A stretch of DNA of 64,000 nucleotides from Thermococcus profundus (GTDB taxonomy: Archaea > Methanobacteriota_B > Thermococci > Thermococcales > Thermococcaceae): contig NZ_CP014862.1 of the NCBI RefSeq assembly GCF_002214585.1, forward strand, positions 1,488,001-1,552,000, written 5' to 3'. A model generated the notes under the pieces. It searched no databases. It worked only from the letters and a program-made list of their open reading frames with translations, and had not been told where the DNA came from. Both the position numbers and the translations under genes were made by a program. Positions 1 to 64,000 of the stretch are shown here, one piece after another (the stretch's first letter is position 1; each line of letters starts with the position of its first letter).

Positions 1-34
1 AATTCAAGAGCAGGGATTAAATGAAAATCAAAAA

Positions 35-2035
35 CTAAATACCCAGTGCCAGCCCCATGTGCCATATCAGTATCCCAGCTAGGGAAGCCACCGTTATCAT
101 GTACACTGTGGTGAACAGCGCCCACTTCCAGTTGCTCTCTGCCTTTATCGCACCTATCGTGGCTATGCACGGTATATAGAGGGTCGTAACGACGGCCAGC
201 ACGTAGGCCTGAAGGGGGGTCATCACGTGCCTCATCGCCTCCCTCAGCATGGCCTCTCCACCGCTTACCCCGTATATCACCGAATAGGTGGATATCACGT
301 TCTCCTTCGCTATGATGCCGAAGAGCAGACTCACGGCCGCCTTCCAGTCAAGACCCATGAGCCTCATGTATGGTTCAAAGATCTGGCCAAGCCTCTCCGC
401 GTAGCTCCTTCCCGTTCCGATCTCCACAGGGTAGTTGCTTAGGTACCAGATGACTATTGCACCGACCAGGATGACGGTTCCCGCCTTTTTCACAAACTCC
501 TTGCTCCTCTCCCAGGAGTGGAGTATCACAGTCTTCCAGCTCGGGATGAGGTACTCGGGCAGTTCAATGACGAAGGGACTCTCCTCCCCTCTAACGACGA
601 AATGGCTTATGAGCCACGCCGAAAGCAGGGCAACCGTTATGGCTATCAGATAAACACTTAAAGCCACGAGGGCGTGGTTGGAGCTGAAGAAAGTTCCAGC
701 AAGGAAACTTATCACGCTCAAACGGGCCGAACATGGTATAAATGGGTTAACGAACATAGCAACCAGTCTGTCCCGCTCATCGTCTAGGGTTCTCGTCGCC
801 ATCACCGCGGGAACGTTGCATCCAAGTCCCAGTATAAGCGGGATCACCGCCTTTCCTGGAAGGCCGAACTTCCTCATTATACCCTCCATAAGCACCGCTA
901 CCCTAGCCATGTATCCTATGTCCTCAAGTATCGAGAGGGCAAAGAACAGGAGGAAGACGAGGGGGAAGAAGCTCAGGACAGCACCAACACCGCCGATTAT
1001 ACCGTCAACTAAGAGGCCTCTCAGAGTCTCGTTGGCTATCTGAGGTACCAGCCACTGGCCGAAGGAATCAAAGAGGTCACCCAGCCACCCCTGGAGGGGA
1101 AGGCCGAGGGCAAAGACGAACTTGAATACAGCATAAAACACCGCCGCAAGGACTACGAACCCGTAAACCGGATGGATCAGTACCCTGTCCAGCTGGTCCG
1201 TCAGGCTCTCCCCCTCTTTGGCGGTATAATGCATGAACTCATGGGTGAGTCCATCTATGAACTCGTACTTCTGGCTGGCTATGATGAGATCCATCGCCCG
1301 TCCATAGCGCTCCTCGGCCTCTCCTATGTGCGTCATTATCTCCTTCAGCTTTTCCTCGCCGATGTACCTCAGAACGAGCTTCATAACCTCGTCGTCGCGC
1401 TGGAGGAGCTTTATTGCCAGCCAGCGTAGAGGATAGCGGCTCTCAAGCTCGGTCCCCCTGAGGCACTGCGTTATGTGCTCTATCTCCCTCTCAACCTCGG
1501 GATCGTACTCCGGAAGTACCGGTTCCGTCTTTATGAGGCCGTGCGCCATCTCGTATATCCTCTTCTTCAGCTCGTCGACTCCAATGCCCTCCTTGGCGCT
1601 CATGGCCACAACCGGGACGCCGAGGGCCTTCGACATCTTCGCTGGGTCTATTCGTATCCCCTTCTTCTCGGCCAGATCTATCTTGTTCAGGGCGATGATC
1701 ACGTTCTTCAGGCCCATTTCAAGAATCTCCATCGTCAGGAGGAGGTTTCTCAGAACTGAGGTAGCGTCGACAACGTTCACAACAACATCCGGATTTCCGT
1801 TGAGAAGGAAGTTCCTGGCAACGAGTTCATCTATCGAGTGGGCGGTGAGGGAGTACGTGCCCGGGAGATCCACGACGAGGAACTTCTCGCCGTTGTACTC
1901 AAAAACGCCCTCCTTCTTCTCAACCGTAACACCGGGCCAGTTGCCTACGTGCTGCCTCATTCCGGTTAGATCGTTGAAAACCGTGGTTTTGCCGACGTTG
2001 GGGTTACCAGCCAGGGCGACGACCTTCATTGCCAT
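35..2035 (-). CDS. feoB: Ferrous iron transport protein B (FeoB)
   Basis: FeoB is a GTP-gated membrane permease for Fe2+. The 666-residue product starts with a G domain: G1 GNPNVGKT near residue 11, G3 DLPG near 57 and G4 NKID near 117. A helical spacer follows (about 165-280), and then a multi-helix permease half from about 290 to the end, with the GCNVPAVMATRT and NPFIPCSARL segments typical of the family. The ATG is preceded by GAGGTGG at suitable spacing, just after the feoA stop, so the two genes form an feoAB operon. DtxR-like operators upstream of feoA suggest iron-dependent repression. The length is normal for archaeal FeoB. Confidence 0.96.
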   Translation of the reverse strand: MAMKVVALAGNPNVGKTTVFNDLTGMRQHVGNWPGVTVEKKEGVFEYNGEKFLVVDLPGTYSLTAHSIDELVARNFLLNGNPDVVVNVVDATSVLRNLLLTMEILEMGLKNVIIALNKIDLAEKKGIRIDPAKMSKALGVPVVAMSAKEGIGVDELKKRIYEMAHGLIKTEPVLPEYDPEVEREIEHITQCLRGTELESRYPLRWLAIKLLQRDDEVMKLVLRYIGEEKLKEIMTHIGEAEERYGRAMDLIIASQKYEFIDGLTHEFMHYTAKEGESLTDQLDRVLIHPVYGFVVLAAVFYAVFKFVFALGLPLQGWLGDLFDSFGQWLVPQIANETLRGLLVDGIIGGVGAVLSFFPLVFLLFFALSILEDIGYMARVAVLMEGIMRKFGLPGKAVIPLILGLGCNVPAVMATRTLDDERDRLVAMFVNPFIPCSARLSVISFLAGTFFSSNHALVALSVYLIAITVALLSAWLISHFVVRGEESPFVIELPEYLIPSWKTVILHSWERSKEFVKKAGTVILVGAIVIWYLSNYPVEIGTGRSYAERLGQIFEPYMRLMGLDWKAAVSLLFGIIAKENVISTYSVIYGVSGGEAMLREAMRHVMTPLQAYVLAVVTTLYIPCIATIGAIKAESNWKWALFTTVYMITVASLAGILIWHMGLALGI

Positions 2036-2044
2036 TTTACCACC

Positions 2045-2272
2045 TCAGAGCTTCCTCACAAGAATCTTTGACGCCATACCCTTTCCAAGGGCGAAACGGG
2101 TCCCGCTGACGTTGACGATTATAGGTCCCGTGTTGTATATCTCCAAAACATGCACAACGGCACCTGGAGTGATTCCCATTCCGAGGAGCCGGTTTCTAAA
2201 TCCCGCCCCTCCCTGAAGGGTAACCACGATCCCCTTTTCCCCGGGCCGAAGTGAGTTTAAAGGTACAATCAT
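2045..2272 (-). CDS. feoA: FeoA family protein
   Basis: FeoA is a small SH3-fold cytoplasmic partner of FeoB needed for ferrous iron uptake. The 75-residue product has the family signature GEKGIV, then GAGFRNRLLGMGITPGAVV, and ends FALGKGMASKILV. The ATG at 2272 is preferred over two in-frame GTG codons at 2281 and 2278, because these form the ribosome binding site (GGTGGTG). It is the first gene of feoAB, only 9 bases from feoB. Confidence 0.93.
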   Translation of the reverse strand: MIVPLNSLRPGEKGIVVTLQGGAGFRNRLLGMGITPGAVVHVLEIYNTGPIIVNVSGTRFALGKGMASKILVRKL

Positions 2273-2283
2273 GATCACCACCG

Positions 2284-2346
2284 TTAGGCTCTCCTAATTC
2301 CATATCCAAATCCATTGAGAGGCTTAAAAAGCTTTGGTGAGCCTAA
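2284..2346 (-). promoter_or_regulatory. feoAB promoter with two DtxR-like operator half-pairs
   Basis: The segment at 2284-2297 reads TTAGG-CTCT-CCTAA, a perfect inverted repeat close to the left 14 bases of the DtxR/IdeR consensus. An inverted copy of TTAGGCTC lies at 2339-2346 (GAGCCTAA). Between them is an AT-rich box (CTTTTTAAGC on the minus strand, about 2323-2332) at TATA distance from a start near 2300. That the motif is an iron-responsive operator is inferred from the DtxR consensus and the downstream feoAB. Confidence 0.6.
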
Positions 2347-2497
2347 CAAAACTCAGGAGTTCGAAATTTGAAACTGAGGGGTTCTAAGGCGTTCCCAAGA
2401 AGCCGCTACACACGGACCCTAATTATTACAAAAATTGGAAAAGTATTTAAAGTTTTAAGACAAGTACAATAATCTGAAAGAGGAGGTGTGCACAGGA

Positions 2498-2845
2498 ATG
2501 GAAGAGTCCAAAAAGACGTCCCTTAATATGGACGAAAACGTTGAGGGATTGATAGCGTACGTTCTTGGACCCATAACCGGGATACTCCTGCTGGTTCTTG
2601 AGAAGGAGAGCGACTTCGTCCGCTTCCACGCTATGCAGTCGACGATAACGTTTGTTGGCATCTGGATTATCCAAGCGTTCTTCTGGGTGATACCAGTGAT
2701 AGGCGGGATAATTTCCTGGCTCCTCGGGCTACTGGCTTTTGCGGCTTGGATTGTGGGGATGGTTAAGGCGTATCAGGGAGAGCTCTACAAGTTCCCGGTT
2801 GTTGGAGACCTCGCGGAGCAGTGGGTCAAAAAGGTAAACTTCTGA
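2498..2845 (+). CDS. DUF4870/Tic20-like small membrane protein
   Basis: The 115-residue protein has a short soluble N-terminus, then YVLGPITGILLLVLEKES and VRFHAMQST, followed by two or three hydrophobic helices (about 45-95). This pattern (GPxxG, FxxFHAxQS, membrane helices) is that of DUF4870 (Tic20-like) membrane proteins, whose function is unsettled. The ATG at 2498 follows AGGAGGTG by nine bases. The upstream in-frame GTG lies inside that ribosome binding site and is rejected. It is divergent from feoAB with no operon partner. Confidence 0.85.
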   Translation: MEESKKTSLNMDENVEGLIAYVLGPITGILLLVLEKESDFVRFHAMQSTITFVGIWIIQAFFWVIPVIGGIISWLLGLLAFAAWIVGMVKAYQGELYKFPVVGDLAEQWVKKVNF

Positions 2846-2881
2846 GGGCATCTTTTTTAAGGCCCTCCCTGATTTTTCTCC

Positions 2882-3706
2882 ATGAGGTTACTCAAGGGAG
2901 CTATAGAGGAAGTCCAGAGGTTCTCAGAAGAGGTGGGGCTCTACGGCAAAAGGATCCTCCTCATGTTCTCAGGGGGAAAGGACAGCTCCCTCGCCCTCTA
3001 CCTCCTCAAGTCGGCTGGTCTGGACGTCTCAGCTCTGACCTTCTTCCACCGATGGAGCTGGAGGGAAACGCTCGTCTGGGCTATGAAATTCACGAAAGAG
3101 CTCGGCGTCGAGCACTACCTAGTTGACATAACCAACGGTCTCCTCCGTGAGGCGACGGGAAGGAAGGGACCAGTGTGCATAAACTGCAAGAAGGTAATGC
3201 TCTGGAACGCCAAGTGGTTCGCCCTAAACAACGGTTTCGATGTGCTGGCCAAGGGAGACAACGCCAACGACAAGATAATCGGCGCCCTGCTTGATCAGTG
3301 CGACGACGATATAAGGCTCTGCTCCCTTCCGCGGATTGGGATTCCCATCTTCCGTCCCCTCATAAAGTACACTGCAGAGGAGGTTGAAGCCCTGGCAGAT
3401 GAAGCCGGAATAAAGCCCTACCGCATGTACGAGCACGCAAGGCGGAGACAGTGGAGGGAAGGCTGTCCGCTCCAGTACATAGACAGGGAGGAGATCGTAA
3501 CCAAAGAACTCATGGATCTAGCGTATAAGGTGAACTACGAGGTCAGCAAGATAGCGAGGAAGAGGCGGGTTAGGGTGAGCGTCCGCGTCCCGAGTTTCGA
3601 GGTAATGTGCTGGGATTGCGATGGAGGGACGCTGGAAGAGGTGAGGTCAATAATAGGATGCTTTGGAGGGGAGAGAAATGCTCCCAGCGGGAAAGCTGAG
3701 GAATGA
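2882..3706 (+). CDS. PP-loop ATPase, thiolation-type (TtcA/ExsB-like)
   Basis: This 274-residue protein belongs to the N-type ATP pyrophosphatases, which adenylate a substrate, often before sulfur transfer to tRNA. The PP-loop SGGKDSSLA is at about residues 30-38. A CxxC (VCINCKK, about 98-104), a Cys in EGCPLQ and a C-terminal CWDCDGG give several possible metal or persulfide sites. The gene overlaps the following AIR-synthase-like gene by 29 bases, so the two are probably co-translated. The substrate is unknown. Candidates are tRNA thiolation or another sulfur-dependent modification. Confidence 0.8.
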   Translation: MRLLKGAIEEVQRFSEEVGLYGKRILLMFSGGKDSSLALYLLKSAGLDVSALTFFHRWSWRETLVWAMKFTKELGVEHYLVDITNGLLREATGRKGPVCINCKKVMLWNAKWFALNNGFDVLAKGDNANDKIIGALLDQCDDDIRLCSLPRIGIPIFRPLIKYTAEEVEALADEAGIKPYRMYEHARRRQWREGCPLQYIDREEIVTKELMDLAYKVNYEVSKIARKRRVRVSVRVPSFEVMCWDCDGGTLEEVRSIIGCFGGERNAPSGKAEE

Positions 3707-4673
3707 GATCTTACGCGAGATTGTCTTCCAAAATCTGGGCGTGGAAGATCCCAAAGTCGTGTACAGCCCAAAAGAGGGTTTTGATTCGGCGGTTCTGGAA
3801 TACGACGGTGAGAACTATCTCGTAGTCGCCACTGACCCTACCCTTGGCGTTCCAGCTGAGACCTTCGGCTTCTTCACATATCACTTCGCGGCGAGTGACG
3901 TTGCCGTCTTCGGGGCAAAGCCGAGGTGGCTTGTAGTGGACCTCCTCTTCCCGGGGGGCACCTCTAAGGAGTTCCTGGAGAGGGTCATGAGCGACCTGAA
4001 CGACGAGTGCAACAAGTACGGCTCAACCATAGTGGGCGGCCACACAGGGGTTTATCCCTCCATAACCGAACCAACTGCGACGACAACGGCCATGGGGCTA
4101 GTCAAGAAGGACGAACTCAAACTCCCGCTGGCAAAGCCCGGGGATAAAATAGTCGTTACTGCCAAGGTCGGCCTCGAGTTCGCTGTTTCCGCCGCATATC
4201 TCAGGGCAGAGGATCTGTCAAAGATCTTAAACAAGAAAGAGCTGATGAGGCTGAAGCGCTCGTTTTACTTTGAGACAGTAGTTCCAGACGCCCTCGTTGC
4301 TAAGCCTTTCGTAAGGGGAATGCACGACGCAACCGAGGGCGGTTTAACTGCCCTCCATGAGATAGCGGACAATTCAGGAGTTGGCTTTAGGGTTTATGCA
4401 GAGAAGCTCCACGTTGACCCGCTCGTGAGGAAGGTGCTTGAATTCTATGAACTAGAACCGTGGGACGTTTCCTCAACCGGGACGCTGATAGCCATAACTC
4501 CCCCGGAAGACATTGATCCATTAATTACAGAATTACTTAAAAATGGGATTCTGGCATTTGAGCTGGGCGAGTTCACGGAGGAGAATGACCGGGTTCTAGT
4601 TGAAGGGAACGAGGAAAGATCTTTTCCGGAGTTCACTGAGGATCCCTACGTGAGGCTCTATGAAAGAGCATAG
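3678..4673 (+). CDS. AIR synthase-related protein (HypE/SelD/PurM superfamily)
   Basis: This 331-residue protein has the two-domain PurM/HypE/SelD architecture. An N-terminal half carries ATDPTLGVP and FAASDVAVFGAKP (about 50-90), IVGGHTGVYPS follows near 120, and the C-terminal half has MHDATEGGLTALHEIAD near 215. These are ATP-binding motifs of the superfamily. The HypE-type C-terminal cysteine is absent, so it is not an ordinary hydrogenase maturation protein. ATG 3678 is chosen because GGAGGGGA lies just before it. The overlap with the PP-loop ATPase suggests both act in one pathway, with ATP activation in two steps. Confidence 0.8.
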   Translation: MLPAGKLRNEILREIVFQNLGVEDPKVVYSPKEGFDSAVLEYDGENYLVVATDPTLGVPAETFGFFTYHFAASDVAVFGAKPRWLVVDLLFPGGTSKEFLERVMSDLNDECNKYGSTIVGGHTGVYPSITEPTATTTAMGLVKKDELKLPLAKPGDKIVVTAKVGLEFAVSAAYLRAEDLSKILNKKELMRLKRSFYFETVVPDALVAKPFVRGMHDATEGGLTALHEIADNSGVGFRVYAEKLHVDPLVRKVLEFYELEPWDVSSTGTLIAITPPEDIDPLITELLKNGILAFELGEFTEENDRVLVEGNEERSFPEFTEDPYVRLYERA

Positions 4674-4812
4674 ATCCCAAGCTTGGCAGATTCCTTAGTT
4701 GAATACCACCACTCATCTCTCCCATTTGCCGGTGAACCATTCTAGTGAGGTTCCCTTCACAGAAACCCTAATAAGCGATGGGAACGGAGACTTTAAATTA
4801 GGAGGTCGTAAG

Positions 4813-5700
4813 ATGGGTCTTCTGAAAAAACTGCTGGTACTGATTGTTGTTCTTTCCGTTTTGTATTCCGGCTTTGTGTTCTATGAGAAAAAGGGCACAT
4901 CCAGAGGAGTGGTCGTCCTTGCAAGCGACGACCCCGCTTCGATAGCATCGGCCCTGGTTCTGGTTGCCAGGTACGACGGAAAGCTGGTGAAGTTCCAGGC
5001 CGGGAAGTTCGATGGAGAAATTGCCTCCGAGGTTCTCTCGCTTTCCCCGGAAGAGGTCTTCTTCGTGGGGGAAGAGCCGCTGGTTCCATCGGGGTACTCC
5101 GAGAGATTGGCAGGGAAGGGGATAAAGGTAACATCCCTGGTCGGAAGGGATCGCTTTGAAACCTCGAAAGCGGCGTTCGATCGTTTAGACGACCGCTCCA
5201 TAGAGAAGAGAGACGTTTACATCGTTAACGGCTGGAACGAGGGGCTTATACTTGACACACTCAGCAGAGATCCCCAAGCCCTCGTGTTGCTGGTAGATCC
5301 CCACCACGAAGATCTGGTAAACGCGATACACGAGAGGACTACTCTGTCCAACAAGATTGCTGGGGCATCCTCCGGCGGCTACGGCAGATCCGTCTACGTC
5401 GATCCCACCCTCTTCAACGGGGGGAATCCTCCGTGCAACTGCACCCCCATCAGGATCGATGAGAAAAAAATCGCATCGCTCTCGATCGAGAGGCTTGAGA
5501 ATCTTTCCAATACTATTTCGGATCAGGGCACTCTCGCTCAGGTTAAGGAGAAGATAGCCGCCGCCAAGGAAATGCTTTCAGAGGGGGATTTTGAGAACGC
5601 GGAGATAACCGCAGAGGAGGGCCTCCAGATAGCTTACCAGACCATCAGTGGAGAACAGATCGGGCCCGCCGAGAGCAAGGAAAAGGAGAACAAGGGATAG
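4813..5700 (+). CDS. Cell wall-binding repeat 2-like secreted/anchored protein
   Basis: The 295-residue product starts with a hydrophobic anchor or signal (about residues 3-24: LLKKLLVLIVVLSVLYSGFVF). The outer part contains VVLASDDPASIASALVLVA and VGRDRFETSKAAFDRL (about 108-125), which matches the core of cell wall-binding repeat 2, in which a VxRxxGxDRxxTA-like motif is typical. The C-terminal 80 residues are helical and charged, with no second clear repeat. ATG 4813 follows AGGAGG and gives the hydrophobic start. The upstream in-frame ATG at 4699 would bury it. The function is probably attachment to or remodelling of the envelope. Confidence 0.65.
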   Translation: MGLLKKLLVLIVVLSVLYSGFVFYEKKGTSRGVVVLASDDPASIASALVLVARYDGKLVKFQAGKFDGEIASEVLSLSPEEVFFVGEEPLVPSGYSERLAGKGIKVTSLVGRDRFETSKAAFDRLDDRSIEKRDVYIVNGWNEGLILDTLSRDPQALVLLVDPHHEDLVNAIHERTTLSNKIAGASSGGYGRSVYVDPTLFNGGNPPCNCTPIRIDEKKIASLSIERLENLSNTISDQGTLAQVKEKIAAAKEMLSEGDFENAEITAEEGLQIAYQTISGEQIGPAESKEKENKG

Positions 5701-5759
5701 AGGGGTTTTATTCTACTCTCATGACCCCATTATTTTTGACCGTTAAAAAATTTGGAACA

Positions 5760-6833
5760 TCACTTCACCCTGAACCTCAGCAGGGCCGCCAGTCCACCGA
5801 GGGCCTTCAGCTTTTCGCCGCCTTCATGCTCCGAACTGACCACAATCACCTCGCCGCGGGAGTACCTCGCCGCGTCCATCAGCCCCTCTATCTTCTCCCT
5901 ATCCTCGCCCTTGAGCAGTTCGTCGAGGACCAAAAGCGTCTCGACGGCGCCATAGTTTATTGCCTCCTCGACCTCATTGAGACCATAGGCAACTAGCCCG
6001 TTGTTCCTGGCGATGTTCTCAAGGACTTTCTCAACCAGCTGAATCTCCTTTGCGACGCGGTTTTCATGGTAAACCCTGTCCACTATCCCCCGCTTTATGA
6101 CCTCGTATATACCCGTCCTGCCGGTGACGCTCGTATCCTCGATGACGACCTTTTTGGCGAGCTCGGGATATTTATCCCTTAAGAACTTGTAGAAGTCCTC
6201 CTTGACGAAGCCAGGCCCAGCAACGATGGCTTTCTCAACGTTCTCGCGCTTCATCACGTCCTCTATGGTCCTCGCAACGTCGTGGAAGAACTTCATCTCC
6301 TCGCTCTCCCTATCCGTCCTGTACTGCTTCCCTCCAAGGTTGTGGCGGATGCTGTTGAGAATCTCGACGCCGTACTCCCTAACCAGAGCCATATCTGCCT
6401 CCCCGTCGTCGATGACCACTATCATCACGCGCGCCCTCTTCGATGCCTCAACCGCCTCCTTAAGCCGCTCTATGTGGTGCTCCTTCCAGCGGGGCTTCTG
6501 GATGGTTACAACTGTCCCCTGCTCTATCGCTATCGTGTGATACTTGCCTAGTGGTACGTCCTCCCTGCTGGCGTAGACTATGGGGCCAGTGACGCGAACC
6601 TGGTTGGCGAACTTGTGGAAGTTTATCTTCTCGGCTTTAACACCCAAGAAAACTGGAATGACCTCGACCTTTTCAGCCCTCAAGGAGTCGGCTCTCTGGG
6701 CCTGCTTCCTGAGGGTTTTGGCGTAAACGGTGTCTCCAGGGTCGATTATGTGGTAGAGGTGCCACAGGTCGTCGAGGGTCTCGGCCTTCACCTTGACCTT
6801 GCCTTCCTTGAGATCCTGGTGGATTATCTGCAC
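5760..6833 (-). CDS. pelA: mRNA surveillance protein Pelota (aPelota)
   Basis: Archaeal Pelota (Dom34) pairs with aEF1A and ABCE1 to rescue stalled ribosomes. The 357-residue protein has the three eRF1-like parts: an N-terminal Sm-fold domain (MQIIHQDLKEGKVKVKAE, DDLWHLYHIIDPGD), a central domain from about 135 with IVAGPGFVKEDFYKF, and a C-terminal domain with AINYGAVETLLVLDELL. It lacks the GGQ of true release factors, as expected. The start is GTG at 6833 behind GGAGGTGA. The length equals that of other archaeal Pelota proteins. Confidence 0.95.
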   Translation of the reverse strand: MQIIHQDLKEGKVKVKAETLDDLWHLYHIIDPGDTVYAKTLRKQAQRADSLRAEKVEVIPVFLGVKAEKINFHKFANQVRVTGPIVYASREDVPLGKYHTIAIEQGTVVTIQKPRWKEHHIERLKEAVEASKRARVMIVVIDDGEADMALVREYGVEILNSIRHNLGGKQYRTDRESEEMKFFHDVARTIEDVMKRENVEKAIVAGPGFVKEDFYKFLRDKYPELAKKVVIEDTSVTGRTGIYEVIKRGIVDRVYHENRVAKEIQLVEKVLENIARNNGLVAYGLNEVEEAINYGAVETLLVLDELLKGEDREKIEGLMDAARYSRGEVIVVSSEHEGGEKLKALGGLAALLRFRVK

Positions 6834-6882
6834 TCTCTCACCTCCAGAGAATAGAGAAGAGCGGGTTTAAAAAACATTTTAG

Positions 6883-7290
6883 TCACATGAAATCCTTCAT
6901 CATGCGAAGGGTGTCGAGCTTGTACTTGATCTCAATGTGCTTCATGCCGAAGGCGTTCATCAGGAGGGAACTTGCTTCGGCTCCCATTTTCACGACTTCA
7001 TTGCCCTGGTACTTGATTACGACGGTCTTTCCCTGAGAGGCAAGGTCCTCGGCGTAGAGCTTCATCTCGTTCATCATTTCTTTTTTCTCCCCGATTCCTC
7101 CCTTATCCTTTCCTAGGATGGTAGAGAATGCATCCATAAGCTTCTTAATCTTTTTAGGATTGTTGATATCCAGTATAATCTCGTCGCGGGTTATCGTGAT
7201 CGAGTCACCGCCCATGGACACCGTTACGGATCCGCAGCAGATTATCCTCTGAAGATTAAGCGCCATTCTGAAAATGGAATGAAGATCCAT
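6883..7290 (-). CDS. Conserved hypothetical protein, 135 aa
   Basis: I do not recognise the family. The protein opens with MDLHSIFRMALN, has a CC pair near residue 19 (IICCGSVTVSMGGDSITITRDEI written here in parts: RIICCGSV, SMGGDSITI), a lysine-rich middle (KKIKKLMDAF) and a C-terminal half with alternating charged and hydrophobic residues (TVVIKYQGNEVVKMG). It looks cytoplasmic with no membrane helix. It sits 10 bases from a second small gene on the same strand, so the two are probably co-transcribed. ATG 7290 follows GGTGGT. Confidence 0.6.
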   Translation of the reverse strand: MDLHSIFRMALNLQRIICCGSVTVSMGGDSITITRDEIILDINNPKKIKKLMDAFSTILGKDKGGIGEKKEMMNEMKLYAEDLASQGKTVVIKYQGNEVVKMGAEASSLLMNAFGMKHIEIKYKLDTLRMMKDFM

Positions 7291-7300
7291 AGGACCACCA

Positions 7301-7510
7301 TCAGCCCTTCTTTATGGGTTCGAGGCGGAACCTCACCTCACCGTCCATCTTGAAGTCCCTGAAGTTCATCCTTATTTCGTTCTCACTCAGAATCCCGATG
7401 ATGGTCTCCATAAGTCCAATCCCCGACTTGGGAATACTGGGGATGTCGGAGAGGTTAATACCAGACTCAGTCATCTTCTCCATCTTCTCTTCAATGGCAC
7501 TGGTGACCAT
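7301..7510 (-). CDS. Conserved hypothetical protein, 69 aa
   Basis: This is a small acidic/basic mixed protein (MVTSAIEEKMEKMTESGINL at the start, then SDIPSIPKSGIG and FRDFKMDGEVRFRLEPIKKG at the end) of unknown family. The ATG at 7510 is supported by GGAGGTG six bases upstream. A longer reading from 7543 has no such site. It is the first gene of a two-gene unit with the 135-residue protein downstream. Its final strand-rich stretch and the partner's IKYQGNEVVKMG hint that they might interact, but this is a guess. Confidence 0.55.
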   Translation of the reverse strand: MVTSAIEEKMEKMTESGINLSDIPSIPKSGIGLMETIIGILSENEIRMNFRDFKMDGEVRFRLEPIKKG

Positions 7511-7596
7511 TTTCTCACCTCCGCGTATAACATCGCTCCACATTATTTTACGCGCAGATGCTTTTAAGATTTACTAAGAAAAGGTTAGGAAAAGGT

Positions 7597-8643
7597 TCAG
7601 ATGAGCTCCCTCTCCGTCTTGGTGAGCCTCTCGGCACCGTTCTCCGTGATGACTATTGTGTCCTCTATCCTTACGCCGCCGAACTTGGGGATGTAGATTC
7701 CAGGCTCTACCGTTATCACCATTCCAGGCTTGAGAACGGTCTCATCGTACTGGCTCACCCCAGGCCACTCGTGGATTTCAAGACCGACGCCGTGGCCCGT
7801 CGAATGGATGAAGTAGTCCCCGTATCCGTATTCCGCTATAACGTTTCTCGCGGCGGTGTCAACGTCCTTGGCAGTAACTCCGGGCTTGGCAGCTTTTATG
7901 CCCTCCTTCTGGGCCTCCAGGACGATTTCGTATATCTCCTTCTGTTTTTCGTTCGGTAAGCCGACCACAACGGTTCTCGTCATGTCGGAGTGGTAGTGGT
8001 TGAAGAGCGCGCCCTCATCGATGACGACGAGGTCTCCCTTCTCTATCACCTTGTCGCTCGCTATCCCGTGCGGAAGGGCCGAGCGCCACCCGCTCGCCAC
8101 TATCGTGTCGAAGGCAACCTTCTCAGCCCCGTTCATCTTCATGACGTACTCCATCTTGGCTGCGACTTCCCTCTCCTTAACTCCCTCGCGCACCTCTTCG
8201 AGGGCAGTCTCCATGGCTAGATCGGCTATCCTGCAGGCCTGCTTTATAACCTCTATCTCCTCCGGCGTCTTAACCATTCTAAGCTCCTTGATGACGTCGT
8301 CCACAATCGTGAACTCCTCAGCTCCTATCTTCTCCCTGAGGTTCTGAACGCTTGAGTAGCTCGTCCTTCCCTCGATGCCGAGCTTTTTGAGGTTGAACCC
8401 CTTAAGCTTCTCATAGAGATCGGCACCCTTTTTGAAGTACTCAACCGGAACCCTTGAGCTCTCCTTGGCCTCCTCGTACTCGAGCTGGGGGACGAGGAAG
8501 AGCTCTTCGTCGGGGGTTACCACGAGGTAGCCGCCGAGAACGGGGGCGGAGCCGGTGAAGTAAAACAGGTTCGGCTTGTAGGTTATCAGAACGCCGTCGA
8601 GCTCCTTCTCGGCTATGAACTCCTTCAACTTTTCGATCCTCAT
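7597..8643 (-). CDS. pepQ: Xaa-Pro dipeptidase (prolidase), M24 family
   Basis: Prolidase hydrolyses dipeptides with C-terminal proline and uses two metal ions in the pita-bread fold. The 348 residues match the length of the Pyrococcus furiosus enzyme. Metal-binding residues are visible in VVIDEGALFNHYHSDMTRTV (two Asp), STGHGVGLEIHEWP (His), TVEPGIYIP (Glu) and GGVRIEDTI (Glu). An N-terminal creatinase-like domain precedes the catalytic domain. ATG 8643 is preferred over GTG 8650-8652 because the GTG is part of the AGGTGG ribosome binding site. The role is peptide catabolism. Confidence 0.95.
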   Translation of the reverse strand: MRIEKLKEFIAEKELDGVLITYKPNLFYFTGSAPVLGGYLVVTPDEELFLVPQLEYEEAKESSRVPVEYFKKGADLYEKLKGFNLKKLGIEGRTSYSSVQNLREKIGAEEFTIVDDVIKELRMVKTPEEIEVIKQACRIADLAMETALEEVREGVKEREVAAKMEYVMKMNGAEKVAFDTIVASGWRSALPHGIASDKVIEKGDLVVIDEGALFNHYHSDMTRTVVVGLPNEKQKEIYEIVLEAQKEGIKAAKPGVTAKDVDTAARNVIAEYGYGDYFIHSTGHGVGLEIHEWPGVSQYDETVLKPGMVITVEPGIYIPKFGGVRIEDTIVITENGAERLTKTERELI

Positions 8644-8745
8644 CTGAACCACCTGAAGTGTGTTGAAGTGAGCGGATAAAACGTTTTCGATGGGGGAAGT
8701 CGGAAAAGTTTTATACTTCAGCTCCTATTTCCCCCGGTTGAAATC

Positions 8746-8937
8746 ATGGACCGAAAGCTGGACGAGTTCCTGAACGCAGGGGCCCCAGCCAAAAAATCCG
8801 AGAGCGTGCGGAAGAAGAGAAAGCGGCTGAGGGAGACGAGCCTAGACAGGTTTCTGCCGGAAGAGCACGTCGACTACTTCAAAGCCCTCAGAATAGGCTC
8901 CAAGAAGATAAGGAACGCGAGGATAGAAGAGCTATAG
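8746..8937 (+). CDS. Small protein resembling Thermococcales inhibitor of PCNA (TIP)
   Basis: The 63-residue, very basic protein begins [12 protein letters not shown]. It has a KKRKR stretch at about 25-29, then [15 protein letters not shown] and [13 protein letters not shown] at the end. Size and character fit TIP, the roughly 7 kDa Thermococcus protein (TK0808) shown to bind PCNA and block trimerisation. I identify it by recall of the family, not by alignment. Two LDxFL motifs (LDEFL, LDRFL) resemble relaxed PCNA-interacting peptides. It has its own promoter (TTTTATACTT at about 8709) and is divergent from prolidase. It overlaps the 3' end of the convergent methyltransferase gene by six bases. 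Confidence 0.65.
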
Positions 8938-10089
8938 CGCCTCCGCTATTATGGCCCTGTCCTTGAGCTGGAAGACGAAAGCCCTTCTCTCTCCCTTAAG
9001 GTTGGCCTCGATCCTTCTCCGCACCTTCCAGTAATCCCTCTCCGGAACGCTTATCCTCAAAGTTGCCCTTCCAAAGCCTTCTTTCCTGAGGAAGTCGTTT
9101 ATCCTGACGGGATGGAAGGGCAGGACGGCAAGAACCGAATAGACCCTTTTGAAGTAGTCGCTCCTTATCTCATCATCACCCGTCGCCAGAACGCGCCTCT
9201 TCTCCCTCAGGAGCATCTTCATCTCCCCACCAACGGCGTGGAAGAGCTCGTTTATCAGATCCGCGTAGTCAATGGACTGCGGTATCTCATAGAGGTACTC
9301 GCCGGGCTCTTCAATCCACTCAACGATGTTCTCAAGATCAGGGTCGCTCTCCAGCCTTGCTCCTGTGGGTAGGGTCGCCGCGCTCCTCTCCGCTTTAGCA
9401 AGGGGTTCGGAGTAAAAGGCCAAGCGATTTATCGCGCCGAAAAGGTCCACGTACTCAAACTCGCCCTTCCAGGGGACTTTCTCGCGCCTTATCTGGGGCG
9501 GGAGATCGAAGATGAAGGCGTCCGTCTTACCCTTGTAAGCCTCGTAGATTTTAAGTGGACTCGGCAGAAGACCTTCAAGGTTCCTCTCTGGAGCCTCTGG
9601 GGGCCTTGCCGGGTCTGAGAAAATAACTTCTGCATCGATTTTTTCGACGGTTTCCGGCGAGAGTGAATCGGCGTTGAGGAACTCGATGTTCGAAACTCCG
9701 TACTTCTCTGCGTTCCGTTTGGCGAACTCGATTTTGACCGGATCAATATCGATGCCGTAGGCCCTCTCCACGTTCATCGCGTAGAAGATGAGCTGTATTC
9801 CAATTCCGCAGGATACGTCGGCGATGCTCTTTACCCCAAACTCCTTCAGCCTCTCAGCTCGGTACCTGGCAACGACCTCATGAGTGGCGTAGCGGAGGCC
9901 TTCCATATCCATCCACAGATCCGAGCGGGAGAACTTGTCTCTTGCCCTTATCCTGGCCTTGGCCACCTCGACGAGCTCCCTCCAGTAGGGACCGAGCTTT
10001 GCCCTCAGCTTCCTCTCGTCCAGGCCCCGCCTCACAAGCTCCACCGCGAGGCCCACTTCCTCCTCCGTTACCTCGTTCACCCACGTCAT
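8932..10089 (-). CDS. Class I SAM-dependent methyltransferase with THUMP-like tail
   Basis: The 385-residue protein has a Rossmann methyltransferase core. Motif I is [16 protein letters not shown] (about 90-105), the acidic motif II is [18 protein letters not shown], and [18 protein letters not shown] serves as the catalytic-type DPAR motif. The DPAR motif plus a C-terminal region with VRINDFLRK and [15 protein letters not shown] resembles the bacterial/archaeal methyltransferases with a THUMP-like domain, so an RNA or nucleotide substrate is possible but not shown. No clear ribosome binding site precedes the ATG. A TATA-like box (GCTTAAAAAG) sits at about 10110. Confidence 0.75.
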
Positions 10090-10174
10090 CGGGGGTTAGT
10101 TGGGAGGAGCGCTTAAAAAGTTGAGGTATGGAGAAACTTAAAAGGAGCAACTCCCAATATCGGCGGGTGGTAGA

Positions 10175-11989
10175 ATGGTAACAATGAGGCAGGTAAAATT
10201 CGTTCTGTTCATCCTCGTTGCCATCGGAATTATGGGCGCTTCCCTCTGGTACGCCTTTGACACGGCTTCGAAGGCCAGCTTGAAGGACTACGTCGGGGAT
10301 GAGGTATGGTACGTCCCGGCCGCTAGGAACACACTTCACAGGCTCGGCCTTCAGGCTCACTACGTTCACAACGGCTACGAGGGCGTCAACGTCATTTTCG
10401 CGAGCGATAAGGACAAGCTCAAGTACAGGCACTTCGTCGACGAGGCTCTAGTTATCTACAAGGGCAACATGTCGGCCACGATTAGCTACAAAGAGTTCCC
10501 GGGAATGTACGTTGAGATTCCAAGGGAAAAAATGGACAAGTTCCTGAAGCACCTGGAGGACAACATTCCGCCGGAAGCGTACTACGTCGTAACCGGCTAC
10601 CAGTACCCTGACAAGGACAACATCCAGAATTACCTAAACACCGAGCACCCGTTCCTGGGGAAGGACTTCATAATGCTCTCAATGCTGCTTTTCGGGGATT
10701 ACCCCTACGACTGGCGCGTTCCGGGGCTTGTTCTCTACGGACTCCTCCAGCTCCTAGTCCTTCTTACGGCTTACAGGATCACTAAGAGCTATCTAGCTTC
10801 ATTAATAGCGCTCTTCTTTGCCGCCGTTGACCCGACGCTCCAGGCCACAGCCGTCACGGCCATGCTCGACATATACGTCGCCGCTTTCGTCATGATCTTC
10901 GTCTTCCTCCTGACCTATGGGTGGAGGAACCTCTCCGGCCTCGGGATAGGACTCGGAGCGGCGACCAAGCTGAGCGGCGCCTTTGGCTATCCGGTGCTAT
11001 TCCTCAGGCTTCTAGCGGACCTCAAAGGAGAAACCGACTGGAAGAAGGGAGTCAGGATAGTTGTGGTACTGGCGCTCCTCGGAGGAGCTATAGTGGCGTA
11101 CGCGGAACACAGGGCAGGTTTCTGGGATGCGAAATACTTCTACATCCTGACCCTACTAACTCTTCTTGCCCTGGCGGAGTTCTCCTACTCTAGCAGAGAC
11201 GCAGTTAAAGAACTTGTCTACGTCCTAAACGCGGGCCTGATCCTTCCGCTGGTTGGCTTCATTATCCCAGAGCTTCCGATAATAAAGGCCTACGGCTTCG
11301 ATCCCTGGCTCAGGGACTTCCTGGGTAGCTTCAAGTGGCACCTCAGCTACAAGGGGGAGAACCCGTGGACGGCGCCCTTCTGGGAGTGGTTCTACAACGG
11401 CAACTCCTTCCACTTCCACTTCAACCCTGATGTTGTAGCCAGCACAAACCCAACCCTGCTCCTCTTCATGATAGTGGCGATCTTCGCGATCCCCTACGTG
11501 TGGAAGAGGCGCGGGGAAGGGGCGCTCGTTCCCTTTGGCGTCTTCTGGAGCACGGTTCTGCTCTTCGCCCTCCAGTATGCTATGGGCGGAAAGACGCAGT
11601 TCAGCTTCTACGCCACTGCCCTCGTCCCAGAGGCGGCAGTAGTTATGGGAGTAGTTGTTTACGACATCGTCAACTGGGAGGCCTTCACGGATTCCCTCCT
11701 CGACTACCTCTACTGGCTCGGCAGGATCTGCAGAATAGGGAGGTTCGTTGATTACGTTGAGAATAAGAGGGCGGAGAAGGAAGAGAAAGCCGAAGAAACC
11801 ACCGCTCCCACCATCTTGCCATCGATACCGCTCCCGCCGACGGTTTACGTCCAGTACCACGGCCTTCCGAAGAAGAGGGCAGTCGAGAGGGAAGCCAAGA
11901 GGAGGGAGCCAAAGCCGGGCGGGCTTCCAAGGAAGGGGGGAAAGAGCGAAAGTGAAAAGGCCAGCGAGGAAGACGAGGAAAACCTCTGA
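10175..11989 (+). CDS. Dolichyl-phosphate-mannose-protein mannosyltransferase-like (PMT/GT-C family)
   Basis: This 604-residue GT-C glycosyltransferase has an N-terminal membrane helix (about 6-27), a first outer loop with the conserved acidic pair in YVGDEVWYVPAARNTL (about 38-53), and many transmembrane helices between about 165 and 500. The cytoplasmic tail is highly charged (KKRAVEREAKRREPK and a Glu-rich end). This pattern fits lipid-linked sugar transfer to protein or lipid at the outer face of the membrane. ATG 10175 follows GGGTGG. A TATA-like AACTTAAAAG lies about 40 bases upstream. The sugar and acceptor cannot be read from sequence. Confidence 0.82.
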   Translation: MVTMRQVKFVLFILVAIGIMGASLWYAFDTASKASLKDYVGDEVWYVPAARNTLHRLGLQAHYVHNGYEGVNVIFASDKDKLKYRHFVDEALVIYKGNMSATISYKEFPGMYVEIPREKMDKFLKHLEDNIPPEAYYVVTGYQYPDKDNIQNYLNTEHPFLGKDFIMLSMLLFGDYPYDWRVPGLVLYGLLQLLVLLTAYRITKSYLASLIALFFAAVDPTLQATAVTAMLDIYVAAFVMIFVFLLTYGWRNLSGLGIGLGAATKLSGAFGYPVLFLRLLADLKGETDWKKGVRIVVVLALLGGAIVAYAEHRAGFWDAKYFYILTLLTLLALAEFSYSSRDAVKELVYVLNAGLILPLVGFIIPELPIIKAYGFDPWLRDFLGSFKWHLSYKGENPWTAPFWEWFYNGNSFHFHFNPDVVASTNPTLLLFMIVAIFAIPYVWKRRGEGALVPFGVFWSTVLLFALQYAMGGKTQFSFYATALVPEAAVVMGVVVYDIVNWEAFTDSLLDYLYWLGRICRIGRFVDYVENKRAEKEEKAEETTAPTILPSIPLPPTVYVQYHGLPKKRAVEREAKRREPKPGGLPRKGGKSESEKASEEDEENL

Positions 11990-12670
11990 TCATTTCTTTT
12001 TTAGAAACGGTTCAAGGCTCCTCTGCCCCGGCTTCTTTTTGAACTTCTCCTCGATCTTTTTCAGGGTCTTCCAGGTTCTCCTCACTATCGGGGGGAAGTC
12101 CCCGTGCTCCCGGTAGTATTCCTCAAGGAAAGCCCGTGTCCTAGGGTCGCTCGGGTAGCCAGAGCCTATCTCACCGTACTCCTCCTTGAGCTTTTCTATC
12201 TCCCGATCCCTCGTCACCTTGGCGAGTATAGAGGCGGCGGATACCGGGATGAAGCGGTCGTCGGCTTTGTGCTCCGCCACTATCTCGGCGCTGAAATCTA
12301 GCCTTTTGCCTATCTCCTCACCGAAGCGCTCCTCCTTAACGTCGGCGGCGTCGATGTAAACAACGTCCGGCTTCACCTTCAGGGAGTTTAAGGCCCTTAC
12401 GAAGTTCTCAACCTCAAACTCGTTGAGGGTCACTTCCCTGGAGTCGATCTCCTCCGGCGAGAGCTTTATGATGACGTAGTCATCGAGAAGGGACGTTATC
12501 TCATCGAAGAGGGTCTCCCTCCTCTTCGGGCTCAGCTTTTTGGAGTCCTTAACTCCCAGCTTCTCAAGCTCCTCAACCTTATCCTCATCCACAATGGCGG
12601 CCGCTATGACCATCGGACCGATGACAGGCCCCCTTCCAGCCTCGTCTATCCCAGCGAGCTTCCTTCCCAT
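11990..12670 (-). CDS. rnhB: Ribonuclease HII with C-terminal PIP box
   Basis: RNase HII cuts RNA in RNA:DNA hybrids and removes single ribonucleotides. The 226-residue protein shows the active site IDEAGRGPVIGPM (Asp, Glu), VYIDAAD and EHKADD, with SAASILAKVTRDR as the usual support. The C-terminus has QRSLEPFL, a PCNA-interacting peptide (QxxLxxFL), as in other Thermococcales RNase HII. ATG 12670 lies at ideal distance from AGGAAG. Two alternative starts at 12676/12679 overlap the preceding stop. The stop sits directly against the convergent mannosyltransferase gene. Confidence 0.95.
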   Translation of the reverse strand: MGRKLAGIDEAGRGPVIGPMVIAAAIVDEDKVEELEKLGVKDSKKLSPKRRETLFDEITSLLDDYVIIKLSPEEIDSREVTLNEFEVENFVRALNSLKVKPDVVYIDAADVKEERFGEEIGKRLDFSAEIVAEHKADDRFIPVSAASILAKVTRDREIEKLKEEYGEIGSGYPSDPRTRAFLEEYYREHGDFPPIVRRTWKTLKKIEEKFKKKPGQRSLEPFLKKK

Positions 12671-12675
12671 TGACA

Positions 12676-13497
12676 TCACTTCCTAACAAGCAGTGCACCG
12701 TAGATGGCCCCCAGGAGTATCGTGGCTATTCCGCTCGGTGGTATGGCGGTGAAATAGGCCACGACAACGGAGGAAAGCTGAACGGTTAGGGTGACGAGAA
12801 GACTCGTGAGGACTATCCTCCTGAGATCCTCGCTCAGCATCACACCAATCGCTCCCGGGAGAACGGCAACGACCTGGAGCGTGACCAGTCCAACGCTCTG
12901 GACTATCAGAGACCCCATGAGGCCAACTAGAACGTAGAGGAGAACAAGGTAGAACCTTGACCTCCCGCCATAGCTCTCAACGCCCTCGATGTCGAAGCTT
13001 ATGTAGAGAAAGTCGCGGTAGAATAGGAGAAGGACGAGAAGTATCAGAAAGCCGAAGCCCGTGAGGGCGAGGAGGTTCTCCCTGGTTATAAGGAAGAGCT
13101 CGCCGGTGAGGTAGGAAACGACGTTCTCCGTGAGGGGGAAGTATGGTCTATTCGCCATCACCTTGTAGAGGATTCCAAAGCCCAGGACAGTTAACCCGGC
13201 CACGAAGCTTGCCACTATCCCAACGGCGGAGTCAGAGGAAAAGCCGAAGCGCTCAAGCTCCGCTATGGTCAAAACGATCACGAGGGTCACGAGGGTGGCG
13301 ACTATCATCACAAGGGAAAGGTTGCCGAGAACCAGCCCGAGGATCATCCCAAGAACAGCCCCGAAGAGGAGGGAGTGGAAGAGGGCATGGGTGAGAAATG
13401 CAAGGCCCTTCATGTTTATGATGGGACTGAGGAGCCCGAGAAGAACGCTGATCGTCACGCTAGCCAGGAGGGCCCTCACCATGAACTCCGGGATCAT
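12676..13497 (-). CDS. znuB: Metal (zinc/manganese) ABC transporter permease
   Basis: The 273-residue protein with about eight hydrophobic helices belongs to the ZnuB/MntB permease family. Typical segments are GLAFLTHALFHSLLFGAVLG near residue 30, SDSAVGIVASFVAGL near 88, and LVGLMGSLIVQSVGLVTLQVVAVLPGAIG (in two parts, about 190-218). The start overlaps the ATPase stop (ATGA), so the two are translationally coupled. No solute-binding protein gene is adjacent. Metal specificity is not determined by the sequence. Confidence 0.88.
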   Translation of the reverse strand: MIPEFMVRALLASVTISVLLGLLSPIINMKGLAFLTHALFHSLLFGAVLGMILGLVLGNLSLVMIVATLVTLVIVLTIAELERFGFSSDSAVGIVASFVAGLTVLGFGILYKVMANRPYFPLTENVVSYLTGELFLITRENLLALTGFGFLILLVLLLFYRDFLYISFDIEGVESYGGRSRFYLVLLYVLVGLMGSLIVQSVGLVTLQVVAVLPGAIGVMLSEDLRRIVLTSLLVTLTVQLSSVVVAYFTAIPPSGIATILLGAIYGALLVRK

Positions 13498-14288
13498 CTC
13501 CTCCTCCCCCCGTGCAGGTGAAGGTGGAAGTCACCGGTTATGCAATAGAGTTTATCCTCGACCTTTATAGCCCTCGCCATGGGCCCATAAACGCTCTTTA
13601 TAATCTCGTCGGTGAGGGCCTCGTCAGGTTTTCCGAAGGCTATCATCCTGCGGTTTATCAGCATGATCTCGTCCCCTATCTCGAGGAGCGGGTTGATGTC
13701 GTGGGTGGTGATCACCATGGCTATGCTCCTCTTAACCTTTATCTCCCTCAGAACTGAGGCAACCTCGGCCCTGGCCGATGGATCGAGGGCAGAGAGGGGC
13801 TCGTCCAGCAGGAGAAGCTTTGGATCACTTATCAGGGCTCTAGCGAGAAGAACCCTCTGCTTCTGCCCCCCGCTGAGGTTTCTGAAAAGCTTATCCGCCA
13901 CATCCTCAAGGCCCACGAACTCAAGAGCCCTAAACGCGCTCTTCCTCACGTCCTCGGGTATTTTCCTGTGGAGGATGCCCCTCTTGTAGAGGGCCCCCAT
14001 AGCCACTACCTCTAGGGCAGTTAAGGGAACGCTTTCATTTAGAGAATGGCTCTGCGGGACGTAGGAGACAAGATCCCTCGCCTCGTGTGGAGGCTTCTCA
14101 AACACAAGGAGTTCACCGGAGTATTCCCGATGAAACCCAGCGATGGTTCTTAGAAGGGTCGTCTTTCCAGCGCCGTTCGGGCCGAGGAGGAGAAGGGTCT
14201 CGGAATTCCCCAGCTCGAAGGTTACATCCCGGAGGGCAACCCGTCCATTGTAATACACCGAAAGATCCCTAGCCCGAACGGCGGCCAT
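13494..14288 (-). CDS. znuC: Metal ABC transporter ATP-binding protein
   Basis: The 264-residue ABC ATPase has Walker A LLGPNGAGKTTLLRTI (about 33-48), Q-loop SYVPQSHSLNE, signature LSGGQKQRVLLARAL (about 142-156), Walker B LLLLDEPLSALD and an H-loop TTHDIN. The C-terminus is unusual in ending FHLHLHGGRRR, a histidine cluster that could bind a metal, in line with a zinc/manganese system. The ATG follows GGTGAGG. It is coupled to the permease gene downstream. Confidence 0.9.
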   Translation of the reverse strand: MAAVRARDLSVYYNGRVALRDVTFELGNSETLLLLGPNGAGKTTLLRTIAGFHREYSGELLVFEKPPHEARDLVSYVPQSHSLNESVPLTALEVVAMGALYKRGILHRKIPEDVRKSAFRALEFVGLEDVADKLFRNLSGGQKQRVLLARALISDPKLLLLDEPLSALDPSARAEVASVLREIKVKRSIAMVITTHDINPLLEIGDEIMLINRRMIAFGKPDEALTDEIIKSVYGPMARAIKVEDKLYCITGDFHLHLHGGRRR

Positions 14289-14347
14289 AACCTCACCGGA
14301 GGACTTTAGGCCGCCCTACTTTATAAACTTAAGCAAAAAGAAAGGGA

Positions 14348-15313
14348 TCAAAGCTCGGCCTCGCCGAGGAACTCGAGGAGATCGAGCAGTCTCCTGTCCT
14401 TGATCTTTCCAAGGATCTCGGAAACCTTTTCCTCCTCGATCTTGCCATCCTTGAAGAGTGCCAGATACTTGACGCCCTCGAAGAACTCCCTGAGGTTCGG
14501 GAAGGCTCTTGAGAACATGTCGGCGTTGTTGTATACTGTGTCAAAGCTGTCCTCCAGGAACAGCTGCCAGAGGACGTCGACAAGAGCATCGAAGGCAACG
14601 TCGTAGTACTCCGTTTCCCTGGCCCAGAGCATAGCGTAGAGGCACTCCTGAAGGGCCGCCTCGTAGTCGTCGTCTTCCTCGAATATCTCCTCAAAGCTGA
14701 GGTGGATCTCAGCCAGCAGTCTTTTATCGCCCAGCTCAACGGCCCTCGGGAGTATCTCCGCCAGCATGGCCTTGGCCTCGTAGGTTTCGCCCATCTCGAA
14801 CCGTACGTAGGCCTTGTACACCCTAACGTGGAGGAGCTTGTCCTCCGCTCCAAGCTCTTCATAGGTCTTCTCGGCCTTTTCCAGGAGCTCATAGGCCTTA
14901 TCGTAGTCCTGGAGCTCCTCAACTATGAGCGCCATGTTGTAGTATATCTCGGCAACGTTCTCGACGTTGCCCTTCGTCGTCTCCTCTTCAAGGAGGGACT
15001 GGTACATGGCGAGGCTCTTCTCAAGCTCCCCTATGAGGAAGTAAAGGTCTGCGAGGTGGAACTTGACCTCAAAGGTGTCTTCCTTCTCGGCGAGCTCCTC
15101 AAACTCGCTGATCTTGTCCACCTCAAGGAACTCGTGGTAGTAGTAGACGACCAGCTTGTACAGTTCGTAGTCCTTTTTCTCCAGGGCTAGCTCCTCTGCC
15201 TTTTTGAGGACTCCCTCAAGCTCCTCATCGCTCAGCTCGTCCACTTTGTAGTAGAGCAGACTGGCCACCTTTTTCGTGTCCTTCTCTTCCAAAGCCTTCA
15301 GAAGCTCTTCCAT
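14348..15313 (-). CDS. TPR-repeat protein, 321 aa
   Basis: This acidic, all-helical protein has several tetratricopeptide-like repeats. Examples are FHLADLYFLIGELEKSLAMY near residue 100, AEIYYNMALIVEELQDYDKA near 125 and AYVRFEMGETYEAKAMLAEI near 165. No signal or membrane helix is present, so it is probably a cytoplasmic scaffold. ATG 15313 is preferred over in-frame GTG/TTG codons because GGTG lies seven bases upstream. It stands alone between the metal ABC operon and the large surface protein. The partner is unknown. Confidence 0.75.
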   Translation of the reverse strand: MEELLKALEEKDTKKVASLLYYKVDELSDEELEGVLKKAEELALEKKDYELYKLVVYYYHEFLEVDKISEFEELAEKEDTFEVKFHLADLYFLIGELEKSLAMYQSLLEEETTKGNVENVAEIYYNMALIVEELQDYDKAYELLEKAEKTYEELGAEDKLLHVRVYKAYVRFEMGETYEAKAMLAEILPRAVELGDKRLLAEIHLSFEEIFEEDDDYEAALQECLYAMLWARETEYYDVAFDALVDVLWQLFLEDSFDTVYNNADMFSRAFPNLREFFEGVKYLALFKDGKIEEEKVSEILGKIKDRRLLDLLEFLGEAEL

Positions 15314-15384
15314 TTTCTTCACCAAGATAAGTACGTTGCTGGGGTTTTAATCTTTTTTTCTCCCGGCAAAAATAAAGGAAAAAG

Positions 15385-18372
15385 TCAGTGCTTTTTCAGA
15401 AGCGAGACTAAGACAAGGAGAATCAATATCCCTGGTCCGCAGATTCCGCCTTTTCCGCCGGTACTCGAGGGCTGGGAGGCGGTGCTTTGAGGCGTAGTGG
15501 TTGTTTTAGATTGTGTCGGGGAAGGGCTACTTGAGGTCGTAGTGGTGTGTGTTGGGCGCGTCGTCTGACTCGTCTGGGTTTCAGTCGGAGTGGGGGACAG
15601 AACCGTTAACGTGATCCTCTTCACGTCCTCTCCCCCTTTATCGTCCTTCACAGTCAGCGTTACCGTGTAGTTGCCGACTTCTGTGAAAACATGAACCGGC
15701 TCTGCATCGTTCGATGTCGAGCCGTCCCCAAAGTCCCAGCTCCAGCTCGTTATTTCCCCGTCCCTGTCGGTGGATTTATCGGCGAAGCTCACCTCTTCTC
15801 CTGCCTTCGGCTCCTTGGGCAGGAACGTGAAGTCCGCTGTGGGGAGGTAGTTCTTCGGCTCGACCTTTATCTCCTTCGTGTAGCTCCCTCTCAGCCCGCT
15901 CTCGTCCTCGACGGTGAGCATTACCGTGTAGGTTCCAGGAGCGGCGTAGGAATGGTTGGGGTTCCTCTCGTCCGAGAAGGTTCCGTCGCCGAAGTTCCAG
16001 CTCCACTTGGCCACGCTCCCGTCCGGGTCGCTTGAGCTGTCCATGAAGCTGACCTCGTCTCCGGCCGTTATCTCCGACGGTGAGTAGCTGAAGAGGGCGT
16101 TGGGCTTTTCGTTGTGCTGGACGTTTATTTTGGCGGTGCATGTTGCGTTCGCGCTCCACGGGTCGTAAACAGTCAGCGTTACCGTATGGAGTCCCTCTTC
16201 CTGATAGGTGTGCAAGACCTGAGAGGCGTTCCCCTCTCCTGTTATGCCGTCTCCGAAGTCTATCTCCCATCTCAAACTGCCGTTCTCCGGGTCGTTGAGG
16301 TTCAGGTTTAGGGTCGTACTGAGGGGTCTCTTTCCAGAGCTTGGTGTCGCCACTATTGAGCACTCAGGCGGCTTGTTTAACATCCTCAGTACGTCGAGGT
16401 TCAGCTTGAGAAAGCCGATGTTTATGAAAATCGGGCTCTGGTTCCTCTGTTCGTAGTATTTCCCCTTGCTCGGCACGTAAAAGTCCAGAACGAGATGCCC
16501 GTCCTCGCTGTCCCTGTAGATGACCCCTGTGGCGTTGTACCACTTGTCCCTGTCGTCTATCCTCCCATCGTAGGCCACCAGGATGGAGGTCTCGTTTGAG
16601 AACTTCATTTCGTGGGTCGTCAGCTTCTCGTAGCCGTAGTCGCCCTGGATTGAGCCCTCGAACCCCGTGAGAACCTTGCTCCCCAGCGTGCCTTTGAAGG
16701 AGAGTGAGAGTCCAAGGGAGAACGTGTTGGCATCCTTTTCCCAGTGGAGTTGCTTCATGTACTGCTCGTAGGAGCTCTGGACGTTGCTCGCCTCTATGGT
16801 GAAGACTCCGAGGACTCTGCTTGCGTCGTAGTTCTTGAGTTCTGTTATCTTGCTTGGATATGTGTTGATGTCGCCTATTTCGTGGAGATCCGAGTCGTAG
16901 GATGTGAAGTGAGCATTGGGGGGTCCCTTGGGGACCGACACGAGGATATACTGCTGTTTGCCGTTTACGACTGCAAGCTCCGGCGGCCAGATTATGGGGA
17001 ACTCGTAGACGTCGTAGTCCGTGCTCACGTAAATGGCCCCATCAGCCATGTCCGCGCGCATCTTGTATGTTACTGCGGTTTCGTAGCTCTTGCCGGTCTC
17101 GCTCTGACGTTTCTGGCCGATCATGCTCTTCAGGCCAAGCTCGTACTTGACGAGCCCAGGTATGTTCTGCACGAACGTGAGCTCCGCGGTCAGCTTCATG
17201 TCCGTGGTGGCTTTTATTGAAGCGCTGGTCATCTGGGTCTGCTTACTCGTGTACGCTGAGTAAAATGTCCCGCTCTCGTTTATGACGTCATAGTCAACGG
17301 GCGGGGCGTTTATTACCGCTATGACCTTGTTCACGACGTGGAGGACGGCTTTGTTGGGAGGGCCCACAACTATGGAGTCTCCGTTCACATCCGCAACTGC
17401 TATGCCCGCACCGTAGGTGAACTCCGTCTGAAGTCCATCGGGGCCGTTCAGCAGGTCTCCCACCATGTTGTAGACCTTGACCCTGCCATTGTACTGAGAG
17501 GCCCACACTATCTCGTCAACGCCGTCGGTGTTCACATCACCAACCGCTATTCTGTCGCCCTTGTAAAACAGTATTGTAAATACTCCTATCTCGTTCCCCT
17601 TGAACTGTGCACCGTCCTTCTCGAGCTTGAATATATGGATCCCCCTCTTCTTGGTGTCCTGTGTGGCTATGACTATCTCATCGAGGCCATCCATATCGAC
17701 GTCGCCGATAGCCATCTCGTCCCTCTCATGAATGTCAAAGGAGTCCACCTCAATCGTTCCAAGGGAGTTTCCGTTGACGTCGTACACCGATAGGGTGTCC
17801 TCGCTTGCATCGGCGTGGACGATTTCGTCAATCCCATCTCCGTCGAAGTCTCCCGCGCCTATGGCATCGCCATCCTTAAAGTCATCAACCTTGAACTGGT
17901 TCACCAGGTTGAAGTTCTCGTCGAAGATGTGTATCCAGTTGTTCCTGTCGGCGTGGATTATCTCAGCCTTCCCATCCCCATCAAGATCTCCGCAGGCCAA
18001 ATCGTCGCCGGCCTCGAAGTTAACATCGTGCTTTCCTAGTTCGTTCCCGTACATGTCGTAGATGTAGATCTTGTCGGTGCTCCTGTCGCCCTGGATTATC
18101 TCGGCCCTTCCGTCGTCGTTCACGTCACAAGCAACCATCTCGTCCCATTTCTCGTAGCCCGTGTGGAACTTCCCGATCACTCCCCCGCTCCCGTTCTCGT
18201 ACATCCAGAAGTAGTCCCCGCGATCCCCTATGATGATGTCTCCGTCCTCGATGACCCTACCTCCAATCCCGTCGATGAGGTTTGCGTCCTGAGCCGTAAC
18301 CACTCTGGAAGAAGCGGCAAGGGAAATCGCCACAATGAAAAGGAAAGACAGCGTTAAGAGCTTCTTCACCAT
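15385..18372 (-). CDS. Surface protein with FG-GAP repeats, three PKD domains and CGP-CTERM tail
   Basis: The 995-residue secreted protein starts with signal MVKKLLTLSFLFIVAISLAA. Residues of about 35-340 hold six or more FG-GAP/VCBS-type repeats with Ca2+-binding-like loops (DVNDDGRAEII, DLDGDGKAEII, DFDGDGIDEIV, DVDMDGLDEIV), probably a beta-propeller. Three PKD domains follow near the C-terminal third (DFGDGITGEG, NFGDGTFSDE, DFGDGSTSND). A Thr/Ser-rich linker then leads to the Thermococcales CGP-CTERM signal (GGICGPGILILL, basic end). It is probably processed and lipid-anchored at the outer surface. ATG 18372 lies behind GGGGTTGG and exposes the signal. Confidence 0.88.
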   Translation of the reverse strand: MVKKLLTLSFLFIVAISLAASSRVVTAQDANLIDGIGGRVIEDGDIIIGDRGDYFWMYENGSGGVIGKFHTGYEKWDEMVACDVNDDGRAEIIQGDRSTDKIYIYDMYGNELGKHDVNFEAGDDLACGDLDGDGKAEIIHADRNNWIHIFDENFNLVNQFKVDDFKDGDAIGAGDFDGDGIDEIVHADASEDTLSVYDVNGNSLGTIEVDSFDIHERDEMAIGDVDMDGLDEIVIATQDTKKRGIHIFKLEKDGAQFKGNEIGVFTILFYKGDRIAVGDVNTDGVDEIVWASQYNGRVKVYNMVGDLLNGPDGLQTEFTYGAGIAVADVNGDSIVVGPPNKAVLHVVNKVIAVINAPPVDYDVINESGTFYSAYTSKQTQMTSASIKATTDMKLTAELTFVQNIPGLVKYELGLKSMIGQKRQSETGKSYETAVTYKMRADMADGAIYVSTDYDVYEFPIIWPPELAVVNGKQQYILVSVPKGPPNAHFTSYDSDLHEIGDINTYPSKITELKNYDASRVLGVFTIEASNVQSSYEQYMKQLHWEKDANTFSLGLSLSFKGTLGSKVLTGFEGSIQGDYGYEKLTTHEMKFSNETSILVAYDGRIDDRDKWYNATGVIYRDSEDGHLVLDFYVPSKGKYYEQRNQSPIFINIGFLKLNLDVLRMLNKPPECSIVATPSSGKRPLSTTLNLNLNDPENGSLRWEIDFGDGITGEGNASQVLHTYQEEGLHTVTLTVYDPWSANATCTAKINVQHNEKPNALFSYSPSEITAGDEVSFMDSSSDPDGSVAKWSWNFGDGTFSDERNPNHSYAAPGTYTVMLTVEDESGLRGSYTKEIKVEPKNYLPTADFTFLPKEPKAGEEVSFADKSTDRDGEITSWSWDFGDGSTSNDAEPVHVFTEVGNYTVTLTVKDDKGGEDVKRITLTVLSPTPTETQTSQTTRPTHTTTTSSSPSPTQSKTTTTPQSTASQPSSTGGKGGICGPGILILLVLVSLLKKH

Positions 18373-18579
18373 ACAACCAACCCCCTTCCAGTGAAGTTTA
18401 CGGGTTGCAGAACAGAAAACCACGGCAAACCTACGTAAACTCAATAGTTGTTACACTTCAAAATATAAAACCCTTTTCCCGATTTTTATTTACTTTATTG
18501 GAACATAACACGAGAGATTTTCGAAAAAACCCAAGAGGGGGAGGGGAGCATTTTTAAGTCCAGGCTGAAACCCCCTAAC

Positions 18580-19524
18580 ATGCTTGAAGTCTTCTTCCTC
18601 GGCACCGGTGGAATAATGCCAACGCGCGAAAGGAACGTGCCAGCGATAGCCCTCCGCTATAAGGGGGAGATAATCCTCTTCGATGCAGGGGAGGGCACGA
18701 TAAGGCAGATGAACACGGCAAAGCTCAGCCCGATGAAGGTGGAGAAGATCTTCATCACGCACTTTCACGGCGACCACTACCTCGGTTTGGGGGGGCTTAT
18801 TCAAACAATGAACCTCTGGAACAGGGAAAAGCCGCTCCACATCTACGGGCCGAAGTACACCTTTGAATTCGTTCAGAACTTCCTGAACAGCGGCTTCTTC
18901 AGGCCGGGATTCGATATCCACGTCCATGAGCTTGGGGAGACGAGGCTGAAGTTTGGGGGCTATGAAGTGTGGTCATTCAAGGTTGAGCACGGGGTTCCAG
19001 CCCTTGGCTACGTCTTCAAGGAGAAGGACAGGAGGGGAGAGTTCCTGAAGGAAAAGCTGGAGGAGTACGGTCTTGAGGAAGGGCCGGTACTTGGGAAGCT
19101 TGAGAGAGAAGGTAAAATCGAGTGGAACGGCAAGATAATCCGGCTTGAGGACGTTACGGGCCCAAGGAGAAAGGGCTTAAAAATAGCCTACACCGGCGAC
19201 ACCGAGCCGTGCGAGAGGGTGAAGCTCTTCGCTGAGAGGGCCGATCTTCTCATTCACGAGGCGACTTACCTGAATCCTGAGGACAGGGGAGAGAGCTACC
19301 ACTCGACGGTTGAGGAAGCCTGTGATACGGCGAGAAGGGCTAAGGTAAAGTTCCTGGCGCTCTTCCACAGGGCCTTCCGCTACGGCTACGACGAGTACGC
19401 GGCGGAGGCCTCAAAAATATGTGAGAGCCTTGGTGTGAACTTCGTGATCCCGAGGGACTTCGACGTTATAACATTTAAATCTGGCTCGTTGGCGATTAGA
19501 AACCTTCTGGAGGATGGAAAATGA
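18580..19524 (+). CDS. rnz: Ribonuclease Z (tRNA 3'-processing endonuclease)
   Basis: tRNase Z trims the 3' trailer of pre-tRNA. The 314-residue metallo-beta-lactamase protein shows LGTGGIMPTRERN at the start, the zinc motif HFHGDHYLGLGG (about 62-73), YTGDTEPCE with its metal Asp, LIHEATY, YHSTVEEA and ALFHRAFRYG (distal His), the usual set. The long exosite-like insertion (about 140-190) is normal for the archaeal enzyme. The start is the first ATG after a TATA-like box (TTTTTAAG at about 18550), so the mRNA is nearly leaderless. The downstream TraB gene starts within its stop (ATGA). Confidence 0.95.
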   Translation: MLEVFFLGTGGIMPTRERNVPAIALRYKGEIILFDAGEGTIRQMNTAKLSPMKVEKIFITHFHGDHYLGLGGLIQTMNLWNREKPLHIYGPKYTFEFVQNFLNSGFFRPGFDIHVHELGETRLKFGGYEVWSFKVEHGVPALGYVFKEKDRRGEFLKEKLEEYGLEEGPVLGKLEREGKIEWNGKIIRLEDVTGPRRKGLKIAYTGDTEPCERVKLFAERADLLIHEATYLNPEDRGESYHSTVEEACDTARRAKVKFLALFHRAFRYGYDEYAAEASKICESLGVNFVIPRDFDVITFKSGSLAIRNLLEDGK

Positions 19525-20249
19525 GCTACCTGCGCTACGTTAAGGTCATTGGAACCATGCACGTCTCGCCGAGGAGCCGGGAGGAGGTAACCCGCGAGAT
19601 AGAGAGGGAGAAGCCAGCGGCGGTGGCAGTTGAACTCGACATACCCAGGTTCCAGGGGCTCCAGATGGGAAAAAAGGCAGAACTGCGGGAGAGCCTGAGG
19701 CTTGGAAGGGCAGGACTGGTGAGCTACCTCCTGACGAAGCTCGAGGAAAAGCTCGGGGAGGAGTTCGGAATGGCCCCTGGCGGCGAGATGCTCGGGGCCA
19801 TAGAGACCGCAGGAAGGCTGGGGATACCGGTACTGCTGATAGACGAAGACATAAGGGTTATCATGGGAAAGATACTCCAGGCTCCGCTCAGAGAAAAACT
19901 CTTCCTTATCCTGGAAGGCTCGCTGGTTTTTCTGCCCGGAATGGGGGAGGAAGTTGGGGAGAAGGACATGCTCTCAGCTTACAGGGACATGATGAGGGAG
20001 TTCAAGGTAAGGTACCCCTACCTCTTCCGCGTTCTCGTCGAGGAAAGGAACGAGATAATGGCCCTGAACCTGAAGAGGGCCGTTGATGATCTCCTCGCCA
20101 GGGGCGTAAAGAGGCCCAGGATAATAGCGGTAGTCGGAATGGGTCACAAGGAGGGGATCGAACGCATACTTAACTCGTGGAAGCCAGAAAGACGGTCTAT
20201 TTATCCAGGAGGGTTGGGCAACCTTTATAACCCCAGAGCGGCTATTTGA
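19521..20249 (+). CDS. TraB family protein, 242 aa
   Basis: The protein opens VKVIGTMHVSPRSREEVTREI, has AVAVELDIPRF (about 34-44) and IAVVGMGHKEGI near the end (about 212-223). These are the TraB/PrgY/GumN (EreA-ChaN-like) motifs: GxxHV at the N-terminus and GxxH at the C-terminus. Many archaeal TraB proteins are longer, with C-terminal membrane helices. This one is short, without them. It is coupled to rnz by a 4-base overlap. The family is thought to be related to metallohydrolases, but no biochemical role is established here. Confidence 0.8.
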   Translation: MSYLRYVKVIGTMHVSPRSREEVTREIEREKPAAVAVELDIPRFQGLQMGKKAELRESLRLGRAGLVSYLLTKLEEKLGEEFGMAPGGEMLGAIETAGRLGIPVLLIDEDIRVIMGKILQAPLREKLFLILEGSLVFLPGMGEEVGEKDMLSAYRDMMREFKVRYPYLFRVLVEERNEIMALNLKRAVDDLLARGVKRPRIIAVVGMGHKEGIERILNSWKPERRSIYPGGLGNLYNPRAAI

Positions 20250-20262
20250 AAGGGGAGCAGCC

Positions 20263-20451
20263 ATGACAGAGGTTTTGGAAAGGCTCAGGAAGATGCTGAA
20301 CGTGGAGATCCTCGAGGTTGAATACGAGGGCGACAAAATCATAGTTTACGTCCCGGAGGACCAGGTTAGAATCGCAGTGGGCACTGGAGGGGCGGCAGTG
20401 AGGGCGGCCGAGCTCGTGCTCGGCAAGAAGATTGAGGTGAGAGCTAGATGA
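20263..20451 (+). CDS. Single KH-domain RNA-binding protein, 62 aa
   Basis: This is a minimal KH domain: EILEVEYEGDKIIVYV, then VGTGGAAVRAAELVLGKKIEVR, which carries the GxxG loop (GTGG) that binds single-stranded nucleic acid. It resembles the NusA-type KH fold. It lies between the TraB gene (13 bases away) and the M50 protease gene (4-base overlap), so it belongs to the rnz-traB-KH-M50 transcription unit. Its RNA target is unknown. Confidence 0.78.
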   Translation: MTEVLERLRKMLNVEILEVEYEGDKIIVYVPEDQVRIAVGTGGAAVRAAELVLGKKIEVRAR

Positions 20452-21011
20452 ATCCCCGCGAGGTCGAGGATCTTGCCGTATCTTTTTTCGTGCTTCTCCT
20501 CCTGTTCGCCGATTTCAACCTCAAAAACGTCCCCTACATATCCCTAGCGCTCATAACTGCCTTCATCTTCCATGAACTCGCCCACAGGTGGACAGCCGAG
20601 CGCTACGGATACAGGGCGTTCTATCGAAGGTGGGACACTGGCATCGTCCTTGCCTTGGCCATCGGGATCGCCAGCAAAGCCCTCACCGGAACCACGTGGA
20701 TATTCGCCGCCGTCGGCGCTGTTCAAATATACGCCCCATACATGCTCGCAGATAGAGAAGCCTTCGGAAAGATAGCCCTGGCAGGCCCGGCATCGAACAT
20801 GGTAATCGGAATTATTTCGCTGGTCCTGATCCAGATAACCTCTGGAGGCCTGCAAACTGCCCTGGCGATAACGGCCTTCCTCAACTTCTGGCTGGCGTTC
20901 TTCAACCTCTGGCCGGTACCTCCCCTCGACGGATGGAAGGTCCTGAGGTGGAACGCCGGCTACTGGGCAGTGGCCGTTGGGGTGGCGTACTCCCTGAACC
21001 TCCTTGTGTAA
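20448..21011 (+). CDS. Site-2 protease-like M50 membrane metalloprotease
   Basis: The 187-residue membrane protein has the zinc motif FHELAHRWTAERYG (HExxH, about residues 43-47) in the first half and NLWPVPPLDGWKVLRW (about 150-165) as the third ligand region (PPLDG). Helices surround these, as in site-2 proteases of the compact type. Likely substrates are transmembrane or membrane-bound proteins, but none is implied by context. Its stop codon (TAA, 21009-21011) forms part of the TGM regulator motif of the downstream pgi gene. Confidence 0.88.
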   Translation: MNPREVEDLAVSFFVLLLLFADFNLKNVPYISLALITAFIFHELAHRWTAERYGYRAFYRRWDTGIVLALAIGIASKALTGTTWIFAAVGAVQIYAPYMLADREAFGKIALAGPASNMVIGIISLVLIQITSGGLQTALAITAFLNFWLAFFNLWPVPPLDGWKVLRWNAGYWAVAVGVAYSLNLLV

Positions 21012-21046
21012 CACTCTCGGTGATACAGAAGCGAAAGGTTAAATAG
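21009..21046 (+). promoter_or_regulatory. Thermococcales glycolytic motif (TGM) and pgi promoter
   Basis: The segment at 21009-21025 reads TAACAC-TCTCG-GTGATA, one base off the TGM consensus TATCAC-N5-GTGATA bound by the regulator Tgr/TrmBL1. The BRE/TATA (GCGAAAGG, TTAAATAG) follows at 21031-21046. The motif is upstream of BRE/TATA, the position linked to activation rather than repression in this regulon. The match is seen directly; the function is taken from the known regulon. Confidence 0.7.
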
Positions 21047-21077
21047 CCCTTCCCCCATTTCTAAAACGGTGATGCTG

Positions 21078-21647
21078 ATGGAGTACAAGCTTCCGATTGG
21101 GGTTAACATAGACCTTGAGACCGGCGTTATTCCCGGCGCCAAAAAACTTGTGAGGAGGCTCAGCAACCTTAAGGGCTACTTCCAGGACGAAGACGCTTAC
21201 AACGAGCTCCTCAAAGAGGATCCAGTTGTCTACGAGGTCTACGCGGTTGAGCAGGAGGAGAAGGACGGCGACCTCAACTTCGCCACGACCGTTCTCTACC
21301 CTGGAAAGGTTGGAAAGGAGTTCTTCTTCACCAAGGGACACTTCCACGCGAAGGCCGACAGGGCCGAAATCTACTATGGAATCAAAGGGAAGGGCGGAAT
21401 GCTCCTCCAGACGCCCGAAGGAAAGGCCGAGTGGATACCGATGGGACCCGGAACCGTAGTCTACGTGCCGCCCTACTGGGCCCACAGAACCGTTAACACC
21501 AGCGACGAGCCCTTCATATTCCTGGCGATTTATCCCGCTGATGCAGGCCACGACTACGGCTCGATAGCCGAGAAGGGCTTCTCCAAGCTGGTCATCGAGG
21601 AAAACGGGGAAGTCAAGGTTATCGACAACCCGCGCTGGAAGGAGTGA
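21078..21647 (+). CDS. pgiA: Phosphoglucose isomerase, cupin type
   Basis: This enzyme interconverts glucose 6-phosphate and fructose 6-phosphate in the modified Embden-Meyerhof pathway. The 189 residues equal the length of the Pyrococcus furiosus cupin PGI. The metal site is visible as TKGHFHAKADRAEIY (His-x-His, Glu) and YVPPYWAHRTVN (His), with VYAVEQEEKDGDLNFATT upstream. The ATG at 21078 follows GGTGATG. GTG/ATG codons slightly upstream belong to the ribosome binding site. The TGM motif in front suggests control by Tgr. Confidence 0.96.
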   Translation: MEYKLPIGVNIDLETGVIPGAKKLVRRLSNLKGYFQDEDAYNELLKEDPVVYEVYAVEQEEKDGDLNFATTVLYPGKVGKEFFFTKGHFHAKADRAEIYYGIKGKGGMLLQTPEGKAEWIPMGPGTVVYVPPYWAHRTVNTSDEPFIFLAIYPADAGHDYGSIAEKGFSKLVIEENGEVKVIDNPRWKE

Positions 21648-21688
21648 TTTTTTTACTTTCTTTCCTCCTTCGTGACTGTTCTTTTCCT

Positions 21689-22270
21689 TCAAAGTCCTAG
21701 AATTATTGGGAGAATAAACGGCACCAGCACGGTCAGGATGAATCCGTGGATGAAAGCCGTCAGCGCCACATCCCTACCGCCCGCTTTTGTGATGAGTCCC
21801 AGCGTAGTGTCCATCGTCGTTGCCCCGCCGATCGAAACGGCCGCCTCCTTTGGTATGTGCCGTATCAGGAGGGGATAGAGCACCACGGTGAGAAGCTCGC
21901 GCAGGATGTTGGCCAGGAATCCAAGTGCCCCGTAGAACGCGGAGTAGCGCGCTATTACCGGCCCCGTGAGAGAGTACCACCCGCAGCCTGCCCCAACGGC
22001 GATGGAATACTTCAGGGAGAGCCCCATAACGACAGCCCCCAGAGCCGCCCCGGCGATCGAACCGATGAGAGTGGAGAAAGGAAGCATCAGTGCTTTTTTC
22101 GGTATCCTCCCAGTTCCCTCACTAACGCTTCCTCCGATGTCAACGCCTATCAGGAATATTAGAAGGTAGAGAGCGATCTCGTAACCTCTTCCGATATTCG
22201 GGTGAAACAGAAAACCGACGGCAATACCCAGGAGAAGAGCCGAGAAAACCAGGATACTGAATTTGCTCAC
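21689..22270 (-). CDS. LysO-like exporter, C-terminal part (separate gene)
   Basis: The 193-residue membrane protein has repeated helices, with FLIGVDIGGSVSEGTG (about 40-55) and AVGAGCGWYSLTGPVIARY (about 90-108), typical of the DUF340/LysO family of lysine exporters. It corresponds to the larger C-terminal part of bacterial LysO. GTG 22270 is proposed because it overlaps the stop of the upstream gene (GTGA) and has GGTGGGA before it. An ATG at 22285 is an alternative with no such site. The substrate is inferred from the family only. Confidence 0.75.
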   Translation of the reverse strand: MSKFSILVFSALLLGIAVGFLFHPNIGRGYEIALYLLIFLIGVDIGGSVSEGTGRIPKKALMLPFSTLIGSIAGAALGAVVMGLSLKYSIAVGAGCGWYSLTGPVIARYSAFYGALGFLANILRELLTVVLYPLLIRHIPKEAAVSIGGATTMDTTLGLITKAGGRDVALTAFIHGFILTVLVPFILPIILGL

Positions 22271-22530
22271 TTCTCCCACCCCCATAGGAGGATCGCGAGG
22301 ATGAGGCTCCCAGCGGAGGTCAGTATGGCAAAGACCGTGGACACGATGGTCACGTCGCCCACATCTATCCCCGTCTCCGCGAAGTTCACCCCCATCAGGA
22401 ATACAAGGAGGAGAACGCTGATGGAGATGGAAAGTTCGAGGGCTTTTCGGCCAGGTCTACCGATTAAATGGACCTTCTGAAGGAGATATCCCAGACCAAG
22501 CCCAACGATGAGGGGGATCAGAACGTTCAT
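22267..22530 (-). CDS. LysO-like exporter, N-terminal part (separate gene)
   Basis: The 87-residue membrane protein has three hydrophobic segments, with GLGYLLQKVHLIGRPGRKAL and LLLVFLMGVNFAETGIDVGD. These match the first part of DUF340/LysO. In bacteria it is fused to the following domain, but here the two are separate overlapping genes, presumably forming a heteromeric exporter. The ATG has GGAGG-rich sequence upstream. Confidence 0.72.
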   Translation of the reverse strand: MNVLIPLIVGLGLGYLLQKVHLIGRPGRKALELSISISVLLLVFLMGVNFAETGIDVGDVTIVSTVFAILTSAGSLILAILLWGWEK

Positions 22531-22618
22531 GGGAGGAGGTTCAAAGGCGCTTTAATAAGCCTTTTCCCGGACGGAAGGTTTTTAGGATGAAACTTTCAGC
22601 ATTCGAACGGTGATTGAT

Positions 22619-23818
22619 ATGATAACTCCGTCGAAAAAAGCAATGGGAATCGAGTACGCCATCAGGGACGTTATTCTCCCCGCGAGGGAGCTTGAGAAGA
22701 AAGGTGTTGACGTCATCAGGCTCAACATCGGCGATCCCGGAAAGTACGATTTCCAGCCGCCGGAGCACATGCAGGAAGCCTACTGTCGTGCGATAAAGGA
22801 GGGACACAACTACTACGGGCCAAGCGAGGGTCTGCCCGAGCTTAGGGAGGCAATAGTGCAGCGCGAGAAGAGGAAGAACGGCGTGGACATCACTGCGGAC
22901 GATGTGAGGGTTACCGCTGCCGTTACAGAGGCCCTACAGTTCGTCTTTGGGGGACTTCTCGATCCCGGCGACAACATACTGGTTCCCAGCCCGAGTTATC
23001 CGCCCTACGTAGGTTTGGTTAAGTTCTACGGTGCCGAGCCCAGGGAGTACATGACCGTCGAGGAGAACGGCTGGCAGCCGGACATAGACGATATGAGAAA
23101 GCTCATAGACGAGAGAACTAAGGGAATAGCCATTATAAATCCCAACAACCCGACGGGGGCGCTCTACGAGAAGAAGACGGTTAAAGCCGTCCTGGATCTG
23201 GCCGGTGAGTACGACCTTCCCGTGATCAGCGACGAGATTTATGACCTCATGACCTACGAGGGCAAGCACGTATCTCCCGGCTCGCTCACCAAGGACGTTC
23301 CGGTTATCGTCATGAACGGCCTCTCCAAGGTTTACTTCGCCACCGGCTGGCGTTTGGGATACCTCTACTACGTAGACCCTGAGGGCAAGCTCGCCGAAGT
23401 CAGGGAGGCAATAGACAAGCTCGCCAGGATAAGGGTCTGCCCGAACACCCCAGCTCAGTTCGCGGCGATAGCAGGCCTCAACGGTCCGATGGACTACCTT
23501 GAGAGGTACATGGCGAAGCTCAAGGAGAGGAGGGACTACATCTACAAGCGCGTGCAGGAGATACCGGGGATAAGTGCCCAGAAGCCGCAGGGAGCTTTCT
23601 ATGTCTTCCCGCGCATAGATGAACGCTCCAAGTGGAAGAACGACTTCGACTTCGTCATGGACGTCCTCCACGAGGCCCACGTTCTCTTCGTCCACGGCTC
23701 CGGATTCGGCAGGGCGGGCGACTGGCACTTCCGCATTGTCTTCCTCCCGCCGGTGGAGATCCTTGAGAAGGCGATGGACAGGTTCGAAGCATTCATGAAG
23801 AAGAGGCTCGCGGAGTGA
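22619..23818 (+). CDS. Alanine aminotransferase-like PLP aminotransferase
   Basis: This class I aminotransferase of 399 residues is very similar in motif order to the Pyrococcus furiosus alanine aminotransferase (recalled): AIRDVVLPARELEKKG-like N-terminus, VTEALQFVFGGLLDPGD, INPNNPTGALY, SDEIYDLMTYEG and the PLP lysine in GLSKVYFATGWRLGYL (about 245-247). It would link pyruvate and glutamate metabolism. ATG 22619 follows GGTG. In-frame GTG 22610 is part of that site. The 3' end borders the hairpin-rich non-coding region. Confidence 0.9.
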   Translation: MITPSKKAMGIEYAIRDVILPARELEKKGVDVIRLNIGDPGKYDFQPPEHMQEAYCRAIKEGHNYYGPSEGLPELREAIVQREKRKNGVDITADDVRVTAAVTEALQFVFGGLLDPGDNILVPSPSYPPYVGLVKFYGAEPREYMTVEENGWQPDIDDMRKLIDERTKGIAIINPNNPTGALYEKKTVKAVLDLAGEYDLPVISDEIYDLMTYEGKHVSPGSLTKDVPVIVMNGLSKVYFATGWRLGYLYYVDPEGKLAEVREAIDKLARIRVCPNTPAQFAAIAGLNGPMDYLERYMAKLKERRDYIYKRVQEIPGISAQKPQGAFYVFPRIDERSKWKNDFDFVMDVLHEAHVLFVHGSGFGRAGDWHFRIVFLPPVEILEKAMDRFEAFMKKRLAE

Positions 23819-24515
23819 GCTTTTCTATTTTACTCATTTTGACCCTCTTAATCCCAGCAATTGTCCTTGGTTCTAACATTGATACAAAAGAACAACTTTC
23901 CGCCAGCGCTGAAACTTTGCAAGCAAAGTTTCATCAAAGTTCGCGGTTCTTGTCAAAAGTGTCGTTTTCAGAGGATTTTCTTCGAGAAACTTGCTACCGG
24001 ATTGGAATTCCAGTTTTTAACGGGCTTGTTTTCTGTGAGTTTGCTTTTAATCGACGCCCGAAGGGCGTCAAAGTGAGAAAACTCCTTTTCAACAGTTCAA
24101 AACTCGAGGAATTCGCTAATGATAGCTCGTGTACTTGAAAATCCTCGTAGAAGGGCAACCTTAAAAGGAACCACGAACCTTGATCAAACTCAACGGGACT
24201 ATCGTCCCGTGCGTTGAAGCTTTGCTTCAACGTCGCGCAGGAAGCTTTTAGGAAAAGCTTAACCAAAAGTGCTCCCTTCTCTTTGGACTTGCTCCTCCGT
24301 TAGTGTATGCCCGCTCAAAAGGCAACTTTGTGCGGGTTTAACCTCAAAATATCACACTACTTTTGATTTCAAACTTTCTTTTTAGCGCTCGAAGAGCGCT
24401 ATACTGTGAAGAAATCCTGTAAATCTGGCAACTCGATAAGCAAACCCACTCAAGAGCTAGCTCGCTAAAAACGCATACTCTTTTCCGCCAGCGCTTGCGC
24501 AAGCAAGGGCTGTAA
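23819..24515. repeat. AT-rich, hairpin-dense non-coding region next to tRNA-Val
   Basis: About 700 bases hold no convincing gene. Perfect inverted repeats are seen at 23911-23932 (10-bp arms, AA loop), 24053-24069 (GACGCCC, GAA loop), 24193-24210 (ACGGGAC, 4-base loop), 24212-24232 (CGTTGAAGC, TTT loop), 24242-24260 (AAGCTTTT arms), 24384-24400 (AGCGCTC, GAA loop) and 24492-24503 (12-base palindrome). TTTCCGCCAGCGCT occurs at 23897-23910 and again at 24482-24495. Short open frames in it have no ribosome binding site and are disregarded. The region lies 3' of the tRNA, a common integration site, so a decayed element or dispersed repeat family is plausible. Confidence 0.7.
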
Positions 24516-24593
24516 TGGTGGGCCCGCGGGGATTCGAACCCCGGACCTCCGCCGTGTGAGGGCGGCGTCATAACCAGTCTAGACCACGGGCCC
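24516..24593 (-). tRNA. tRNA-Val (CAC)
   Basis: On the minus strand the acceptor stem GGGCCCG pairs with CGGGCCC. The anticodon loop CTCACAC is closed by CCGCC/GGCGG and gives anticodon CAC (Val). The T arm has GGTTCGAATCC, and the encoded CCA end is present. No intron is visible. A TATA box (AGATTTATAA, about 24621-24630) sits at proper distance. The gene ends at the hairpin-rich region. Confidence 0.95.
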
Positions 24594-24620
24594 GTCCCGT
24601 CTAAGAAAACTGGGAGCGAG

Positions 24621-24635
24621 TTATAAATCTTTCGA
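24621..24635 (-). promoter_or_regulatory. tRNA-Val promoter (BRE/TATA)
   Basis: On the minus strand CGAAAG followed by ATTTATAA is a BRE/TATA pair about 30 bases before the tRNA 5' end, the expected spacing for an archaeal promoter. The match is by eye only. Confidence 0.6.
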
Positions 24636-24703
24636 TTTGACTTTTTGAAGTTGTTATCTAAATCTTTATAAGTTGTGAATATGGAATAATCCCGGGTGAT
24701 ACC

Positions 24704-27325
24704 ATGAACAAATGGAAAGTGTTGCTAATTATAACTCTAATCCTAAGTATAGTGGCGAACGCTCCAGGAACTCAAGCGGCAACATTTCCAAAATCCGCTT
24801 TGGTGTTCTCTCAGTATCACAGTATAGCATGGGCCGGCGAATTATATGGCCACCCTGCCTTCGCGGCGTGGGGAGATTACGGTACGGCAGTGGTTATCCT
24901 CAATGAAGATGGAAAGCTCTACAAAGCATTCTTCCTTCCAGGATTCAACGCTCAGAGTGGAAGCAAGCTCGGGGATAACTTGATCCTCTCCAGCGGGAAA
25001 AAACTGGTTGAGATAAATCCTGAAGGAAAAATTGTCAACTCCTTGGAAACAGGCGAGGGGGAGTTTTTATATGGCATAACCAGCTCCAAAAACTCACTGT
25101 ACGTATGCCTCAACACGGACCCCTTAAAGATAGCAAAACTCGAGGAAAACCTGAAGGTCGAATGGGCAATTTCCATAAATGTATCCTTCGGTCCAATCGT
25201 TTCTCTCAGCAAGAGGGTACTCCTAAGCCCAACCTCAAACGGAGTTTACGTGGCTGGAACCCTAGCCGGAAAAGAGGGCAGTTGGATTGCCTTCATCTCA
25301 GAAAAGGGAGAAGTAAAGTGGGTCAAGATCATCCCGGGCTTCAGAGCAACCGCCGTCACCCCCACAGGTAAAGGGCTCCTGGTTGGAGGCATTGGACATT
25401 CCGAGGAGAAAATAAAATACACACCCCTCTTAACGCCCTTGTTTGGAACCACTCTACCCGATTACCAGCCAAAAATTCTGGAACTGTCGTACTCAGATGG
25501 AGAGCTAATATCGAGCAGGGAACTTACAATGATTTCAGCAATGGACTTGAGGGAAGAGATGGAGTCCAAAATGCTGGAGGAGCTAAGTATATGGGATAGA
25601 ACCCAAGGAGAGAGGATCAAAGAACAGCAGGGAGAAGAAGAGTACAAAAGAGTCAAAGAACAAGTGATGGAGGAGTTAAAGAGAAAGTACGGACTGGACA
25701 GAAAGGGGCCCATACCAGGAACTTTTAATCCAGTTCTTATCCCCGTGGATATGATTCCAGAAGACGGGAAAACTTACATCCTCGGCAAGTCCCTAGTTGG
25801 AAACTTTGAGGGGCATGCGTTCTCAGACTACTTAATAAAGCTTGATGAAAAGAGCAGTGTGATCACGGGAACTGCTTTCTGGAGAAGTCTGGGTGTGGGA
25901 GGTCACGTAATAAAACAGGGGGATTCTCTGTTCGTGGTAGGAATCGATTCTGGCTTCCCGATCGTTTACAAACTCTCAAAGGACCTCCAGGTGGAATGGT
26001 CACACATGTATTTCCCAAGATGGATAACGGACGTAATAACTGGCAACAAGATACAGTGGGTCATTCTATCAAGCTATTATCCTCAGAGCGGCTACATCCT
26101 ATCCTATTCCAACGGCACGCTCCGGGAGATCTTCCGTCTCCCCTCCTCAGCGGAACAAGTAGCATCTAACGGAAAAGAGCTTTATATCTCCAATTACAAC
26201 GGCGACTCAGTGATCGTCCTCCCAAGTAACGAGTCCTACCAGTTGCCAAACGAGGACAATTCCCCTCCGAATCCCCTAATGAAACCAAAGAGTTTCCTCG
26301 TCCCCCTTGAAAACGGCGTTCTTGTGAAGCCACGGACGTCCCGCTACCTGTACTATGTATCCCCCGATGGATCTGGATACAGGATCAACTATCCTAAAGT
26401 GGAAGGGGGAGGCTACAACGCAGGAAAAACAGTAATCTGGGACGACTCCAGGGTGGTTTTCGTTTCTCCCGAAGGGGACAAAATCAAGGCCACAGAGAGC
26501 ATAAAGCCCGTGAACGGGAAAATCCTTCAGGTTATCCCATACGAAGATGGCCTCTATGTTCTGCTGGGGAATTCTCCCTCGACCTGCCTGATCAACGTGG
26601 GTCCTGACGGCAAAACAAGGTGGGGCTGGAAAATTACGGGGGGGATCTTCCCAGTGGGAAATCTAAAAATGTACCCCCCAGTCGACGGAAAGTTGGTACT
26701 GAAGTATGAGTCAGAAGAGAACACGACCCTCATGGTGTTCTCTCCCGACGGAAGCTACCTAGGTAGCATCGAAGTTCCAAGGTGGAAGATGCACGATCCG
26801 AGGGTTATCTCAATAAACGGGAGCAGGATAACAGTTTTCTCACATGCCGCGCTCTCCGGGTTCAGAGAGCTAAAGCTGGAGATCCGCGCCAGAAACATGC
26901 CCTCAGGGAGCTGCAACAACGTGCCTTGGATCAAGGTAGCACCTCCGGCTGTTGACCAGGTGAAAATCACCTATCAGAGAACGGCAAGCAACGTCAGCAA
27001 AGTCGATTCAATTGAGAAACTCTACGTTTTCGATACCTCAGAGGTAGCGAAACTAGAGCAGGTTAAGAAGATTCAGGACATCAAAGGCATAGAATACGAT
27101 AACGCCACTTACATCCTCATGAACGAGTGGAAGCCGGTGGTTACCAACGAGAAACCAGTAATCCAGAAGACTGAGGTAAAGCTACTCCCCACGGAAGCCG
27201 TCGAGATAACAACGGTCTATACAAGGCCAGAAGAGAAATCATCCAACAAAAGCAAAGGTGACATTTGCGGTCCAGGGGCGGTAGTGCTTCTTGCCACGGC
27301 AGTCCTCATTCTAAAGCGTCGCTGA
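24704..27325 (+). CDS. Secreted CGP-CTERM protein with propeller-like repeats, 873 aa
   Basis: This is a large extracellular protein of unknown function. The signal peptide (MNKWKVLLIITLILSIVANA, about 1-27) is followed by repetitive beta-strand-rich modules with patterns such as LVEINPEGKIVNSLETG, YVSPDGSGYRI and LINVGPDGKTRWGWK, which resemble PQQ/WD-like propeller blades. A charged helical insertion lies at about 275-330. The C-terminus KGDICGPGAVVLLATAVL ending KRR is the CGP-CTERM sorting and anchoring signal. A TATA box lies near 24662 and GGTGAT before the ATG. It stands alone, and base composition is slightly more AT-rich than in neighbours. Confidence 0.83.
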   Translation: MNKWKVLLIITLILSIVANAPGTQAATFPKSALVFSQYHSIAWAGELYGHPAFAAWGDYGTAVVILNEDGKLYKAFFLPGFNAQSGSKLGDNLILSSGKKLVEINPEGKIVNSLETGEGEFLYGITSSKNSLYVCLNTDPLKIAKLEENLKVEWAISINVSFGPIVSLSKRVLLSPTSNGVYVAGTLAGKEGSWIAFISEKGEVKWVKIIPGFRATAVTPTGKGLLVGGIGHSEEKIKYTPLLTPLFGTTLPDYQPKILELSYSDGELISSRELTMISAMDLREEMESKMLEELSIWDRTQGERIKEQQGEEEYKRVKEQVMEELKRKYGLDRKGPIPGTFNPVLIPVDMIPEDGKTYILGKSLVGNFEGHAFSDYLIKLDEKSSVITGTAFWRSLGVGGHVIKQGDSLFVVGIDSGFPIVYKLSKDLQVEWSHMYFPRWITDVITGNKIQWVILSSYYPQSGYILSYSNGTLREIFRLPSSAEQVASNGKELYISNYNGDSVIVLPSNESYQLPNEDNSPPNPLMKPKSFLVPLENGVLVKPRTSRYLYYVSPDGSGYRINYPKVEGGGYNAGKTVIWDDSRVVFVSPEGDKIKATESIKPVNGKILQVIPYEDGLYVLLGNSPSTCLINVGPDGKTRWGWKITGGIFPVGNLKMYPPVDGKLVLKYESEENTTLMVFSPDGSYLGSIEVPRWKMHDPRVISINGSRITVFSHAALSGFRELKLEIRARNMPSGSCNNVPWIKVAPPAVDQVKITYQRTASNVSKVDSIEKLYVFDTSEVAKLEQVKKIQDIKGIEYDNATYILMNEWKPVVTNEKPVIQKTEVKLLPTEAVEITTVYTRPEEKSSNKSKGDICGPGAVVLLATAVLILKRR

Positions 27326-27373
27326 GGCGAAACTTTTTAACCTTCTTTTTTACCCTTTCCTGGAGGTGAGAGA

Positions 27374-27868
27374 TTGAAGACCCTATGGGCGCCCTGGAGG
27401 ATAGAGTACATACGCTCACCGAAGCATGAAGGATGTATATTCTGCGACTTCCCGAAGGAAAACCGGGATAAGGAGAGGCTCATCCTCTACAGGGGAAAAT
27501 ATTCTTTCGTGATAATGAACAACTACCCATACAACCCAGGCCACGTCATGATAGCCCCGTACAGGCACGTTGGAAAGTGGGAGGATCTAACCGACGATGA
27601 GCTCCTCGAGATTATGAAGCTCTCACAGCTTATGATAAAGGCCATAAAGAAAGCTATGAACCCCGACGGCTTCAACCTTGGTGTGAACCTCGGCAGGGTT
27701 GCCGGGGCCGGAATAGACGATCACGTTCACCTCCACATAGTCCCCCGCTGGAACGGAGACACGAACTTTATGCCGGTGGTAGCCGACACCAAGGTCATCC
27801 CCGAGTCCCTCCAGGAGGCCTACGACGAGCTCAAAAAAGCTATAGAGACAGTTCTGAAGGAGGAATAG
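27374..27868 (+). CDS. HIT family protein (histidine triad hydrolase)
   Basis: HIT proteins hydrolyse or transfer nucleotidyl groups of dinucleoside polyphosphates and AMP esters. The 164-residue protein shows a zinc-type CIFCDFPKE (about 16-24), NPGHVMIAPYRH and the triad HVHLHIVPRW (about 118-127). It is of the Ap4A phosphorylase/galactose-1-P uridylyltransferase-like HIT branch. The start is TTG at 27374, six bases after GGAGGTG. An ATG start is not available at a better position. A TATA-like ACTTTTTAACC lies at about 27330. Confidence 0.9.
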   Translation: MKTLWAPWRIEYIRSPKHEGCIFCDFPKENRDKERLILYRGKYSFVIMNNYPYNPGHVMIAPYRHVGKWEDLTDDELLEIMKLSQLMIKAIKKAMNPDGFNLGVNLGRVAGAGIDDHVHLHIVPRWNGDTNFMPVVADTKVIPESLQEAYDELKKAIETVLKEE

Positions 27869-27908
27869 TCCTTCTGGATTTTTTCTGTCCCCTCCTATCC
27901 CCTCCGAT

Positions 27909-28973
27909 TCACTCCCATTCCACCGGTTCATCCTTTGCGAGCGCAAACTTTAGATAACCGTAGACGTGAAGCGAGAGGTAGAAAGCCGCCCAGAACCACA
28001 GGACAAATGGAAAGAGCAGGATTTCTCTAAGAAGGCCCCTTTCTTTCCACACGGCAACCGCCATCGTAAAGATTTCAAAGGCCAGAAAGACTGCCAGGAG
28101 AACCCACCTTCCCAGGGCCATTGCAGTGAGGGGAAAGAGAACGTCGGCAAGGGCAACCCCATCGCTTATCACCAGAAACGCTCTCTCCTTGAGGGGTCCG
28201 CTACCAAGCTTGGGAAGGTCCCCCAGGAACCACCTCCTCCTCTGCCTCCACAGTCTTCTGAGGGAAGTCGGCATCCTGACCCAGACCCTTGCATCGGGCG
28301 CGTAAACGACTCTTCCAAGCTCTTTGAGGGCAATTGTCGTCGCGTAGTCCTCGACCGGATCCTCAACAAAGCCCCCAACCTTCTCCAGAGCATCCCTCCT
28401 GAAGGCCGAAACCGGACCGGGAGCAAGGCTCAGATTATTGACCTCATGAGCCCTCCTGAAGATCGCTATCCTGAGGTGCTCTATATCCTGCGCCAGCTCC
28501 AAAAAACTCCCCGGAAAGACCCTGACCTGCCCGCCAACGGCGACCACATCCTCTCCATAAAACCTCTCGATGAGCCTTCCAACGGCCTTCTCATCCAGCC
28601 ATCCATCGGCGTCGGTCGTAACGATGACTTCACCGGAAGCTACGCTGAGCCCCTTGTTCAGGGCATTCGCCTTCCCCGAGTGGGGAACTCTGATGACCTT
28701 CAGACGGGGATCGTTTATCGACGAAGCGACTTTGTACGTGTTATCAGTCGAACCGTCGTCGACAACTATGACCTCAATGTTGGGATAATCCTGTTCCAGA
28801 GCGGCTTTTGCTGCCCTGCCTATGTTATCCTCCTCGTTGTGGGCGGGTATAATAATGCTGACCTCGGGCTTCCATCCACGGGTGGAGTATCCCTTCCCAA
28901 AGCTCAGCAGGTACCTGAGAAAGAAGTGGCCGTCCCAAAGCAGGATCATCACGAGCATAGCTTCCGCTATCAT
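27909..28973 (-). CDS. Family 2 glycosyltransferase (processive type)
   Basis: The 354-residue protein has an N-terminal membrane helix, a GT-A domain (VSIIIPAHNEEDNIG; VVDDGSTDNTY; TTDADGWLD as DxD), the acceptor-site ED in EDYATTIAL and RRQRRRWFLGD as (Q/R)xxRW. C-terminal membrane helices then begin at about 260. This is the plan of processive inverting synthases (cellulose/hyaluronan-type). The longer reading to 28991 is less likely, because TTTTAAA on the minus strand lies 25 bases before 28973, suggesting a short leader. The product is not predictable. Confidence 0.82.
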   Translation of the reverse strand: MIAEAMLVMILLWDGHFFLRYLLSFGKGYSTRGWKPEVSIIIPAHNEEDNIGRAAKAALEQDYPNIEVIVVDDGSTDNTYKVASSINDPRLKVIRVPHSGKANALNKGLSVASGEVIVTTDADGWLDEKAVGRLIERFYGEDVVAVGGQVRVFPGSFLELAQDIEHLRIAIFRRAHEVNNLSLAPGPVSAFRRDALEKVGGFVEDPVEDYATTIALKELGRVVYAPDARVWVRMPTSLRRLWRQRRRWFLGDLPKLGSGPLKERAFLVISDGVALADVLFPLTAMALGRWVLLAVFLAFEIFTMAVAVWKERGLLREILLFPFVLWFWAAFYLSLHVYGYLKFALAKDEPVEWE

Positions 28974-29005
28974 CGCCCCATTATCTCTCATGGAGTTTAA
29001 AAGGC

Positions 29006-29665
29006 CTACTCAGCCTTTTCCTTTTTCTTTCCCAACCGAACCATCCTAACGACCTTAACGGTCTCCTTCCCAATTGGATCATTCGAGAGAACCTCAACAC
29101 CCTTCAGATGGAGGAGCGAGAAGGGGTAGTCGAGGACGGCGTATATCAGGAGAGTAAGGGCAATGAGAAGGATGTACTGAAGCCAGAAATTGCTGGAGCT
29201 GACGAGCACCGAGAGAAGAAAGCTCCCCAGAAAGCTCACAGCAAAGTTTATTCCGGAGCGGTGCCTGTATCTCCTCCCGCCAATCCTCTTCCCCACTATC
29301 ACCTTGAGAAGGGCCTCAAGTCCTTCCCTGCTCTTCACGTTGAAGAAGAGCGTGAACTCGGGCTTGAGTTCCCCTTCCGGTTTAAGGAACACCTGGGGAA
29401 ACGCCAGGTAGAACATCCTGCTTGTTTCATCGGTAAGTTCGACTATCTCAATGGACTTTCTTGAGTAGAGCCCGTCGACATAGGAGGCGAGAACATCCGG
29501 ATCGGGTTCGAGCAGTCTGACGAACTCAACTCCAGCGGTCTTGAAAAGGGCTTCCAGCTTTGATGTGCAAGCCGAAAGAAGGCCACATTTAATCCGGCTG
29601 TACATGAGGTACTTCCGTACTCCCCAGCTCAGGATAGCCCCAAGGGTTCTCTGCTTTAACGACAT
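29006..29665 (-). CDS. Membrane protein of unknown function, 219 aa
   Basis: I see no known family. A soluble N-terminal part contains FVRLLEPDPDVLASYVDGLY (about 47-66), then a stretch of FFNVKSREGLEALLKVIVG, followed by two membrane helices (about 141-180) and a positive tail. The general plan (LLEPD box, GL-rich element, two helices) is shared with the next gene at 29760-30263, so they may be paralogues. The start at 29665 lies about 28 bases from a TATA-like GTTTTTAAG and appears leaderless. Confidence 0.6.
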   Translation of the reverse strand: MSLKQRTLGAILSWGVRKYLMYSRIKCGLLSACTSKLEALFKTAGVEFVRLLEPDPDVLASYVDGLYSRKSIEIVELTDETSRMFYLAFPQVFLKPEGELKPEFTLFFNVKSREGLEALLKVIVGKRIGGRRYRHRSGINFAVSFLGSFLLSVLVSSSNFWLQYILLIALTLLIYAVLDYPFSLLHLKGVEVLSNDPIGKETVKVVRMVRLGKKKEKAE

Positions 29666-29710
29666 CGGAGTTTATACTACTGAAATTCTTAAAAACGTTG
29701 CCCGAACAAA

Positions 29711-29720
29711 CATTTAAATG
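29711..29720 (+). promoter_or_regulatory. TATA box for C/D box sRNA
   Basis: ACATTTAAATG on the plus strand is about 25 bases upstream of the start of the C/D RNA at about 29737. No protein gene follows on this strand, so the promoter appears to be dedicated to the small RNA. Confidence 0.6.
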
Positions 29721-29736
29721 CCCCACAGTTCAAAAG

Positions 29737-29797
29737 CGGGGGATGATGAGCTATTTCCCTCACTCCGACCGGTGACGAGGAGCCGATGCTCTGACCC
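29737..29797 (+). ncRNA. C/D box guide RNA (candidate sRNA)
   Basis: In order, the sequence has C box ATGATGA (29743-29749), a 15-base guide, D'-like CCGA (29765-29768), C'-like TGACGA (29773-29778), a 12-base guide and D box CTGA (29791-29794). The ends can pair (GGGG with CCC). The first guide would match GTGAGGGAAA, a sequence known in 23S rRNA, which suggests 2'-O-methylation there. D' and C' are imperfect. The gene overlaps the antisense 3' end of the 167-residue membrane protein. Confidence 0.7.
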
Positions 29798-30263
29798 TCT
29801 TCTTTTTATAGCCCCTTACGATACCTCCAAAAACGCTGAAGAAAACACCAATGAATAGGAGCAAATTGTTTATCTCCGAGAGCATACGGTAGCGGTAGCC
29901 AGCGTAGGATAAAACCGCTATTCCTGCCAGGATCAGGGCACCACTCAGAGCTGACTTCTCTGAACTCCCACTGGTTATCTCTTTCGCCACCTTTGACAGG
30001 CCATTTTCCTTCTGAACAAGGAACTCGTAGGCCTCTCTGCACTGAAGTCCCTCGATCTTTCCCGAGACAACGTACACAACGGAGTAATCTCCAGCGCTGA
30101 CCTTGAGAATCGTTATAACCTCTGAAGTCTGGGCGATCTGGAGAAGGGCATCGGTGAGAGTCTGGGCATCAGGCTCTAAAAGTTTGAGGTAGCCCTTTAT
30201 ATTGAGGTCTTTTGGCTCATCTTCCATGATGCAGTAGAGAACGATGAATCTGGCTTTCATCAT
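29760..30263 (-). CDS. Membrane protein of unknown function, 167 aa
   Basis: The N-terminal portion has YLKLLEPDAQTLTDALLQIA (about 25-44) and VVYVVSGKIEG, then VQKENGLSKVAKEITSG and two hydrophobic helices (about 107-150) with a basic tail. The arrangement parallels the gene at 29006-29665. No enzymatic motif is visible. The start follows no good ribosome site, and a weak TATA lies upstream, so a leaderless mRNA is possible. The last codons are overlapped by the C/D RNA on the opposite strand. Confidence 0.6.
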   Translation of the reverse strand: MMKARFIVLYCIMEDEPKDLNIKGYLKLLEPDAQTLTDALLQIAQTSEVITILKVSAGDYSVVYVVSGKIEGLQCREAYEFLVQKENGLSKVAKEITSGSSEKSALSGALILAGIAVLSYAGYRYRMLSEINNLLLFIGVFFSVFGGIVRGYKKKRVRASAPRHRSE

Positions 30264-30301
30264 CGCTCACAAGGGAAATAAAAGAAAAGGCCTTAAAAAC
30301 C

Positions 30302-32191
30302 TCAGCTCGCCATCTCCTGAATCTTCTTCCTGACGAGAGAGCTCACAAGCTTTCCGTCGGCCCTTCCGCGGAGCTTCGCCATGGCCCTTCCCATTATCAT
30401 GCCCATCGCTCCCATGCCCTTGGCTTTGATGACGTCAATGTTGGCCTGTACCACTTCATCGATGATTCTCTCCACCTCTTCCTCGCTGAGGAGGGTTAAG
30501 CCTTTCTCCTCTGCTACTCCCTTAGCCGTCTTCTCCGGGTGAAGGGCGAGCTCCTTGAATATCTCCTCAAAGGCCTCCTTGGCTATCTTTCCTTCGAGAT
30601 ATAGCTCAAAGGCCTCCCTGATGTGCTCATCGGTGACGTTCTCTATCGGAACCTCTTTCTTGAGGCCCTTGAGAACAACCACGAGTATTGAAGCGGCGAG
30701 CGAGGGTTTGACGCCCCTCTGAATAAGCTCCTCGAAGAGCTCATCGCGCTCATCGTTCACCAGCGTCTCGGCTAAGCTTCTGTCTATCTTGTACTCCTTA
30801 ACATAGCGCTCAACCCTCTCCTGCGGGAGCTCAGGCAGGTTTGCCTTTATCCTCTCCTTCTCCTCAGGCGGGAGGAATATCGAGGGTATGTCCGTCTCTG
30901 GATACATCCTCGCCTTACCAGGAAGAGGACGCATGTATTGGGTGTTGCCGTCTGGCAGGGCCCTCCTCGTCTCCTCTGGGACGCCTTCGATTGCTTCCCT
31001 TGCCCTATTGAGGACTTCGCGGAGCGCGTTCTTGGCAGTCTCTTCCTCGGCGGCAACCAGAACGAAGGCGTCTTCCTCTCCCAACTCAAGTTTTTCGATA
31101 ACAGCGTTAACCTCTAATTCTGTAATTCCATAATTCGGCAGTTCATCGATGTGGAATATTCCTTTCACGTACTTCTTGGCCCTGTCTGCCATCTCAGTTC
31201 CGAGCCTTCTCCCCGGCTGTACCTCCTTTCCGATGAGGCCGCGGAACTTGGGGAGCTTCACCGCGAGAACCTTGCCGCCCTTCTTTATTGCCCTAGCGAT
31301 TATCTTCGAGCCCGTGTTCTGGAAGACATCTGTCACATCGTAGAACTCCTCTTTGAGATCCTCAGGCTTAACGCACCTCTTCTTCAGCTCGTCCCTTATC
31401 TTGAGCAGGTTGAGCTGTCTTTCAACTTCCCTCTCTATGATGAGCGGGATCATGTCGAGCTCCTGGACGCCCTTTATCTCGACCCTCGCTCCTCCCCTGA
31501 TCGAGACGTTGAGGTCCTGCCTGATGGTTCCAAGACCGCGCTTGACCTTTCTGGTGGCCCTCAAAGCGTCGCCTATGTACTTGGCAACGACTTTAGCCTG
31601 CTCCGGGTGGTGTATGTCTGGAGTGGTACTTATCTCAACCAGCGGTATTCCAAGGCGGTCAAGGCGGTAGATTACCTCTTTCTCCTTCCTTTCGACGATT
31701 CTGCATGCGTCCTCCTCAAGGCAGACCGTCGGGATCCCCACGCTTCCCCAAGGGGTGTCAACCTTCCCGTTCATGGCAACTATTGCCGTCCTCTGGAAGC
31801 CGGAGACGTTGGAACCGTCTATAACGATTTTGCGCATGAAGTGAACTTCATCGACGGGCTTGGCGTTGAGGAGGTAGCTTATCTGGAGTGCCACCTCAAG
31901 GGCCTCCCTGTCCGGTCCCCTCGGCGGCTCCTCATCCATATAAACGAGGTCTGTAAGCTTATAGTTGCCCTCGTAGATGAACTTCTTTCCCTTCTTGAAT
32001 TCCTCAAGGGCCGCTGGATCAATCTCCCCAAGCTCGCTCATCGTCGGCCTCAAACGGCGCTCAAAGGTGAAATCAACCTCGTCGCTTAGCTCGCTCGGGA
32101 CTGGTGAAAACAGCTTCTTGGTATCAAGCTGTCTGTGAATCTCGAGACCGACCTTAAGGCCAAGCTCCTCGTAGTTAAACTTATCTGTCAT
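30302..32191 (-). CDS. gatE: Glutamyl-tRNA(Gln) amidotransferase subunit E
   Basis: GatE is the kinase and transamidation subunit of the archaeal GatDE complex, which converts Glu-tRNA(Gln) to Gln-tRNA(Gln). The 629-residue protein has the GatB/E domain ([31 protein letters not shown]-like ending [13 protein letters not shown], and [16 protein letters not shown]) and, from about 480, the helical tail that recognises tRNA and ends [15 protein letters not shown]-like. ATG 32191 is favoured over 32200/32197, which lie in the ribosome site. It starts six bases after the gatD stop, forming gatDE. Confidence 0.95.
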
Positions 32192-32196
32192 CGTCA

Positions 32197-33513
32197 TCAC
32201 CTCAGGAAGGTGTCAAACCTCGTGTAGGGCGTTATCTCGCCGGCGTAGTTGGTCAACATCATCTTTTTCACTTCTCCAAGGTCATCGGTGTGTCCGAGAA
32301 CCCAGCCGAGCTTGACGTAGGCCGTCTCTGGAAGCATGTCCTCGCAGGGTATAACTCCAGCCTTTAGGAGCCTCCTTCCGGTTGAGTAGACGTTGAGGTT
32401 AACCCTTCCGTAGAGGCACTGACTCGTCATGCATACGGCAACGCCGCTCTCAACGGCCCTCTCAATGGCAGGAATCATATCGTTGGGAGTGTGGCCTAGT
32501 CCTGTTCCCTCGAGGACGATTCCCTTGTAGCCTTTATCAACAAGGAACTCAAGGAGCTCGCTTGTTATGCCAGGATAGATTTTGAGTATGGCCACTCTCT
32601 CCTCAAACCTGTCGTCAACCTCAACTTCGCCCTCACTCCTCTTCCTGTAGTCGTCCCTGAGGTACTCAATCTTGCCATCCGGCCAGACCTTTGCTATCGG
32701 AACGTCGTTGATGCTCCTGAACGTGTCCCTCCTGCTCGTGTGCATCTTCCTGACCTTTGTGCCGCGGTGGGCCAGGCAGTAGGTATCGCCCGTCTCTCCG
32801 TGCATGACCACCATTACTTCAGCGGCATCGGCCGTCGCCATCCTCGTGGCGCAGATGAGGTTCGTTGCTGCGTCGCTGCTCGGCCTGTCGGAACTCCTCT
32901 GGGAGCCAACCAAGACAACGGGTTTGGTGAGGTTCCCCAGCATGAAGCTGAGTGCGGCTGAGGTGTAGCCCATCGTGTCCGTTCCGTGGGCAATGACAAC
33001 GCCGTCCTCACCTGAGTTGAGGGCTTTGGCGGCTTCCCTGGCTATTCTCTTCCAGTACTCCGGCTTCATGTCCTCGCTCATTATGTTGAAGAGGAGCTTG
33101 GGTGTTATGTTCGCGATGTCGAATATTTCTGGAACGGCCTTAGCAAGCTCCTCCGCAGTGAAGGCCGCGTGAACGGCTCCAGTTTTGTAGTCTATCCTGC
33201 TCGCTATCGTTCCACCGGTTCCGAGGATGGTGACGTCTGGTAGCCCTTCCTTCCTCGGCAGGACTTCTCTGAACTCCATCTTGGGAGCTTCCTTCGCCTT
33301 CTCAACGACCTCGATGCTCTCTATTGCGTCTATCAGAACTCCGATGTTGTAGCCGTTGTCGAGCTTGATAGTCAGCGTCTCTCCCGGGGAGAGTTCGTAG
33401 GGAGGCATGACTATGCCTTCGTAGACTGTCCCGTCCTTTTCAACGACTTTTATCAGATCCCCGATTTTCAGACCGTTCTTCTTCATGAAAACATCGACTT
33501 TGCGCTCTCTCAT
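32197..33513 (-). CDS. gatD: Glutamyl-tRNA(Gln) amidotransferase subunit D (asparaginase-like)
   Basis: GatD is the glutaminase-type subunit that generates ammonia for GatE. The 438-residue protein has an N-terminal beta-barrel (about 1-70), then the L-asparaginase fold with [19 protein letters not shown] (Thr nucleophile, about 93-101), [12 protein letters not shown] and [16 protein letters not shown] as second Thr/Asp site. ATG 33513 follows GAGGGGG. TTG 33519 is a weaker alternative. It is the first gene of gatDE. Confidence 0.95.
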
Positions 33514-33604
33514 ATCCAACCCCCTCTAAAGTTCGTCGAGTACTATAAAACGCTACCGGAGGATGCCTTATAAGCCCTTTTTTCCTAACCCCGCTGGTGG
33601 TTGA

Positions 33605-34237
33605 ATGGATCTGGAAGACATAGTCGAGGCCATAAGGCGCGAGCTTGATGAGAAGGACGCCTTACGGGAAGAGGCGCTTAGAATAACGAGGGAAATAGTG
33701 AGGCTGAGTGGGGACACGGTCAAGGCTATTCACCGAGGCGACATCCCCACAGCCAGAGCCCGCTTTGCGGAGGCAGAGGAGAGGGTTAGGAAGCTGAAGG
33801 AGAAGCTCAGGAATCATCCAGACCTCTATCACACGGGCTACGTCCAGAGTGCCCATCAGGAGTACGTCGAAGCGGCGCTTCTGCTGAGCTACGTAACGGG
33901 GGAGAGCTACCCACATCCAGGGGAGCTGGACGTCCCCAAGGCGGATTACGCCCTGGGGCTTGGAGACTTCATAGGGGAACTCAGGAGGTACTTCCTCCTC
34001 AGGCTTCTTGAGAACGATATGGAAAGGGCAGAGAGAGCTTATCGGGAGATGGAGAGGGTGTACAACGCACTGATGACCCTTGAATACCCCAAAGGGCTCG
34101 TTAACGTGAGGACCAAACAGGATCAGGCCAGACACATACTCGAGAGAACGCTTGAGGATCTCACGAGGGCAAAGTTCAGCATGAGGCTCGAAGAGAAGCT
34201 GAGAGCGGCGGTGGGAAATGGAGAGGATCCCCAGTGA
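33605..34237 (+). CDS. Translin family protein
   Basis: The 210-residue all-helical protein matches archaeal translins: [20 protein letters not shown] (about 22-41), [18 protein letters not shown] (about 77-94), [20 protein letters not shown] (about 114-134) and an acidic face that in other translins supports RNA cleavage. Archaeal translin is an octameric single-strand nucleic-acid binding protein or nuclease. The ATG follows GGTGG. Its end overlaps the start of endonuclease V by 20 bases, implying coupled translation. Confidence 0.88.
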
Positions 34238-34820
34238 ACTTCTTGAGAAAATAGCCGAACTTCAGAGAAAGCTCGCCGAAAGGGTAGTTGAAAGACCGCT
34301 GGAGGTCTCAAAGGTCAGAACCGTTGGAGCAGTTGACGTCTCATACAAAAACGAGATGGCCAGAGCTGCTTTTGTCCTCTGCTCCTTCCCAGACTGCAAA
34401 CTGCTGAAAAAGAGGGTTGTTAAAGTTGGGGTGAGTTTCCCATATATCTCAACCTTCTTCTTCCTCAGGGAAACGCGGCCGGTTCTCGTTGCAGTTGGAC
34501 GGGAAAGACCGGACGTTCTGCTCGTTGAAGGCCACGGACGGGCGCATCCAAGAGGCTACGGCCTGGCCTCCCACATCGGCCTCGTTCTCGGAATTCCAAC
34601 GATAGGGGTTGCCAAGAGGCCCCTAAGGGGCGCACCCAAAGGTTCCTGCGTAAAAGTCGGCAAGGCCTACGTTAGCGTCGGGCATCTCATCGACCTGCCT
34701 TCGGCAGTTGAGATAGTTAAGGCTTTAAGCCGGGGCGGCTATCCACTACCGCTCAGACTGGCCGACAGGCTTTCAAAGGGTGCTCAGCATGAAGCTCGAA
34801 AAAACTCAGGTTCTCATTGA
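34218..34820 (+). CDS. nfi: Endonuclease V
   Basis: Endonuclease V cuts next to deoxyinosine and some ribo-substituted sites. The 200-residue protein has [15 protein letters not shown] (first Asp, near 36), [15 protein letters not shown] (Glu) and [20 protein letters not shown] (about 95-114), then [12 protein letters not shown]. The third acidic residue is Glu (VEGHG) where bacterial enzymes have Asp (DGHG/DGQG). It is flanked by translin and riboflavin kinase genes with overlapping frames. ATG 34218 is a good start by position, and no strong ribosome site is required in this overlap. Confidence 0.88.
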
Positions 34821-35442
34821 ACTGGCCCTTTTGGGGGCCGTAGGGGAAAAGAGGGGGGTAACGCTCAGAGAGCTCGCGAAGAGGTTCGAAGTTTCCCCCC
34901 AAACCGTCATGAGGCTCCTGGAGGAGCTCGAGGAGGAGGGCCTCATAACCCGCGAGGTTTCGGGCAGAAAAACCTACGTCGAAATAAGTGATGAGGGACT
35001 GGGTTTTCTTGAAGGCCTCTGCGAAAAGCTTGAGAAAGCTCTGTATCGGGGCATAATCCTCGGAGAGGTCGTCTCTGGACTGGGTGAGGGATCATACTAC
35101 GTTAAGCTCTACAGCGAGAGGATAAGGGAGTACCTCGGGTTTGAACCCTATCCCGGAACCCTCAACGTGAGGGTCGTCTTCCCAAAAACGGTCTTCGACG
35201 CCTTGGTAAACGTGAGGCCCATCCTCATTCCCGGTTTCATTAAAGAAGGAAGAACATTCGGCGACGTCAGGGCATACCCGGTCGAGATAGATGGGATCAA
35301 AGGGGCGATAGTGGTCCCCTCAAGGACCGTTCATCCACCCAGGATAGCCGAGATAATAGCCCCCGTGAACTTGAGGAAGGCCCTTGGCCTCGGAGACGGC
35401 GACAGGGTAAAGATCAGGGCAGTGAAGGAGGCAGGGAAATGA
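34789..35442 (+). CDS. ribK: CTP-dependent riboflavin kinase with N-terminal HTH
   Basis: Archaeal RibK makes FMN from riboflavin using CTP. The 217-residue protein joins a winged HTH (about 1-85; [20 protein letters not shown]) to the kinase barrel ([35 protein letters not shown] and [20 protein letters not shown]). The HTH suggests autoregulation, as described for this fusion family. ATG 34789 sits six bases after AAAGGGTG. It overlaps the end of endonuclease V by 32 bases. Confidence 0.92.
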
Positions 35443-35966
35443 AAAAGGAAGGACTTCAGAGGGCCCTCACAGGGGCAGGGATAGGAGTACTCGTTACCTT
35501 CCTGATAAGCCTGCACACGATACCCGAGACAACACCGGTAAAGGAGGTTTTTGTGATCTACACCTCGGGACTGATCGTAGGCGCCCTGGCATTCTGGTTC
35601 CTGAATTGGGAGTTCAGGGCATCTCCAGCGGCGTACGTTGGAGGCCTCTTAGCGATCTTCGCAATAACGGCGGTCTCGAAGGTATCGGACGTCACAATGA
35701 CCAAGGTTTTCATAGTCATACTGCTCTCAGTGGCCATGCTGGGCGTTTCTCCACCCACAGGAGTCCTGGATACGCTGCTCTCAGGCCCGGCATACTTCGG
35801 GGGCGCTCTAACGGCGCTGGCGGTTGAAGGAGTCCTTGATATGCTCAAGAGCCTCGATACCATGGTCGGCACAGTTTTCGTCGGAGTAACTGGAACCATC
35901 GCGGCGTTTTTCACGACGGCTATACTCCTGCTGATCTCAACGAGATCCCGGAAACCTAAACCTTAA
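35439..35966 (+). CDS. Membrane protein of unknown function, 175 aa
   Basis: The protein has five to six hydrophobic helices, with little loop sequence: [20 protein letters not shown]-like (about 38-60), [12 protein letters not shown] and [18 protein letters not shown] near the middle, and a charged C-terminus. I cannot place it in a family. Its start overlaps the ribK stop (ATGA), so it belongs to the translin-nfi-ribK unit. Whether it relates to riboflavin uptake is not known. Confidence 0.6.
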
Positions 35967-36000
35967 ATATCCTGAAGGGCAAGATCCCCTGGTGGTTTAA

Positions 36001-36210
36001 ATGGTGATGAGGCTCTCAAGGATATACGGCAAGCAGATATACAACACGAAGGGAAACTACGTGGGGTACGTTGACGAGGTTTTAATCGAGATAGACAGCG
36101 GGCACGGCAAGGTTCTGGCACTGGCCCTGCCGGGGGAGAAGGTCGGAATCCCCTACGAGAGGGTTATGGCGATAGGCGACATAATCCTCGTGAAGGCCAG
36201 AGAGGGTTAA
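36001..36210 (+). CDS. PRC-barrel domain protein, 69 aa
   Basis: This small beta-barrel protein begins MVMRLSRIYGKQIYNTKGNYVG (in two parts, about 1-22), then VDEVLIEIDSGHGKVLALALPG and VGIPYERVMAIGDIILVK. This is the archaeal PRC-barrel pattern (LSxIxGKxVxxxxGxxVGxVxDV). Some archaeal PRC-barrel proteins act in cell division with SepF/CdpA. Others are of unknown role. The ATG follows GGTGG. It is convergent with the next gene (ends overlap by 4 bases). Confidence 0.85.
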   Translation: MVMRLSRIYGKQIYNTKGNYVGYVDEVLIEIDSGHGKVLALALPGEKVGIPYERVMAIGDIILVKAREG

Positions 36211-36503
36211 TCCCTAACCACTATTTTGAACCTTGGCTCTTCTATCCATTCCGACTTACAGCGTGGGCACTTAGAGGGCACCTTGATCTCCGGCTTGAAA
36301 ACGAAGCCGCAGTTCCGGCACTCAGCGGGCTTTATGAGGAGAACCTTCCCCTCCCTTTTGAGGGTTCTCTGTATCGCCTTGAGATCTTCGAGGATGATCT
36401 TGATGGAACCCCTCCCCCTCATATCCAGGGCCTTGGCCAGCTCGCTGGGTGAATAGTCCCCTTCCTCCAAAAGGCTTATTATCCTCTGCCTTCTCGTCAT
36501 CAT
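36207..36503 (-). CDS. Transcriptional regulator with HTH and zinc ribbon
   Basis: The 98-residue protein has an N-terminal winged helix (RRQRIISLLEEGDYSPSELA, about 4-23), a linker that includes KREGKVLLIKPAECRNCGFV and a zinc ribbon with CRNC (about 62-65) and CPRC (about 79-82). This is the archaeal COG3357-like HTH/zinc-ribbon regulator. The gene is leaderless: a TATA (GGTTTAAATCC) lies about 25 bases upstream of the start. Confidence 0.8.
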   Translation of the reverse strand: MMTRRQRIISLLEEGDYSPSELAKALDMRGRGSIKIILEDLKAIQRTLKREGKVLLIKPAECRNCGFVFKPEIKVPSKCPRCKSEWIEEPRFKIVVRD

Positions 36504-36520
36504 GGGAGGAGATTGGAAAC

Positions 36521-36535
36521 CATGGATTTAAACCT
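36521..36535. promoter_or_regulatory. Divergent promoter between regulator and pus10
   Basis: GGATTTAAACC at 36525-36535 has a palindromic TTTAAA that could be read as TATA in both directions. It lies about 25 bases from the leaderless start at 36503 and about 20 bases from the pus10 start at 36550. This is inference from spacing. Confidence 0.45.
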
Positions 36536-36549
36536 AACCGGTGTCGCAG

Positions 36550-37707
36550 ATGATAGCGGAAAAAGCCGAAAAAATCCTCGAAAAGCACAACCTCTGCAAC
36601 CACTGCTTGGGAAGGCTCTTTGCCAGTCTCGGGAAGGGCACGAACGAGGATAGGGGGAGGGCTATACGTTTTGTGATCAACATGGAGAGATCGGCCAGGG
36701 GACTGCCTCCCATCCAGGAGCCAGAGAAGTGTGAGCTGTGTGATAACGTTTTCGAGAGAATCCCAGGAATTGTTGAGGACATGAAGAGAGCGGCGGAGGG
36801 AGTGGAATTTGAAACTTTCCTCGTGGGTTCAAGGTTTCCCGATGGGGTCAAAGATAAAGAGAAGGTCATCTGGGAAGAGTTCGGGGTAGACACTGCCGAG
36901 CCGATAAACCGCGAGTTCAACCGCGAGCTTGGAAAGGCCTTTGGAAGGGCAACGGGGAAGGACACTTCAAAAAGCCCAGATGTCGTTTTCATAGTCGAGC
37001 CGTATTCGGGCAGAATTGAGCTCCAGATAAACCCGCTGTATGTCTACGGACGCTACAGGAAGCTGGTGAGGGGCATTCCGCAGACGCCGCTTCCAGACTT
37101 CGAGGAGAGCGTTGCCTCAATAATCTGCCGCCCGTTTTCCAGGATAACAGGTGGGAAGTGCGTATTCAAAGGGGCAGGAAGGGAGGACGTTGACGTTAGA
37201 ATGCTCGGCAACGGGAGGCCCTTCATCCTCGAGATAAAGCGTCCGAAGAGGAGAAAGTTTGACCTCAAAGAGATAGTGAGGGAGATCAACGAGAGCGGGA
37301 AAGTTGAGGTACTGGATTTGAGGTTCACGACTCCAGACGAAGCGGAGAATGTGCTCTCAACGCCGCACCGGAAGGAGTACCTCGCGTTCGTGCTCGTCGA
37401 GGAGGGCGTAACCCCCGAAGAAGCCGAAGAAGTGGCCAAAAAGCTCAGGGGACTCGAAGTCCACCAGAGGACACCATGGCGCGTGAGGAAGGTCAGGGCA
37501 GATAAGGTGAGGGTTAGGAAGGTCCACGACGCCGAAGCGAGGTGGATAGACGGGAAGCACTTCGAGCTGAGGCTCGTCACGGACGGGGGCCTTTACATCA
37601 AAGAACTGATCTCAGGTGATAACGGACGGACGAAGCCGAGCGTGAGCGACCTTCTAGGGAAGAGGGCGTGGTGCGAGAGGCTCGACGTTTTGAACATACT
37701 CGACTGA
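36550..37707 (+). CDS. pus10: tRNA pseudouridine synthase Pus10
   Basis: Pus10 makes Psi54 and Psi55 in archaeal tRNAs. The 385-residue protein has an N-terminal THUMP-like zinc region (HNLCNHCLGRLFASLG with CxxC at about 14-17, and EKCELCDNVF at about 58-67), then the catalytic part with GAGREDVDVRMLGNGRPF (catalytic Asp in the DVDVRML region), and C-terminal KELISGDNGRTKPSVSDLLG. Start ATG 36550 follows GGTG. The in-frame GTG at 36541 is the less likely start. Confidence 0.93.
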   Translation: MIAEKAEKILEKHNLCNHCLGRLFASLGKGTNEDRGRAIRFVINMERSARGLPPIQEPEKCELCDNVFERIPGIVEDMKRAAEGVEFETFLVGSRFPDGVKDKEKVIWEEFGVDTAEPINREFNRELGKAFGRATGKDTSKSPDVVFIVEPYSGRIELQINPLYVYGRYRKLVRGIPQTPLPDFEESVASIICRPFSRITGGKCVFKGAGREDVDVRMLGNGRPFILEIKRPKRRKFDLKEIVREINESGKVEVLDLRFTTPDEAENVLSTPHRKEYLAFVLVEEGVTPEEAEEVAKKLRGLEVHQRTPWRVRKVRADKVRVRKVHDAEARWIDGKHFELRLVTDGGLYIKELISGDNGRTKPSVSDLLGKRAWCERLDVLNILD

Positions 37708-37710
37708 AAG

Positions 37711-37719
37711 ATTTATAAA
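37711..37719 (+). promoter_or_regulatory. TATA box for candidate ncRNA
   Basis: ATTTATAAA on the plus strand is about 26 bases upstream of 37741, the first base of a stem-loop that ends at 37801. It does not fit the L21e start codon, which is about 140 bases downstream and has its own TATA-like box at 37812-37820. Confidence 0.55.
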
Positions 37720-37740
37720 TGCCTCACCTGAGGCTTTAGT

Positions 37741-37801
37741 GATTCCCGGGCAAGGTTAGTTGGTAAACTGGAGCTAAAAGGCCGAAAACCCCGGGAAAAT
37801 C
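37741..37801 (+). ncRNA. Candidate structured ncRNA upstream of rpl21e
   Basis: GATTCCCGGG at 37741-37750 pairs with CCCGGGA (37790-37796) and ATC (37799-37801) to close a 10-bp stem with a two-base bulge. The interior has GGTTAG and CTAA elements that can pair. The predicted transcript starts at the stem, 26 bases after a TATA box. L21e has a separate TATA. No C/D boxes and no ACA end are visible. No function is proposed. It could also be the 5' leader of a longer L21e mRNA. Confidence 0.55.
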
Positions 37802-37810
37802 GTGAAAAGC

Positions 37811-37822
37811 CGCATATATGTG
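37811..37822 (+). promoter_or_regulatory. Proximal TATA-like box of rpl21e
   Basis: GCATATATGTG, located about 40 bases before the start ATG and about 25 bases from a plausible start site (about 37840), fits an archaeal promoter. It would allow L21e transcription independent of the upstream candidate RNA. Confidence 0.45.
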
Positions 37823-37858
37823 TTTGGAGTCTCTACAGAACTGTGAGAGGTGGTTGAA

Positions 37859-38155
37859 ATGGTCAAGAAAGCGCACAGCTTCAGGAGGAAGACTCGCGGG
37901 AAGCTCAGCAAGAGCCCAAGGAGAAAGGGCCTTCCCCCACTCACCAGGTTCCTCCAGGAGTTTGAGGTCGGGCAGAAGGTTCACATAGTCATAGAGCCAA
38001 GCTACCACAAGGGCATGCCCGACCCGAGGTTCCACGGAAGGACCGGAACGGTCGTCGGCAAGCGCGGCGATGCCTACATCGTTCAGCTCACCGACGGGGG
38101 CAAGGTCAAGACCTTCTTCATCCACCCGGTTCACCTCAGGCCCCAGAAGGGATGA
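37859..38155 (+). CDS. rpl21e: 50S ribosomal protein L21e
   Basis: The 98-residue basic protein is typical: [19 protein letters not shown] at the start (in two parts), [18 protein letters not shown] and [22 protein letters not shown]. It is the first gene of an operon L21e-RpoF-DUF655-KsgA common in archaea. ATG 37859 is behind GAGGTGG. The upstream in-frame GTG (37850) is within that site. Confidence 0.97.
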
Positions 38156-38157
38156 TT

Positions 38158-38526
38158 ATGATCGGGAGGAAGAAGATCGAGGAGCACTACCTTACCCTCT
38201 CCGAGACAAAGGAGATCCTCGAACGCAGAAGGGCCCAGGGGATTGAGGAAAACCCCGAGGAGCCGATGTTTTACGAGGCAAGGGTCAGCCTCGAGCACGC
38301 TGAAAGGTTCGCCAAACTGAAGCCCGAGCAGGCTAGGGAGCTGAAGGAAAAGCTCCTCGACCTCTTCGAGTGGATGGACGAGAGGATAGCGGCGAAGCTC
38401 GTTGACCTCCTCCCCGAGGACTACTTTGACATCCGCGTGATATTCGCCAAGGAGGAGTATATGCCCACGAGGGAAGAGGCCGAGGAGATAATCAAGCTCC
38501 TCGACGAATACAGGCCGGTTGAGTAA
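38158..38526 (+). CDS. rpoF: DNA-directed RNA polymerase subunit F (Rpb4-like)
   Basis: RpoF forms the stalk with RpoE and assists initiation, RNA binding and elongation. The 122-residue protein has a leucine/charged HRDC-like helical pattern: HYLTLSETKEILERR (about 10-24), FAKLKPEQARELKEKLL (about 53-69) and LVDLLPEDYFDIRVIFAKEE (about 83-102). ATG 38158 follows the L21e stop and AAGGG. ATG 38152 overlaps the L21e stop. Confidence 0.92.
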   Translation: MIGRKKIEEHYLTLSETKEILERRRAQGIEENPEEPMFYEARVSLEHAERFAKLKPEQARELKEKLLDLFEWMDERIAAKLVDLLPEDYFDIRVIFAKEEYMPTREEAEEIIKLLDEYRPVE

Positions 38527-38596
38527 GGCCCTCTTCTAAATTTTTTCCTCACAAAGTATAAAAACTCCGGGGGTTAAACTTTTTGGGGGAGAGAAG

Positions 38597-40044
<1,448 letters not shown>

Positions 40045-40148
40045 AGGGGAGTGGTTAAAGAGTACTTCCCTGGTAGGGCGGATAGACCTCATGAGCGGCC
40101 TTAGAAAGGTTTAAATGCCCAAAGTTGCAACGATGATCGGTGATGTTC

Positions 40149-40553
40149 ATGATCGAAGTTGGCGAATACAAGGTTAAGGAGGGCCTTTACTACACCAAGG
40201 ACCACGAGTGGGCCCAGGTCCTTGAGGATGGAACGGTTCTCGTTGGGATAAGCGACTACGCCCAGAAGGAGCTCGGCGACCTGGCTTACGTCGAGCTTCC
40301 CGAGGTCGGGGCGGAGTTCAACAAGGGGGACGTCCTCTGCGAGCTGGAGAGCGTCAAGGCCGTTTCCGAGGTCTACGCCCCGGTCAGCGGAGAGGTCATC
40401 GAGGTCAACGGGGAACTCGAGGACAGCCCGGAGCTCCTCAACGAGGATCCCTACGGAAACTGGATAGCCAAGCTCAAACCGAGCAATCTCGATGAGGAGC
40501 TCAAGGAGCTCATGGATGCGGAAGCTTATGCCGAATACCTCAAGAGCCTCTGA
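40149..40553 (+). CDS. gcvH: Glycine cleavage system H protein
   Basis: The 134-residue protein is GcvH-like: YYTKDHEWAQVLEDGTVLVG and SDYAQKELGDLAYVELPEVG, then the lipoylated lysine in CELESVKAVSEVYAPVSGEV (Lys near residue 63). No other glycine cleavage genes lie nearby, so it is alone with its own promoter (GGTTTAAATG at about 40108). ATG 40149 is behind GGTGATG. The earlier GTG/ATG codons are part of that site. Confidence 0.94.
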   Translation: MIEVGEYKVKEGLYYTKDHEWAQVLEDGTVLVGISDYAQKELGDLAYVELPEVGAEFNKGDVLCELESVKAVSEVYAPVSGEVIEVNGELEDSPELLNEDPYGNWIAKLKPSNLDEELKELMDAEAYAEYLKSL

Positions 40554-40623
40554 TGGGCTCTCTCCTCTTCTCCTTATTCAGAACGTTTAAGTGCCCCTGC
40601 GCATACTTTCCTCGGTGATTCTC

Positions 40624-40962
40624 GTGAAAGTTTTGAAGGAATGGGACGTTAAGGTGAAGCTCGTAAAGACGAAGAGGGGAGCGATCCTGCACATGATAGA
40701 GCTCGAGCCCGGCCACTTCTACATCGAGCAGAACCCGCTGAAGGATTCAAAGTACGGTGTCGCGTACAGGAGGATAAAGGAGAACTTCCCGGAGTTCTAC
40801 ATGTTTTGGGAGATAAAGAACAACCGCTACACGGGAAAGCTTTTGGCCGGAGCGTTCCTTGAGAAGAAGGAGATAGACGACTTCGTTACCCAGCTGGCGA
40901 AGAGCGAGGACTACAAGAACTTTGAAGACGTAAAAGAGAAGGTTGAAGAGCTAGAAGAGTGA
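40624..40962 (+). CDS. Conserved hypothetical protein, 112 aa
   Basis: I do not recognise it. The protein is compact and charged, with strand and helix alternation (VKVKLVKTKRGAILHMIELE, FYIEQNPLKDSKYGVAYRRI and FLEKKEIDDFVTQLAKSEDY). It has no membrane helix or cysteine. The start is GTG at 40624 behind GGTGATTC. Downstream lies a long convergent intergenic region with structured RNA features. Confidence 0.65.
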   Translation: MKVLKEWDVKVKLVKTKRGAILHMIELEPGHFYIEQNPLKDSKYGVAYRRIKENFPEFYMFWEIKNNRYTGKLLAGAFLEKKEIDDFVTQLAKSEDYKNFEDVKEKVEELEE

Positions 40963-41051
40963 GCTCCGCTCTCTTTTATCATCATTTCCCGTCGGTTCAG
41001 ATACCCTAGAGCTCGTCATCGCTCGTTTTCATTTTTGCAGGAGAGTTAAAA

Positions 41052-41135
41052 GGGTAGTGGCTCGGCCAGTATGCCCTTCCTTACCCCCGGCCACTCCGAG
41101 GCTCGTCATCACCGGCTCGTTCTACCCAAATTAGC
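41052..41135 (-). ncRNA. Candidate structured ncRNA in convergent intergenic region
   Basis: On the minus strand GGGTAG (41127-41122) pairs with CTACCC (41057-41052). Inside are CTCGG/CCGAG and other stems, and a kink-turn-like sequence GGTGATGACGAG (about 41113-41102). The transcript would end with a T run (CTTTTAACTC). BRE/TATA GAAGTTATAAGG is at about 41156-41167, 25 bases before the predicted start at 41135. It lies between two convergent protein genes, where a leader of a coding gene is not expected. Strand choice rests on the TATA. Confidence 0.5.
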
Positions 41136-41169
41136 ATTGATAAACCCCTCGAAACCCTTATAACTTCTG

Positions 41170-41191
41170 CCCCAGAAGTTAACTTCTGGGG
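41170..41191. promoter_or_regulatory. Perfect 22-base palindrome upstream of the ncRNA promoter
   Basis: CCCCAGAAGTT is followed immediately by its reverse complement, giving a 22-base perfect palindrome without a loop. It directly adjoins the TATA at 41156-41167 (partly sharing CAGAAGTT). It could be an operator for the ncRNA promoter or, for the minus-strand glycosyltransferase gene that ends 40 bases away, a transcript hairpin. No loop makes the first slightly more likely. Confidence 0.5.
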
Positions 41192-41230
41192 TGGTAGTTG
41201 TAGCTAGACACGGCCAAGCCCGAGTCCAAG

Positions 41231-42385
41231 TTATAACCTGTTTAACGCATCCTCATACACATTTTCAATGTCCCCCGCAACGACTCTCCACGAATAGCGG
41301 TTCTCTACGGCTTTTCTTCCAGCCTCTCCAAACTTCCCAGCAAGCTCTTTATCATGGAGAAGCTTTAAGATCGCTTCAGCGAGCGCAAACTCGTCGCCGG
41401 GCGGCACAAGGATGCCGCTTCCGCTTTCTCCAACCACCTCGGGTATCCCGCCGACGGTTGTCGTGACAACAGGAACAGCCGAGGCCATCGCTTCAAGTAT
41501 GACTATACCAAAGGCCTCCGCCGTTGTCGAGGGTAGAACAAAAACATCTGCAGAGGCGTAGAGCTTGGGGAGAAGTTCATTGGGAACGTAACCCATAAAC
41601 CTCACGCGGTCTTCGATGTTCAGGAACTTGGCACGTGCCTTCAGGAATGGAAGCATCTCGCCGGAGCCAACCATTACCAGCGTGGCATCGTCCTCTTCTC
41701 GTGCTATGTTCTGGAAAGCATTGAGGAGCACGTGCGGCCCTTTTCTGGGGGACATCCTACTAACGTAGAGAACGACGTCTCCATTAATCCCGAGCTCTTC
41801 TTTTACCATCTCCTTCTCTTTCTCACTTATCGGCCTAAAGAACTCGTCATCGACACCGTTGGGGATTACCCTAACTGGAGAGTCAGTAAAGTGCTCTATG
41901 AACGCCTTTGCGGCCTTGCTCACAGCGATTATCTCATGAGGATATTTGAGGTAGTGGCTGAAGAGAGGGAAGGTCAATCCAAGGGCATCCCACAGAGAGG
42001 ACTCGTGAGAAAACGATATGCTGTGAGTCGTGAGCAGTGTAGCCTTTCCGAGCGCCCTTCCCGCCTTGACGGCCTTCAGTGAGAGGGGCGTGAATGCATG
42101 ATGAGCGTGGACAACCTCGAAATCCCCAAGGAACTCACCCAGCTCAAGGTTTGATTTCAGGCCGTATGTTATGTTTATTCCGAGCACCGGGCTGACAATA
42201 CCCGGAATCTTCACAAGCCCGATTCCCAGCTCCTCAAGCTCCTCCTCCTTCCCTGTATTCAGGTCGTTGGTCACTATTGAAACATCGTGGCCACGCTTTT
42301 TCAGATAGATGGCAAGCTGATGCATGTGGGTGGCAACACCGCCGATTTTTGGATAATACCAGTCACTAACAAGAGCAATTTTCAT
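41231..42385 (-). CDS. Family 4 glycosyltransferase (PIG-A-like)
   Basis: The 384-residue GT-B protein has MKIALVSDWYYPKIGGVATH at the start (about 1-20), VHAHHAFTPLSLKAVKAGR (about 91-109), IIAVSKAAKAFIEHF, VIPNGVDDEFFRP and the C-terminal donor-site EAFGIVILEAMASAVPVV (about 288-305). The N-terminal pattern is close to the PIG-A/GPI-type GlcNAc transferases and mannosyltransferases. It is coupled to the flippase-like gene (ATGA overlap), so a lipid-linked sugar is a good guess. Confidence 0.85.
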   Translation of the reverse strand: MKIALVSDWYYPKIGGVATHMHQLAIYLKKRGHDVSIVTNDLNTGKEEELEELGIGLVKIPGIVSPVLGINITYGLKSNLELGEFLGDFEVVHAHHAFTPLSLKAVKAGRALGKATLLTTHSISFSHESSLWDALGLTFPLFSHYLKYPHEIIAVSKAAKAFIEHFTDSPVRVIPNGVDDEFFRPISEKEKEMVKEELGINGDVVLYVSRMSPRKGPHVLLNAFQNIAREEDDATLVMVGSGEMLPFLKARAKFLNIEDRVRFMGYVPNELLPKLYASADVFVLPSTTAEAFGIVILEAMASAVPVVTTTVGGIPEVVGESGSGILVPPGDEFALAEAILKLLHDKELAGKFGEAGRKAVENRYSWRVVAGDIENVYEDALNRL

Positions 42386-43308
42386 TTTCCAGCACCTCCA
42401 CCAACGCTACGATAAAAAGCCACTGCACCGACTATCGAGTAAACGTACTGAAAGATGAACTTGTAGGTGAAAGCGGTGAGAGTGGCTTTTGTTGATGCTC
42501 CTATTCCAACGACTATCCCCATCTCATTGGCCCCAAAGCCGCTAGGGATACCCGCTAGAGAAGCGAACAGGACGCTCATGATGAAACCGTAGAGCGCCCG
42601 GCCAAGTGAAACCTCCAATCCAAACGCCCTCCCAACTGCTACTATGCCGAAAACTTGGAGCAAAATTACAGCCAGGGAGAGGAGAAACGAGAGAAAAAAT
42701 GCTTTTCTGTTCTCCTTTGCTCTCTTCCATCCAGTGTATCCCCTCTTAAGATAGCTTCTTAGCAGTGTTGTGAGCCCCTTTAGGCCAGAATTCCCCCAGA
42801 AAGCCAAGAGAGAGTCCAAGACTCTGTAAAGGCCTTCCTCCCAGATCAGAGAAAGGAGGACAAGCACAAGGACGACAAGACCCAGCTTCGTGAAGCCCAC
42901 GAACACAAACGCCATTGAGAGCAGGACGACAACTTCCGTTGTGATGCCGATTGCCAGAGCTGAGAGAGCTTTGAAGTAGTCCCCTCCCACCAGCTTGACC
43001 TTCGTCGCGTGTCCAACGCTCGGAGGAAGAATAGTCATGAGGTAATATCCGCTGAGGAATGCCCTCAGCGTCTTTTTAAATGGGGTCTCCTGCACCTCGC
43101 GGAGGAAGATGTGCCACCTGAGAACGGAGAGCAGTACCGTCAAAAGGGAAAGACAGAACGCCAGGAGGAGGTACTCAGGAGAGGCCGTTTTCATGGCTAA
43201 CTCAAGTTCTTCAAGGTCGGTATGCCTGTAGAGGTACCCAAGGGAAATTAGGAGGGCAAGAACGGAGAGGACCTTTCTTTTCCAGCCTGCCAAAGATACC
43301 TCACCCAC
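42382..43308 (-). CDS. Flippase-like (UPF0104/AglD-like) membrane protein
   Basis: This 308-residue protein has 7-8 hydrophobic helices. Family landmarks are LRWHIFLREVQETPFKKTLRA (about 64-83, in parts), YYLMTILPPSVGHATKVKLV (about 87-107) and SLAGIPSGFGANEMGIVVG (about 250-268). It is of the lysylphosphatidylglycerol-synthase-TM/UPF0104 group, often linked to glycolipid synthesis. The start could be GTG 43308 or TTG 43293, the latter having GGGTGAGG in front. It overlaps the UbiA gene by 8 bases. Confidence 0.78.
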   Translation of the reverse strand: MGEVSLAGWKRKVLSVLALLISLGYLYRHTDLEELELAMKTASPEYLLLAFCLSLLTVLLSVLRWHIFLREVQETPFKKTLRAFLSGYYLMTILPPSVGHATKVKLVGGDYFKALSALAIGITTEVVVLLSMAFVFVGFTKLGLVVLVLVLLSLIWEEGLYRVLDSLLAFWGNSGLKGLTTLLRSYLKRGYTGWKRAKENRKAFFLSFLLSLAVILLQVFGIVAVGRAFGLEVSLGRALYGFIMSVLFASLAGIPSGFGANEMGIVVGIGASTKATLTAFTYKFIFQYVYSIVGAVAFYRSVGGGAGK

Positions 43309-44095
43309 CGAGCATCACCCTAGCTGTGTGTGCAACTAAGAGGGCCAGCATGAGGGCATCGAGAGCTCTGTAGTTCACCTTCAGGCGGAGTGCCAGGGTT
43401 CCAAATGCCCCGAGAGGAGTAAGAGCCACCATCAGCAGGATAATCGACGCCCATGAAAAGGTCACAACAAGCTTTTCCGAGACCTTTTTCCCGAGCACCA
43501 CAGGTGTCGTTTTGAGACCCGCTTTCAGGTCGCTTTCGTAGTCACCGAGGTGGTTCCTGAGCTCCAGAGCAAAGGAGTACAGCGTGACGCTGAGAGCTAT
43601 AAGTGCCTCGATGGATGAGATTCTCCCGTCTATTGAAGCCCCGTATAGGAAGGGAAGCCCTCCGAAAAAGAGACCGTGGGAGAGCACATCGATTATAGGT
43701 CTCGCCTTCAGCCTCGGTGGTGCAGAGTAGATGGTCGCGAGGGCCGTCATGAGAACGTAAATGGCGAACATAACCGGGTTAGTTTTGGACGCGATTAACA
43801 CGCCGAGCAAGGAGAGAACGATGGAAAGGGTCAATCCCCCTGCAAAGCTAAGCTCCCCGCTGGCTATCGGATTTTTCTTAACCTTGTCGGGGTTTAGGGA
43901 GTCGGTGTCCACGTCGAAGCAGTTGTTTATTGAGAACGCATACCATACAAAGAGCACTCCAGCTGTAAACGCCAGTAATGCCTTATCAAGGCTAACCCAC
44001 TTCGCGTTCATCAGTATCGCCAGACCGATGAGACCGATGTACGCCCTGCCCTCAAGCGGTCTAAGGTTCCTTACAATCGCTGAGACAGATGTCAT
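43301..44095 (-). CDS. UbiA family prenyltransferase
   Basis: The 264-residue integral membrane protein has the two Asp-rich motifs of UbiA enzymes: NNCFDVDTDSLNPDKVKKNP (first, near 63-82) and NHLGDYESDLKAGLKTTPVV (second, near 181-200). Start ATG 44095 follows GGTGAGG and exposes the first helix. Longer readings to 44215 are improbable. UbiA enzymes attach a prenyl chain to an aromatic or sugar-phosphate acceptor. The acceptor is not clear. Next to a flippase and a GT4 enzyme, a lipid carrier or archaeal lipid step is plausible. Confidence 0.85.
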   Translation of the reverse strand: MTSVSAIVRNLRPLEGRAYIGLIGLAILMNAKWVSLDKALLAFTAGVLFVWYAFSINNCFDVDTDSLNPDKVKKNPIASGELSFAGGLTLSIVLSLLGVLIASKTNPVMFAIYVLMTALATIYSAPPRLKARPIIDVLSHGLFFGGLPFLYGASIDGRISSIEALIALSVTLYSFALELRNHLGDYESDLKAGLKTTPVVLGKKVSEKLVVTFSWASIILLMVALTPLGAFGTLALRLKVNYRALDALMLALLVAHTARVMLGG

Positions 44096-44186
44096 AGACC
44101 TCACCAAAAGACCCTTGAAGAAAAGGTTATAAACCTTTCCACCAATTAGGTAACAGTTATGAAAAGAAATCTTCAGGGGTTGTATC

Positions 44187-44516
44187 ATGGAGGACGTACT
44201 TCGTTCCCTCACCAAGGCCCTAAAATTGTTCGAGCTTGGTGAAACGGAGATAAGGATATACTCCCTTCTTCAGTCGGAAGAGCTAACGCCCAGACAGATA
44301 GCCAAAAGGCTTGACATCTCTGAAAGGGTAGTCCGCGAAAAGCTGAAACATCTCCTCCAGCTCGGCCTCATCGAGCGCCAACTCGTAGATCGCGGGTGGC
44401 TTGGATACATCTACTACGCAAAAAATCCAGGGGAAGCCATTAACGAACTCCTAAAGAGACTTGAGAATGTCCTTCAGAACATCGAAGAAACAACAGCCCG
44501 GAACTTAAAAGGATAA
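44187..44516 (+). CDS. HTH transcriptional regulator (TrmB/MarR-like), 109 aa
   Basis: The protein has a winged HTH: LFELGETEIRIYSLLQSEEL (about 14-33), TPRQIAKRLDISERVVREKL (about 34-53) and LLQLGLIERQLVDRGWLGYI (about 56-75), then a short helical tail. No sugar-binding domain is present, unlike full TrmB. It is divergent from the UbiA-flippase-GT4 cluster and could regulate it. The ATG follows AGGGGTTG. Confidence 0.75.
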   Translation: MEDVLRSLTKALKLFELGETEIRIYSLLQSEELTPRQIAKRLDISERVVREKLKHLLQLGLIERQLVDRGWLGYIYYAKNPGEAINELLKRLENVLQNIEETTARNLKG

Positions 44517-44538
44517 ACACAAGAGGGATAAGGAAAAA

Positions 44539-46859
<2,321 letters not shown>

Positions 46860-46902
46860 GATGAACACCTCCATACATGAGCCCAAAGCTGGACATCTAA
46901 AG

Positions 46903-46939
46903 GTTCACAACTTTAGGTACTTATAAACCTGTTGTTAAC
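46903..46939 (-). promoter_or_regulatory. Nfn-type operon promoter with two SurR-type motifs
   Basis: GTTCACAAC (46903-46911) and GTTGTTAAC (46931-46939) both match GTT-N3-AAC, the SurR recognition motif. Between them is a TATA (TTATAAA, 46921-46927) read on the minus strand toward 46859. The upstream copy adjoins the BRE. The downstream copy is near the start. SurR is the sulfur-responsive redox regulator of Thermococcales. Dual sites around a promoter suggest activation and repression. SurR control of this operon is inferred. Confidence 0.65.
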
Positions 46940-47025
46940 CAAAGGTTAAGAATTTGGAAGCATCCTCGGACAACGGGAGAAAGGATTAAAAAACATTCGT
47001 GAAGATTGCCGAAGGGGGAAACAAG

Positions 47026-47232
47026 ATGGGAAGGTGGATATACCAAATCTCAGTGGTTCTGACGGCAATCTCGCTCTTTTGGCCGATCATCTACGGCAAC
47101 GTCTCCGCGCTACGGAGGTTGCCCGGCAATCCAGTCCTCCAGGCGGTCGCTGGTGTTCTGCTCTTCGGGGCGATTGCATATATCACCTTTGAAGAGGGTG
47201 AGGAAATGGAGGAAGGAATCACAGCTTCCTGA
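47026..47232 (+). CDS. Small membrane protein, 68 aa
   Basis: This is a small protein with two hydrophobic helices (YQISVVLTAISLFWPIIYG and VLQAVAGVLLFGAIAYITF) and an acidic C-terminus (EEGEEMEEG). The start ATG 47026 follows GAAGGGGG. It has no recognised family. The 3' end overlaps the convergent trmI gene by 14 bases. It could be a regulator or accessory component, with no evidence either way. Confidence 0.55.
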   Translation: MGRWIYQISVVLTAISLFWPIIYGNVSALRRLPGNPVLQAVAGVLLFGAIAYITFEEGEEMEEGITAS

Positions 47233-47983
47233 GAAAGGTTATGTATCCCGTGTGGGCCAGCATAGTCGTTTTTGGCCTCATGCACTCCTTCTTAACTTCC
47301 TGTTCCCTGACGAGAACCTCGACGACCCGCGGTTTGTAAAACTCGTTCTTATACTCCTGGAACGCCTGAAAGAACCTGTGAACCTGGTTCATACAAGGTG
47401 TGTATGCAACGAAGTACCCACCGGGCCTGAGAACTTCAAGGGCGTGGGGAAGGACTTTTTCCGGCTGCGGGAGGTCGAGGACGATGTGGTCTGCGTATTC
47501 CTCGTCAATGCCCTCGTAGATGTCCTTGAGCTTTATCGTCACCCTGTCCGAGAAGCCCGCGAGCTGGATGTTCTTTCTGGCTATCTCGGCGTGGTCTTCC
47601 CTCACCTCGTAGCTGATGACCCTTCCACTCGGTCCAACGATGTTCGCAAGGAATATGGTGAGCGCACCGCTGCCAACGCCGGCCTCTATAACAGTATCCC
47701 CTGGGGAGATGCCCGCATAGGCTATGATTATGCCAGCATCTTTGGGGTGAACTATCTGGGGTCCCCGCCGCATCTTCGCTATGATGTCGTTGATGTCTGG
47801 TTTGATGACCCTGAACTCCGCTCCCTTGTGGCTGGTTATCGAGCTCCCATAGTCCTTCCCGATGAGCTCCCCGAGTTTGAGTATGCCCAGATCAGTGTGA
47901 AACTCCCTATCCGATACCGTCACGAGATAGCGTTTGCCCCTCGGATCAATCAGCAGAACCTTCTCCCCCTCCTTGATGGGCAC
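47219..47983 (-). CDS. trmI: tRNA (adenine-57/58-N1) methyltransferase TrmI
   Basis: TrmI methylates A57 and A58 of archaeal tRNA. The 254-residue protein starts with VPIKEGEKVLLIDPRGKRYL (GTG at 47983), has RRGPQIVHPKDAGIIIAYAG (about 79-98), the SAM motif VIEAGVGSGALTIFLANIVG and DHIVLDLPQPEKVLPHALE, with two conserved Cys near the end (YTPCMNQ, KKECMRP). GTG 47983 with GGGAGGT upstream gives the family length. A reading from 48016 or 48085 would overlap the neighbour too far. Confidence 0.92.
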   Translation of the reverse strand: MPIKEGEKVLLIDPRGKRYLVTVSDREFHTDLGILKLGELIGKDYGSSITSHKGAEFRVIKPDINDIIAKMRRGPQIVHPKDAGIIIAYAGISPGDTVIEAGVGSGALTIFLANIVGPSGRVISYEVREDHAEIARKNIQLAGFSDRVTIKLKDIYEGIDEEYADHIVLDLPQPEKVLPHALEVLRPGGYFVAYTPCMNQVHRFFQAFQEYKNEFYKPRVVEVLVREQEVKKECMRPKTTMLAHTGYITFLRKL

Positions 47984-48602
47984 TCTCCCTACCTCCCTTA
48001 ATGACTTCAATACCATTCTTTCTAAAAGCCAGCACCCACGATGATATCTCCTCAAGGATGGCCCTCTCAGGATCACCAATTGCACCGACGTTCAGGAATA
48101 TGAAGGTTACCCAATCCTCCAGAGGTATGGTGCTAGTGGCGTGGAGGAAGTTGTAGAGACCATCCTTCCCGGAGAAATACAGGTACTCGGCCAACCCCAA
48201 TATAAAGGAGTATTTCGGCTTCCTGGGCAGGTTAAGAGCCCGTCTGATCGTGGAATAATAGCTTCTGAGGAAGCTCTCAGTATCGCTGTGGATCTTCTCC
48301 TCCCCCATTAGCTGGCCGTAGCTGGCTCCACCAGGGCCAAATTTGAACACGTATATGTTCTTCTTGGCCTCGATGAGATCTTTGTAGTCTTTCCATCCCA
48401 AAGATCGGATGTAGTTCCGGAACAGCAAATCACCAATACCGTAGAAATCAAAGGCCACAACGGTGCCATCCTTAACGAAGGCCCTCACCATCTCTTTCCA
48501 CTCAAAATCACCCAACCCGATATCCGGAGTGTACTCTACAAGAACGCGATCTCCGGGCTGAAGCAGGGGGATGAGACGAAGGGCCTCTCTGTATTTTAGC
48601 AT
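47946..48602 (-). CDS. DUF257 family protein
   Basis: The 218-residue protein is of the DUF257 family found mostly in Thermococcales (recalled): LLQPGDRVLVEYTPDIGLGD at about 13-32, VKDGTVVAFDFYGIGDLLFR and YVFKFGPGGASYGQLMGEE. It resembles a RecA/KaiC-like fold without a clear Walker A. The start ATG 48602 follows GGTGGTGG. Its 3' end overlaps the trmI start by 38 bases. Its function is unknown. Confidence 0.75.
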   Translation of the reverse strand: MLKYREALRLIPLLQPGDRVLVEYTPDIGLGDFEWKEMVRAFVKDGTVVAFDFYGIGDLLFRNYIRSLGWKDYKDLIEAKKNIYVFKFGPGGASYGQLMGEEKIHSDTESFLRSYYSTIRRALNLPRKPKYSFILGLAEYLYFSGKDGLYNFLHATSTIPLEDWVTFIFLNVGAIGDPERAILEEISSWVLAFRKNGIEVIKGGRESAHQGGGEGSAD

Positions 48603-48658
48603 TGCCACCACCACAATGATTTTTAAAGGGGGAATTTTAAAAAGTTTGGGTGGGAAAG

Positions 48659-48988
48659 ATGTCAAAGTTTGTGGTATGGCCAAACGAGCTGGATTCCAGA
48701 CTGCCGAGGAAGTACGGACGGATTATCCCAAAGACCGTTGCCGTTAGAGCCCCCTCACTCCGCGAGATAGAAGATGCCTCCGAGGTTCTCGGATTCAGAA
48801 TAATCGAGAAGGACCCAACAAAGCTCAACCCGCGCCTTGCTGGGATTGAAGAAGAGTACAGAACACTGGGACGTCTGGTGATAGAGTCGCAGTACGGAAA
48901 ATCTAAGAGCCTCAGAATGATAGCGGAAAAGATCCGCGAACTAAGGAAACGTACAGAAGTAAGGAAATCCAAGCGGAAAAAGCGCTGA
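48659..48988 (+). CDS. srp19: Signal recognition particle subunit SRP19
   Basis: SRP19 binds 7S RNA and promotes SRP54 assembly. The 109-residue protein shows FVVWPNELDSRLPRKYGRII (about 5-24, with the YGRxxP element) and LNPRLAGIEEEYRTLGRLVIE-like text in two parts, then a basic KSKRKKR tail. ATG 48659 is behind GGTGGG. In-frame GTG 48650 is the site itself. It is convergent with the Lrp-like gene. Confidence 0.93.
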   Translation: MSKFVVWPNELDSRLPRKYGRIIPKTVAVRAPSLREIEDASEVLGFRIIEKDPTKLNPRLAGIEEEYRTLGRLVIESQYGKSKSLRMIAEKIRELRKRTEVRKSKRKKR

Positions 48989-48989
48989 A

Positions 48990-49232
48990 TCACTCTTCTT
49001 CCATTTCGACGACGATGGCCGTGGTCGTGTCGATCACGCCGTCGATGTTGTGTATGTCGTGGAGTATCTTTCTGGTGAGCTCGCCGAGGTCGTTCGCCTC
49101 GATGTACACAATGGCATCGTAGGGGCCGGTAACTGCGTCAGCCCTTATGACCCCCTGGAGGGATTTGAGGGATTCTATAACGCTCTCAACCTTTCCTATT
49201 TCGATAGTCAGCAAAACATAGGCCTTAACCAT
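48990..49232 (-). CDS. Lrp/AsnC-type ligand-binding (RAM) domain protein
   Basis: The 80-residue stand-alone RAM domain has VKAYVLLTIEIGKVESVIES (about 2-21), GVIRADAVTGPYDAIVYIEA (about 26-45) and IHNIDGVIDTTTAIVVE (about 60-76). Without HTH it can act as a small-molecule-binding oligomer partner of full Lrp proteins. The start ATG 49232 follows GGTGG. A long upstream reading to 49343 is excluded by this and by the promoter at 49276-49287. Confidence 0.88.
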   Translation of the reverse strand: MVKAYVLLTIEIGKVESVIESLKSLQGVIRADAVTGPYDAIVYIEANDLGELTRKILHDIHNIDGVIDTTTAIVVEMEEE

Positions 49233-49574
49233 GGAAACCACCTTCGGAGTTTTTACAGTACTTTCTTGTGCGGGGTTTAATTTAAGCTTTTCGCAACCCC
49301 GAGCCAGTGACCACGGCAACCCAGATGCAAGCGTCAGGCTCATCCGGGTTTAACCCCCAGAGGAGATCATGGACTAAGCGTACTATTGTTTACATCCGAC
49401 CAGAGGGTAGTTTTCCCAACATAATCATTTCAATGAAGGTACAATCTACACGTGAGAACATTTTCACGCACCCGGTTGTTCCGCAGGGTTCCATTATATC
49501 CAAATGTGCGCATCGAAAGATTTATTACGGACATCGAACACACTATCAGTGCCAATACCTAGAGGTGGTACACC
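49233..49574. promoter_or_regulatory. Divergent intergenic region between Lrp-like gene and dpp operon
   Basis: This 342-base stretch has no convincing gene. It holds the minus-strand TATA for the Lrp-like gene (TTAAATTAAA, about 49276-49287), the plus-strand BRE/TATA CGAAAG-ATTTATTA for dpp (about 49514-49527), and an inverted repeat CGTGA-N8-TCACG at 49451-49468. A small symmetrical GGGTTTAACCC is at about 49348-49358. The long plus-strand frame in it has no ribosome binding site. Confidence 0.6.
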
Positions 49575-51785
49575 ATGGCGTCTAAAAGAATGGTGTTGTC
49601 CATTTTTATTGTGTTTTTAGTGGCTTTTTCAGTAGTGGCCAGCGGCTGTATCGGCGGCGGTGGAGGTGGAAGCACCACCAGCTCAAGCCCGAGTAAGACC
49701 ACAACTACAACCCAGAGCAAGACTACAACCACAAGCCAGTCTCAGACCACAACCTCAAGTCAGGCCAGTTCAACGTCGACCCAGACTACAACCACAACAC
49801 AGCCTCCAGCCCAGCTAACGCCGCAGATACTCGAGATGGATAAAGTCTACGTGATAGAGACCGACAAGAGCGTCATTGTCGTCGGACCCAAGGGTGAGAA
49901 CCCGACCGCTCAGATCCCGAGCGGTGCCAAGGTCATAAAGGTCGAATACGAAGTTGATGAAGCCAACACCCCGAGCATAGAGAGCCTCATGGAGGCCGGA
50001 CAGGGATTCGGTGCCATTGACCCGGCCTTCTTCCGTGACGAGCACGTTGATGCCCTCATCATAGCAGCCCGCAGGCAGACTGACCCGACGATCAGAACCG
50101 AGCTCTTCAAGGCCCTCTACCTCCTCGGAAACAAGTTAGTCCCCGAGGTCATCCTCGGTCAGAACAGGCAGCTCCGTGTCTACTGGGACTGGGTCAAGGG
50201 CAGGTACTACCACCCGACCCTCGCCGAGAGGTATGACCTCATCAGCGAAGATCCCAACGCCCCGTCAGTTGAGATCGGAATCAAGGACTACAAGAACAAC
50301 CCCGAAACCTACACCATAGCTACTATCGGCTGGCCGGAGAGCTTTGACCCTGCAATGACCTACGAGACCTTCGGATGGGAGATCTGGCACGAGATCGGCG
50401 ACACCCTCGTTACCTACTGGAAAGAGGAGACCGAGCAGGTCAGCCCTGACCTTGCGGTTGCCTGGGCCCACAACGAGAACGGTACCGAGTGGTACTTCCT
50501 CATCCGCGGTGGTGTTGAGGCCTACGACCCGTGGAACGACAAGACCTACCCGATTGACGCAACCGACGTTGCCTTCACCTTCCTCCGCGTTGAGAGGCTC
50601 GGACACTCCGTCAGCTGGATGGTTGACAGCTTCATGGACGTCAACCACTCCGCGGCCCTGACCGAGGACGAGTTCAACAACTACCTCAAGGAGCACCCGC
50701 TCATTGCTGAGTTCGGCGGAAAGAGCAAAGAGGTTAAGAGCCTCGACGAGCTCAAGCAGTTCTTCGGCTACAGCGGAGAGACTGCCGGCGTCTTCAAGCT
50801 CGTCCTCCCACAGCCCTACGCCCCGGTTCTCGGAGTGTTAGCAGACCCGTTCCTCAGCGTCGTCCCGATGGAATACCTCCTCGGAGACAAGTACCAGGAG
50901 GCCCTCCAGGCCAGCAACAACGGCCACGACCCGAGCGCCTGGTGGAACTACCTCCAGCAGGGTAAGGACGACCCCACCCACCAGCTCATGCACCAGAAGC
51001 CGGTTGGAACAGGTCCGTTCTACGTCAAGGACTACCAGGAGAACAGCTACATAGTCCTCGAGTACAACCCGCACTACTGGAACGCCACTAGCAATCCAGG
51101 CCACAAGTACGTCATCTACATAATCAACAACGACGCCCAGTCGAGAATCAACCTCTTCAAGACCGGAACCGCTGACGTCGTCGCCATACCTGCGGAGAAA
51201 ATGGACACCGTCAAGAACCTCGAACTCAGCGGCTTCCACTCGGTCGTCAAGACCGACATCCTCCAGCCGATACTTACCTTCCTCGTCTTCAACACCCACA
51301 AGGAGCCCTTCAACAACCCGAAGGTCAGGGAGGCCCTCGCCTACGCTGTCCCGTACGACCAGATAGCCCAGCTCGTCTACAGGAACCTCCTCGAGCCCAA
51401 CTACGGCCCGATACCCAAGCCGTGGCCGGGCTACCTTGAGGAAGGCGTTACCAAGTACACCTACAACATACCCAAGGCCAAGAAGCTCCTCCAGGAAGCT
51501 GGAGTCGACCCGAGCAAGTATAAGATAGAGCTCATCTACAACGAGGGCAACTCAGCGCGTGAGAAGATCATGACCCTCCTCCAGAACGTCTGGAGCCAGC
51601 TCGGCTTCCAGGTCACCGTCAACAGCTACAACTGGCCGACCTACCTCAGCAAGACCGAGCACGGAGACTACGACGTCTACGTTGTTGGATGGGTTCCGGA
51701 CTACCTTGACTCAGACAACTGGGTTGGCCCGTTCCTCTACGGTGCCACCGAGTTCAAGAGCCTCGAAGTTACGGTTTCGAGCTGA
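49575..51785 (+). CDS. dppA: Oligopeptide ABC transporter substrate-binding lipoprotein, circularly permuted
   Basis: The 736-residue protein has a lipobox VVASGC (Cys25) and a Thr/Ser linker to about 75. The segment HVDALIIAARRQTDPTIRTE (about 157-176) through WDWVKGRYYHP (about 205-215) is what normally closes the C-terminus of family 5 peptide-binding proteins. The usual N-terminus (YTIATIGWPESFDPAMTYE, about 249-267) comes after it. The chain ends at DYLDSDNWVGPFLYGATEF and KSLEVTVSS, about 90 residues before the family end. This is direct sequence evidence of circular permutation in the domain. The GGTGG site and ATG are clear. It is the first gene of dppABCDF, and binds peptides at the cell surface. 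Confidence 0.85.
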   Translation: MASKRMVLSIFIVFLVAFSVVASGCIGGGGGGSTTSSSPSKTTTTTQSKTTTTSQSQTTTSSQASSTSTQTTTTTQPPAQLTPQILEMDKVYVIETDKSVIVVGPKGENPTAQIPSGAKVIKVEYEVDEANTPSIESLMEAGQGFGAIDPAFFRDEHVDALIIAARRQTDPTIRTELFKALYLLGNKLVPEVILGQNRQLRVYWDWVKGRYYHPTLAERYDLISEDPNAPSVEIGIKDYKNNPETYTIATIGWPESFDPAMTYETFGWEIWHEIGDTLVTYWKEETEQVSPDLAVAWAHNENGTEWYFLIRGGVEAYDPWNDKTYPIDATDVAFTFLRVERLGHSVSWMVDSFMDVNHSAALTEDEFNNYLKEHPLIAEFGGKSKEVKSLDELKQFFGYSGETAGVFKLVLPQPYAPVLGVLADPFLSVVPMEYLLGDKYQEALQASNNGHDPSAWWNYLQQGKDDPTHQLMHQKPVGTGPFYVKDYQENSYIVLEYNPHYWNATSNPGHKYVIYIINNDAQSRINLFKTGTADVVAIPAEKMDTVKNLELSGFHSVVKTDILQPILTFLVFNTHKEPFNNPKVREALAYAVPYDQIAQLVYRNLLEPNYGPIPKPWPGYLEEGVTKYTYNIPKAKKLLQEAGVDPSKYKIELIYNEGNSAREKIMTLLQNVWSQLGFQVTVNSYNWPTYLSKTEHGDYDVYVVGWVPDYLDSDNWVGPFLYGATEFKSLEVTVSS

Positions 51786-51873
51786 GGCCCTTTCTTTCTT
51801 AATTTTCTTCCCAGGGTTTTGAAGCATTCAAAAGACACACAGGGGTTCCAATAAAAAGGAGGGGTGAGCAAAA

Positions 51874-52875
51874 TTGGCGAACCTTAAGAAGTTTCTGGTA
51901 AGGAGATTGCTGACGTTTATCCCCACAATAATCGGCGTCACCCTTATAGTGTTTTTGATAGCTTACGTTATCCCCGCCGACCCTGCGAGGGCGTGGGCGG
52001 GCGGTGAAAAGGCCACACCCCAAGCCATTGAAAAGATAAGGCAGCAGTACCACATGAACGATCCGTGGTACTCACAGTACTGGTTCCTCATCAGCGGGCT
52101 GGCCGAGAACAAGATAGTTGACCCGAGGACCTCAAACTACGTCTTTGATGACGTCAGCAAGAGGTTCCCCGTCACCTTCGAGCTCACTCTGGTGGCGTTC
52201 TTTTTCATTCTGATAATAGGCCTTCCCCTGGGCATCCTGGCCGCCCTTAAGAGAAACACATGGGTTGATACCGTTGTAAGGATTTTTGCCCTCACCGGCG
52301 TTTCAATGCCAATATTCTGGCTGGGCTACCTCCTGATGTACATCTTCTTCGTTAAATGGCGTGTCATAACCCTGGCCGGGTTCCCAGCCCCACCCGCTCA
52401 CACGATAACCCACGTTCCGATGATAGACGCCCTGATTACGGGCGATTTCAAGACCTTCAGCCAGCACATAAGCAGACTCTGGCTTCCAGGTTTGACGCTG
52501 GGGTTCACCGGCTCGGGGGTTCTCGCGAGGTTCGTCAGGAACTCTTTCCTCGAGGCCCTCAGTAGCGACTACGTTGCCTTCCTCAAGGCTAAGGGCGTTT
52601 CAAAGCTCAGGATATACAGACACGCCTTAAAGAACGCACTGGTGCCTATAGTCACTGTCCTAGGACTCCAGTTTGGCGGCCTCCTCGGCGGAACCCCGAT
52701 CACCGAGAGGGTCTTCGGCCTTCCAGGAATGGGATCCTACGTCCTCGACGCCATAAGCAACCTGGACTTCCCGGCAGTGGTGGCGATAACCTTCATCTTC
52801 GCCCTGATATTCGTCACGACGAACCTGATCGTCGACCTGCTCTACGCTGTCATAGACCCGAGGGTGAGGTACTGA
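51874..52875 (+). CDS. dppB: Oligopeptide ABC transporter permease DppB
   Basis: The 333-residue protein has six membrane helices, starting with FLVRRLLTFIPTIIGVTLIV, and the permease EAA region (SDYVAFLKAKGVSKLRIYRH and ALKNALVPIVTVLGLQFGGLLGG in parts). It is of the DppB/OppB family. The start is TTG at 51874, behind GGAGGGGTGA. No ATG in a good position is available. It is the second gene of the dpp operon. Confidence 0.92.
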   Translation: MANLKKFLVRRLLTFIPTIIGVTLIVFLIAYVIPADPARAWAGGEKATPQAIEKIRQQYHMNDPWYSQYWFLISGLAENKIVDPRTSNYVFDDVSKRFPVTFELTLVAFFFILIIGLPLGILAALKRNTWVDTVVRIFALTGVSMPIFWLGYLLMYIFFVKWRVITLAGFPAPPAHTITHVPMIDALITGDFKTFSQHISRLWLPGLTLGFTGSGVLARFVRNSFLEALSSDYVAFLKAKGVSKLRIYRHALKNALVPIVTVLGLQFGGLLGGTPITERVFGLPGMGSYVLDAISNLDFPAVVAITFIFALIFVTTNLIVDLLYAVIDPRVRY

Positions 52876-52885
52876 GGTGGTGGAA

Positions 52886-54049
52886 ATGAGCCAAGAAGAG
52901 TACAAGAAGGGTATCCTCGACAGGATGGCAGATGGCTTTGTCGAGTTCCTCGGATCGTTCATAAGCCTGTTTAAAAAGGACTGGAAGAAGAAGAACCGCT
53001 CCAAGATGGAAGAATGGCGCCTCATGCTCTACGCCCTCAACCGCTCTCCACCGGGACTTATAGGACTCGTTCTCATACTCATGTTCGTATTCCTCGGCCT
53101 CTTCGGCCCGAGCCTCGCCTCGTGGAGCTACCGCGACTTCCCGGCCCTTGAGAACATGACGACTTACCTAGCCCCGCCAGGATCCCACGCTTACCTGCCG
53201 TTCTCAAACAAGACCATAAGCTATCCCCTGGGTGCCGATGACTACGGAAGGGATCTCTTCAGCCTGATACTCTACGGCGCCAGAACCTCCTTCGTCATCT
53301 CAATCATAGTCATAGCCCTCGGAGTTCCCCTCGGCATTATTCTAGGATTAGTGGCCGGATACTACGGAGGAAAAGTGGACGAGCTGATAATGCGTATCAC
53401 TGACATGTTCCTGGCGTTCCCGGCGCTCATACTTGCAATAGCGTTCTCAGCCGTCCTCCCGGAGAGGCTGCAGTCATTCATATCAAGCCACGCAACGTTC
53501 GAGAAGATCTTCCTCTGGATATTCGCCCTGAAACCACAGGAAGCCGGCAACCTGGGTAAACTGCTCGCGGTCATACTGGCCATGGTTATAGTGTGGTGGC
53601 CGGCGTACGCGAGGATAACCAGGGGTTCAACCCTAACCGAGAGGGAGAGCCTCTACGTCGAGGCTGCTAGGGCCATAGGCCTCAGTTCAAGGACGATAAT
53701 GTTCAAGCACATCCTCCCCAACATAGTGGGGCCGATACTGGTCTACATCACCCTCGACTTCGGCGGCGTCATCCTCATGGAGGCTGGACTGAGCTTCCTC
53801 GGCCTCGGTGCAACACCGCCAATAGCCGACTGGGGAAGAATAGTCTACGACGGCTCGCAGCACTTCCCCGAGAAGTGGTGGCTGGTAACATACCCAGGCC
53901 TGATGATCATGCTCGTCGCCCTCGGATGGAACCTCCTCGGTGACACCATGAGGGACATCCTCGATCCAAAGATGAGGAGGAGCATCGAGTTCAAGGTGAA
54001 GAAGCAGAAGAAGATGGAGAAGGCTGAGGAGGGTGAGGAGAATGCCTGA
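52886..54049 (+). CDS. dppC: Oligopeptide ABC transporter permease DppC
   Basis: The 387-residue DppC/OppC permease has an N-terminal extension of about 60 residues rich in charged residues, a hydrophobic segment GLIGLVLILMFVFLGLFGPS and the EAA loop LYVEAARAIGLSSRTIMFKH (about 255-274). It ends AEEGEENA. The ATG at 52886 is behind GAGGTGG; GTG 52877 and 52880 are part of the site. It overlaps dppD by 8 bases. Confidence 0.92.
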   Translation: MSQEEYKKGILDRMADGFVEFLGSFISLFKKDWKKKNRSKMEEWRLMLYALNRSPPGLIGLVLILMFVFLGLFGPSLASWSYRDFPALENMTTYLAPPGSHAYLPFSNKTISYPLGADDYGRDLFSLILYGARTSFVISIIVIALGVPLGIILGLVAGYYGGKVDELIMRITDMFLAFPALILAIAFSAVLPERLQSFISSHATFEKIFLWIFALKPQEAGNLGKLLAVILAMVIVWWPAYARITRGSTLTERESLYVEAARAIGLSSRTIMFKHILPNIVGPILVYITLDFGGVILMEAGLSFLGLGATPPIADWGRIVYDGSQHFPEKWWLVTYPGLMIMLVALGWNLLGDTMRDILDPKMRRSIEFKVKKQKKMEKAEEGEENA

Positions 54050-55022
54050 ACCCATCCTTGAAGTCCGCGATCTCACGGTTCACTTCTACACCTACGCAGG
54101 CATAGTCAAGGCCATAGAGAAGGTATCCTTCGACATATACCGCGGTGAGACCTTCGCCCTCGTAGGGGAAACCGGCTGTGGAAAGAGCGTTACTTCAAGG
54201 GCCTTGACTCAACTCATAGAGAGCCCCGGAAGGATAGTGGATGGAAAGGTGATCTACCACAGGGACGACGGCTCAACGATTGACCTTCTCAAGCTCAGCG
54301 AGGAGGAGATACGGGAAATCAGGGGAAAGGAGATAGCCTACATATTCCAGGATCCCCACGCGTCGCTGGATCCCCTCTACACGGTCGGCTACCAGATAGC
54401 TGAAGCTATGGTGGTTCACAAAACAGTCAAGGACTGGAAAGAGGGCCTCAGACGGGCCGTCGATATATTAAGGCGCGTTCTCATTCCCGATCCAGAGAAC
54501 AGGGTGAACAACTACCCCCACGAGATGAGCGGAGGAATGAAGCAGAGGGTCGTCATAGGAACGGGTATCTCCAACGATCCGAAGATTCTGATAGCCGACG
54601 AGCCGACAACCGCCCTCGACGTTACAGTCCAAGCCCAGATCCTCGACCTGATGAACAAGCTCAAGAAGGAGTACAACACCACCGTGATACTCATCACCCA
54701 CAACATGGGCGTCGTGGCAGAGATGGCGGACAGGGTGGCCGTGATGTACGCGGGGAAGATAGTGGAGATAGGATCGGTAGATCAGATCTTCAAGAACCCG
54801 CTCCACCCCTACACCAAGGGACTCCTCAAGGCAGTTCCGAACCCGCTGGCGAAGATTGAGAGGCTGGAGGCCATTCCGGGAACCGTGCCCAATCTGATAA
54901 CGCCGCCCGGAGGATGCCGCTTCCACCCAAGGTGCCCGTACGCGACCGAGATCTGCAGGAAGAAGGTACCAGAGCTTAAGGAAATGGAGCCGGGCCACTT
55001 CGTGGCCTGCCACCTGTACTGA
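54042..55022 (+). CDS. dppD: Oligopeptide ABC transporter ATP-binding protein DppD
   Basis: The 326-residue ABC ATPase has Walker A VGETGCGKSVTSRAL (about 37-51), signature MSGGMKQRVVIGTGI (about 162-176), Walker B ILIADEPTTALD and H-loop ITHNMG. The C-terminal oligopeptide-type region has [14 protein letters not shown] (Cys-rich, about 290-303). It couples ATP hydrolysis to peptide import together with DppF. Confidence 0.94.
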   Translation: MPEPILEVRDLTVHFYTYAGIVKAIEKVSFDIYRGETFALVGETGCGKSVTSRALTQLIESPGRIVDGKVIYHRDDGSTIDLLKLSEEEIREIRGKEIAYIFQDPHASLDPLYTVGYQIAEAMVVHKTVKDWKEGLRRAVDILRRVLIPDPENRVNNYPHEMSGGMKQRVVIGTGISNDPKILIADEPTTALDVTVQAQILDLMNKLKKEYNTTVILITHNMGVVAEMADRVAVMYAGKIVEIGSVDQIFKNPLHPYTKGLLKAVPNPLAKIERLEAIPGTVPNLITPPGGCRFHPRCPYATEICRKKVPELKEMEPGHFVACHLY

Positions 55023-55033
55023 GGTGATGGAAA

Positions 55034-56011
55034 ATGTCAGAACCACTCCTCAAAGTTGAGAACCTCAAAAAGTACTTCCCGGTCAGGGGCCTTTTCAGGA
55101 CAATAGGCTACGTTAAGGCAGTCGACGGCGTGAGCTTCGAGATAAACAAGGGGGAAACCTTCGGTCTCGTGGGTGAGAGCGGCTGTGGAAAGACGACGAC
55201 GGGGAGGACCATACTCAGGCTGATAGAGCCCACGGGCGGAAGGATCATCTTCGACGGAAAGGACGTGACCACACTTAAAGGCAACGAAATGAAGGCGTTC
55301 CGCAGAAGGGCTCAGATAATGTTCCAGGATCCCTACTCCTCCCTCAATCCGAGGCAGACGGTCTTCGAGATCATAATGGAGCCCGTCCGCTTCCACGGTA
55401 TTCCCGTTGACGATCCCGAGGAGTTCGTCATAGACCTGCTGGAGAGCGTGGGCTTAAACGAGATGCACCTCTACCGCTATCCCCATGAGTTCTCTGGAGG
55501 TCAAAGGCAGCGTATAGCCCTCGCCAGACTCCTAGCACTCAAACCAGAGTTCATAGTCCTCGACGAGCCGACCTCAGCCCTCGACGTTTCGGTCCAGGCC
55601 AACATACTCAACATGCTCAAAGACCTCCAGAAGAAGTACGGGTTCACGTACCTCTTCATCTCCCACGATCTCGGCGTCGTCAAGTACATGAGCCACAGGA
55701 TGGGCGTGATGTACCTCGGAAAGCTGGTGGAGGTAGGTCCAGCCGACAGGATATTCGAGAACCCGCTGCATCCGTACACCCAGATGTTGCTCTCAGCAAT
55801 ACCAGTCCCGGACCCGGAGCTCTCGAAGGAGCTCAAGAAGAAGCGCATGAAGATAGAGGGCGAACCCCCGAGCCCGATAAACCCGCCGGTCGGCTGTCGC
55901 TTCCACCCGAGGTGCCCCTATGCCAAGGACGTCTGCAAAAAGGAGGAGCCACCTCTGGTGGAGGTCGAGAAAGATCACTACGTTGCCTGCTGGCTCTACG
56001 CCAAGTCCTGA
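55034..56011 (+). CDS. dppF: Oligopeptide ABC transporter ATP-binding protein DppF
   Basis: The 325-residue ABC ATPase has Walker [16 protein letters not shown] (about 46-60), signature [15 protein letters not shown] (about 154-168), Walker [13 protein letters not shown] and H-loop SHDLGV, plus the oligopeptide-type Cys-rich [14 protein letters not shown] near the C-terminus. It is the last gene of the dpp operon, with its stop four bases from the convergent next gene. Confidence 0.94.
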
Positions 56012-56014
56012 TTT

Positions 56015-56575
56015 TCATTTCTTTTCATTGTTCACAAGCCCCCAGAGTGCCCTCCTGAAACCCTCATCGGTTTTGTAAAGCTCTCGGTACACGCTGTCAA
56101 GCGGTTCATCATCCATTTCCAGCTCGAAGATGCCCCATCCGAGAGGTGTCACCTCGGCTTTCTCAAGGTCAGCGGGCTTTTTTATCCCAAGGACGTGCTC
56201 GACTATCGAAAGGGCCAGCAGGGCCTCCCGGTTCCGCTTCGCGAGCTCTTCGTCCTTCTGCAGATGCTTTAAATAGCCCGTAGGGATCCCCAGGAAGCGG
56301 AAAATGTTCCAGCGCCTCATGTGCTTCTTTCTCTCCTCAAATCTTCTCCCACTCATTTCGTAGAGGCTCAGTGCCAGCTCCTTCAGGAGGACGGAAACGT
56401 TCTCGGGAGCAACATCGAGGCCCCCTGAAAATTCAGGGGCGGAAGTCAATCCATCAGCTTTTCTTATCAGGACCGCCCTGTGCTCCACCCTCTCAAGTCT
56501 CGTGAAGAAGTAGGCGTCAAGGCCGTACCTCCCCGTTCGCGTCTCAAACAGAACGTACGGAATTCCCACCCTCAT
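56015..56575 (-). CDS. Conserved hypothetical protein, 186 aa
   Basis: The protein begins VGIPYVLFETRTGRYGLDAY and has long helical stretches (LLKELALSLYEMSGRRFEER; KHLQKDEELAKRNREALLAL). It ends with an acidic segment and ALWGLVNNEKK. It looks soluble and does not match a family I know. ATG 56575 is chosen because it follows GGGG and starts just before the VGIPY region. Longer readings to 56686 overlap the Hel308 promoter. Confidence 0.6.
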   Translation of the reverse strand: MRVGIPYVLFETRTGRYGLDAYFFTRLERVEHRAVLIRKADGLTSAPEFSGGLDVAPENVSVLLKELALSLYEMSGRRFEERKKHMRRWNIFRFLGIPTGYLKHLQKDEELAKRNREALLALSIVEHVLGIKKPADLEKAEVTPLGWGIFELEMDDEPLDSVYRELYKTDEGFRRALWGLVNNEKK

Positions 56576-56648
56576 CGCAATCCCCAAGAGCATAAAAGCC
56601 AATAGGCATATAAAACCGCCGCCCCCAGTTTGGTGGGATGTGAAGGGT

Positions 56649-58832
56649 ATGAAGGTTGAGGAGCTGCCGGTCGATGAGAGGATCAAGAGGGTAATAAGGG
56701 AGAGAGGGATAAAGGAGCTCTACCCGCCGCAGGCTGAAGCCTTGAAGAGCGGCGTACTCGAGGGCAAGAACCTCGTTCTGGCCATTCCAACGGCGAGCGG
56801 GAAGACGCTGGTGAGCGAGATAGTCATGGTCAACAAGCTCCTCCGTGAAGGGGGCAAAGCCGTCTACCTCGTCCCGCTGAAGGCCCTCGCCGAGGAGAAG
56901 TACAGGGAATTTAAAGAGTGGGAGAGCCTTGGGATAAGGGTCGCGGCAACAACCGGCGACTACGACTCAACGGACGAGTGGCTGGGAAGGTACGACATCA
57001 TAGTTGCCACTGCGGAGAAGTTCGACTCTCTCCTAAGGCATTCCCCGAAGTGGGTTAGGGACGTCAAGCTCGTCGTTGCCGATGAGGTTCATCTCATAGG
57101 GTCGTACGACAGAGGTGCAACTCTTGAAATGATCCTGAGCCACATGCTAGGGAAGGCCCAGATTCTAGCTTTAAGCGCAACGGTTGGAAACGCAGAGGAG
57201 CTGGCTGAATGGCTCGACGCAGCTCTGGTCATGAGCGACTGGCGGCCTGTTGAGCTGAGGAAGGGGGTCTTTCACCTCGGCCAGCTCTTCTGGGAGGACG
57301 GCAAAATCGACCGCTATCCCGAGAACTGGGCGTTCCTCGTTATAGACGCCGTGAAGAGAGGAAAGGGAGCGCTCGTCTTCGTGAACACGCGGAGGAGTGC
57401 GGAGAAAGAAGCCCTATCGCTTTCATCCAAAGTTTCAAAGCTCCTCACGAAGCCAGAGGCGAGACAGCTTGAGGAGCTGATCTCCTCCATCGAGGACAAC
57501 CCCACCACTGAAAAGCTCAAGAGGGCCTTGAAGGGTGGAGTGGCTTTCCATCACGCGGGCCTGAGCAGGGCCGAGAGGACGCTTATAGAGGACGCTTTCC
57601 GAGCGGGAGCGATTAAAGTCATCGCAGCTACCCCCACCTTAGCCGCCGGTGTGAATACCCCCGCCTTTCGGGTAATAATCCGCGACACCAAGAGATACGC
57701 CGGCTTCGGCTGGACAGACATCCCCGTTCTGGAGATTCAGCAGATGATGGGCCGTGCTGGAAGACCGAAGTACGACAGAGTTGGTGAGGCCATAATCGTC
57801 GCCAGAACAGAGGATCCAAAAAAGCTCATGGAGCGCTACATCCACGGGAAGCCCGAGAAGCTGTTCTCCATGCTCGCCAACGAGCAGGCCTTCAGGAGCC
57901 AGGTTCTTGCATTAATAACCAACTTCGGGATAGGCAACTTCCGTGAGCTGGTGGATTTCCTGGGGAAGACCTTCTACGCCCACCAGAAGGGAGACATAGC
58001 CGCCCTGGAGTACAAGGCGAGGAACGTCGTCTACTTCCTCATCGAGAACGAGTTCATCGACATGGACACGAGCGACCGCTTCATGGCCCTCCCCTTCGGA
58101 AAGAGAACGTCCCAGCTCTACATTGACCCCGTAACGGCCAAGAAGTTCAGGGACGCGTTTCCGCAGCTCGAAGAAAACCCCAATCCCTTCGGGATCTTCC
58201 AGCTGATAGCCTCAACACCAGACATGGCAACGCTCACAGCGAGAAAACGCGAGCTGGAGGACTACCTCGACTTGGCCTACGAGTTCGAGGAGAGGCTCTA
58301 CACAAACATCCCCTACTACGAGGACTCCCGCTTCCAGGGCTTCCTCAGCCAGGTGAAGACAGCCAAAGTGCTCCTCGACTGGATAAACGAGGTTCCAGAG
58401 GCGAGGATATACGAGACGTACAACATAGATCCCGGCGACCTCTACAGAATTCTCGAACTCGCCGACTGGCTCATGTACGCCCTCATCGAGCTCTACAAGC
58501 TCTTCGAGCCGAAGGAGGAAGTTCTTCAGTACCTCCGCGACCTGCACCTTAGACTGAGGCACGGTGTAAGGGAGGAACTCCTGGAGCTGGTTAAGCTCCC
58601 CAACATAGGAAGGAAGAGGGCGAGGGCGCTCTACAACGCGGGCTTCACAACTCCAGATGCCATAATGCGTGCGAAGGTCAGGGACCTTCTTGAAGTGGAG
58701 GGGATAGGCATCAAGGTCGTGGAGGGGCTCTTCAAGCACTTCGGCGTTGAGATGCCCGGGAAGGTGAAGGAAGCCGGAAAAAAGGCCGAGAAAGCGAGGA
58801 AAAGGGGAACCCTCGATGAGTTCTTGAAGTGA
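56649..58832 (+). CDS. hel308: ATP-dependent DNA helicase Hel308 (Hjm)
   Basis: Hel308 unwinds stalled forks and recombination intermediates in 3'-to-5' direction. The 727-residue SF2 protein has Q-like YPPQAEALKSG, motif I AIPTASGKTLVSEI (about 46-59), motif II VVADEVHLIGSYDR, motif III LSATVGN, motif VI QQMMGRAGRPKYDR (about 365-378) and a C-terminal HhH region (IGRKRARALYNAGF; VEGIGIKVVEGLF). It ends GTLDEFLK, a PCNA-interacting-peptide-like tail, which a Pyrococcus Hel308 also has. ATG 56649 matches the homologue start. Confidence 0.95.
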   Translation: MKVEELPVDERIKRVIRERGIKELYPPQAEALKSGVLEGKNLVLAIPTASGKTLVSEIVMVNKLLREGGKAVYLVPLKALAEEKYREFKEWESLGIRVAATTGDYDSTDEWLGRYDIIVATAEKFDSLLRHSPKWVRDVKLVVADEVHLIGSYDRGATLEMILSHMLGKAQILALSATVGNAEELAEWLDAALVMSDWRPVELRKGVFHLGQLFWEDGKIDRYPENWAFLVIDAVKRGKGALVFVNTRRSAEKEALSLSSKVSKLLTKPEARQLEELISSIEDNPTTEKLKRALKGGVAFHHAGLSRAERTLIEDAFRAGAIKVIAATPTLAAGVNTPAFRVIIRDTKRYAGFGWTDIPVLEIQQMMGRAGRPKYDRVGEAIIVARTEDPKKLMERYIHGKPEKLFSMLANEQAFRSQVLALITNFGIGNFRELVDFLGKTFYAHQKGDIAALEYKARNVVYFLIENEFIDMDTSDRFMALPFGKRTSQLYIDPVTAKKFRDAFPQLEENPNPFGIFQLIASTPDMATLTARKRELEDYLDLAYEFEERLYTNIPYYEDSRFQGFLSQVKTAKVLLDWINEVPEARIYETYNIDPGDLYRILELADWLMYALIELYKLFEPKEEVLQYLRDLHLRLRHGVREELLELVKLPNIGRKRARALYNAGFTTPDAIMRAKVRDLLEVEGIGIKVVEGLFKHFGVEMPGKVKEAGKKAEKARKRGTLDEFLK

Positions 58833-59174
58833 TCAAACGACCTCTCCCTCGATTTTTCCTCCCGCTCCCCAGAGGACCGCGATGTTCCTCCCGGGGTTGA
58901 GGCCGCGCTCATGGGCTTTGATGTAGAGCTTTCCGCCGGCTCTCTGGCCGAGGAAATAGGCAAGGACGAAGATGAGTATGAACGGAGCCCCCTCTCTGTT
59001 CCAGCTCAGACCGGCCAGATAGCGCACGAGCACGACGAGCGGAACCGGAAGGTGGACTGCCAAAGCCCACTCCAGTTTGTTGCCTGTTCTCTTGGCGTGT
59101 GCCCTCCAGAATCCAAACGGTATGTTGACAAGGAACGTAATGATGAGTCCAATCACGAACCAGGTTGCGTTCAT
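58833..59174 (-). CDS. Membrane protein of unknown function, 113 aa
   Basis: This small protein has about three hydrophobic helices (FVIGLIITFLVNIPFGFW; WALAVHLPVPLVVLVRYLAG; APFILIFVLAYFLGQRAGG) and a short charged C-terminus. No family is recognised. The ATG at 59174 follows CGGTGAG. In-frame GTG 59183 is part of that site. The stop adjoins the convergent hel308 stop. Confidence 0.6.
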   Translation of the reverse strand: MNATWFVIGLIITFLVNIPFGFWRAHAKRTGNKLEWALAVHLPVPLVVLVRYLAGLSWNREGAPFILIFVLAYFLGQRAGGKLYIKAHERGLNPGRNIAVLWGAGGKIEGEVV

Positions 59175-59277
59175 GGTTCTCACCGATCAAGTTTAATTGG
59201 TGAACCTTAAAAAATTTTGCCCACCTAACACACGCCAAGATTTTTAAGCGTTCCCCGAGCTATTCGGGGTGGGCACT

Positions 59278-59835
59278 ATGATAATCATCGTGACTGGAAT
59301 GCCCGGTTCAGGAAAGAGCAAGATAGTCCACGAGTTTGAGAGAAGGGGCTTTCCCAGCGTTTCTATGGGCGATGTTGTGAGGGAGGAAACCTTAAAGCGG
59401 GGCCTTGAGCTGACGAAGGAGAACGTGGCCAAGGTCAGCATAAGGCTTCGCCAGGAGCTCGGACAGAACGCGGTCGCGAAGCTAACCGTAGAGAAGGTTC
59501 GGAATCTGCTGGAAGAGAGCGATGTTGTTGTCATCGACGGCGTCAGATCTCTCGACGAGGTAGGAACCTTCAGAGGAGCATTTCCAGGGGAGAAAATTAT
59601 CATCATAGCCGTTCATACACCGCCAAAACAGCGCTTCGAGAGGCTGAAGGCAAGGGGAAGGCACGACGACCCAAAAACCTGGGAGGACTTCGAGGAGAGG
59701 GACTGGAAGGAGCTCCGCTTTGGAATCGGCAGCGTCATAGCGATGGCTGACTACATGCTCATCAACGACGGTTCGCGGGAAGAGTACGAGAGGGCCGTTG
59801 AAAGGCTTGTTGACGAGATACTCTCAAGGCCTTGA
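59278..59835 (+). CDS. AAA/NMP kinase-like P-loop protein (UPF0200 family)
   Basis: The 185-residue P-loop protein has Walker [21 protein letters not shown] (about 4-24), [15 protein letters not shown] (about 29-43), [17 protein letters not shown] and a lid-like [19 protein letters not shown]. This fits UPF0200, similar to adenylate/cytidylate kinases or dephospho-CoA kinase. The archaeal DPCK is a different family, so the phosphate acceptor is open. The ATG 59278 is behind GGGGTGGG. TATA TTTTTAAG lies at about 59241. Confidence 0.8.
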
Positions 59836-59879
59836 GAAGCTTTTTAATCCCTCATTTCTATCGCCCTCAGGTGAGCGAG

Positions 59880-60296
59880 ATGGGCGAGCTGTTCGAGGAA
59901 GTTGAGGTTGAGGCTTACGTTTATCCGACGGAGGACATCGAGAAGGTAAAGAGGGCGATGCTGAACCTGGTTCCAGATTTGGAGTTTGAAGCGTTCGATA
60001 AGGGGGATCACATAATCCTCACCGGGAAGACCAGAGGCAGAAAGGCCCTAAGCAGACTCTACGAGCTCTTCCGGGGACAGGCAATACTGGACACAGCCAG
60101 GAGCTTTCTTGAGGAAGGCTACTTCGGTGAGGAGATCATCATAAAGGTGAACAAGCAGGCGGCCTACGCGGGAGTGGTGAACTTCAACGAGGAAAGCCCG
60201 CTCGGCCCGATAACGATAATCATCAGAACTAGGGACCCGCAGAAGCTGATGAAGTGGCTCGCGCCGAGGACGAAGGACGGGGTGCCTATAGAGTGA
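59880..60296 (+). CDS. RNA-binding/exosome-associated protein (COG1325-like)
   Basis: The 138-residue protein belongs to the archaeal RNA-binding family of COG1325 (DUF54), predicted exosome subunit: [20 protein letters not shown] (about 8-27), [20 protein letters not shown] (about 50-69) and [23 protein letters not shown] 59880 is behind AGGTGAGCG. The longer reading to 59832 would overlap the stop of the upstream kinase-like gene and lacks such a site. A TATA (CTTTTTAATCC, about 59840) supports the shorter form. Confidence 0.8.
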
Positions 60297-60305
60297 GAGG
60301 GATAA

Positions 60306-60380
60306 CTTTTTAAATCCCATCCCGATCTCCGACCGAAGGGGCGGCTGGCGTTAGCTGGCCGTCACCGGGAGGTGTATGAT
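60306..60380 (+). promoter_or_regulatory. rps15 promoter and hairpin leader
   Basis: TATA TTTTTAAATCC is at about 60307-60316, so transcription should begin near 60335-60340. The leader then forms a perfect stem: CGGCTGGC (60342-60349), GTTA loop, GCTGGCCG (60354-60361), with two G-U pairs. The ribosome site GGGAGGTG follows at 60367-60374, before ATG 60381. The hairpin at the 5' end is a candidate autoregulatory element of S15. S15-bound leaders are known in bacteria. In archaea this is an inference. Confidence 0.5.
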
Positions 60381-60836
60381 ATGGCAAGGATACACGCGAG
60401 AAAGAGGGGTAAGTCAGGTTCTAAGAAGCCGCCGAGGACCGCTCCGCCGGCATGGGTCGAGTACACGGCGGAGGAGGTCGAGGCCCTCGTCGTCAAGCTC
60501 AGGAAGGAAGGCTACACCGCGGCCATGATAGGGACCATTCTGAGGGACCAGTACGGAATTCCGAGCGTCAAGCTGATAACCGGAAAGAAGATCACCAAGA
60601 TCCTGGAGGAGAACGGCCTCGCCCCGAACATTCCGGAGGATCTCATGGCCCTCATCAGGAAGGCCGTAAACCTCAGGAAGCACCTGGAGCAACACCCGAA
60701 GGACAAGCACTCTAGGAGGGGCCTCCAGCTCACGGAGAGCAAGATCAGGAGGCTCGTCAAGTACTACAGGAGAACTGGAAAGCTTCCAGCGAAGTGGCGC
60801 TACGATCCGGAGCAGGCCAAGCTCCTGGTCCGCTGA
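60381..60836 (+). CDS. rps15: 30S ribosomal protein S15 (S13e-type)
   Basis: The 151-residue archaeal S15/S13e starts [20 protein letters not shown] and shows [20 protein letters not shown] (about 24-43), [20 protein letters not shown] (about 51-70) and the S15 core [20 protein letters not shown] (about 94-113). In-frame ATG 60372 lies in the ribosome site region and is not the start. The leader contains a hairpin. It is the first gene of S15-gan-pcc1-S3Ae. Confidence 0.97.
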
Positions 60837-60872
60837 TCCCTTTCCTTCTTCTCACTCCTTCGGTGATGCCTC

Positions 60873-62300
60873 GTGGATAAGGGGGCCTTTTTGGAGCGGG
60901 CCAGGGAAGGTGCCGAGCTAATAAAGATGCACATCGAGCTAGGCCACACCATACGCCTGATTTCCCACCGCGACGCGGACGGAATAACGGCCGGAGCGAT
61001 CATGGCAAAGGCAGTCGCAAGGGAAGGCGGAAGCTTCCAGCTCAGCATCGTCAAGCAGGTGAGCGAGGATCTCCTAAAAGAGCTCGCCGAGGAGAGGAGA
61101 GAGATCTACGTCTTCAGCGACCTCGGGAGCGGCTCGATGGAGCTCATAAAGAACTATCTGGACTTTGCGACGGTTGTGGTTGCCGATCACCACCCGCCTG
61201 AGAAGGACTCGTTCTCCACAGATTCCCACGTTCTCGTCAACCCCGTGCCCTTCGGAGCCAACAGCGTCCGCGATCTGAGCGGCTCTGGAGTTGCCTACTT
61301 CGTGGCCAGGGAAATGAACCCTGACAACAGGGACATGGCTTACATAGCTATAGTCGGCTCCGTTGGGGATATGCAGGAGATAGACGGAACGTTCCACGGT
61401 ATGAACCTCGACATCATAGAGGACGGCAGAAAACTGGGAATCCTCGAAGTCAGGAAGGAGCTGAGGCTCTTCGGAAGGGAGAGCCGGCCGCTGAGGCAGA
61501 TGCTCGCCTTCGCCACCAATCCAGAACTGCCCGGAATAACCGGGGACGAGAGGAACGCGATAGAGTGGCTCCGCTCGAAGGGATTCGATCCGGACAGGCA
61601 CTACTGGCAGCTCAGGGAGGAGGAAAAGAAAAAGCTCCACGATGCGCTGGTGCTCCATCTGATAAAGCACGGGGCCCCGAAGGAGGTAATCGACAGGCTC
61701 ATCGGGGACGTTGTGATAAGTCCGCTCTATCCTGAAGGGGACCCAAGGCACGAGGCCAGGGAGTTCGCCACGCTGCTGAACGCCACGGGAAGGCTCAACG
61801 CGGGCACGATGGGCGTTGCGATATGCCTCGGTGACGATGGAGCGTACAAGAAGGCCCTCAAGATGCTCGAGGACTACAAGAGGGAGCAGATAGAGGCGAG
61901 AAAGTTCATAATCCAGAACTGGAGCATGGCGGAGGAGGGGGAGCACGCCTACGTGTTCTACGCCGGGAAGAACATCAGGGACACCCTCGTCGGGATAGCA
62001 GCTAACATCGCGATAAACGCTGGACTTGCAAACCCTGAGAAGCCGGTGGTCGTTCTAGCCGACAGCGACGAGGATGAGAACCTTGTGAAGGGCTCCGCTC
62101 GAACCACGGAGAAGGCCCTAAAGAAGGGCTACCATTTGGGAGAAGCCCTCAGGGAAGTGGCAGAAAAGCTCGGCGGAGAAGGCGGCGGACACGCGATAGC
62201 CGCTGGGATAAGGTTCCCCAAGGGCAGGATCGACGAGTTCATAAAGCTGTTCAACGAGGCCCTCAAGAGACAGGTGGAGAGTGAGAACAGTGGAGATTGA
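60873..62300 (+). CDS. gan: GINS-associated nuclease GAN (RecJ-like DHH phosphoesterase)
   Basis: GAN is a 5'-3' single-strand exonuclease that binds the GINS complex in the archaeal replisome (TK1252 in T. kodakarensis, from recall). The 475-residue protein has the DHH motifs: [16 protein letters not shown] (about 30-45), FSDLGSGS (about 81-88), VVADHHPPE (about 103-111) and IVGSVGDM. The DHHA1 end has [16 protein letters not shown] (about 437-452). The start is GTG at 60873, behind GGTGATG. It overlaps pcc1 by a few codons. Confidence 0.92.
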
Positions 62301-62550
62301 AGCCAGGGTTGAGATAACGTGGCACTATGGAGACGAGGAGAGGGCGAGGGCCATCGCAGAGGCTATACAGGTGGACAACGAGGGCATGCCCGAGGGCCTA
62401 AAGAAAAGTTTAAATTTGGAAACCCGATGGGTTGATGGAGCCGTCGGGACAAAGGTTAAATACCGGGGTGAGATTGATACACTCATCAAGGCGCTTGATG
62501 ATCTGGTGTTTTCGATCAAGATCGCCGAGGAAATGACCGAAAAGGTGTGA
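62290..62550 (+). CDS. pcc1: KEOPS complex subunit Pcc1
   Basis: Pcc1 is the small dimerising subunit of KEOPS, which makes t6A37 in tRNA. The 86-residue product begins [20 protein letters not shown] and ends [20 protein letters not shown] (about 63-82), the typical Pcc1 pattern with a [11 protein letters not shown] strand in between. GTG 62290 is about ten bases after GGTGGAG. GTG 62281 is too close to the site. It overlaps gan, as is common in this operon. Confidence 0.8.
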
Positions 62551-62565
62551 AGTGGAGGTGTTAAG

Positions 62566-63168
62566 ATGGCGAAAGCTAATCCGAGAAAGAGGGCCGCCGC
62601 GGCCAAGGACAAGTGGAAGATGAAGGAGTGGTTCGTCGTTTACGCTCCCGACTTCTTTGGGAGCAAGGAGATCGGTCTGACTCCAGCTGACGAACCTGAG
62701 AAGGTCATAGGAAGGGTCGTCGAGACTACTCTGAAGGATCTCACTGGGGACTTCACCAAGGGCCACGTGAAGCTCTACTTCCAGGTCTACGACGTCAAGG
62801 GCCAGAACGCCTACACCAAGTTCAAGGGCCACAACCTCGCCAGGAGCTACATAAGATCCCTCGTCAGGAGGAGAACCACCAGGGTCGACGGCATATTCAA
62901 CGTCACCACCAAGGACGGCTACAAGCTCCGCGTCATGGGCATGGTCATAGCCTACAGGAGGATCCAGACCAGCCAGGAGAGGGCCATCAGGGAGATCATA
63001 AGGGAAATAATCTACAAGAAGGCCGAGGAGCTCAACTTCGCCGACTTCGTCCTCCAGTCGGTCAACGGCCAGATAGCCAGCGAGATCGCCAAGGAGGCCA
63101 GAAAGATCTACCCGATAAAGAGGGCGGAAGTCAGGAAGATAAAGGTTCTCGCCGAGCCCGAGGCCTGA
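62566..63168 (+). CDS. rps3ae: 30S ribosomal protein S3Ae
   Basis: The 200-residue protein has [20 protein letters not shown] at the start, [20 protein letters not shown] (about 22-41), [20 protein letters not shown] (about 85-104) and [20 protein letters not shown] near the end, matching archaeal S3Ae/S1A. The ATG is behind GGAGGTG. It is the last gene of the S15-gan-pcc1-S3Ae operon. Confidence 0.97.
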
Positions 63169-63276
63169 AGGCCTCACCACAGTTCTTCTTTTCTACCGCG
63201 TTAGCGGGATCGTTCTGTTGGCGGCTTATTAGCCCCAGTTGTAAAAATGGACGGTCAACCCTTCCAAAACCCTTAA

Positions 63277-64000
<724 letters not shown>

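Follow-up and report, generated by a model that had tools for sequence, protein, structure and literature searches.

A Conserved Promoter with SurR-Type Sites Before the NfnII/Xfn Operon of Thermococcus profundus, Probably Repressed by SurR and Released by Sulfur

Introduction

Does the sulfur switch of Thermococcus profundus act on the enzyme that balances NADPH and ferredoxin, and if so, in which direction? The question is raised by a promoter in the 64,000-nt stretch of the genome analysed here (the window; contig NZ_CP014862.1, positions 1,488,001 to 1,552,000), in which two matches to GTTn3AAC, the motif of the regulator SurR, stand on either side of a TATA box that belongs to an operon on the minus strand. 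The SurR regulon of Pyrococcus furiosus was reportedly described by Lipscomb in 2009 and 2017; the regulator family and the motif are the same as here. The motif alone is no proof of control: a passage in PMC8595942 counts it in 170 promoters of T. piezophilus, and the mbs promoter of T. aciditolerans, with two sites, shows no sulfur response according to a passage in PMC12401011. Our reading, to which we give a probability of about 0.87, is that this is the SurR-controlled promoter of an nfnII/xfn (FNOR1-type) operon, repressed by reduced SurR and freed by sulfur.

Operon and Encoded Enzyme

45984-46859, minus strand: gene of the NfnII/Xfn small subunit, 291 aa from the ATG at 46859; best PDB match 5vj7_B (E 9.6e-139), with 5jca_S (NfnI) at E 2.5e-63
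44539-45987, minus strand: gene of the NfnII/Xfn large subunit, 482 aa; best PDB match 5vj7_A (E 5.2e-250), with 5jca_L at E 2.4e-224

The entry 5VJ7 is, we assume, the Xfn structure. Both subunits are nearer to it than to the classical NAD-dependent NfnI (nearest to 5JCA/5JFC), which was rejected as the identity of the enzyme. The description of the locus as an Nfn-type operon, given in a sequence-only reading that preceded this analysis, thus stands for a ferredoxin:NADP oxidoreductase but not for a classical NAD-dependent Nfn: judged by their matches, the two subunits form the NfnII/Xfn isoform. In passages of a review (PMC6405883), 5JCA and 5VJ7 are given as the two enzymes of P. furiosus, and NfnII of that species is described as acting on ferredoxin and NADP independently of NAD, with no NAD-dependent activity. 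The same passages attribute NfnII genes to all sequenced Thermococcales species, whereas among the 94 genomes of the family, two (G073 and G078, 99% completeness) gave no NfnII-type match of the small subunit.

A second Nfn is encoded in the same genome (C1:55974-58229). It matches 5JCA at 9e-69 and 5VJ7 at 1.3e-52 and is close to neither. It was taken as NfnIII because G029, which we take to be T. piezophilus, has an Nfn of the same type 17 kb away from NfnII. The locus tags of T. piezophilus, in the part of PMC8595942 that lists them, suggest an NfnIII-type operon near NfnII, at about this distance.

Promoter Layout

46945-46953, minus strand: outer part of the composite upstream operator, ATTCTTAAC, one mismatch to GTTn3AAC; a perfect GTTn3AAC is found here in 22 of 81 NfnII and 59 of 60 NfnIII promoters
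46937-46947, minus strand: AACn5GTT core of the upstream operator, AACCTTTGGTT; in the same place in 75 of 81 NfnII promoters and, of the 60 NfnIII promoters anchored, in 59
46931-46947, plus strand: long SurR motif GTTn3AACn5GTT; 31 matches genome-wide, where the reversed control pattern has 5
46931-46939, minus strand: upstream SurR-type site, GTTAACAAC on the operon strand, exact on the plus strand as GTTGTTAAC; its AAC is in the BRE position
46920-46927, minus strand: TATA box TTTATAAG; TTTATAA in all 81 NfnII promoters
46903-46911, minus strand: downstream SurR-type site, GTTGTGAAC on the operon strand, exact on the plus strand as GTTCACAAC; placed after the TATA box and before the expected start of transcription
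46881-46894, minus strand: leader palindrome GNNCAn4TGNNC, GTCCAGCTTTGGGC, directly past the expected transcription start; in 77 of 81 NfnII leaders
46866-46872, minus strand: ribosome-binding site GGAGGTG, by sequence inspection

On the operon strand, the order is ATTCTTAAC-CTTTG-GTTAACAAC, AGG, TTTATAAG, GTTGTGAAC, and the leader with GGAGGTG, followed by the ATG at 46859. The two GTT-N3-AAC sites said to flank the TATA box of the minus-strand operon are indeed exact, at 46903-46911 and 46931-46939, with the box at 46920-46927 between them. What had been overlooked is that the upstream site has the long form (46931-46947). Moreover, the upstream operator is a 23-bp composite (46931-46953): its outermost half-site carries one mismatch (ATT for GTT), and its last half-site, AAC, occupies the BRE position immediately 5' of TTTATAA. 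GTTn3AACn5GTT is the published long SurR form, as quoted in passages of PMC8595942 and PMC12162507.

Conservation of the Sites

A single match to GTTn3AAC is little evidence, as the motif occurs 19 times in the whole window, where 11.2 are expected, a number reached in 4 of 100 shuffles. In the 102-nt stretch that holds the promoter of the window, at least one site arose in 7% of 20,000 dinucleotide shuffles and at least two in 0.16%. The small subunit was matched in 86 of the 94 family genomes at E <= 1e-40, with all isoforms pooled. The comparison was made on 81 NfnII promoters, i.e., that of the window and 80 regions upstream of full-length NfnII-type matches (>400 bits); the partial match of G052 is left out of this set, and 12 named MAG loci are in no count. 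Over the same stretch, at least one site is present in 75 of these promoters and at least two in 46, in counts that are not independent, since the genomes share a common ancestry. In 200 shuffles of the set, the corresponding means were 4.6 (maximum 12) and 0.1 (maximum 1).

The position of the sites relative to the BRE and the TATA box is kept as well. Counted from TTTATAA, GTTn3AAC lies at -26 in 22 promoters, at -12 in 43 and at +16 in 60, with one stray; AACn5GTT lies at -20 in 75 of the 81, and the GTT at -12 is invariant. There are exceptions: a perfect downstream site is absent in 21 promoters, a perfect upstream site in 22, and any perfect site in six (L059, L067, L070, L075, L082 and L083). 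The operator core is retained down to 60% identity of the small subunit. In a control with 64 palindromic patterns, ACCn3GGT was also common (67 of 81 promoters); this pattern lies within the AACCnnnGGTT core, as its inner part. That the matches are chance hits to a consensus so short that it exceeds expectation in the window and appears in 7% of the shuffles of this A+T-rich promoter has a negligible probability, given that 75 of the 81 orthologs have sites in the promoter, at exact spacing, where shuffling yields a mean of 4.6. Both sites are real and conserved, and look like SurR binding sites.

The regulator itself is encoded in the same genome. The surR gene (L101:634-1350, minus strand) matches PF0095 at E 3.4e-86 and is divergent to the gene of Pdo; the CxxC near the N-terminus of the protein is CTEC. 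The assignment of the sites to the SurR type thus agrees, as far as sequence can tell, with fixed positions and with a SurR encoded beside Pdo.

The same geometry is not found everywhere. Genus g3, presumably Pyrococcus, has nfnII promoters unlike that of the window: two perfect sites occur in none of nine, the downstream site only in three, a distant site only in one, and none in five. For T. piezophilus, PMC8595942 gives, in the passage concerned, 44 and 72 nt as the distances between the start codon and the two sites of the NfnII/Xfn promoter, which are those of the window; both sites are listed there as short, while the upstream site of the window is long. The passage counts Nfn among the genes under negative SurR control.

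Direction of Control

The nearest described system is that of T. kodakarensis. SurR reportedly controls its FNOR1 and FNOR2 operons (Hidese et al. 2017, Extremophiles 21:903), each promoter having one upstream and one downstream site. Repression of FNOR1 is said to require both sites, and at FNOR2 the upstream site is said to be activating and the downstream site repressing. The operon type is the same, but the window is from another species and its sites are predicted from sequence.

In G024, which we take to be T. kodakarensis, the ortholog has a small subunit 92% identical to that of the window, and its two perfect NfnII sites have the same letters and spacing. The start of surR (954,261) and that of the NfnII gene (1,171,834) are 217.6 kb apart, which presumably corresponds, at about 906 bases per gene, to 240 genes, from TK1086 to TK1326. 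By this distance, the NfnII genes of G024 would be TK1325-TK1326, that is, FNOR1, and the enzyme of the window corresponds to FNOR1 by position. The only other Nfn match of G024, of NfnIII type, is 525 kb from surR; 543 kb is expected for TK1685 (~18 kb off), and this match was taken as FNOR2. SurR of T. kodakarensis is TK1086, according to a passage in PMC4247193.

FNOR1 is more abundant with sulfur and FNOR2 without it, as reported in a passage of PMC12016516; reduced SurR activates FNOR2 according to one in PMC12401011, and the review passages describe nfnII expression in P. furiosus as raised with sulfur (PMC6405883). Because the position-matched FNOR1 is more abundant with sulfur, the net action of SurR here is most likely repression, lifted by sulfur. 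The AAC of the upstream operator in the BRE position fits with this as well. The direction, as we infer it, rests on passages of secondary papers and on what the primary paper is said to report.

An upstream site that activates and a downstream site that represses, as proposed in the sequence-only reading, would be the alternative, and the NfnIII promoters bear on it. Sixty of these were fetched and, with that of the own genome, make 61; anchoring failed for one (L120), which was set aside, leaving 60 for the counts. A GTT stands 14 nt before TATAA in 60 of 61 NfnIII and in all 81 NfnII promoters; as anchoring of the NfnIII set required this very spacing, what informs here is the one promoter that failed. 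The upstream core thus has the same distance from TATAA in both, and FNOR2, matched to NfnIII, is activated by reduced SurR (passage in PMC12401011), which speaks for such dual control. The half-sites around the core are opposite: among the NfnIII promoters, the outer site is retained in 59 of 60, and the AAC on the BRE side is present in none (0 of 60). Their TATA boxes differ too, as the octamer TTTATAAA or TTTATAAG is found in all 81 NfnII and in none of the 60 NfnIII promoters, and TTTATAA in none of the latter. Together with the abundance of FNOR1 with sulfur (PMC12016516, in the passage cited above), this makes dual control quite improbable, and the direction of the upstream site was probably misassigned.

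Among the 81 NfnII promoters, the BRE-side site is perfect in 43, the outer site in 22, both in 6 and neither in 22. The upstream operator of nfnII therefore exists in two registers across species (L021-L100), BRE-side only in 37 of 81 and outer only in 16 of 81. The downstream site lies 14 nt after TATAA in 60 of 81 NfnII promoters; in the NfnIII promoters, it lies 12 nt after in 41 of 60, 13 in one and 14 in four, and 14 have none. The 20 NfnI promoters have, by inspection, other arrangements. Our hypothesis is that the sign of SurR control is set by the half-site beside the TATA box and by the strength of that box; if so, a different behaviour would be expected of the 16 NfnII promoters that have the outer form alone.

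Repression by SurR, the preferred reading, would proceed as follows. Without sulfur, reduced SurR would be bound to the composite operator ending in the BRE and also to the second operator, which lies downstream of the TATA box and ahead of the transcription start. Bound there, it would keep TBP, TFB and RNA polymerase from assembling on the strong TATA box. With sulfur, the CxxC of SurR would be oxidised and SurR released, and the ferredoxin:NADP oxidoreductase would be made. We infer the binding of SurR, the direction of its control and this blocking mechanism for the promoter of the window.

The Divergent Small Gene

47026-47229, plus strand: small ORF of 67-68 aa, divergent to nfnII, with two hydrophobic stretches by eye

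The operators could also serve this gene, as a homolog is divergent to nfnII, with match edges at most 236 bp away, in 39 of the 46 genomes with a match (adjacency was measured in 41, the five left out being weak matches with E 4e-4 to 9e-4). Such a double role is unlikely: two NfnII promoters of genus g2 (L027 and L094) have two sites though their genomes gave no match to the small protein, and inspection by eye shows a TATA-like, A+T-rich stretch belonging to the gene itself near 46986.

The Leader Palindrome

A second conserved element is GNNCAn4TGNNC. Measured from TATAA, it lies 31-33 nt downstream in 77 of the 81 NfnII promoters and 27-30 nt downstream in 45 of the 60 NfnIII promoters. 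The runner-up palindrome of the same form reaches only 10 of 81 and 5 of 60 leaders. Across the whole window, the pattern is not enriched (12 found, 13.4 expected). In the own genome, the NfnIII palindrome is at L002:612-629, and GTGAACAn4TGTTCAC without mismatch is found only at NfnIII.

An RNA hairpin in the NfnII leader was considered and rejected: there is no covariation, and 222 of 280 dyad cells pair, against a shuffled mean of 220.7 and maximum of 233 (56 distinct leaders). An Rfam search over the window returned a tRNA and a C/D-box snoRNA only, both elsewhere than the leader. A wide palindrome regulon was likewise rejected, as TATAA followed by the palindrome at 19-29 nt is found at six places in the own genome, while the reversed control gives two. 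The NfnII and NfnIII promoters account for two of the six. Another, a TATA box with the leader palindrome at L186:1501-1541 (G000:C1:1223062-1223102), ends 18 bases before an ORF with a 4Fe-4S ferredoxin-like motif.

Among the papers listed on palindromic binding motifs of Thermococcales, none is plainly about GNNCAn4TGNNC; it may be described elsewhere. Tentatively, the palindrome might be the operator of a second regulator that tunes both NfnII and NfnIII, with the sign of SurR control set by the outer half-site that is kept (BRE side for repression, far side for activation) and by TATA strength, and not by the distance between core and TATA box; we regard this combined proposal as doubtful.

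Conclusions

The observation that started this analysis is correct and its choice of regulator is likely correct; control of this kind is already known for such operons. That the NADPH/ferredoxin balance is under the sulfur switch, as had been suggested, appears likely because of the conserved SurR-type sites, the SurR encoded beside Pdo in the same genome and the identity of the operon as that of a ferredoxin:NADP oxidoreductase. What is added here is the fixed geometry, the difference in half-site and TATA box between NfnII and NfnIII, and a conserved leader palindrome. The comparison of 81 promoters indicates that the sulfur switch of the Thermococcaceae very likely acts on an enzyme of NADPH/ferredoxin exchange, through a promoter of nearly fixed geometry. 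Furthermore, the contrast between NfnII and NfnIII at equal distance of core and TATA box bears on how the same archaeal regulator can act as a repressor at one promoter and as an activator at another.

Follow-up and report, generated by a model that had tools for sequence, protein, structure and literature searches.

Known natural circular permutants mostly form pairs of distantly related proteins. Those of DNA methyltransferases and of saposin and swaposin have been explained by duplication followed by trimming (PMC3320104). Among the lipid-tethered binding proteins of ABC importers, the closest precedent is Tp0684 (TpMglB-2) of Treponema pallidum, a circularly permuted glucose-binding lipoprotein placed in 'cluster Bc', for which tethering was discussed by the authors as a possible reason for the permutation (PMC4990184). 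Because of this precedent, a permuted binding protein is, as a kind, already known. In family 5, E. coli DppA, the binding protein of the DppABCDF importer (PMC12136057; PDB 1dpp, 8z1z), is laid out as N-lobe, hinge and C-lobe (PMC12136057; PMC7312458), with residue R383 binding the carboxylate of the dipeptide and D436 the peptide amino group (PMC12136057).

The window analyzed here is a stretch of 64,000 nucleotides from Thermococcus profundus. The product of one of its genes is very probably a functional lipoprotein that binds substrate for a Dpp-type ABC importer, has a circularly permuted chain and belongs to an archaeal family with at least four cut sites. The product, referred to below as the window protein, resembles TpMglB-2 as a natural permutation of a lipid-tethered binding protein of an ABC importer. 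In contrast to TpMglB-2, which has the cluster B sugar fold, one topology and a cut in the N-lobe, it is an archaeal cluster C protein, and therefore not a member of cluster Bc, and in its family the chain is opened at four or more sites, with one pair of forms at an orthologous locus. The DNA methyltransferases and saposin/swaposin have other folds and functions, whereas the permutants described here are closely related orthologues whose operon is conserved: proteins of about 75% identity differ in chain order, and one pair occupies the same locus within a shared operon. Our literature search, which covered papers available without subscription, found no report of permuted cluster C binding proteins. 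As far as searched, the occurrence of one cluster C gene in several permuted orders, two of them at one locus, is new. The permutants form a graded natural series that bears on how permutations arise and on which loops tolerate new ends, and that lets the place of the tether (N-lobe, C-lobe or hinge) be tested for its role in substrate hand-over to the permease.

An intact and maintained lipoprotein gene ahead of dppBCDF

The gene and its operon comprise the following features, the order found in the window protein being designated CP1.

49575..51785, + strand: circularly permuted family-5 (cluster C) putative solute-binding lipoprotein, 736 aa, form CP1; intact ORF with ATG start, PF00496 match, colinear orthologues in Thermococcaceae
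49575..49646, + strand: signal peptide to lipobox, residues 1-24 (ASG/C, then Cys25); conserved in thermococcal CP1 and CP2 and in the CP3 form
49647..49811, + strand: Cys25, Gly-rich stretch and Ser/Thr-rich linker, residues 25-79; precedes the body in all thermococcal permutants
49842..50030, + strand: downstream part of the insert subdomain, residues ~90-152; contiguous in CP2/CP3, absent from classical-order relatives
50031..50252, + strand: equivalent of the normal DppA/OppA C-terminus, residues ~153-226; 160-226 correspond to DppA precursor 469-535, its last residues
50253..50309, + strand: linker from the natural C-terminus to the natural N-terminus, residues 227-245; seen in the rotated alignment, join kept in all permuted forms
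50310..51743, + strand: residues 246-723, carrying the N-lobe, the hinge and the larger part of the C-lobe in the usual order; PF00496, and phmmer to DppA 31-125 and 201-445
51744..51785, + strand: new end of the chain, residues 724-736 (ATEFKSLEVTVSS), plus stop codon; supplies the first strand of the insert subdomain and lacks ~90 residues found at the usual end
51874..52875, + strand: dppB-type permease, TTG start; comes after the binding protein in the CP1, CP1s, CP2 and CP3 loci
52877..54049, + strand: dppC-type permease (operon comparison)
54033..55022, + strand: dppD-type ATPase (operon comparison)
55034..56011, + strand: dppF-type ATPase (operon comparison)

The lipobox of the window protein, ASG/CIGG, is of the archaeal type; the Pyrococcus consensus is SG/CIGG (PMC3824201). 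The best Pfam, NCBIfam and PDB matches all belong to family 5 / cluster C, and PF00496 (SBP_bac_5) aligns to residues 289-724 with 237.7 bits (curated cut-off 32.4; E 2.8e-70). The gap to dppB, previously given as about 88 bases, is exactly 88 bases from the stop at 51785 to the TTG at 51874.

A first reading of the letters alone (the sequence-only reading) had proposed a search for the same order in related genomes. In Thermococcaceae, matches at E ≤ 1e-60 were found in 64 of the 94 genomes, mostly as one full-length colinear frame. The dN/dS ratio was ~0.01-0.18, the moved segment and the remainder of the gene being alike in this respect. The gene is not an artefact, since most Thermococcaceae carry it full-length and colinear and since it evolves under purifying selection. 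P. furiosus lipoprotein PF1408 (79.4 kDa) has been detected in the culture supernatant with 30 unique peptides and 52% coverage (PMC3824201). PF1408 is probably the CP1 orthologue of P. furiosus because the closest counterpart of its signal peptide belongs to a CP1 gene in nearly all sampled genomes of genus g3. An error of assembly or annotation, or a pseudogene, might be suspected from the few relatives broken by frameshift or stop codons (G015, G029 and G078, all Thermococcaceae, with sequencing error a possible cause). We consider this explanation extremely improbable in view of the open, colinear, full-length frames in dozens of genomes, of dN/dS values far below 1, and of the detection of a probable orthologue by mass spectrometry.

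The moved segment corresponds to the usual C-terminus

Comparison with DppA (5f1q) by phmmer aligned residues 246-339 of the window protein to 31-125, residues 470-718 to 201-445 and, weakly, residues 160-226 to 469-535. All family-5 parts (N-lobe, hinge, C-lobe and returning C-terminal segment) are present by sequence, in rotated order. The sequence-only reading had placed the usual C-terminal portion at about residue 157, and HVDALIIAARRQTDPTIRTE does begin there; residues ~157-226 are equivalent to the last ~70 residues of DppA/OppA-type proteins. That reading was also right to put the usual N-terminus after the moved segment, although YTIATIGWPESFDP begins at residue 246 and not at about 249. 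The natural end is absent from the end of the chain, as had been claimed, but the chain does not stop right after DYLDSDNWVGPFLYG, which is followed by 13 residues (ATEFKSLEVTVSS).

A profile of the 85-residue moved segment, built from 19 family members, matched 20 PDB sequences at E ≤ 1; all 20 were family-5 binding proteins, and every match lay within the final ~100 residues of the protein (best E 1.6e-4). Compared with classical archaeal relatives, the segment aligned by hhalign at the C-terminus of the template (97.2%, E 4.5e-11), and hmmsearch located it at the C-termini of four classical relatives with E values of 9.5e-14 to 3.9e-7 and in a fifth with 0.0012. Reversed decoys gave no matches in the same comparison. 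Single-sequence phmmer searches against classical proteins showed the swapped order for most of the permutants tested, the E value for the moved segment being 1.5e-7 for L068, a protein of form CP2 (described below), and 3e-4 to 6e-3 for the window protein; these searches returned no match for the segment of L078, a divergent CP2 protein. The strength of the moved-segment homology comes from the profiles, the single-sequence matches being weak. An alignment to PF00496 cannot decide on the moved segment because PF00496.27 is the family-5 'Middle' domain, which ends before this segment. Domain models and order-based searches misread the permuted proteins of this family in this way, Pfam seeing the middle part only.

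The rotated alignment lines up along the whole body. The classical archaeal family-5 proteins (L002 from the same genome, L119, L120 and L107, the last also in a dpp-type operon) are homologous after rotation, but unlike the window protein they have the normal order and no insert subdomain. The exchange of two blocks, the homology of each of them and the junction of the natural termini, which mark a circular permutant at the level of sequence, are all present in the window protein.

The insert, of ~65 aa in the C-lobe (window protein ~724-736 and ~90-152; VIETDKSVIVVGPKG...), is specific to the family, classical family-5 proteins having none, and the ends of CP1 and of the related form CP1s lie within it.

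AlphaFold2 models built from few input sequences had pLDDT values of 67 for the window protein and 63 for a CP2 protein, and were weakest in parts of the moved region. Foldseek matched the model of the window protein to DppA-type chains (E 1e-18, TM about 0.4), which, for a model of such low confidence (pLDDT 67), speaks to a family-level fold only. The weaker CP2 model (pLDDT 63) was also matched to family-5 structures by Foldseek.

At least four circular orders in one family

The permutation proposed from the letters alone is supported by swapped-order matches in single-sequence and profile searches, by the rotated alignment, and by relatives in which the joint broken in CP1 is uncut and the chain is opened elsewhere. 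Where the sequence-only reading saw one permuted case, the family has at least four circular orders. In coordinates of the window protein, CP1 consists of residues 80-245 followed by 246-735 and is cut inside the ~65-aa insert: its new N-terminus lies within this subdomain, and the upstream part of the insert forms the C-terminus. CP1s, cut ~25 residues downstream, is found in Thermoproteota, including a Sulfolobales MAG. CP2 (510-735 followed by 88-505, cut at 505/509 in an N-lobe loop) is shared by many Thermoproteota and a single genus of Thermococcaceae (G001-G003). CP3 (554-735 followed by 89-553, cut at 553/554 near the hinge) comes from one Guaymas MAG only. Mapped onto DppA with the published N-lobe/hinge/C-lobe layout (PMC12136057; PMC7312458), the ends of CP1 and CP1s fall in the C-lobe between ~417 and ~441, those of CP2 at mature ~206-211 in an N-lobe loop, and those of CP3 at ~253/254, just before the hinge. 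Every form leaves the joints of the others uncut: that of CP1 is whole in CP2 and CP3, and that of CP2 is whole in CP1 and CP3. The natural termini are fused in all forms, and dpp genes adjoin the binding-protein gene where this is testable: dppBCDF follows it in the CP1, CP1s and CP2 loci, and dppB followed by the contig end in the CP3 locus.

These relatives bear on the proposal that there is no permutation, and that a C-terminally truncated chain has acquired an unrelated N-terminal domain resembling the lost part by chance. The weak single-sequence matches of the segment, and the low confidence of the first AlphaFold2 model in parts of it, could be read in this way. However, the profile matches are significant and placed exactly at C-termini, the segment follows the C-lobe in classical order in CP2 and CP3, and it is under purifying selection. 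We regard a chance resemblance as very unlikely; unless the homology itself is wrong, it is already refuted by the CP2 and CP3 relatives.

The CP3 gene (L014:1957-4401), opened just before the hinge strand, comes from a MAG labelled Thermoplasmata, and the gene tree places it beside Thermococcaceae. At L112 (G341), the permuted gene is divergent from dppBCDF and not the first gene of the operon. Genome G268 harbors CP1s and CP2 genes together (L105 and L106), and a separate set of dpp genes accompanies each. Split ORFs in G834, G843, G961 and G500 were explained by contig ends.

A different order at the same locus

In the CP2-bearing sister genus, g2 (L082, L083, L013), the CP2 order was found at the locus orthologous to that of CP1 in the window, with shared upstream neighbors and shared dppBCDF. 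The genus g2 CP2 proteins are 74-77% identical to CP1 in both blocks, and their signal-lipobox-linker is very similar to that of the window form. In a tree of sequences first rotated to a common order, genus g2 CP2 was nested within the Thermococcaceae CP1 clade (support 100/100), and separate trees of the two blocks agreed in placing it there. Topology tests rejected the monophyly of CP2 (p-AU 4e-37) and likewise that of CP1 (1e-72). We lean towards the view that the family was re-permuted several times in archaea, including a switch at one locus among close genera, through duplication and trimming or through recombination between permuted alleles. Circular order would then behave as a trait open to evolution, while the signal-linker module in front of it stays fixed.

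The transfer of CP2 followed by gene conversion of its body is a serious alternative, because the chains of CP2 proteins stop at almost identical positions in the two phyla (mostly YG[YF]KP*) and because the resemblance of genus g2 CP2 to CP1 breaks down precisely around the two cut sites. There would have been one or two permutation events only, the CP2 gene having spread between archaea and its body having been overwritten by conversion with the resident CP1, and the tree would overstate the number of re-permutations. In keeping with this scenario, most of CP2 of the sister genus shows 75-100% identity to Thermococcaceae CP1; the stretches around the two cut sites are the exception, being matched about equally well or better by crenarchaeal CP2. 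CP1s and CP2 also coexist in G268. Against it, each of the two blocks falls with the local CP1 clade, the locus is syntenic, and the cut regions diverge anyway because they are short and form chain ends in one form. We put it at somewhat under an even chance.

A probable route through duplication

In CP1, the linker of ~20 residues connects the two natural termini, each of which belongs to the N-lobe, and the chain is reopened inside the surface insert of the C-lobe, so that the same three-dimensional body would be threaded in another order. Each cut form (CP1, CP1s, CP2 and CP3) sits behind an N-terminal signal/anchor and linker. Duplication, fusion and loss, as suggested before, is the likeliest route, but the leftover duplicate piece that it might leave was not found. 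Most likely, the body was duplicated in tandem behind the signal-linker module, the front of the first copy and the back of the second were then lost, and the new ends became fixed in surface loops. Later changes of form, such as that of the CP2 genus at the orthologous locus, may have come about by a repeat of duplication and trimming or by recombination between permuted alleles. Neither a tandem intermediate nor a leftover duplicate was detected in the ORFs or flanks (flank scan, 121 ORFs), and this absence does not exclude duplication. A 1297-aa ORF in G304 was rejected as a tandem intermediate, being glycosidase-like sequence bridged by a run of N, and a 'fossil' past the CP2 stop codon in G916 was judged a chance product of a weak read-through alignment.

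Probable solute capture for DppBCDF

The window protein shares with E. coli DppA a predicted family-5 fold (residues 246-718 aligned to DppA 31-445), the dppBCDF operon and the aspartate for the peptide amino group. It differs by its rotated order, by the C-lobe insert, by the lipid anchor and linker, and by an asparagine in place of the carboxylate-binding arginine: mapped onto DppA, D436 is conserved as Asp709 and R383 is replaced by Asn656. The window protein scored 114.5 bits with the DppA equivalog NF043070, for which the cut-off is 1005, and is not DppA in the strict sense. The label 'dipeptide-binding' is not supported because of Asn656 and of this distance from the equivalog cut-off. 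Capture of a peptide or similar solute for delivery to DppBCDF is nevertheless favored as the putative function on account of the operon context, the family-5 match and Asp709. The loss of the carboxylate-binding arginine could also suggest that the permuted body is not an importer component and serves, for example, as a sensor. We find this improbable, since dppBCDF follows in the CP1, CP1s and CP2 loci, dppB follows CP3 before the contig end, and the amino-group aspartate is kept.

The sequence-only reading had also proposed that the permutation moves the lipid anchor to another face of the fold, which might affect docking to the permease. Mapping onto DppA, which in this case is of sequence only, agrees with a displacement from the N-lobe to the C-lobe (lobe layout from PMC12136057 and PMC7312458). 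The lipid anchor and the Ser/Thr-rich linker would thus tether the window protein from its C-lobe.
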